Source: Bacteroidota bacterium (lineage in GTDB: Bacteria > Bacteroidota > Ignavibacteria > Ignavibacteriales > Ignavibacteriaceae). From it: a DNA stretch of 32,193 bases. This document shows, piece after piece, positions 1 to 32,193 of the stretch. The notes under the pieces were generated by a model, which was not told the origin of the DNA, did not search any database, and saw only the letters and a list, made by a program, of their open reading frames with translations. Numbering within the stretch: position 1 is the first letter of the stretch; each line of letters opens with the position of its first letter. The stretch covers positions 1-32,193 of the forward strand of contig JAJYDC010000031.1 of NCBI GenBank assembly GCA_021777835.1, read 5' to 3'. The translations under genes and the position numbers were made by a program.

Positions 1-120
1 AAAAATCCGTGTTGTGTATGCTTTTTCATTGCTTGGATACTCATCTTCTTTATTGTTATTGGGTTTATTAATATAACAATATTTCTTTGACTTCTACTTT
101 ATTTTATTTAGTTTTTAGAA

Positions 121-1281
121 GTGCCCAATAGTTACCCAACCTTTGGAATTCCAACTCCAGGCGATACTTATGGCCGGAATAGTATTTACGGCAATATTTC
201 AAATGTTAATGTTGGAATTTCCTATCCCACAATAGCTAGCGGTCTTTATGGCTGTTATAATTGGTGGGGCAGTAGTAATCCTAATACTACATTATTCTCA
301 GTGGGCTCTGCATCATATTTCTATTATACTCCTTATGAATCAAGTGATCCATGGTATGGCTTTCCCCTGCCTTCGACAAAACAGTTACCCGTTGTCGACC
401 CAAGTGTAAAATTAGAAAATCAGATTGCAGGCATTCAAGACTCAAAGCTGATTGTTGATCCGAACAGTTCTGATGAAGTTTCGGGTATTACGGACTCTCT
501 TTTTATCGGCCTTGCCCTAAGGGAAGATAATAAATTGAACGAGGCAAAAGATTTCTTTATATTGTATTTAAAACAACACCCCGAGAATCAAGCGGCATAT
601 ACATATCTTTATAGTTGTGCAGACAGTAGCACAACTCCAGATATTATAAACTTTTTCAAATCACTTCCCCCAAAAGCATCGAAAGCGCAAAAACTGTTGC
701 TTTCATATTTATATCTTAAACAAGGGAACGTTGATTTGGCAAAAAAAGTAAATGCTATGATAATTGCAGATAATTCGAATACACGGCTAGCAGTAAGGGC
801 AACGCTTAATAACTTTTATATTGCTCTTTATAACGAGAATGATGTAAATACATCTTCAAATTTATTAAATGAAGTAGAAAATCAAGCAAGCTTGTCTACT
901 CCGGTGGAGATTTCAACAGCAGAAGATGATTATAATCATTATGGCAATATGCTAGCAATCAAGAACGGTTCAGCGCTTCCGAAAATACAACAAATGAAAG
1001 CAGAAATAGATAGTGCCACAACTTATTCTCTATCGCAGAACTATCCAAATCCATTTAACCCGTCTACTGTGATAAGTTTTGTAGTTCCCAACAATGGATT
1101 TGTTACATTAAAAATTTATGATTTACTTGGAAGAGAAGTTAAGACATTAGTTAATGAGTACAAGTCTCAAGGGAAATATTCCGTAAGTTTTGGTGCTTCT
1201 CATCTTGCAAGCGGAGTTTATTTTTATCAATTGAAGGCGGGTAATTATTCATCGATAAAAAAAATGGTATTACTCAAATAA
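121..1281 (+). CDS. T9SS-sorted secreted protein, probably a 5'-truncated remnant
   Basis: The frame encodes 386 residues. Residues 302-386 form a type IX secretion C-terminal sorting domain, with NYPNPFNPST near residue 307, LKIYDLLGREV in the middle and a final GVYFYQLKAG...KKMVLLK. This domain normally directs a protein through the outer membrane and is then removed. Residues about 120-260 look helical and TPR-like (EAKDFFILYLKQHPENQAAY). The first 80 residues contain an NWWGSSNP phrase, typical of the last turns of a right-handed beta-helix in secreted Ignavibacteria proteins. The start shown is a GTG with no Shine-Dalgarno and no signal peptide, and an in-frame TAG lies at 109-111. A T9SS client needs a Sec signal, so this is probably the 3' end of a longer beta-helix gene that lost its front. 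The sorting domain is certain; whether the gene works is not. Confidence 0.7.
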   Translation: MPNSYPTFGIPTPGDTYGRNSIYGNISNVNVGISYPTIASGLYGCYNWWGSSNPNTTLFSVGSASYFYYTPYESSDPWYGFPLPSTKQLPVVDPSVKLENQIAGIQDSKLIVDPNSSDEVSGITDSLFIGLALREDNKLNEAKDFFILYLKQHPENQAAYTYLYSCADSSTTPDIINFFKSLPPKASKAQKLLLSYLYLKQGNVDLAKKVNAMIIADNSNTRLAVRATLNNFYIALYNENDVNTSSNLLNEVENQASLSTPVEISTAEDDYNHYGNMLAIKNGSALPKIQQMKAEIDSATTYSLSQNYPNPFNPSTVISFVVPNNGFVTLKIYDLLGREVKTLVNEYKSQGKYSVSFGASHLASGVYFYQLKAGNYSSIKKMVLLK

Positions 1282-1291
1282 GACCAGTTAT

Positions 1292-1339
1292 CTATATAAT
1301 AAAATTAGAGTCGCATGGCGCGGCTATAATTTTATATAG
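1292..1339 (+). terminator. hairpin after the T9SS gene, possible terminator
   Basis: A long imperfect stem begins 11 bases after the stop codon. ATAAAATTA (1299-1307) pairs with TAATTTTAT (1327-1335). The inner stem 1308-1314 pairs with 1320-1326, with one mismatch and one G-T pair, around the loop ATGGC. An outer CTAT/ATAG pairing extends it. There is no clear T-tract afterwards, so it may act as an RNA 3'-end stabiliser rather than a classical Rho-independent terminator. Confidence 0.45.
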
Positions 1340-1864
1340 TATTATATCCTACAGAAGGTTTGTCAAAGTAGAAATACCATTCATGTTAACAAACAATTTT
1401 CAATAATAAACTGATAGTAAAATTAGTTTGGCCTATTTTGCAATTCTTTTTTGTACGAATGCATTTACTTTTTCCTCTACCTCTCATTTTTTATATACGA
1501 ATTCCTTTTAATAAAGTGGTTTCAATTTGTTCTGTAATTAGAAAATGATTAATATAAATTCGATCAATAAAAAGAAAATAGTGGAAGAATATTCAGTGAT
1601 GGCGTGAAATTGTTCCATTTTAATTTTTGTCAGGAGCCAAAAGTATTCCTCAGTAGGGTCCTAAAGATTTCTCACCTATAATTATACAAGGAGCGCATTA
1701 GTTTATCAAGCTATTTAAAGTAATTTTTGCCGTTTATTTTATTGAATTGAAACAAACGGAATAAAGATGGCATACAAAAGGATAATTAATATGGAAGTAC
1801 TTGATATAATAAGACGTTCTTTCGATTCTCAGAGCATCAGTTAAAAAATAGTTGCTAACCTGGG

Positions 1865-1904
1865 CCCTAGCATGAATGCTGGAGTTACTGCATCAATGCT
1901 AGGG
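1865..1904. repeat. inverted repeat, cruciform-capable stem-loop
   Basis: CCCTAGCAT (1865-1873) is the exact reverse complement of ATGCTAGGG (1896-1904). Inside it, ATGC (1876-1879) pairs with GCAT (1890-1893) after a 2-base mismatch, leaving a loop of about 10 bases. Each arm is also partly self-complementary (AGCATGAATGCT; GCATCAATGC). It stands alone in a gene-free interval between convergent genes. It could be a terminator, a REP-like element or the trace of a mobile element; no T-tract supports termination. Confidence 0.5.
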
Positions 1905-1984
1905 TACAGTATGACATAGCTTGCGTAAGGTGAATCAACAAGTAATTAGAGTACAATTGTTGATATTGCAGTGTCTATAGAATT

Positions 1985-3085
1985 TTAAACATTAAACAGA
2001 AAGTGCATGACATCTCCGTCATGAACAACATAGTCTTTGCCTTCCACACGCATAACACCAGCAGATTTACAGGCGGATTCTGATTTATATGTAATATAAT
2101 CATTATAGCCGATTACTTCTGCACGAATAAATCCTTTTTCAAAATCTGTATGAATCACTCCTGCGGCTTGTGGAGCTCTCCAGCCACGATGAATCGTCCA
2201 GGCCCTTACTTCTTTAGGTCCTGCAGTAAAATAACTAATTAAGCCTAGTGTATGGAAGCCAGTGCGTATAATTTTTTCAAGACCGCTTTCTTTAACACCG
2301 TATGAGGCAAGAAATTCTTCACGCTCTTCATCTTCAAGCCCAACTAATTCTTCTTCTACTTTAGCAGATATTTTTACCCAATCGGCTCCTTTAGATTCGG
2401 CATAACTTTTTAAAGATTTAACGTAATCGTTATCTTCAGCTAAACTTCCCTCATTAACATTGGCGCAATAGATCATATTTTTTGCGGTCATTAGACGGAG
2501 TTCATTAAAAATTTCTTTTATTGATTCTTTATCTTTTTCGGGAAATGATAACGCGGGGTTTCCTTGATTCATAAAATTCAATAGGGCTTCGGCATCTTCT
2601 GCAGCAGCTTTAGCATTCTTATCTCCCTTTGCCATTTTTTGAAGACGATCTATCTTTTTTTCGAGAGTTTGTACGTCGGCAAGGATTAGTTCAGTTTCAA
2701 TTACTTCAATATCGCGAAGAGGGTTGATGCTGCCGTCAACGTGGACAATATCATTATCCTCAAAACATCTTACCACATGCAGGATTGCCTCGGTTTCGCG
2801 AATGTTTGTTAGAAACTGATTACCGAGTCCTTCGCCTTTACTGGCTCCTTTAACAAGTCCAGCAATATCGACAAAATCCACAGTTGAGTTTACAAGACGT
2901 GCAGGATTAACAAGGACGGCCAATTTATTTATCCTTTCATCAGGCACAGGTACTATTGCCTTATTCGGTTCGATAGTGCAAAAAGGATAATTTGCTGCCT
3001 CCGCGTTTTGTGCTTTGGTAAGCGCATTAAATAAGGTGGACTTACCAACATTTGGCAGACCTACTATTCCGATACTTAGACCCAT
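1985..3085 (-). CDS. ychF: YchF/OLA1-family ribosome-associated ATPase
   Basis: The product is a 366-residue TRAFAC-class P-loop protein of the Obg-related YchF family, the usual full length. The P-loop GLPNVGKST is at residues 9-17, and the DxxG switch II motif DIAG is at 73-76 followed by the [10 protein letters not shown] loop. The G4 position reads NVNE (209-212) instead of NKxD; this is known in the family to favour ATP over GTP. A coiled-coil helical insert (about 130-170) and a C-terminal TGS domain (about 280-366) follow. Members bind ribosomes and act in translation and stress responses. GGAG lies about 10 bases before the ATG. A 104-bp gap separates it from the upstream peptidase gene, so it may have its own promoter. 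Identification is secure. Confidence 0.96.
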
Positions 3086-3189
3086 TTGGAGGCTCCGGAT
3101 AATTAATAAAATAGTTTATTCTATGAAAATATTATAAGAATAGGAATTTACTTGCAAAAACCAAAGACTAGCATTTGCCCAACCTTTAG

Positions 3190-5214
3190 TTAATTCTCAT
3201 ATTGCAAAAATGAATATTTTTCGGCATAATAAAGCATTTGCTCAGTAAAGTCTTCAGGATAACTAATGTTTACGTTGACAATTTTTCCATCTCGATATTC
3301 CGGCGTAAGAACCGGATTAATAAATCCACGGTAAGGAGCAATATTTAATTTTGCATATCTCTCTTTAACTTCCTTGTGGAGTTCCGGGTCAACGTTTACA
3401 CTATAAGTTTCAATCAAATACTTTGCTTTTTCATAATCTCCTTCGGAGGTTATTCTTTGAATCTCTTTCAGTAGCTCGCCAAAGATTATTCTAAGCTTAT
3501 CAAAATCGTTTATAACAAAAAAGGTTTTGCCGTTTCTTATTTTCTTTTCTATAACATCCGTTTCAATTTGTTTATTAGACAAGTTGGTTCCTGATATATT
3601 CTTACTTCTGCCTTTTTCGTAAGCCCATTTAGAAATAAGCTGGCGGTTACGCATGTGAGATTCTTCAATATTGTCTCCAAACTCAATTCTATATAGCTGG
3701 AGCATCAAACCATTTCGGATATATTTTTCAATACCTGCCTTCACAGCTTCAAAATTAGGAAGCAGTCCAAGCTCGAGCAATTTTTTATCAGACAGATAAT
3801 AAAGAGCAACTAAGTCTGCACGAGTTTCTTCAATTGCGGATGCATAATTCTTTAGGGTTTGCTTCGGCGTTCCAACTCCGGGGTTTATTTGTCCGGAGCC
3901 ATGCCCAATTACTTCATGTAAATCGGTGTGAATGTTATCAGCAAGGGGTGCATACTTTTTAGCTCGCTCAATTTCTTCATCATTAAAACAAAATTCATGC
4001 AGCAACTTTTCGGAACCGGCTTTTTCGTATGCATAAACAATGTTGCCAAGATTAACTGATTTGGAGCCATATTCTTTTCGTATCCAATTAGCATTGGGAA
4101 GATTTATACCAATTGGGGTAGAGGGGGAAGCATCTCCCGCTTCAACGACAACAGTAATTACCTTTGCTGAAATACCCACGCAATTTTTCTTTTTGAATCG
4201 ATCATCAATGGGAGAATTATCTTCAAACCATTGTGCATTATCGCTTATTGCTTTTATTCTTTTCGTTGCTTCAATGTCCTTTATCGAAACAATTCCCTCA
4301 TAAGCACCTCGATAACCGAGCGGGTCGCCATAAACCTCAATAAATCCGCTAACTATGTCAACATTACTGTCGGTGTCTTTAAGCCATGCAATATTATATT
4401 CGTCAAATAACGTTAAATCACCAGTTCTATAAAACTCAACAAGTTTATTTAACGCTAATTTCTGAGTTTCATTTTCAGAAATTTCACAAGCCTTTTCCAA
4501 CCAATAGATTATCTTCTCTATTGCCGGAGAATACATTCCGCCGACTTTCCAGACCTTTTCTTTAATCTCTTCATTTTCTTTTACAAGCTTTGAATTTAAC
4601 CCGTAGGAGATTGGCTTATCGGAATTTTTATTTTCGATTAGCGAATAATAATTTTCAACTTCTTTTTGAGTTAATCCTTCATAATAATTATTGGCGGAGG
4701 TTTTAATTACATCATTATTTGAATCAAGATTTACTCTTTGTGCATCAACGGTAGGATGAAAAATTATGGGGGTTATTTCTTCGAGGAACTCTTTGATTGT
4801 TTGGTTTGGGATTAAGGGGAATTCCTTGGTGCCTGAATTGAGAATCAGATCCTTAAAATATTCTTGTGAGATTTCAGGAATAAATTTCTTGGTTGAATAA
4901 TGGTGATGAATACCGTTTGAGAACCAAACCCGTTTAGTATAGATTAAGAATTTGCTGAAGTCGGTGGATTTTCTATCACCAGCAAAGGATTTAACAATTG
5001 TATCGAGAGTTCTTTTAATTTTTAGATTGTGCTTATAGTTTTGATCGAATATTATTTCTCTTCCAGATAGAGCAGCTTCGTATAAATAATAGGCAAGCGT
5101 TTTTTCATTCAGTGAAATCGTTTCAAACCCCGGAACCTGATAGCGGAGGATTTCAATATCTGCAAATTTATCAGCACTAAACTTAAAATTATCTTCTTTA
5201 TGGGGCATAGTCAT
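3190..5214 (-). CDS. dipeptidyl-peptidase III-like zinc peptidase (family M49)
   Basis: The 674-residue length matches bacterial M49 enzymes. The defining HEXXGH motif is present as HEVIGH (433-438): His433 and His438 should bind zinc and Glu434 should be catalytic. The second motif EETRAD (462-467) supplies the third ligand, probably Glu463. The stretch NLPNANWIRKEYGSKSVNLG (371-390) also fits the family. These enzymes remove dipeptides from the N-terminus of short peptides. I see no signal peptide, so it is probably cytoplasmic. It is the last gene of a tight minus-strand group: the HAD phosphatase gene ends 13 bases upstream of its start, with two M16 proteases before that. This suggests a shared role in peptide turnover (inference). 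Met3 is an alternative start. Confidence 0.93.
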   Translation of the reverse strand: MTMPHKEDNFKFSADKFADIEILRYQVPGFETISLNEKTLAYYLYEAALSGREIIFDQNYKHNLKIKRTLDTIVKSFAGDRKSTDFSKFLIYTKRVWFSNGIHHHYSTKKFIPEISQEYFKDLILNSGTKEFPLIPNQTIKEFLEEITPIIFHPTVDAQRVNLDSNNDVIKTSANNYYEGLTQKEVENYYSLIENKNSDKPISYGLNSKLVKENEEIKEKVWKVGGMYSPAIEKIIYWLEKACEISENETQKLALNKLVEFYRTGDLTLFDEYNIAWLKDTDSNVDIVSGFIEVYGDPLGYRGAYEGIVSIKDIEATKRIKAISDNAQWFEDNSPIDDRFKKKNCVGISAKVITVVVEAGDASPSTPIGINLPNANWIRKEYGSKSVNLGNIVYAYEKAGSEKLLHEFCFNDEEIERAKKYAPLADNIHTDLHEVIGHGSGQINPGVGTPKQTLKNYASAIEETRADLVALYYLSDKKLLELGLLPNFEAVKAGIEKYIRNGLMLQLYRIEFGDNIEESHMRNRQLISKWAYEKGRSKNISGTNLSNKQIETDVIEKKIRNGKTFFVINDFDKLRIIFGELLKEIQRITSEGDYEKAKYLIETYSVNVDPELHKEVKERYAKLNIAPYRGFINPVLTPEYRDGKIVNVNISYPEDFTEQMLYYAEKYSFLQYEN

Positions 5215-5227
5215 TTTTAGAATTTGA

Positions 5228-5839
5228 TTAAATGATGTGTTTTTCTTTTAAATCAGACATAAGCTTTTCATAACCAAGGAACTGAACCGCATCCCAACCA
5301 GATTTTTGAGCTCCTTCTACATATTCTGCTACATCATCAATAAAGATATGTTCTTCCGGAGGATAATTTGTAAATGCTTCTACGGCGCGATAGATTTTTT
5401 CTTCGGGCTTTACAGCACCAACTTCATAGGATAAGATTAGCTTATCGAAATATTTTAAGAATTCATTATCCTTCCATCCAAATTCCCGATGAATCGAATT
5501 TGTATTGGAAAGTAAGACAAGTTTGTATTTATCTTTTAGCTTTGGAAGCAGCGCGACTACGTCTTGGTTAATGGTAAATATTTGAGAAAAATATTGGCAA
5601 AATGTATTGCCATCAATTTTGTGCTCAAGAACCTCTAGCATTTTTTGTATAAAATCATTTTCAGAGATATCGCCTCGCTCAAATTGGCGATGAATATCAT
5701 AATTATTTTTATAGTAAGCCGCAAATTTATCGCCGAGCTGAGGTTTAATTGCATTAAATCTTTCGGTCATTAAACTATAATTAAAAGGAATAAGAACATT
5801 ACCTAAATCAAAAACAATTGCAGAATATTTTTTCATCAT
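5228..5839 (-). CDS. HAD-superfamily phosphatase, YihX-like (subfamily IA)
   Basis: HAD hydrolase fold: motif I FDLGNVL (nucleophile Asp near residue 11), motif II LLSNTN, Lys in the VKPEEKIY segment, and motif IV FIDD near the C-terminus. The overall pattern resembles E. coli YihX, an alpha-glucose-1-phosphate phosphatase. As in YihX, Gly replaces the usual second Asp of motif I (DxGN rather than DxDG). The substrate cannot be read from sequence. I chose the ATG at 5839 (203 residues), which puts motif I at the usual distance from the N-terminus. The ATG at 5836 is equally possible, and a TTG at 5860 would add seven unconserved residues. It lies between the M16 genes and the M49 peptidase in a likely operon. 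Confidence 0.85.
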   Translation of the reverse strand: MMKKYSAIVFDLGNVLIPFNYSLMTERFNAIKPQLGDKFAAYYKNNYDIHRQFERGDISENDFIQKMLEVLEHKIDGNTFCQYFSQIFTINQDVVALLPKLKDKYKLVLLSNTNSIHREFGWKDNEFLKYFDKLILSYEVGAVKPEEKIYRAVEAFTNYPPEEHIFIDDVAEYVEGAQKSGWDAVQFLGYEKLMSDLKEKHII

Positions 5840-5883
5840 TAATCTTTCGTCATTTTCCAAAATCTCTTATTAACAGCAGCATT

Positions 5884-7947
5884 TTACTTTGGTTCAAAAA
5901 TATTATCCTTCAATCCGGTATTCACTTTGATAGAAGTAACAACAAAATCAAGGTGTTGTGGACCAAGAGTTTGCTTAAGAGAAAAAGGATACTTGACTCC
6001 ATCCACATCACGGTAGTCATCAAAAAAAGTATCCTGAGTAAAGGTGCCCTGGGGAACAGTAATAGCTTTTGATTCTTTAACTTTTAACCATGTTTGTGTA
6101 TCATAATATTGAATCCACTTTGTTCCTGAAGGCAGAATCATATCAATTTTATAAGCCTCTTTTCCATTAACTTTTTCAATGTCTTCTAATTTCAATTTTA
6201 TGCCGGATGTTCTGATATGAGTAAGCAAATCAAGCATCGATTCATATCTTAATTTTTCAAGTTCGCTTCCTTTAACTTCAATTGACCTTCCTGAAATTTT
6301 CATTAGGCCAGTTTTGCCGTTAAAATAGATATCTTGCTTCATTGCGCCAGCAGACACTTCCTGCATCATTTTATCCGGGGCTTTCTGATATATCACCATA
6401 GACACAGCCATGCCCTGAACGCTTCCAGTCATTTCTGTTGTTCTATCCTTTACCTTTCGCAGGTTTTCTTTTCCACCGATTGCATCAATATAATGATCGA
6501 TTACTTTTTCTGCAGTAAGTCCCTCCGGTATAGTGCTTTTAGTTGTATCTACAATATTTCCAAAAGTATCGTAATATTTAACCGGACCAAAGTGAGCCAA
6601 ACCTTTAGCAACTTGATCAGCATTGCCCACGACAAGGACATACGAGTTATCCGGCAGTATATATTTGTCTGCTTCTTTCTTAATATCTTCAGGTGATACA
6701 TCTGCAATATTTTTTAAATAGTTTTCGTAATAGTCTTGAGGTAAATTGTATTTTGCAATATTGATAGCAAAGGCAGCTATTGTTTGGGGCTGTTCTAACG
6801 AAATTGCAAAATTCCCGGAGATGTAATTTTTGGCTCTTTGCAGTTCATCCATAGAAACTTTTTCTTTTCTAATGCGGTTCATTTCAAATAATATTCGTGC
6901 AACAGAACTATCTGTAACATCGTTTCTAACATTTGCAGAAGCATCAAAAGAGCCTACTTGCTCATCTGAAGATAATCCGGAGTATGCGCCGTAAGTATAT
7001 CCATGATTTTCCCTTAAATCCTGAAATAATCTAAAGGAATCACCACCTAAGATAGTATTCATTACGCCGGCACTTATTATGTCTTTACTTCCGGGTAATA
7101 ACTGCACGGGATAAGTAATATTTATTGATGATTGAACGGCATTTGGCCTATCGACTATAACAACCTCTCTTTGTGAGGGCGGCTCAGGGGTTTTATAAGT
7201 AAACTTTGGAATGTTCCCTTTTTGCCAGTCTCCAAAATATTTTTCAACTAAAGATTTCGCTTCATCATTTGAAATATCGCCAACAACCGCAAGGTAAGAA
7301 TCATTGGGATGAAAATATGTAGAATAATAATCTTCACATTTTTTAAGAGAAATATTTTGAATTGTTTTCTCTGTCATCACTTCACCGTAGGGATAATTTT
7401 TCCCGTATCTAAGGACATCGCCCACTACGCCAGAGATAGCATCGGGGTCGTCTTTGGAAGCTTCTAGATCAGATTTCATCCTTAGCTTAATCTTATCTAA
7501 TTCAGATTGTTTAAACACAGAATTTTTAACGATATCGGACATAAGGTCAAGCAAAGTAGCTGCGTGATCTTTAAGTGCCATTGCAAATACCCCTTTTGAA
7601 GAGGTTGATAACGAAGCACCTATGAAATCCACCTGGTTATCTATTTGATCTTTTGTTCTTGTTTTTGTCCCAGTACCTAATAGCTTTCCAACGGCAGAAA
7701 TATAGCCTGTTTCATCACCCTGCAAAATCGGTGTTCTATTTATAACTAAATAAAAGGCAACACGAGGAAGTTTGTCGTTTTCAATAACAAAAACTTTTAA
7801 GCCGTTCGGAAGCTCAAAGGTATCATACTTGCCGAGTTGAATGGCCGGCGCTGGTCCTGGTTTTGGAGGTTTTGAGCGATCTATCTGGGAAAAAGATGTC
7901 GAAGCAAACCCAGCCAAAAGCATCATAATTAAAATTCTTCTTAGCAT
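5884..7947 (-). CDS. M16 (pitrilysin-like) paralogue without the zinc motif, with extra C-terminal domain
   Basis: The 687-residue protein has a signal peptide (residues 1-20, ending SFSQ), so it should be periplasmic or attached to the outer membrane. Two M16 half-domains follow (about 42-260 and 265-470). Where active members have HxxEH, this one reads ISAVGK (83-88), so both His and the Glu are absent and it should not be proteolytic. This is typical of the non-catalytic partner in two-gene M16 pairs. Residues about 495-687 form a separate domain (AEKVIDHYIDAIGG..., then beta-rich with YDTQTWLKVK) resembling the LolA-like lipoprotein-binding fold; that is a fold-level guess. The ATG follows the stop codon of the catalytic M16 gene with no gap, and its GGAGGG lies inside that gene. 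Confidence 0.9.
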   Translation of the reverse strand: MLRRILIMMLLAGFASTSFSQIDRSKPPKPGPAPAIQLGKYDTFELPNGLKVFVIENDKLPRVAFYLVINRTPILQGDETGYISAVGKLLGTGTKTRTKDQIDNQVDFIGASLSTSSKGVFAMALKDHAATLLDLMSDIVKNSVFKQSELDKIKLRMKSDLEASKDDPDAISGVVGDVLRYGKNYPYGEVMTEKTIQNISLKKCEDYYSTYFHPNDSYLAVVGDISNDEAKSLVEKYFGDWQKGNIPKFTYKTPEPPSQREVVIVDRPNAVQSSINITYPVQLLPGSKDIISAGVMNTILGGDSFRLFQDLRENHGYTYGAYSGLSSDEQVGSFDASANVRNDVTDSSVARILFEMNRIRKEKVSMDELQRAKNYISGNFAISLEQPQTIAAFAINIAKYNLPQDYYENYLKNIADVSPEDIKKEADKYILPDNSYVLVVGNADQVAKGLAHFGPVKYYDTFGNIVDTTKSTIPEGLTAEKVIDHYIDAIGGKENLRKVKDRTTEMTGSVQGMAVSMVIYQKAPDKMMQEVSAGAMKQDIYFNGKTGLMKISGRSIEVKGSELEKLRYESMLDLLTHIRTSGIKLKLEDIEKVNGKEAYKIDMILPSGTKWIQYYDTQTWLKVKESKAITVPQGTFTQDTFFDDYRDVDGVKYPFSLKQTLGPQHLDFVVTSIKVNTGLKDNIFEPK

Positions 7948-9285
7948 TTATTTTCCCTCCTTATTCTGTAGGGCTTTTGGCAAATAAAAAAGCACGACTC
8001 TATTTTCTTTTTTAAGGTATTCATTCGCAACTCTTTGTATATCCTGCTTAGTAACATCTAAGTAGCGTTGGATGTTTGAATTGATAAGGTCAGTGTTTCC
8101 ATAAATAACATGATACTCGGCAAGGTTTTCAGCAATCCCAGCATCGGTAGAAACTGCGCTAACAGCTCTAGACTCTATTAGGTTTTTTAATTTCTGCAAT
8201 TCTTCATCTGAAATTAAAGTATTTTTCACTTTTGCTATTTGATCGTCGATAGAGTTTTCCAAGTCACTTGCATTTACACCTGTGTTTGCAATACCAAGCG
8301 AAATAAATAATCCCGGTGCTTCAAGTCCAAATGAAAAAGCCTCCACGTCGACTGCTTTCTGCTCGCTATCTACGACGGCCTTATAAAGGCGGGAGCTTTT
8401 TCCAACTGCAAGAAGCGTCGTAAGCATATCAAGCGGATAAAAATCTTTTGTTCCTATTGCGGGGATATGATATGCTTCAATTACCGCCGGAAGTCTGATG
8501 TTATCATAGACAGTATCAACAACCTCGGCTGTTTGGGGCGGTTCTACAACATCCGGGCGATATATTTTTTTTGTTCCTTTGGGAATATCGCCAAAATATT
8601 CTTTAATTAATTCTTTAGTCTTTTCAATATTTATATCACCGGAAATTGATAAGGTGGCATTTTGAGGCACATAGTATGTATGATAAAAATTTATAAATTC
8701 AGACAGGGTAGCTTTGTCAATATATTGAACAGACCCTATCGGCACCCATTTGTATGGATAGACTTTGTAGGCATACTTAAAAATATTTTCAAACACACTA
8801 CCGTATGGCTGATTATCAAAGCGTTGTTTTCTTTCTTCTTTAACCACTTTACGTTGAGTTTCGACAGACATGCTGTCTATTTTTAGGTGCAGCATTCGTT
8901 CAGATTCCATCCACAAGCCAAGTGATAGCTGGTTAGAGGGCAGAATTTCATAATATAGGGTTCTATCTTGAGTTGTGTTCGCATTTAACTGACCGCCTGC
9001 ATTTTGAATCATCTTATAGTATTCACCCCGGGGAATATATTTAGATCCAGAGAACATAAGGTGTTCAAAAAAATGTGCGAAGCCGGTTCTATCCGGTTTT
9101 TCATTTTTTGATCCTACATGATATAAAACCGCAATAGCAACTATCGGGGTAGATTTATCTTGATGAAGGATTACATGCAATCCATTGTCAAGATCATACT
9201 CTGTGAAATTTATTTTAACCTGGGAGAAGCCAGGAGAAATTAGTATTAAGAACAACAGAATTGTCCATGCAAATTTCCTATACAT
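7948..9285 (-). CDS. M16 family zinc protease (catalytic subunit)
   Basis: The 445-residue protein has a signal peptide (residues 1-21, MYRKFAWTILLFLILISPGFS). The inverted zinc motif HFFEH is at 71-75: His71 and His75 bind zinc and Glu74 is the catalytic base. The KEERKQRFDN segment (149-158) supplies the third ligand, Glu150 or Glu151. The second half-domain (about 230-440) includes the RLYKAVVDSEQKA segment typical of the family. The length of about 440 fits a single-chain half-clamp that pairs with a second subunit, and the directly following gene encodes an M16 protein without the zinc site. The pair probably degrades peptides in the periplasm. An AAGGA lies about 10 bases before the ATG. 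It is the first gene of the likely four-gene operon ending at 3190. Confidence 0.95.
   Translation of the reverse strand: MYRKFAWTILLFLILISPGFSQVKINFTEYDLDNGLHVILHQDKSTPIVAIAVLYHVGSKNEKPDRTGFAHFFEHLMFSGSKYIPRGEYYKMIQNAGGQLNANTTQDRTLYYEILPSNQLSLGLWMESERMLHLKIDSMSVETQRKVVKEERKQRFDNQPYGSVFENIFKYAYKVYPYKWVPIGSVQYIDKATLSEFINFYHTYYVPQNATLSISGDINIEKTKELIKEYFGDIPKGTKKIYRPDVVEPPQTAEVVDTVYDNIRLPAVIEAYHIPAIGTKDFYPLDMLTTLLAVGKSSRLYKAVVDSEQKAVDVEAFSFGLEAPGLFISLGIANTGVNASDLENSIDDQIAKVKNTLISDEELQKLKNLIESRAVSAVSTDAGIAENLAEYHVIYGNTDLINSNIQRYLDVTKQDIQRVANEYLKKENRVVLFYLPKALQNKEGK
7955..7960 (-). promoter_or_regulatory. strong Shine-Dalgarno GGAGGG inside the upstream M16 gene
   Basis: On the minus strand GGAGGG lies 7 bases before the ATG at 7947, within the last codons of the catalytic M16 gene, whose TAA abuts that ATG. 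This arrangement implies translational coupling and roughly matched amounts of the two M16 subunits. Confidence 0.75.
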
Positions 9286-9533
9286 TATAAAATCCTTGAA
9301 TTAATTAAATATTAAATAAAAGTTTATTTAAAATTAAAAGATTAGAAATTTTGTTGAAATGAATTAATAATTCAACTAAAGGGAACTAATTCAGATATAA
9401 TTGTTGAGGAGAGTAAAACTCCAAGATTTTTTTAGATTAAATTCAAAGAAATTATTTCTTTACTTACTTCGAAACCTTAGAGTTTCCCATTCATTACCTG
9501 ATGCGAATTAATACTTTAGCCAATCTTAAATCA
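9286..9533. other. 248-bp AT-rich spacer between gyrA and the M16 operon
   Basis: This should hold the gyrA transcript end and the M16 operon promoter. The only clear structure is AAAGAAA-TTA-TTTCTTT (9445-9461), a perfect 7-bp hairpin with a 3-base loop, not followed by a T-tract on the minus strand. I could not place a convincing promoter. Confidence 0.4.
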
Positions 9534-11987
9534 TTATTCAACTGGATTTATATCAACATTATCTTCATCCGGAACTACTTTTGCGATATCGGCAATCATG
9601 TCGCCCTCGCTCAGTCGAATTACTCTAACGCCCTGAGTATTCCTTCCCATTACCCGGATGTCTTTTACGCTTTGTCTAATCACCATTCCTTTTGAGGAAA
9701 TAATAACAAGCTCGTCGCCGTCGACAACATCCATTAAAGAGATCATCTTGCCGACTTTATCACTTGTTTTAACTGTGATAACGCCTTTGCCGCCACGCTT
9801 TGTAATTCGATAATCATTAATGTCGGATCTTTTTCCGAAACCCTTTTCAGTAACAACTAAAATGCTATCGTTTCTCTTAATGATAAGCAATCCAACCACT
9901 TTATCATCTTTACTAAGCCTAATTCCTCTTACTCCAGTAGCAGTTCTTCCCATATCTCGAACATCATTTTCGTGGAAGCGTATAGCAAATCCGCTTTTCG
10001 TACCGAGGACAATATCGTTATTACCCTCTGACATTTTAACGGCAATTAGTTTATCCCCTCCAGCAATATTAATAGCATTTATTCCACCCTTCCTAACATT
10101 TCCGTAAGCAGATAGAACCGTTTTTTTAATGGTTCCTTTTTCTGTTGCCATTACAAGATAGCTATCGTCTTTAAATTCTTTTACCGTGACAAACGCTGCA
10201 ATGTTTTCGTCTTTTTCTTTTTCAATAAGATTTAGCATGGACCTTCCACGAGTAGCCCTTCCGCCTTCAGGAAGTTCATGGACCTTTATCCAGTAGCATT
10301 TTCCCTTATCTGTAAATAACAGAATATAGTGATGAGTGGAGGCGACAAACATATGCTCGATAAAATCATCGTCTTTTGTTCCGGCACCTGTAACGCCCTT
10401 GCCACCGCGTCCTTGTTTACGGTATCCGCTTACAGGAAATCTTTTTATAAATCCACCGTGAGTAATGGTAACAACAACATCTTCCTCTGCAATGATATCT
10501 TCAAGAGAAAACTCTTCGTAGTTATAAATAATTTCGGTGCGTCTTGCATCGCCGTATTTTTCCTTAATTTCAAGTAACTCGTCTCTAATAATTAAATATC
10601 TTTTTTCTTCGCTGGTAAGAATTCCTTTTAATTTTTCGATAAGCTTAATTATATCACGGTATTCATCTTCTATTTTCTTTCTTTCCAACCCAGTTAATCT
10701 TTGCAGACGCATATCTAAAATTGCTTTAGCTTGAATTTCACTTAACTTAAAGCGCTTAATCAAATTAGCTTTAGCTGTTTCGACATCTTTAGACTTCTTA
10801 ATAGTTTCGATTACAGCATCAATATTATCGAGGGCAATTATATAGCCCTCCAAAATATGGGCACGTTTTTCTGCGGTATCTAATTCAAATTTTGTTCTTC
10901 TGATAAGAACATCCATACGGTGGTCGATGAAATGCTGCATCATTTCCTTAAGCACAAGAACCTTAGGCGCTCCGTTTACTAGAGCTAGCATAATTACGCC
11001 GAAAGTGGTTTGCATTTGAGTATGCTTAAAAAGTTGGTTAAGAACCACTGGGGGTTGAGCATCGCGTTTTAGCTCAACAACTACACGCATACCGTCTCGA
11101 TCAGATTCATCTCTGATATTTGAAATATCGCCAATCTTTCCCTCGTGAACCAACTCGGCAATTTTTTCAATTAGATTTGCCTTATTTACCTGATACGGGA
11201 GCTCGGTTATAATGATATTATCTCTGCCATTTTTTAAGCTTTCAATATTAGCTTTTGCACGTACTAAAATTCTTCCACGACCGGTTGTGTAAGCATCTTT
11301 TACACCGCCGTAGCCATAGATAATCCCGCCGGTTGGGAAATCGGGAGCGGTAACATATTTCATCAATTTTTCCGAAGTTAATTCGGGATTTTTAATAAGT
11401 GCAATTAATCCATCAATGACTTCGGTTAAATTGTGCGGAGGAATATTTGTAGCCATACCAACCGCGATTCCGCTGGAACCATTAACAAGAAGATTTGGAA
11501 GATACGAGGGCATAACTGTTGGCTCTTGAAGCGAGTCGTCAAAGTTTGAGACAAAATTGACAGTGTTTTTATCCAAATCACGAAGCATCTCTTCTGCAAT
11601 CTTAGAAAGCCGAGCTTCTGTATAACGCATAGCCGCTGGTGAGTCGCCATCGACAGAACCAAAATTACCTTGCCCGTCTACCAAAGGATATCGAAGAGAA
11701 AAATCCTGCACCATTCTCACCATAGTATCATATACCGCAGTATCGCCGTGGGGATGATATTTACCGAGGACCTCTCCGACAATTCTTGCAGACTTTTTAT
11801 AAGGCTTGTTGTATGCAACTCCAAGTTCATGCATCCCGTAAAGCACGCGTCTATGCACTGGCTTAAGTCCATCACGCACATCTGGTAAGGCGCGAGCTAC
11901 TATTACTGACATTGAATAATCTATATAAGAAGATTTCATTTCATCTTCTAGGGAGACGGGAATTATTTTTTCAAAAATTGTTGCCAT
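9534..11987 (-). CDS. gyrA: DNA gyrase subunit A
   Basis: An 817-residue type IIA topoisomerase subunit, full length. The N-terminal winged-helix and tower domains carry catalytic Tyr122 in [10 protein letters not shown], the same number as in E. coli. The quinolone-resistance region reads [10 protein letters not shown], with Thr83 and Asp87; Thr at 83 is natural in several genera and need not mean acquired resistance. The C-terminal beta-pinwheel has the GyrA box QGRGGKG (525-531). The box separates gyrase from topoisomerase IV and gives DNA wrapping and negative supercoiling. It follows gyrB after 144 bp and has its own good promoter at 12093-12124, so it can be expressed separately. About 250 bp without genes follow its stop before the M16 gene. 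Confidence 0.98.
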
Positions 11988-12092
11988 GTTTTTTTCAATT
12001 AATTTTTAATGTTTACTATTCGTTTTCTTCGCTTTGTAAGGGCAAACCGAATAAACTTATATTCTAAAATTGGATTTTACCTAAACAGTCAC

Positions 12093-12124
12093 CAATATTA
12101 TTTTGAAGCAATTCATTTGTCAAA
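12093..12124 (-). promoter_or_regulatory. promoter of gyrA
   Basis: On the minus strand TTGACA (12123-12118) is followed by exactly 17 bases and TAATAT (12100-12095), a good sigma-70 match. The same bases also fit the Bacteroidota consensus: TTTG (12124-12121), 20 bases, TAATATTG (one mismatch to TAnnTTTG). Transcription would start near 12088, giving a leader of about 100 bases before the gyrA ATG. The -35 overlaps a 14-bp palindrome at the gyrB stop codon. Confidence 0.65.
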
Positions 12125-12131
12125 GCTTTGA

Positions 12132-12132
<1 letters not shown>
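12119..12132. repeat. 14-bp perfect palindrome GTCAAAGCTTTGAC at the gyrB stop
   Basis: GTCAAAGCTTTGAC equals its own reverse complement. It begins within the gyrB stop codon and covers the -35 hexamer of the gyrA promoter. A dimeric regulator could bind there, but it may be coincidence from the stop codon and TTGACA. Confidence 0.5.
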
Positions 12133-14105
<1,973 letters not shown>

Positions 14106-14146
14106 TTAAAAACCAGGTTATTTTAATTTATTTATCGATTCGAATT

Positions 14147-14446
14147 TTAGACAAACCGAACCCATTTAATTCTTTCCTCTTTAAAATGATCATTTATTTT
14201 TTTTATGATCAACATATCCATAAATTTCAATTCGCTTTTCCACGCAGAACTTTCTGTAGAAAGGAAAAGAGTTTTTTTTTCTACCTTTATTGCCAATACT
14301 ACCTTTTTAAAATTGGGAAAGATTTCATAAAACGAATTAATGACCTCCGATTGTTTTAGAGAATTTCTCAGGCCGGATAAGCCTGGGCTTTCGTTTACGA
14401 TTTCAGCCAAACTATGAAAATCCTTATGCATAAACAACCTTGCCAT
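14147..14446 (-). CDS. DUF721 (DciA-like) protein
   Basis: A 99-residue protein between recF and gyrB, the classical place for DUF721 genes. The C-terminal half, FKKVVLAIKVEKKTLFLSTESSAWKSELKF, matches the family pattern in which a strand is followed by S-x-W-x-x-EL. DciA proteins help load the replicative helicase DnaB in bacteria that lack DnaC. That function is known for longer members; this short form may keep only the core KH-like fold. The first ATG (14446) overlaps the recF end by 23 bases. A second ATG at 14431 (Met6) also has an AAGG upstream and is a possible start. The overlap indicates translation coupled to recF. Confidence 0.78.
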   Translation of the reverse strand: MARLFMHKDFHSLAEIVNESPGLSGLRNSLKQSEVINSFYEIFPNFKKVVLAIKVEKKTLFLSTESSAWKSELKFMDMLIIKKINDHFKEERIKWVRFV

Positions 14447-15539
14447 TATTAAGCCTAATTATAAGGTCATCTGTCTCCTTTTTTAGAAAAGAGAAATCAG
14501 TAAAATCTGTAAGGGTAACAAACACTTGCCCGACATTTCTCAAATACTCGCTGATTTTAATTGATCTTTTTACATCAAGCTCACCAAAAACATCATCTAG
14601 CAAAAAGATTGGGGCCTTGCCCGTTATTTCCTTGAGGTAAAAAAACTGAGCAAATCTCAAAACAACCTGAAATGTTTTGTGTTGGCCTTGAGAGCCATAT
14701 GTTTTCAAATCAACACCATTTATTTTAAAAACAAAATCATCTCTATGCGGGCCAACTAAGCTTGATGAGCGACGTATTTCCTCTTCTTTCCTTTTTCGAA
14801 GAAGACTACCAAACGTATCTTCAATATTTTCATTTTGTGAAGCACCGCCTAAAAAAAAATACTCAACACTTGGAGTTTCATCCTCGTTCAAAATAACATT
14901 AAAGGAATTTAAGATAAAGCTTTTAAACTTTTGAACGAAAGTTATGCGATTCTCAATAATTTCTTTACCCGTAGCAACCAATTTAGAATTCCAGGCATCA
15001 AGTTCATCAAACAAAGTGACGTCTCTTGATTCCTTAATTTGGGTTAAAAGCGCTGTTTTTTGACGAAGTGTTTTGTTATAATCTATAATATTTTTCAAAT
15101 ATGTTTCGCTTGCTTGGGATATGACTGAATCTACAAACTTTCTACGATCTCCTGGAGAGCCTTGTGTAATTGAGTGATCTATTGGCGTCAAAACAACAAC
15201 AGGAAATTTACCTATTATATCCGAAGAATTACTTATATTTTTTTCATTAAGAAAATAATTTTTTTTGTTAGTTGACAGTGAGTAAAAAACTCTTACTTCA
15301 TTATTACTATAATCTTTAAATGATCCATTTATTTCAAATTCTTTTTCATTAAACCTAACTACTTCTCTATCCATATTAGCTTTGATACTTTTGGTTGTAC
15401 AAAGATAATAAATTGACTCCAGAATAGATGTTTTTCCTTGCCCGTTTCCGCCAACCACATAGTTTAATTTTTCAGAAAAATTCAATTTTGTTTCTATGTG
15501 GCTTCTAAAATTTTTTAACTTAATGGAGGATAATACCAT
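14424..15539 (-). CDS. recF: DNA replication/repair protein RecF
   Basis: A 371-residue SMC-like ATPase. Walker A GGNGQGKT is at 30-37, the ABC-type signature YGSQGQ (about 275-280) precedes HKTFQVVLRFAQ, and Walker B is in PIFLLDDVFGELD (about 316-328). RecF binds gapped DNA at stalled forks and, with RecO and RecR, loads RecA. Its ATG follows the dnaN stop by one base (TAATATG on the minus strand), so the two are translationally coupled, and its 3' end overlaps the DUF721 gene. The gene order dnaN-recF-DUF721-gyrB is conserved in many bacteria and supports the call. Confidence 0.97.
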   Translation of the reverse strand: MVLSSIKLKNFRSHIETKLNFSEKLNYVVGGNGQGKTSILESIYYLCTTKSIKANMDREVVRFNEKEFEINGSFKDYSNNEVRVFYSLSTNKKNYFLNEKNISNSSDIIGKFPVVVLTPIDHSITQGSPGDRRKFVDSVISQASETYLKNIIDYNKTLRQKTALLTQIKESRDVTLFDELDAWNSKLVATGKEIIENRITFVQKFKSFILNSFNVILNEDETPSVEYFFLGGASQNENIEDTFGSLLRKRKEEEIRRSSSLVGPHRDDFVFKINGVDLKTYGSQGQHKTFQVVLRFAQFFYLKEITGKAPIFLLDDVFGELDVKRSIKISEYLRNVGQVFVTLTDFTDFSFLKKETDDLIIRLNNGKVVYA

Positions 15540-15540
15540 A

Positions 15541-16650
15541 TTAATTATTTAGTCGAACAGGCATTAATAAAAGCATCAACTCTTCATTATCTTTTGTTAT
15601 AGAGGGTTCAATAATACATGCTTTTGTTGGTGAATGAAGTTTAAAGATAACATCTTCATCTCCAACATGTGACAAAATATCATTTACATATGAAGTATTA
15701 AAACCGATATCCATTGATTCACCGGTGTATTCACATAGAACCTTCTCTTTTGCATTAGATCCATGGTCTATGTCCTCAGCAGAAACCTCTAGCAAATTTT
15801 TATTAATTGAAAATTTTACTTGCTTAGAATTGGATGCCGAAAACAAGAGCATCCTTCTAATACTTGAGAGAAGATCGTTTGTTTTGACTTTTAATATGTT
15901 TTCATTTTCTATCGGAATTACACTACTATAAGATGGATATTTCTCTCCTATAAGGCGAGTAATAAATTCCATATCGTTTGTTTGGAAAGAAATGTTTGTT
16001 TTGCTTAAAAAAATTTTAACGTCGTTTTCATTTAATATTTTAGATAAAACTGAAATTGCTCTTTCTGGAACAACATATTGTTCGTCTTTGTTTGTTTTAA
16101 TTTCTTTGTATATAAACTTAACAAGCCTGTGTCCATCTGTTGTTACGAATCTTAAACCTTCGTTTGTAAACTCAAATAGCGTTCCAGTCATAGCTGGTCT
16201 CATATCTTCTTTACTCATTGCAAACGCGGTCTGATCAATAGCTTTTTTTAGATCAGAACCATTAATAATAATTTCGAATTCTCCAGAAACATTCGGTATT
16301 GCTGGAAAATCTTCTGGAGAATAATAGCCAATATTATATACTCCATTATCCGTTAATATTTTTATTTTTGAATTTGTTTCTGTTTCAAAATGAATTTGTG
16401 TGTCTCCCAATGAACGTATTATATCATACAAAAGTCTAGCAGGAATAACCATTTTTTTGTTTTCGTCTGCTGAAACATTTATTGAAGATCGAAGAGATAT
16501 TTCTAAATCGGTTGCACATACTGTAAGCAAGCCGTCTTTAATTTCAAACAGAAAATTTTCTAGAATTGGCATTGGTGTTCTGCTTGGAACTGCCGGAATA
16601 ATTTTCGATAATAGTTTTTCTAAGGTCTTGCTGTTTACTTTAAATTCCAT
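15541..16650 (-). CDS. dnaN: DNA polymerase III sliding clamp (beta subunit)
   Basis: 369 residues, the standard three-domain clamp length. The start MEFKVNSKTLEKLLSKIIPAVPSRTPMPILENFL is typical of domain I, and LVSTDGHRL-like RFVTTDGHRLVKF is present in domain II. The C-terminus ends in ELMLLLMPVRLNN, matching the conserved MPxR(L/M) end that lines the partner-binding pocket. The clamp encircles DNA and tethers polymerase III and repair enzymes. A strong AGGAGA (16659-16664) lies 8 bases before the ATG. A terminator for the upstream lipoprotein gene sits only about 30 bases before the start, so dnaN must have its own promoter in a very small space or rely on read-through. Confidence 0.98.
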   Translation of the reverse strand: MEFKVNSKTLEKLLSKIIPAVPSRTPMPILENFLFEIKDGLLTVCATDLEISLRSSINVSADENKKMVIPARLLYDIIRSLGDTQIHFETETNSKIKILTDNGVYNIGYYSPEDFPAIPNVSGEFEIIINGSDLKKAIDQTAFAMSKEDMRPAMTGTLFEFTNEGLRFVTTDGHRLVKFIYKEIKTNKDEQYVVPERAISVLSKILNENDVKIFLSKTNISFQTNDMEFITRLIGEKYPSYSSVIPIENENILKVKTNDLLSSIRRMLLFSASNSKQVKFSINKNLLEVSAEDIDHGSNAKEKVLCEYTGESMDIGFNTSYVNDILSHVGDEDVIFKLHSPTKACIIEPSITKDNEELMLLLMPVRLNN

Positions 16651-16682
16651 TTTTTTAATCTCCTATAGAGGCAGTGTAAATT

Positions 16683-16727
16683 ACAAAAAATACTCTCTAA
16701 TCTCAACAAAATCACTGATTAGAGTGT
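16683..16727 (-). terminator. Rho-independent terminator of the lipoprotein gene
   Basis: On the minus strand an 8-bp stem (CTCTAATC 16717-16724, GATTAGAG 16695-16702; extended to 16692/16727 with one mismatch) is followed by a run of six T (16690-16685). It lies 28 bases after the lipoprotein stop and just upstream of dnaN. The 14-base loop makes it somewhat weaker than ideal. Confidence 0.7.
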
Positions 16728-16754
16728 GATTAATAAGAATATTATATTAGTTTT

Positions 16755-17153
16755 TTAAGGCCCGGTTAGACTTGATGAACCCTGATTGTCGCTATTTGAA
16801 ATTGTTATCGAAAGAACATATGCACCTGATTGCAACGTACTGGAATATACAAAAAGTATTTTTGTGCCTGCTTTAATCACCAACGTACCAGATGTGTTTC
16901 CAACTGTGCTTGAACTTGAAGCTCCCGCAGGGACAGTGTATGTTGTTGAATAATCATAGGTTCCGTTTGGTATTTCTGTAATTGAGGATGTTTGGCCCGC
17001 AGGAACAGTAATTAATCCGCCTCTAAAATTTATATAAACATCACCAGATGCTAAATTTTTAAAAGTTATACTGTTGTTTATATTACTAGAGCACCCCGAA
17101 AAGAAAGTTAATATAAATAATATAACACCAACAAAAACTAAAGACCGATTCAT
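16755..17153 (-). CDS. small Ser/Thr-rich lipoprotein of unknown function
   Basis: A 132-residue protein with a lipoprotein signal: a charged start MNR, a hydrophobic core, and the lipobox FSGC with Cys21 as the lipidation site followed by SSN. The absence of Asp at +2 favours the outer membrane under E. coli rules, which may not hold here. The mature part is beta-strand-like and rich in Ser, Thr and Gly, with two related TVPAG phrases (near residues 53 and 73) and a KAGTKILFVYSS strand. I recognise no family. It stands between dnaA and dnaN, two genes normally adjacent, and has its own terminator, so it is probably expressed alone. It may be a lineage-specific insertion into the origin region. 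Confidence 0.75.
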   Translation of the reverse strand: MNRSLVFVGVILFILTFFSGCSSNINNSITFKNLASGDVYINFRGGLITVPAGQTSSITEIPNGTYDYSTTYTVPAGASSSSTVGNTSGTLVIKAGTKILFVYSSTLQSGAYVLSITISNSDNQGSSSLTGP

Positions 17154-17297
17154 TTTTATCTCTAAAAAATTTTAAAGTGTTTTACTGATTAAAAATTAGT
17201 TTAATTAGTTTTAATAATCAACCAGAATAAATATTTATCTCCACAACATTATTAATAATTAGATATAGTTTTTTAAATCTAAATATATTAATAATAC

Positions 17298-17310
17298 TGT
17301 TAATATGTTG
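17298..17310 (-). repeat. origin element copy 1, CAACATATTAACA
   Basis: The minus-strand 13-mer CAACATATTAACA is identical to the copy beside the perfect DnaA box at 19118-19130. It is preceded by ATAT, so that ATATCAACA, a two-mismatch DnaA box, overlaps it. Confidence 0.6.
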
Positions 17311-17364
17311 ATATCATTAAAATACTATTAAACAGAATCAAAAAGAGCATTTTTCTTAAAACTA

Positions 17365-17378
17365 CTTTGTTAACAAAG
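17365..17378. repeat. 14-bp perfect palindrome CTTTGTTAACAAAG
   Basis: CTTTGTTAACAAAG equals its own reverse complement and lies between dnaA and the lipoprotein gene. It could be an operator for either transcript or an origin-binding site; there is no direct evidence. Confidence 0.45.
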
Positions 17379-17452
17379 GAACCATATAACACACATAATT
17401 GTTGTTTTGTTTATAACACCGAACTTATTAACAATCAAAAAACAGTTTTTAA

Positions 17453-17465
17453 CAACATATAAACA
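17453..17465 (+). repeat. origin element copy 2, CAACATATAAACA
   Basis: CAACATATAAACA differs by one base from the 19118-19130 copy. It lies 16 bases beyond the dnaA stop codon and is preceded by TTTTTAA. Confidence 0.55.
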
Positions 17466-17480
17466 AACCAACACTAACAA

Positions 17481-18878
17481 CTAATAATTACTAATTTCTA
17501 TTGATGTTTTGAGAGTATTTAGAATATCTTTTATTGATATATCGCTTTGTTTTAATATTTCAATAGAATTGCAAGCGTGAATGACCGTAGAGTGATCTCT
17601 TCCTCCAAAATGTAATCCTATTGTTTTCAAAGATGACTTTGTCAATTCTTTTGATAAATACATTGCTATTTGACGCGCAAGCACAATTTCTTTTTTCCTA
17701 GTTTTATCACGCAGTTTATTTTCATCTAATCCAAAATATTCACACACAGACTTTGTTATATACTCAATAGAAACATTAACCTTTCTATCCGTTGCAATTT
17801 CTCTTACTGTTTTTTTCGTCAGTTCTAAATTAATTTCTTTTGAATTAAGAGAAGCACTTGCCAGGAGTTTAATTAGACATCCCTCTAACTCTCGAATATT
17901 AGAAGTAATATTGTTCGCAATATAGTCTACAATTTCTCCAGTGATATTCATCCCGTAATCTTCAGCTTTTCTTTTTAAAATAGCTATTCTTGTTTCTAAA
18001 TCAGGTGGTTGAATATCGGCAGTTAGACCCCACTGAAACCGAGATATTAATCGGTTATCTAGTCCCTTAAGATCTTTTGGTGGTTTATCGCTTGATAGAA
18101 TAATTTGTTTTCTTGATTGGTGAAGTGTATTAAAAATATGAAAGAATAGGTCTTGAGTTTTTTCTTTTCCGATCAAAAACTGAATATCGTCAATAATAAC
18201 AACATCCATTTTCTTATAAAAACTTGAAAATTCATTCACTTTGTTAGATTGGATAGCTTCAACAAACTCGACAGTAAATATATCTGTTGATAAGTATATT
18301 ATTCTTTTATTTGGGAAATTACTTTGAGCTTTGTTACCAATAGCTTGAATTAGGTGTGTTTTTCCTAAACCAACACCTCCGTAAACAAAAAGAGGATTAA
18401 ATGAGGTTCCGCCAGGATTTTCACTTATTGCGCTTGCTGCAGCTCGGGCGAGCTGGTTTCCCTCTCCATTAATGAAATTATCAAAAGTGTATCTTGAATT
18501 TAAAGAAGACTCGAAATCTTTTTTTGTAACAACGGGTGTTTTTCTTTCGATGCTATTTGTTGTTAGTTCGTCTGTTTTAAATTCTAACAACTCGTTATCT
18601 TCAGAAATTACATAAGCTAGTCGGGCATCTGGCCCAATAACCTCGTGAATTGTGTTGTTAATTAATGTATTATAATGTTCATCAATCCATTCCCAAAAAA
18701 ACTGACTAGGGAGCTGTATTTTTAATGTTTTGTTTTTTATTTCTAGTGGCTTTATAGGAAGAAACCACGTGTTGTAGGTCATCTGAGAGACCCCACCCTT
18801 GATTGATTTTAAACACTCAGACCAAGCTGTTATTGGGGATTGAATTATGTTGTTGGCTTCAATAGTAGAATCGATCAT
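17481..18878 (-). CDS. dnaA: chromosomal replication initiator DnaA
   Basis: I chose the ATG at 18878, giving 465 residues and the normal start MIDSTIEANNIIQSPITAWS with domain I. The frame stays open to 19118, but the added 80 residues are hydrophobic, unlike DnaA, and overlap the origin repeats. Domain I is about 10-90 (W-S-E-C...TYNTWFLPI). The AAA+ domain has Walker A GGVGLGKT (167-174) and Walker B VIIDD (227-231). Domain IV has the DnaA signature GGRDHSTVIHAC (425-436), which contacts the box. DnaA-ATP opens the origin and recruits the helicase. No good Shine-Dalgarno precedes the ATG, which is common in Bacteroidota. Repeats upstream of the gene suggest autoregulation. Confidence 0.96.
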   Translation of the reverse strand: MIDSTIEANNIIQSPITAWSECLKSIKGGVSQMTYNTWFLPIKPLEIKNKTLKIQLPSQFFWEWIDEHYNTLINNTIHEVIGPDARLAYVISEDNELLEFKTDELTTNSIERKTPVVTKKDFESSLNSRYTFDNFINGEGNQLARAAASAISENPGGTSFNPLFVYGGVGLGKTHLIQAIGNKAQSNFPNKRIIYLSTDIFTVEFVEAIQSNKVNEFSSFYKKMDVVIIDDIQFLIGKEKTQDLFFHIFNTLHQSRKQIILSSDKPPKDLKGLDNRLISRFQWGLTADIQPPDLETRIAILKRKAEDYGMNITGEIVDYIANNITSNIRELEGCLIKLLASASLNSKEINLELTKKTVREIATDRKVNVSIEYITKSVCEYFGLDENKLRDKTRKKEIVLARQIAMYLSKELTKSSLKTIGLHFGGRDHSTVIHACNSIEILKQSDISIKDILNTLKTSIEISNY

Positions 18879-18889
18879 TTTTGGTTTAT

Positions 18890-18902
18890 CAACATATAAA
18901 TT
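18890..18902 (+). repeat. origin element, partial copy (CAACATATAAATT)
   Basis: Matches the CAACATATnAACA element except in its last two bases. It overlaps the DnaA-box-like TTATCAACA (18886-18894) in the presumed dnaA leader, where DnaA binding would block its own expression. Confidence 0.4.
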
Positions 18903-18965
18903 ATTAAAAAAAATGTAAAAACAAACAATTTCAAATATAAAAACAAAACCAATGGAACTTACGAA

Positions 18966-18978
18966 CAACATATCAACA
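18966..18978 (+). repeat. origin element copy 3, CAACATATCAACA
   Basis: One base different from copies at 17298 and 19118. It is followed directly by TTATTG and lies about 90 bases upstream of the dnaA ATG, next to a possible dnaA -7 element. Confidence 0.55.
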
Positions 18979-19110
18979 TTATTGTGGCGACGATAACCAC
19001 CCAGCAAATAAGAACTTATGGTGATTTTCTTAAGATACAAACACAAAAAACAAAAGGTGTGCTCTGGGTGATTGGGGTAATTGAATGTGAAACGTTTCCA
19101 CATCCGTAAC

Positions 19111-19119
19111 TTATCCACA
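19111..19119 (+). promoter_or_regulatory. perfect DnaA box TTATCCACA
   Basis: Exact match to the universal high-affinity DnaA box, the only exact one I found around dnaA. It lies 233 bases upstream of the dnaA ATG and overlaps the CAACATATTAACA element by two bases. Confidence 0.85.
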
Positions 19120-19130
19120 ACATATTAACA
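19118..19130 (+). repeat. origin element copy 4, CAACATATTAACA
   Basis: Identical to the minus-strand copy at 17298-17310 on the other side of dnaA, about 1.8 kb away. It directly follows the perfect DnaA box. Confidence 0.6.
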
Positions 19131-19402
19131 AAAATATCTAAGCCCAATTGCATGAAAAAATATAAACAAAACCAATTTAGAGCAAATTAATTTTTGCATA
19201 GTAGATGATTAATAATAATTTTCAAATTAAAAAATTATTTTTACGGTTTGTTGAATGCTTCGTGTATTAAATATAAAGCCAAATACTGTTTGTCTGTGTA
19301 AAAATGCAACTTTTATGTACTATGAAATAGCAAAAAAGCAAAATAACAAAGATTTTCAGGCTTTGGGTGCCAAAACAATGGAGTTATAGCTTAGAATTTA
19401 TC

Positions 19403-19433
19403 TTGTAATTTTATGCGTTATTACTTATTTTTG
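19403..19433 (+). promoter_or_regulatory. Bacteroidota-type promoter of the rpmH operon
   Basis: TTG (19403-19405), 20 bases, then TATTTTTG (19426-19433), an exact TAnnTTTG -7 element. The spacing equals that of the gyrA promoter. Transcription would begin near 19440, leaving a leader of about 20 bases with the AAGGAG ribosome site. Confidence 0.55.
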
Positions 19434-19460
19434 AAATCTTTTTCAAATAAGGAGTAAAAG

Positions 19461-19607
19461 ATGAAAAGAACATATCAGCCAAGTAATGAAAAAAGAAAAA
19501 ACAAACATGGCTTTAGAGAGAGAATGAAAACCAACAATGGTCGCAAAGTTTTGGCAAGACGTAGAGCAAAGGGAAGAAAGAAACTAACTGTTAGTGATGA
19601 GAAATAA
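19461..19607 (+). CDS. rpmH: 50S ribosomal protein L34
   Basis: A 48-residue, very basic protein beginning [20 protein letters not shown] and containing [21 protein letters not shown], the standard L34 sequence. L34 is one of the smallest large-subunit proteins and packs against 23S rRNA. AAGGAG (19449-19454) lies 6 bases before the ATG. It is the first gene of the rpmH-rnpA-yidD-yidC unit next to the origin, an order shared by most bacteria. It ends 5 bases before the rnpA start. Confidence 0.98.
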
Positions 19608-19612
19608 GTCTT

Positions 19613-20011
19613 TTGAAACGCTTTGGTCTTTCTTCTAATGAAAGAATAAAGAGCAGAAAAGACTTTGAAAATATTTATTCTTTTGGAAAAACGTTGTTTT
19701 CTTTTGACAAGAAAATAAGGTTAATTTATTTGGTTGAGAAATCTGACAATAGGGGTGGAGTTAAAATTGCCGCTGCAGTTAACAAAAAATTAGGTAATGC
19801 AGTATGGAGAAATCGAATAAAAAGAATACTAAAAAGTTGTTTTAGGTTAAATAAAAACGAAATAACAGAACATTGCATAAATAACAATATATTGCTTAGG
19901 GTGGTTTTTTCGCCATATCATTTAAATGCGAAAAAAAATAAAAAAATCGATCAAAAGGAAATACTGCCGGGCCTGTTAGATGTTTTGAAAAAATTAAAAA
20001 GCGCTTTATAA
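19613..20011 (+). CDS. rnpA: ribonuclease P protein component
   Basis: 132 residues with the RNR signature of the RNase P protein, [20 protein letters not shown] (61-80), which contacts the P RNA, and an N-terminal [20 protein letters not shown] that fits the tRNA-leader binding region. It assists the RNA subunit in cutting tRNA 5' leaders. The start is TTG at 19613, only 5 bases after rpmH; no ATG lies in a better position, and non-ATG starts are common for rnpA. Its stop overlaps the yidD ATG by one base (TAATG), so the two should be coupled. Confidence 0.95.
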
Positions 20012-20220
20012 TGAGAAAAATATTTGTCTTTCTCATAAGAATTTATCAAAGAATAATTTCTCCGCTTTTTCCACCTTCTTGCAGATTTTATCCTTCATGT
20101 TCGGAATATGCAGTCCAGGCATTAACCAAATATGGTGTGTTTAAGGGCGGTGCAAAAGCAGTATGGCGAATTTTAAGGTGTAATCCTTTTAACAAAGGGG
20201 GCTATGATCCCCTGGAATAA
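20011..20220 (+). CDS. yidD: membrane protein insertion efficiency factor YidD
   Basis: A 69-residue protein with the complete YidD core: an amphipathic start followed by [30 protein letters not shown], and [20 protein letters not shown] with DPLE at the end. The three conserved Cys (Cys24, Cys30, Cys57) are present. YidD sits at the inner membrane face and aids YidC-dependent insertion. It overlaps the rnpA stop by one base and ends 13 bases before the yidC ATG chosen here. Confidence 0.96.
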
Positions 20221-20233
20221 TGGAAGTAATTTA

Positions 20234-22117
20234 ATGGATAGAAAATCAACGTTAGCTTTTGTACTTATTGGATTAATTTTTGTTATCTGGCTTTATTTTA
20301 ACTCCCCACAGCAAATTGAAAAAACACATCCCAAGCAAGATACAACAATGGTTGCTAAAGATTCTATACGAAACAGCAGCGCCGTCCAAAAAAGATTATC
20401 TTCGGTTAACACTGAAATAAGGGATAGCTCAACGTCTATACAAACGGACAGTATTAGTTTTGGGAAATATTTTCACGAAAAGAAACAACCCGAAAAAATC
20501 ATCACAATAGAAAACAATCTTGTAAAAATTGAAATCTCAAATAAAGGCGGGGATATCAAAAGATATTTTCTAAAGAAATTTAAGAATTGGTTTTCTGTTG
20601 ATGTTCCAGATACCAATTTTTACACCTCTCATGTTCAACTTGTTAATTATACCATCGGTGGTGGTGGACCTGATTTAGCTTTTGTTTCCAGCGATGGCAA
20701 GGCGATAAACACATCAAAATTATATTTCGTTCCAAGCTTGGGAAATAGTTATTATAAAATTTCAAAAAACGATTCCCTTACAATTTCCTTTACCTATTCA
20801 GTCAACCAAAATAGCTATATAAAAAAGAACTACATTTTTTATGGCGATCAATACAACATGAAGACCAGTGTTGAATTGGTGAATATGAATAATCTTATTA
20901 GTAACAACGATTATGATTTGGTTTGGCGCGATGGACTTCACTTTACTGAAGAAAATTCTGTTGATGAGGCGCTGTATTCTAATGCAAGTGCATATTATGG
21001 TGGAGAAAATGTTGTCGTGGACGCATCTAAATTCAACGAAAAGGTCCAGAAGGAATTTAACGGCAGGGTTGATTGGATTGCTGTTAGAAACAAGTATTTT
21101 GTAGCTATCCTCGCTCCGCATAGTTCATCCGATGTTGATGGTGCTTTTATAGATGGATATAAAACGCCTTTTGCAGATGGAGGTGAACGGGCTTTTTATA
21201 CGGCTAGGCTAATCATTCCGTTTAACAATACTAATTACGAAAAGAAATCATTTGATCTGTATATGGGGCCGGCGGATTATGATATTTTGAAACACTACAA
21301 TCATAACTTAGATGCCGTTGTAGATTTTGGGAGTTTTTTGGGAATTAAATTTATTATTCGACCGATTGCCGAATACGTTTTGTTGCCGCTATTCGATTTC
21401 CTCCATGGGTTTATTCCAAATTACGGAATTGTGATTATTATTTTTTCATTAATCATCAAGATGATTTTATACCTGCCTTCAAAATCCAGTCTTCAATCAA
21501 TGAAAAAAATGCAGATGCTTCAGCCCATGATTGCAGAGCTTAAAACAAAATATAAAGATGATCCCACTAAGTTGAATAAGGAGACAATGAAACTATATTC
21601 AACCTATGGTATAAATCCTGCTGGCGGATGCTTGCCCCTTATTCTCCAAATGCCTATCTTTATTGCCTTGTGGGGTTTATTCAAAGTAGCTATAGGATTA
21701 CGTCAGCAACCGTTTGTCTTTTGGATTAAAGATCTTTCAAGGCCAGATATAATTTTATCACTTCCATTCAAGATTCCAATTTTTGGAATCGATCAAATAA
21801 GTGGACTAGCTCTTTTAATGGGTCTTGCTACTTTTATTCAGCAAAAAATGACCGTTAAGGATCCAGCCCAGCAAGCTTTGGTTTATATTATGCCTATTAT
21901 GCTAACCCTAATGTTCATGAGTTTTCCTTCCGGCTTAAATCTTTATTATTTCATGTTCAATGTTTTTTCTATTGGCCAGCAATATTATATTAATCATAAA
22001 CACGATGGAATGGTTCTACAACCAGTAAAAAATCCCAGCAGCAAAAAAGGATTTATGACTAGGATGATGGAAGCCGCCGAACAAAATGCAAAGACTCAGC
22101 AAAAAAAGCGCCGTTAA
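20234..22117 (+). CDS. yidC: membrane protein insertase YidC
   Basis: A 627-residue Gram-negative type YidC. An N-terminal membrane segment (MDRKSTLAFVLIGLIFVIWL, 1-20) is followed by a large periplasmic beta domain (about 80-360). The conserved Oxa1/YidC core follows: YGIVIIIFSLIIKMILYLP, the cytoplasmic KKMQMLQPMIAELKTKYKDD hairpin, CLPLILQMPIFIALW, and two more membrane helices. The C-terminal tail is basic. It inserts and folds inner-membrane proteins alone or with SecYEG. The frame opens upstream at 20204, but the ATG at 20234 has GGAAG before it and gives the normal MDRKS start. It closes the rpmH operon. Confidence 0.97.
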   Translation: MDRKSTLAFVLIGLIFVIWLYFNSPQQIEKTHPKQDTTMVAKDSIRNSSAVQKRLSSVNTEIRDSSTSIQTDSISFGKYFHEKKQPEKIITIENNLVKIEISNKGGDIKRYFLKKFKNWFSVDVPDTNFYTSHVQLVNYTIGGGGPDLAFVSSDGKAINTSKLYFVPSLGNSYYKISKNDSLTISFTYSVNQNSYIKKNYIFYGDQYNMKTSVELVNMNNLISNNDYDLVWRDGLHFTEENSVDEALYSNASAYYGGENVVVDASKFNEKVQKEFNGRVDWIAVRNKYFVAILAPHSSSDVDGAFIDGYKTPFADGGERAFYTARLIIPFNNTNYEKKSFDLYMGPADYDILKHYNHNLDAVVDFGSFLGIKFIIRPIAEYVLLPLFDFLHGFIPNYGIVIIIFSLIIKMILYLPSKSSLQSMKKMQMLQPMIAELKTKYKDDPTKLNKETMKLYSTYGINPAGGCLPLILQMPIFIALWGLFKVAIGLRQQPFVFWIKDLSRPDIILSLPFKIPIFGIDQISGLALLMGLATFIQQKMTVKDPAQQALVYIMPIMLTLMFMSFPSGLNLYYFMFNVFSIGQQYYINHKHDGMVLQPVKNPSSKKGFMTRMMEAAEQNAKTQQKKRR

Positions 22118-22131
22118 TATTTAGATATATC

Positions 22132-22166
22132 GCCTGTGAAAAGTCTATTTTTCACAGGCTTGTCTT
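22132..22166 (+). terminator. Rho-independent terminator of the yidC operon
   Basis: GCCTGTGAAAA (22132-22142) pairs perfectly with TTTTCACAGGC (22149-22159), 11 bp with a 6-base loop, and is followed by TTGTCTT. It begins 14 bases after the yidC stop. The next gene starts only 13 bases beyond the stem. Confidence 0.88.
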
Positions 22167-22172
22167 AACCAG

Positions 22173-24881
22173 ATGATAAACTTCAAAAAAATAATAATTG
22201 TATTATTCCCTTTATTAATTTCTACGTCTCTTGCGCAGGTAACCCATACAATTTCAGTTGAGTATAAAATTAAGAAGCTTCCGTTTGGACTTACAGAAAG
22301 GATTCCCAAACCGATGCCCGTAGTGGCTTTGGCTTTAAGCGGTGGAGGCGCTAGGGGATTAGCGCAAATTGGTGTTCTTAAAGCAATTCAAGAAGCAAGA
22401 ATTCCTGTTAGTTTAATAGTTGGGACAAGTATGGGAAGCATTGTTGGTGGATTATACTCTGCGGGTTATAGTATAAATCAACTTGATTCTATTGCAGTAA
22501 ATACAAATTGGGATAACCTTCTCGCTTCCGACAGAGAAACAAATAGACGTGAGCTATTTGTAGATCAGAAAATTACAGAAGACAAAGCGATATTTTCTTT
22601 AAGACTTAAGGGGCTGAATCTTGTTCTACCAACCTCTCTAAACAATGGTGAGAAGCTATCTAATTATTTAAATATTTTAACATTTCAAGCACCAATTCAT
22701 GCTGATTCTAGTTTTGATGAATTAAGAAATAAATTTAGAGCTGTGTGCACAAACCTAGTAAATGGTCACCCTGTTGTAATTGGGGATGGTTCGTTAAGTC
22801 AGGCCCTGCGGGCAAGTTCAAGCGTTTCATTTTTCGTTTCACCAGTCAGAGTAGACTCTCTTACGCTTGTAGATGGCGGACTTGTTGCAAATATTCCAGT
22901 AAAAATTGCAAAAAGTCTAGGCGGTCAATATGTGATTGCAGTTAACACAACAAGCGCGCTTCACACTCAAAAAGAGCTTTCGCTTCCATGGGAAATAGCA
23001 GATCAGGTAGTAAGTATTCCCATGAAGAAATTAAACGATTCCGAATTAAGCTTGGCAAATTCAGTTATTTCCCCAAAAATAGTTGGTAATAAAATTAATG
23101 ATTTTACACACATTAAGTCACTTATTTTAAGTGGTTATAAGGCAGCTCTTCCAGAAATGAATATAATAAAAAGTCAAATTGATTCATTATTTAGAAAAAA
23201 TTTCACTATAAAAAAATATTATTTAAAAAATATAATGCTAACTGGTAACGAATCAGAACTAGATAAGCCATTTATTGAGAAATATTCAATGAAGGATTCG
23301 GTATCAAGCTACGATATTTTAGATGATCTTTATTCTATTTATTCTACTGGATATTACAAGAAACTGAGCGCCGAGGTTACGAAATATCGAAACTATACTA
23401 CAATAAAATTTATCGATGAAAAAAATCCAATAATTAAGAGAATAAAGTTATTAGGTGTAAGTCTTATTAGCGATTCAATTGCCCAAAATTCATTAAATGG
23501 ACTTGTGGGGTTCCCTTATTCAGCAAAGAAGGTAGTTGCAAAATCCATTTCACTAATTAATTTGTATCGTAAGCAAGGCTATTCTCTTGCGGAAATAAAA
23601 AAAATTAGTTTTGATAAAAAAAATGGAATACTCAGTGTTACTGTAAACGAAGGAAAAATTTCATCAATTGAAATTTTGGGAAATAAATTTACTAACCGCA
23701 CAATAATTACTCGTGAAATTCCAATTAAAATTGGGGACTATTTAAATTCTAATAATATAAAACAGGGATTAACCAACCTTCGTAGCACAAATATTTTTGA
23801 TGATATTTATTTCGCAATAAAAAATATAGATGGGAGAGATGCTCTTATCGTAAACGTTCACGAAAAGGATTCCAGCCTTCTCAGGGTTGGGTTTCGTGTT
23901 GATAATGAGGATAAAGCACAACTTAGTCTTAACCTGGTTGACGAAAATTTATTTGGAACCGGAACAGAACTTGGATTACTTCTTTTGGGTAGTTCAAGAA
24001 ATAGATCATTTGTAATTGAGCACAAATCAAACAGAATTTTTGATACTTACCTTACTTATAAACTTAATGCATATTATAAATTTGAAGATATTTACAACTA
24101 CGTTAATGACCCATCTTCTTCAACGTCAAGATTTTATATGTCTTCAAATGGAGAATACAGGCAAATATATTATGGTGGTTCTGTATCTGTAGGGACCCAG
24201 GTTGAAAGATTTGGAAATTTAATATTTGAGGGTAAATATCAAGTTGATCAAGTAAAAAACATTAACAACTCCCCCGTTAACCCTCTAAGAGCCACCATTG
24301 TCAGTTTTAAAGCTAGCTCAACGGTAGATACTCAAAACAAATATCCATATCCAACAAAGGGGATTTATTTTAACGGCAATTATGAAACAGCACAAAATGT
24401 ATTAGGCGGTCAAGTCGGTTATACAAATATTAATTTTAGCTATAAAAACTATTTTACTGTTGGAAGTGTTAGTACATTTTCGCCAAGGTTGACGATGGGA
24501 TTTGCAGATAAAACATTACCGTTAAGTGAAGAATATTCACTTGGTGGTCAAAGTTCATTCTTTGGTATGAATGATAACCAATTTAGAGGACGTCAAATAT
24601 TTTTAGCTTCTTTAGAGTATCGTTACAAACTTCCTTTTCAAATATTTTTTGATACTTATTTTAAATTTCGATACGATTTAGGATCGACATGGGACGAACA
24701 AGAAGAAATTAGGTTTAAGGATTTAAGGCATGGAATTGGCGCAACTCTTTCTTTTGATACGCCAATTGGTCCTGCAGACTTTTCAGTTGGCAGAAGTTTT
24801 CTTTTTGTAAAGAATCTTCCGGGTAATCCTCTTAGCTGGGGTAATTATTTTTTCTATTTTTCAATTGGATATTATTACTAA
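22173..24881 (+). CDS. patatin-like phospholipase with POTRA and outer-membrane barrel (type Vd/PlpD-like)
   Basis: 902 residues. The signal peptide (1-21) ends STSLAQ. The patatin domain (about 50-335) has the oxyanion loop SGGGARG (56-62), the nucleophile elbow GTSMG (Ser86) and the DGG motif with catalytic Asp234, so the Ser-Asp dyad is intact. Residues about 340-570 contain POTRA-like segments, and 575-902 form a BamA/Omp85-type barrel ending FFYFSIGYYY, with aromatic final residues as expected for BAM-dependent assembly. Such proteins export or anchor a lipase at the outer membrane. Bacteroidota-group members often have this long form. The ATG has no Shine-Dalgarno and follows a terminator directly, so its expression is puzzling. 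No other function fits as well. Confidence 0.92.
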   Translation: MINFKKIIIVLFPLLISTSLAQVTHTISVEYKIKKLPFGLTERIPKPMPVVALALSGGGARGLAQIGVLKAIQEARIPVSLIVGTSMGSIVGGLYSAGYSINQLDSIAVNTNWDNLLASDRETNRRELFVDQKITEDKAIFSLRLKGLNLVLPTSLNNGEKLSNYLNILTFQAPIHADSSFDELRNKFRAVCTNLVNGHPVVIGDGSLSQALRASSSVSFFVSPVRVDSLTLVDGGLVANIPVKIAKSLGGQYVIAVNTTSALHTQKELSLPWEIADQVVSIPMKKLNDSELSLANSVISPKIVGNKINDFTHIKSLILSGYKAALPEMNIIKSQIDSLFRKNFTIKKYYLKNIMLTGNESELDKPFIEKYSMKDSVSSYDILDDLYSIYSTGYYKKLSAEVTKYRNYTTIKFIDEKNPIIKRIKLLGVSLISDSIAQNSLNGLVGFPYSAKKVVAKSISLINLYRKQGYSLAEIKKISFDKKNGILSVTVNEGKISSIEILGNKFTNRTIITREIPIKIGDYLNSNNIKQGLTNLRSTNIFDDIYFAIKNIDGRDALIVNVHEKDSSLLRVGFRVDNEDKAQLSLNLVDENLFGTGTELGLLLLGSSRNRSFVIEHKSNRIFDTYLTYKLNAYYKFEDIYNYVNDPSSSTSRFYMSSNGEYRQIYYGGSVSVGTQVERFGNLIFEGKYQVDQVKNINNSPVNPLRATIVSFKASSTVDTQNKYPYPTKGIYFNGNYETAQNVLGGQVGYTNINFSYKNYFTVGSVSTFSPRLTMGFADKTLPLSEEYSLGGQSSFFGMNDNQFRGRQIFLASLEYRYKLPFQIFFDTYFKFRYDLGSTWDEQEEIRFKDLRHGIGATLSFDTPIGPADFSVGRSFLFVKNLPGNPLSWGNYFFYFSIGYYY

Positions 24882-24924
24882 AGAGCATCGTTCCGAATAT
24901 TGATCATATTATAATAAATATTTT

Positions 24925-26388
24925 TCATTTACCAATAACATATTTATATAATTTAATATATTCTTGTGCAGATGGTTCCCATGAAAAATTTTTATTCATT
25001 CCATTTGTTTGAATTCTCCTCCATGTTGTTTTGTCTCCAAAAGTTTTTATGGCACGCTTAACAGTATCTAATAGCGCATTTCCAGTAAAACTATCAAAAG
25101 AAAACCCAGTTCCCCTGTTATCATAGCTTAATTCACTATAATGCCAATCGCGCACTGTGTCAGCAAGTCCGCCCGTATTTCGCACAATTGGTACCGTGCC
25201 GTATTTAAGACTATATATTTGATTAAGCCCACATGGCTCGTAACGTGAGGGCATTAAAAACATATCGGAGCCAGCTTCAATTAGATGGGATAATATATCG
25301 CTGAACATAATGTGAGCTCCGACCTTTTCAGGATAATGGTTTACCAACCATCTAATAAGATCTTCAAATTTATCTTCACCGCTTCCAAGCACAATCCACT
25401 GTGCATTTAGATTTAGTAAACTATTTATCACTTCGGCAAAAATATCAAACCCTTTTTGCTCAACTATTCTTGAAACAATTCCAATTAGAGGAGTTTCTTT
25501 TTTGAAAGGCATTCCAAATTGTTTGAGAAGATACTCTTTGTTTTTGGCTTTTTCACTTAAGGAATTTAATGTGTAATTGAATGGAATTTGTTTATCAGTT
25601 TCAGGATTCCACATTGTATAATCTACACCATTGATAATTCCATAAAGATCCTCTTTCCTTTGAAGCAAAATATTTTCCATACCAGCACCGTAATCCGGCG
25701 TAAGTATTTCTCTAGCATATGTACGGCTTACAGTTGTAATAATATCTGCAAATGAAATTCCCGCTTTCATAAATGATACATCATTATAAAACTCCACAGG
25801 TCCCATTGGATAAAAATATCGTTCATTAATCTGAGCCTTTGTTAAAGTTTCTTTTGAGAATTTTCCCTGATATCCAATATTATGAATAGTAAAAATAGTT
25901 GAGGTGTTCTTAAATAAATTATCCCACGAATAATTATCTTTTAGCAAAAGAGGTATGAGACCTGTTTGCCAATCATTGCAATGGATGATATCCGGCCTCC
26001 AATTAAAATGCTGCAATGCCACAATTACAGCTTTGGAAAAAAGGATGAATCGTTCGTCTTCATCAATGTCATTTGTATAAAAATGTGCGCGATGAAAGTA
26101 ATGAGGGCAATCAATAAAGTTAACCTCAACATTAGAGCCGGGTAATTTGCTTTGTAAAACATGTACAGAGCGAATGTGTCCAGCTACCATTATTGGAATT
26201 TCTCCAATATTCCAATTGTATTTAAGGTTAAATTTTGATTCATCAATTGTAAAATATTTTGGGATAAATAATTTTACTTCGCAACCAAGTTTCTCCAGCA
26301 CCTTGGGTAAAGTTCCAGCAACATCTGCTAGTCCTCCCGTTTTTGCATAAGGGATAGCTTCAGATGCAACAAATGCGATTTTTATCAT
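24925..26388 (-). CDS. glgA: glycogen synthase (ADP-glucose type)
   Basis: 487 residues, the usual GT5 length. The N-terminal motif KTGGL (16-20) in SEAIPYAKTGGLADVAGTLP binds the sugar nucleotide, and HCNDWQTGLIPL follows in the first Rossmann domain. The C-terminal domain has SRYEPCGLNQIYSLKYGTVP and RNTGGLADTV, typical of bacterial GlgA. It adds glucose from ADP-glucose to the growing alpha-1,4-glucan. No other glycogen genes are near. It converges with the patatin gene (43-bp gap) and diverges from the hydrolase gene. Confidence 0.96.
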   Translation of the reverse strand: MIKIAFVASEAIPYAKTGGLADVAGTLPKVLEKLGCEVKLFIPKYFTIDESKFNLKYNWNIGEIPIMVAGHIRSVHVLQSKLPGSNVEVNFIDCPHYFHRAHFYTNDIDEDERFILFSKAVIVALQHFNWRPDIIHCNDWQTGLIPLLLKDNYSWDNLFKNTSTIFTIHNIGYQGKFSKETLTKAQINERYFYPMGPVEFYNDVSFMKAGISFADIITTVSRTYAREILTPDYGAGMENILLQRKEDLYGIINGVDYTMWNPETDKQIPFNYTLNSLSEKAKNKEYLLKQFGMPFKKETPLIGIVSRIVEQKGFDIFAEVINSLLNLNAQWIVLGSGEDKFEDLIRWLVNHYPEKVGAHIMFSDILSHLIEAGSDMFLMPSRYEPCGLNQIYSLKYGTVPIVRNTGGLADTVRDWHYSELSYDNRGTGFSFDSFTGNALLDTVKRAIKTFGDKTTWRRIQTNGMNKNFSWEPSAQEYIKLYKYVIGK

Positions 26389-26520
26389 GCTTTTTCTTTA
26401 TTCTAATAGTATTTTAGTACTGATGATTTTCAATTTAAAATTAGGAATAATTACAACAAAAATTTCCTGAAGTTGTTACATTCCTCTGCAAGGCAGAACA
26501 TGTTTTGAGAACTTAATTAT
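26389..26520. promoter_or_regulatory. divergent promoter interval between glgA and the hydrolase gene
   Basis: A 132-bp AT-rich spacer with two outward-facing genes, so it must hold both promoters. I could not find a match to TAnnTTTG or a clear sigma-70 pair on either strand. Confidence 0.35.
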
Positions 26521-27333
26521 ATGGAACACAAAATGTACATAAGAAAATGCGATCTATCAATATTTACTTCCGGCGATAGTAAAAACACTCCAATAATCTT
26601 CGTTCATGGTTTCCCATACGATCACAAAATGTGGGATATGCAGACAATATCATTGAGCAAAAAATATTATTGTGTTACTTATGATATTCGAGGTCTGGGT
26701 TCATCACCCGTTGGAGATGGACAATTTACGATGGAATCATTTGTAGATGATTTAGAAAATATTCTTTTGGAGCTTAATTTGAATATGCCAGTTTTGTGCG
26801 GGCTTTCGATGGGTGGATACATTTCGCTTCGAGCAGCTGAAAGAATGGAAGAAAAATTTAGCGCCCTAGTATTGTGTGATACGAAATCTGAAGCCGACAC
26901 AAATGAAGCTAAGTTAAAAAGATCTGAAGACCTAAAAAAAATTAATACACAAGGATTAGAATCATTTATAAATGGTAGTGTGCCAAACACTTTTACTTCT
27001 GATTCGATAAAAAGCTCCAGGATATATCAAGAAATTTTAAATAGGTCTTTACAATCAATACCACTTGGTGTAAAGGGATGCTTGCTTGCAATGGCCGGAA
27101 GAACTGATACGACGGCATATCTTTCTCAAATAAAAATCCCTACGCTTGTTGTTTGTGGTGAAGATGATAAATTATCGTCTCCCGCATTAATGAAAGAAAT
27201 GGCAAAAAAAATAAATGGATCAGAGTACGTCTTGGTCCCAAATGCCGCACACATGTCTCCGGTTGAAAATCCTAATTTTGTAAACAAGGTAATTATAGAT
27301 TTTATACAAAAGAATTTGAAGAGTAGGGTATGA
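26521..27333 (+). CDS. alpha/beta-fold hydrolase
   Basis: 270 residues with a full alpha/beta hydrolase core. The oxyanion HGFPYD segment (29-34) precedes the nucleophile elbow GLSMGG with Ser96. The acid is probably Asp216 in VVCGEDDKLS, and His244 in NAAHMSPVENP completes the triad. The helical cap (about 125-195) is of the small type seen in 3-oxoadipate enol-lactonase-like enzymes, but this fold covers esterases, lactonases and peroxidases, so the substrate is unknown. No signal peptide is visible. Its TGA overlaps the start of the next gene (ATGA at 27330-27333), so it is expressed with a quinone oxidoreductase. Confidence 0.9.
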   Translation: MEHKMYIRKCDLSIFTSGDSKNTPIIFVHGFPYDHKMWDMQTISLSKKYYCVTYDIRGLGSSPVGDGQFTMESFVDDLENILLELNLNMPVLCGLSMGGYISLRAAERMEEKFSALVLCDTKSEADTNEAKLKRSEDLKKINTQGLESFINGSVPNTFTSDSIKSSRIYQEILNRSLQSIPLGVKGCLLAMAGRTDTTAYLSQIKIPTLVVCGEDDKLSSPALMKEMAKKINGSEYVLVPNAAHMSPVENPNFVNKVIIDFIQKNLKSRV

Positions 27334-28313
27334 TTAATCATATGAAAGCGATACTTGTAAATTCTGATAAGTCACTTAGACTTGGCGAATTTGAAAAACC
27401 AGTTCCAACATCAAAGCAACTATTAGTAAGAGTTAAAGCTGCAGCGATCAACCGCGCTGACTTGATGCAGCGTGATGGAAAATATCCTCCTCCACCAGGT
27501 GCAAGCCCGATTCTTGGTTTGGAAATTGCGGGAGTTATAGAGGAGATTGGAAACGAAGTAACAAAATGGCAACGTGGGAGTAGAATTTTTGGATTAGTAC
27601 CCGGTGGTGGCTATGCTGAGTATGCTGTTATCAACGAAGCAATGGCGTTACCCATTCCTCAGAATTTAAATTTTATCGAAGCATCAGCAATACCGGAAGT
27701 CTTTTTGACTGCGTATCAAGCGATTGTTTATTACGGAGCAATAAGGACTGGCGAAACACTTCTAATACATGCAGGCGGAAGCGGCGTTGGAACTGCGGCA
27801 ATTCAGTTGGCGCGAGAGATTGGAGCTCGTATAATGGTTACTGCTTCGCTTGAGAAGCATAAAGCATGCTTGTTGCTAGGTGCCGGAAACGCAATTGATT
27901 ATAGGACGAAGGATTTTCAAGATGAAGTAATGGCAATTACAAATAATCAGGGCGTTGATGTTATAATGGATTTCATCGGTGCACCTTACTTGCAAAAGAA
28001 TATAGACTGTTTAAAGGTAGATGGAAAACTAATAATGCTTTCTTCGCTCGGAGGGAGCCTGGTTGAAAATTTTGACATGAGAAAAATTGTCGGGAAACGA
28101 CTTTCGATTATAGGTTCAGCCTTAAGATCAAGGAGCCTGGATTACCAAATAAAGCTTGTAAAAGAATTTTCCGGATTTGCGCTTGATAAATTTAGCTCTG
28201 GGAAACTAAAACCTGTGGTTGATAAAGTATTCGGTTGGAAAGTGGCTGCCGCGGCACATCAATATATGGCAGAAAATAAAAACACAGGTAAAATTGTTTT
28301 GAAGATAGAATAA
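27330..28313 (+). CDS. NAD(P)H:quinone oxidoreductase of the zinc-free MDR family (PIG3-like)
   Basis: 327 residues of the medium-chain dehydrogenase/reductase fold. The PIG3-type signature INRADLMQRDGKYPPPPGAS (40-59) precedes LGLEIAGVIEEIG. The cofactor domain has the Rossmann turn HAGGSGVGTAAIQLA (147-161). No zinc-ligand cysteines are present, as expected for quinone reductases. It probably reduces quinones with NADPH in the cytoplasm. The start at 27330 overlaps the hydrolase stop as ATGA; the alternative ATG at 27342 gives MKAILV, the more usual family start. It converges with mfd, 42 bp away. Confidence 0.92.
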   Translation: MINHMKAILVNSDKSLRLGEFEKPVPTSKQLLVRVKAAAINRADLMQRDGKYPPPPGASPILGLEIAGVIEEIGNEVTKWQRGSRIFGLVPGGGYAEYAVINEAMALPIPQNLNFIEASAIPEVFLTAYQAIVYYGAIRTGETLLIHAGGSGVGTAAIQLAREIGARIMVTASLEKHKACLLLGAGNAIDYRTKDFQDEVMAITNNQGVDVIMDFIGAPYLQKNIDCLKVDGKLIMLSSLGGSLVENFDMRKIVGKRLSIIGSALRSRSLDYQIKLVKEFSGFALDKFSSGKLKPVVDKVFGWKVAAAAHQYMAENKNTGKIVLKIE

Positions 28314-28355
28314 ATGAAGATTGGCATAGAACATTTAGCTAAAGTTAGGGAAATA

Positions 28356-31300
28356 TTAAAAGCTTTCTGTTTCCTCAGAAACTTCCTTTATTTCTGGAAC
28401 GTATAGATTCATGATTCTTTTGCAAAAACCGATCAGAAATTCCATTATTTTTTCCGGAGTCTCAAAGGTGTTAGGAATGATTAGTTTCATAATATCTTTT
28501 CCGGAAGAGGATGTTGCCCGCCGCTGCTCAAACTTTACTGTGTTTTTATATTCTTCCATAATAAATTTCATCAACTGCAAAAACTTGAATTGATAATACT
28601 CTTCTTTACGGCTTTCTGGCAATATCAAAGAAATACTTTTTCTTTGAATTATTATTCTTTCAAATAAAGCATAAGAAGCATAGTGTTTAAGGACTGCTGA
28701 ACCAATAAAGCGCTTTACTAGTGTTGGCAGAGGGCCAAACCGGTCTATCATCTCTTCCTTTATCTCTTCAGCTTCCGAAATATTTTTGATGGAATATAGG
28801 GTTGTATAAAAATTTAATCTATCCATTTGATCCGGCATATAACTGGAGGGAATTCCAATTTCGAAAAATGCATCAATTACCGGATCAGTTCTTTCAACCT
28901 GTTTTGGTAAGGACTTATTGGATCCATCCATTGTGGAAAACACATCCTTGAATTCTTGGTATTTCAGCTCTTCCACTGCTTCGTTTATCATCTTTATATA
29001 AAGATCAAAACCAACATCATTAATAAATCCCGATTGTTGTGTCCCAAGTAAATTTCCCGCGCCTCTTATTTCCAAGTCGCGCATGGAAATATTAAATCCA
29101 GATCCAACTTCCGTAAACTCCTCGATTGCTTGTAATCTCCTTAAAGCTTTCTTTGTTATTCCTCCCAATGAGGGAACTATAAAATAAGCGAACGCTTGTC
29201 TGTTGGATCGGCCTACTCTTCCTCTAAGTTGGTGAAGTTCTGCTAGTCCAAATCTATCTGCGCGGTTTACAATTATAGTGTTTACATTCGGAATGTCTAT
29301 TCCGGACTCTATAATTTTTGTAGATAAAAGAACGTCAAATTTTTTATTTAGAAAACCGTGGATAACATTTTCTAGCTGTGCTGGTTTCATTTGACCGTGC
29401 GCAACAGCTATTTTTAAATCAGGTATGTATTTTTGGATGTAACCTGCAAATTTATCGATTGACTGAATTCTATCATGAATAATATATACTTGTCCATTAC
29501 GTCGCAGTTCGTTTAAAATCCATTCTTTTATTTTGAAAATATCCAGCGTAGAAACTTTAGTGGAAATAGATTGGCGGTTTGGCGGTGGAGTAGCAATGAT
29601 AGATAAATCCCTGGCACCGAGAAGCGAAAGATTTAGTGTGCGAGGTATTGGCGTTGCTGTTAGCGTTAGAGTGTCCACATTTAACTTTAACGAACGGAGT
29701 TTTTCTTTTGTCATAACGCCAAAACGATGCTCTTCATCTATAATGAGTAAACCAAGGTCTCTAAATTTTACATCTTTAGAAATGAGTCGGTGAGTTCCGA
29801 TTACAACATCAACCTTTCCTTCGGAAAGATCTTTTATTATTTCTGCCTGTTGCTTCTTAGTCTGAAATCTTGAAAGCGCCGCAACTTTAATAGGAAATTG
29901 CGAAAGTCTATCGGAGAATGTATTGAAATGCTGCTCGGCTAAGATTGTGGTGGGTACAAGCACGGCAGCTTGTTTGCCGTCCTGCACTGCTTTGAATGCA
30001 GCACGCACTGCAATTTCTGTTTTACCAAAGCCAACATCTCCACAGACAAGCCGGTCCATAGGGTTCTCGGCTTCCATATCATTTTTAACTTCTTCACATA
30101 CCTTTTCCTGGTCAGGTGTGTCTTCATAAAAAAATGAAGCTTCTAATTCCTTTTGCCAGACAGTATCCGGACTAAACTGATAACCTTTTGTTACCTTACG
30201 TTTTGCATAAAGTTCGATTAATTCTCTTGCAGCTTCCTTTATTTTTTTCTTTGCGCGGGCTTTTGTGTTTACCCATTCAGAAGTCCCCAAAGTTGATAGT
30301 GTGGGGGCTAAGACGCCATCCGCGGACTCGTTTGAAGAATATTTTTTTACTAAGGTCAGATAATTTAAGTTAACATAAACAATGCCGCCTGCGTTGTATA
30401 GAATTTTCATGGACTCTTGTTTTACATCGCCTATCGTAATCGTTTCTAGACCAACATATTTTCCTATTCCATAGTTTTCGTGAACAACAAAATCACCGCG
30501 GTTAATCGAAGCAAACTTTTTTGACTTAGATTTTTTATACTTTTTCCCGGTTGAAATTTTTGTACGGTAGGGTTTATTGAAAATCTGATAATTAGATAGA
30601 AGCAGAATTTTTTCCTGATGATGTGCAAACCCACTTTTTATAGGAAGCGTTTGGATTTTTACTTTACCCAAACCGATCAGAGTTTCTAACTCGGGTTTAA
30701 ATTCACTTAGCAAGTCTTTTAACCGTGCTGACTGCAGATCGTTTTCTGAAGTAATAATAATTGTATAATTTCTATTTGCATTTTCGGTTAAGACAGAAAA
30801 AAGAAATTCATAATTAGAATTGATTGAGGGAGCCTCGGTAAAACCAAGTTCTATTCTATCAATTGAAGTGATTAGTTCGTTCTCAACGAGCCACCTTGCC
30901 TTGGGGTTAAATACATACTCTGAACCTTCTGACGAAGATTGAGGTAAAATAATATTGTTAGCTATTTCTACTGGTTCAGGAAATTCATCCTCATTGAATT
31001 CATTTGATTCAGATGGATTCTCCACTGATTTTTCTTCATCAAACAAAATTACCTTTTCTTTTAGTAGATTATTTAGGTCGAATGAAGATGCTAATATTAG
31101 GGGGTTAGTCAAGTAATCAAAAATATCAACAAGATTATTTTTGTTAGCAATCTCATTGTTTGAATTTAAGGAGCCGGCTAAAGTAGCGATGGAAATTTCC
31201 TGGATAGAGCGCTGGCTTTCCGGATCGAAATATCTAATTGATTCTAAAAAGTCTCCGTCAAATTCCAATCGGATAGGATTTTTTTCGCTGAATGACCAAT

Positions 31301-31826
31301 AGTCAATTATGGATCCGCGCTGTGAATAATCTCCTGGGGCTTCAACAAACTTATCTTTCTGATAATTGAGCAAATTCAGATATTCTACTAAATCGTTATA
31401 GGTCAAGTCTCCGCCTACTTGAATTTTTGTAGTGTTCCCCTCTATAGTCTTTTTAGCCGGAAATTCACAGTTTAATAGTTGGTAAGTAGATACTAAAACG
31501 AATCTTTCTCTGCTTAAAATGTCTGTTAATTTTTCTTGAACTGCTTCCGGCTTAAAATCGATTATTGAGATTGTATGATCTGATAAGCCCAACTCCGTAA
31601 GTTCAACTGTTAATTCTGCGGCAGTTTGAACATTGGCCACCAGTACAATAATTTGATGTTCCGATTCGGATAAAAGATCTATGAGAAGACTTTTAGATGA
31701 GCCAAAAAGTGGCGAGATCAGAACTATTGGGCTTTTATTATCTGCGATAAGGGCAGATAAATTTTTTATTGTTCCAATGTTTCTGAACTGAGATTTTATT
31801 TTGTCGCCAGAAAAATCATTTGTCAT
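28356..31826 (-). CDS. mfd: transcription-repair coupling factor Mfd
   Basis: 1156 residues, full length. The N-terminal UvrB-like module (1-350, with the degenerate GSSKSLLIDLL where a P-loop would be) is followed by the RNA polymerase interaction domain (about 440-495, GDFVVHENYGIGKYVGLETI). The RecG-like translocase has Walker A GDVGFGKT (596-603) and DEEH (697-700), then RGRVGRSNRQAFAYF. The C-terminal TRCF domain closes it. Mfd pushes stalled RNA polymerase off damaged DNA and recruits UvrA. An acidic stretch (about 263-290) looks like a linker. The ATG is 17 bases downstream of the PAP2 gene stop, so the two are probably cotranscribed. Confidence 0.98.
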   Translation of the reverse strand: MTNDFSGDKIKSQFRNIGTIKNLSALIADNKSPIVLISPLFGSSKSLLIDLLSESEHQIIVLVANVQTAAELTVELTELGLSDHTISIIDFKPEAVQEKLTDILSRERFVLVSTYQLLNCEFPAKKTIEGNTTKIQVGGDLTYNDLVEYLNLLNYQKDKFVEAPGDYSQRGSIIDYWSFSEKNPIRLEFDGDFLESIRYFDPESQRSIQEISIATLAGSLNSNNEIANKNNLVDIFDYLTNPLILASSFDLNNLLKEKVILFDEEKSVENPSESNEFNEDEFPEPVEIANNIILPQSSSEGSEYVFNPKARWLVENELITSIDRIELGFTEAPSINSNYEFLFSVLTENANRNYTIIITSENDLQSARLKDLLSEFKPELETLIGLGKVKIQTLPIKSGFAHHQEKILLLSNYQIFNKPYRTKISTGKKYKKSKSKKFASINRGDFVVHENYGIGKYVGLETITIGDVKQESMKILYNAGGIVYVNLNYLTLVKKYSSNESADGVLAPTLSTLGTSEWVNTKARAKKKIKEAARELIELYAKRKVTKGYQFSPDTVWQKELEASFFYEDTPDQEKVCEEVKNDMEAENPMDRLVCGDVGFGKTEIAVRAAFKAVQDGKQAAVLVPTTILAEQHFNTFSDRLSQFPIKVAALSRFQTKKQQAEIIKDLSEGKVDVVIGTHRLISKDVKFRDLGLLIIDEEHRFGVMTKEKLRSLKLNVDTLTLTATPIPRTLNLSLLGARDLSIIATPPPNRQSISTKVSTLDIFKIKEWILNELRRNGQVYIIHDRIQSIDKFAGYIQKYIPDLKIAVAHGQMKPAQLENVIHGFLNKKFDVLLSTKIIESGIDIPNVNTIIVNRADRFGLAELHQLRGRVGRSNRQAFAYFIVPSLGGITKKALRRLQAIEEFTEVGSGFNISMRDLEIRGAGNLLGTQQSGFINDVGFDLYIKMINEAVEELKYQEFKDVFSTMDGSNKSLPKQVERTDPVIDAFFEIGIPSSYMPDQMDRLNFYTTLYSIKNISEAEEIKEEMIDRFGPLPTLVKRFIGSAVLKHYASYALFERIIIQRKSISLILPESRKEEYYQFKFLQLMKFIMEEYKNTVKFEQRRATSSSGKDIMKLIIPNTFETPEKIMEFLIGFCKRIMNLYVPEIKEVSEETESF

Positions 31827-31843
31827 TTGAAATCAGTGCCAGA

Positions 31844-32193
31844 CTAAAAAGAGTAAGTTATTCCGAGAGAATCCATGGAATAATGAAAAGATAATCCGGA
31901 GTTACTTTTTGAGTTATTATCATAATTATTTGTAACAAAGTTACCTACAAAATATCCAATTGCTCCACCGGCAATAACATCAGAAGTCCAGTGAGCATTG
32001 TGATAAATTCTTGAACATGCCACCCAGCCAGCGGCAGAGTAGCAAAGTATTTTAAGAAATATATTGTTTGTATTGTTTGCAAGGACAGTAGACATAGCAA
32101 AGGCAACGGTAGAATGGCCGGATGGGAACGATGTTTCGGCGGCATGTGTGTTAAAGGGATGAAACGTAGAATGACCATCATTTGTATATGGTC
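31844..32193 (-). CDS. PAP2-family phosphatase, 5' end outside the window
   Basis: The frame is open to the right edge (116 residues visible; the first complete codon ends at 32191). Motif 2 of the PAP2/acid phosphatase superfamily is SFPSGHSTVAFA, and motif 3 SRIYHNAHWTSDVIAGG carries the catalytic His and Asp. The PYTNDGHSTF just inside the edge fits the region after motif 1 (K...RP), whose Arg should lie just beyond the window. These membrane enzymes dephosphorylate lipid phosphates, such as undecaprenyl pyrophosphate or phosphatidate. The tail after residue 85 of the visible part is polar and ends ITYSF, which could be beta-strand-like and periplasmic. An internal ATG at 32095 would skip motif 2, so it is not the start. 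Confidence 0.9.
   Translation of the reverse strand, partial: PYTNDGHSTFHPFNTHAAETSFPSGHSTVAFAMSTVLANNTNNIFLKILCYSAAGWVACSRIYHNAHWTSDVIAGGAIGYFVGNFVTNNYDNNSKSNSGLSFHYSMDSLGITYSF

Follow-up and report, generated by a model that had tools for sequence, protein, structure and literature searches.

The dnaA locus

The window (the whole stretch of DNA that we analysed, 32,193 nucleotides) carries the gene row dnaA, an ORF, dnaN, recF, dciA and gyrB. Two of these genes matter most for what follows:

17481-18878, minus strand: dnaA, 465 aa, ATG at 18878 (Pfam Bac_DnaA, Bac_DnaA_C and DnaA_N; NCBIfam TIGR00362, equivalog)
14147-14446, minus strand: dciA, a candidate helicase loader gene in the same row (Pfam DciA at 38.5 bits, cut-off 24)

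A longer, 545-aa GTG reading of dnaA is unneeded, because the ATG form aligns with Bacillus subtilis DnaA from residue 16. Between dnaA and dnaN stands a 132-aa ORF (16755-17153, minus strand) without a Pfam or NCBIfam match, whose start resembles a lipoprotein signal by eye. An insert of this size may be common in relatives, since dnaN starts some 800-1000 bp after dnaA in most of those that are linked to rpmH. Farther along the window, a 902-aa protein (22173-24881, plus strand) resembles patatin-like phospholipases over one part of its length and BamA/Omp85 over the other, with scores under the NCBIfam cut-offs.

Is this the place where the chromosome begins to replicate? In the window, cumulative GC skew is lowest at 18002, on a floor that stays flat between about 18.0 and 19.25 kb; this coincides with the interval that a preliminary description of this DNA had put forward as the origin. 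A closed relative, CP053447.1, read in 20 samples of 20 kb, reaches its lowest cumulative skew in the sample at 3.18 Mb, and the curve climbs from the one at 3.37 Mb onwards, with dnaA at 3.25 Mb; a second, CP070637.1, showed no clear skew turn in 20 samples and therefore gives no support for an origin at dnaA. On GC skew, then, the window and one of the two closed relatives speak for an origin at dnaA.

A repeated 13-mer and the boxes that compose it

The preliminary description had centred on a 13-bp element, CAACATATNAACA, said to recur in non-coding DNA on both sides of dnaA. A motif scan bears this out, with exact copies at 17298-17310 (minus strand) and at 17453-17465, 18966-18978 and 19118-19130 (all plus strand). 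They sit in the spacer between rpmH and dnaA and in that between dnaA and the next ORF, and they are non-coding provided that dnaA begins with the ATG at 18878. The partial fifth copy, at 18890-18902, is present with 2 mismatches, and the overlap of one copy with a perfect DnaA box is there as well, the 19118 copy sharing two bases with TTATCCACA at 19111-19119. In the whole genome (3.64 Mb; 3,639,205 bp on 95 contigs, in an assembly that is 98.37% complete) there are no exact copies beyond these four, against two matches for the reversed control in the same scan; since all four lie there, the exact 13-mer belongs to the dnaA flanks, to which the clustering expected of it is indeed confined. 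With up to one mismatch there are 29 matches (the four exact ones included) and 26 for the reversed control, so the looser copies elsewhere are at chance level. The claimed rarity of the plain DnaA box did not hold up: TTATCCACA occurs 35 times in the genome and its reversed control 35 times, with one copy only at the origin. TTATNCACA with one mismatch, counted over the whole window, gave no signal (51 against 43.4 expected).

What, then, is the 13-mer? Read by its letters, it is CA, AC and ATATNAACA: the last bases of one predicted DnaA box, a spacer of 2 bp and a weaker box that follows it. In other words, it is a seam rather than a word. Its copies differ in kind, with three of them in pairs of boxes spaced at 11 bp and the fourth, at 17298, in a pair with an 8-bp offset that belongs to the putative unwinding site. 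The 11-bp pairs and the partial copy are as follows:

19111-19130, plus strand: upstream DnaA box pair TTATCCACA-AC-ATATTAACA, the genome's only exact match to the paired-box pattern; it includes the 13-mer at 19118-19130, and relatives keep its place near -250
18959-18978, plus strand: upstream DnaA box pair TTACGAACA-AC-ATATCAACA, which departs from the paired-box pattern at one position and includes the 13-mer at 18966-18978; relatives keep its place near -100
18886-18902, plus strand: box TTATCAACA beside the dnaA start, with the partial 13-mer 18890-18902 (motif scan)
17446-17465, plus strand: downstream DnaA box pair TTTTTAACA-AC-ATATAAACA, which departs from the paired-box pattern at one position and includes the 13-mer at 17453-17465; some relatives have same-strand copies at dn3-110

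Escherichia coli DnaA favours boxes that are 2 or 3 bp apart (PMC11317965). The three window pairs (one exact and two with one mismatch) are co-oriented at such a distance, and for that reason they would represent a known kind of site. Like the E. coli double boxes, they are 9-mers on the same strand, 2 bp from each other, of which one is strong and the other weak; unlike those, as far as the portion of that source available to us describes them, the pairs here hold fixed places around dnaA and have ATATNAACA as the second box (PMC11317965).

A DnaA scan of genome contigs gave 161 relatives, the best 80 of which were kept and, with the window, make 81 dnaA loci; these are related to each other and come mostly from metagenome assemblies, and by “the order” we mean the relatives labelled Ignavibacteriales, Ignavibacteriaceae, Melioribacteraceae, Stygiobacter or just Bacteroidetes. 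Across the 81 loci, 19 of the 22 exact and 76 of the 82 one-mismatch copies of the 13-mer (95 of 104 together) fall between -650 and +400 of dnaA, a zone that makes up 82 kb of the 807 kb scanned. Forms such as TTATCCACA-AC-ATATTCACA recur near -250 and forms such as TTATCAACA-AC-TTATCAACA near -100; TTATYAACATATTAACA, on the opposite strand, lies mostly 144-306 bp past the dnaA stop, and an element similar to the 18886-18902 box stands at -24 in two loci (L012 and L013). The 80 upstream regions hold 317 boxes (22 in shuffles), 301 of them on one strand, with 56 same-strand pairs at 11 bp and about none in shuffles. Downstream there are 225 boxes (again 22 in shuffles) and 20 same-strand pairs at 8 bp; no box-pair distance exceeded 0.2 in the shuffles. 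Counts of k-mers made without the 13-mer agree: TTATCCACA is found upstream in 40 of 44 rpmH-linked loci, where 0.3 would be expected, and 28 of 43 have TTATTAACA downstream, where the expectation is 1.6.

By comparison, the exact 13-mer is found in the flanks (as fetched) of just 2 of the 10 same-genus dnaA loci with a readable dnaA stop, and it occurs 93 times in 97 related genomes against 48 for the control, in summed counts. Conservation in relatives, then, which the preliminary description had made a test of its claim, is seen for the element as a class and fails for the exact word; to judge from these alignments of letters, the conserved unit is the box pair and its place. The 13-mer exceeds a box in length and is found nowhere but at the origin, as the site of some other origin protein might be. 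Its fixed letters match two DnaA boxes offset by 11 or 8 bp, and among relatives it shifts towards box letters on either side, both of which speak against such a protein; we think that reading highly unlikely, and nothing points to it. Because the letters resolve into two boxes, we have rejected the 13-mer as an independent motif. What stands of the earlier proposal that it is the main DnaA site is its tie to DnaA binding; what falls is its standing as a unit of its own.

One further element accompanies the upstream boxes:

19086-19102, minus strand: 17-bp near-palindrome TGTGGAAACGTTTCACA beside the upstream pair, with a single exact copy in the genome

Two other places in the genome match it with 2 mismatches, and a similar sequence is present in 24 of 44 rpmH-linked loci, 223-233 bp before dnaA in 20 of them. 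It resembles the site of a dimeric regulator, LacI-like; alternatively, it looks like a set of weak DnaA boxes that face each other.

A proposed unwinding site and its mirror image

The copy at 17298 leads to a second kind of structure, one that the earlier reading overlooked. In B. subtilis, a basal unwinding system (BUS) has been described in which a DnaA box is followed, after a short spacer, by repeated trinucleotides whose other strand has A in the middle, and a BUS has been predicted in 1755 of 2070 origins (PMC8287927). In Thermotoga maritima, the annotated trios were supportive only, and other repeats were essential (PMC10316083). The candidate parts of such a system in the window, in its left and right halves, are the following:

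17298-17314, minus strand: left BUS box pair ATATCAACATATTAACA, 8-bp offset, holding the 13-mer at 17298-17310 (box-spacing and BUS scans)
17286-17294, minus strand: left trios TTA TTA ATA after a 3-nt spacer at 17295-17297 (TTA phase in relatives)
17246-17297: AT-rich stretch of 52 bp between left and right boxes, the proposed DNA unwinding element, or DUE (spacing in relatives)
17249-17260, plus strand: right trios TTA TTA ATA ATT, separated from the right box by a 3-nt spacer and running inward (TAA phase in relatives and reading of the window)
17237-17245, plus strand: right inverted box ATCTCCACA, 2 mismatches (TTATCTCCACA from 17235) (window scan; inverted box in 26 of 36 loci)

The left half has the parts of a BUS. 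Its boxes, ATATCAACA and ATATTAACA, each have 1 mismatch to TTATN[CA]ACA; measured against TTATCCACA, the strict form that the published program uses, the mismatches are 2 and 3, respectively, and the pair passes the 2/4 rule for that reason, with one DnaA box within 2 mismatches. The trios start 3 nt from the proximal and 11 nt from the distal box, where a spacer of at most 16 bp is allowed, and TTA TTA ATA supplies the minimum of three NAN trios. A genome scan with the 26-base BUS pattern found a single match, at 17289-17314, and none other up to two mismatches. In a strict BUS scan of the 81 loci there were 48 matches in 42 loci, and 44 of the 48 are no more than 500 bp past the dnaA stop. 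Of these, 41 share the strand of dnaA; the other three are the inverted halves of L034, L039 and L076. One of the four remaining matches, that of L055, stands about 180 bp ahead of dnaN, a gene that in this locus does not adjoin dnaA.

For the geometry we used the left 17-mer as an anchor (up to 4 mismatches, enough flank), which was found in 53 of the 81 loci; the 28 without it have short contigs, a BUS elsewhere or none found. An AT content below 0.85 removed 11 of the 53 and left 42. Among these 11, L073, L074 and L081 had the anchor at the wrong place (the strict scan has a better BUS in each), and L036, L040, L067 and L069 were restored after reading, for a total of 46, thinned at 75% identity to 36. 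In these 36 non-redundant loci, TTA triplets that follow the left box pair and three free bases are in phase 114 times and out of phase 9 times. The middle of the AT-rich stretch is little conserved.

Across that stretch, many relatives carry a box that points the other way. From the left box to the TGT of an inverted box the distance is 52-55 bp in 36 of 39 loci, the window included; the 39 are those of the 46 with a TGT at 46-59, and distances outside 46-59 could not appear, because TGT was searched for only there. An inverted box with up to 1 mismatch lies at positions 42-85 in 31 of 42 loci, most often at 50-54 or 60-63, and same-direction boxes are found in 8 of 42, scattered, with shuffles of the inverted box averaging 12.1 (maximum 19 of 200 shuffles). 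After thinning, the inverted box is in 26 of 36 loci and the same-direction box in 1 of 36, with 5.7 in shuffles (maximum 13 of 500). Of the 39 right proximal boxes, 20 have 0-1 mismatch and 12 more have 2. In the 30 of 36 loci with a TGT at positions 46-59, right trios (TAA before TGT, with three free bases) are in phase 53 times against 15.6 in shuffles, with a maximum of 27 in 1000. This is the trio register that a mirrored second BUS would have, seen in relatives; the window itself reads TTA TTA ATA ATT. In a weaker test, which compares the two triplets on the right, 23 of 36 loci have more TAA than TTA and 9 have more TTA.

Of the 81 loci, 48 have boxes that face each other around an AT-rich gap and 27 have boxes that face outward; this arrangement is less exclusive on its own than when trios are demanded on either side (15 and 1). 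L034, L039, L064, L072, L076 and L077 are clear single examples of the mirrored module. In L183 (genome G073, at 1500-1600), 22 kb separate the BUS from dnaA. Its surroundings there hold other genes and, judged by eye, several sequences that resemble boxes; an inverted partner, an exact TTATCCACA, is retained, and the site is presumably an origin that no longer adjoins dnaA. A class-wide search for the BUS pattern matched 27 of 197 genomes, some of them also among the 80 relatives' loci. Where dnaA or dnaN lay in the 3 kb fetched, an inverted box (up to 1 mismatch, at 46-67) accompanied 8 of 13 matches inside the order and 1 of 7 outside it, and on these counts the mirror half looks like a trait of this order, though not of each member.

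Could the right half be something other than an unwinding module? The simplest alternative is an ordinary one-sided BUS in which the left boxes and trios alone work, the right boxes have some other task and the TAA run is AT-rich filler. The right box of the window is indeed poor, an inverted box with up to 1 mismatch is absent from 10 of the 36 loci, and the class search finds none in 5 of 13 dnaA- or dnaN-linked matches inside the order and 6 of 7 outside. Filler would not, on the other hand, be expected to keep a trio register in such excess over every shuffle or a constant 52-55 bp from the left box, or L183 its inverted partner so far from dnaA. We regard this one-sided reading as quite plausible, at somewhat less than an even chance. 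The other alternative is that the arms, which are roughly inverted repeats, form a hairpin (a cruciform or the end of the dnaA transcript) kept for base pairing. Arms swapped between loci complement each other just as well (11.71 of 20) as arms of the same locus do (11.67), and no terminator-like site was found within 17100-17500; because the arms do not covary, we disfavour a hairpin or terminator and consider it improbable in the extreme.

A model of the origin

With good confidence, we propose that this is the chromosome origin, with co-oriented box pairs upstream of dnaA, a BUS downstream that would open the 52-bp stretch and, in many relatives, a mirrored second half. The model starts from what can be read in the letters, namely the box pairs with their positions, the BUS on the left, the turn of the skew and, in relatives, the inverted box with its trios in register; DnaA binding, unwinding, joint action of both halves and helicase loading we infer. 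The two-part origin around dnaA that had been suggested is thus supported, by box clusters on both sides of the gene and by the skew turn in the window and CP053447.1. A further step, that origins of the order unwind from two sides (putative head-to-head BUS modules across a DUE of fixed length, with DnaA filaments and a helicase for each strand), is one on which we are evenly divided.

The sequence of events might run as follows. Upstream, DnaA would bind the co-oriented boxes, including several strong/weak pairs with a 2-bp spacer (the seam of which is the 13-mer), and one DnaA would help the next. Downstream, DnaA on the boxes at 17298-17314 would extend along the TTA trios (3'-AAT-5' on the opposite strand) and open the AT-rich stretch. 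In many members of the order, a second DnaA filament, from the inverted box and the inward trios, might hold the other strand; we propose a filament on each strand because the left and right halves are both analogous to the published BUS. Each filament could then offer docking for a loader on its own strand, so that one helicase would be placed on each strand, perhaps via DciA, and the two, which move 5' to 3', would depart in opposite directions.

How much of this is familiar? Bipartite origins with an unwinding site on the dnaA-dnaN side are a recognised type (review PMC4285127), described, for example, in Clostridioides difficile (PMC7561715). The window resembles the origins of B. subtilis, Helicobacter pylori and C. 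difficile in that box clusters flank dnaA and the unwinding site is on the dnaA-dnaN side; it differs in the extra 132-aa ORF between the two genes and in its mirrored form, the unwinding sites of those species being one-sided in the portions of their descriptions available to us. In a related lineage, the origin of Melioribacter roseus was likewise predicted in the dnaA-dnaN spacer, of 303 bp, in an account that, in the portion available to us, mentions neither trios nor facing halves (PMC3534657). Like the B. subtilis BUS, with its DnaA-boxes 6/7 and DnaA-trios, the left half has two co-oriented boxes and a short spacer between dnaA and dnaN, followed by trinucleotides with a central A on the other strand and an AT-rich stretch (PMC8287927, PMC10721633). 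Unlike it, to go by the same sources, the boxes here have an 8-bp offset, the trios are nearly all AAT (mostly GAT there) and DnaA has Val at the Asn187 position; in many relatives of the window there is, in addition, a mirror-image half at a distance of 52-55 bp. A bipartite oriC with a BUS is, therefore, of a known kind, and the mirror-image second half in many members of the order is new in the literature that we searched, where we found no description of facing BUS modules (the supplementary BUS table of PMC8287927 lay outside that search, and its program keeps one candidate per origin).

The difference in DnaA deserves care. Asn187 of B. subtilis DnaA contacts the trio adenine, and AAT trios used throughout impaired the B. 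subtilis origin (PMC10721633). Val203 of the window's DnaA aligns, by our count, with that residue; the contact was shown for B. subtilis and may or may not define the family. Among 92 DnaA proteins, the position is V in 78, I in 8, T in 3, R in 2 and N in 1, and it is mostly V or I in 29 loci from a search of the phylum. The change from Asn187 to Val, together with trios that are nearly all AAT, is a warning against a simple transfer of the B. subtilis mechanism.

How two helicases come to be loaded on opposite strands was stated as not understood in two papers from 2023 (PMC10721633, PMC10201434), and for the second helicase of B. subtilis it has been proposed that DnaD acts on the strand opposite the trios (PMC10201434). 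Here, the same DnaA route, perhaps with DciA, is proposed for both strands. If this is true, the order would have a symmetric answer to dual helicase loading, unlike the DnaD proposal for B. subtilis. A mirror-doubled unwinding module would make the question of dual loading directly testable with short scaffolds and the DnaA of a cultured relative, and the signature of a BUS with an inverted partner may find origins that have left dnaA, as in L183.
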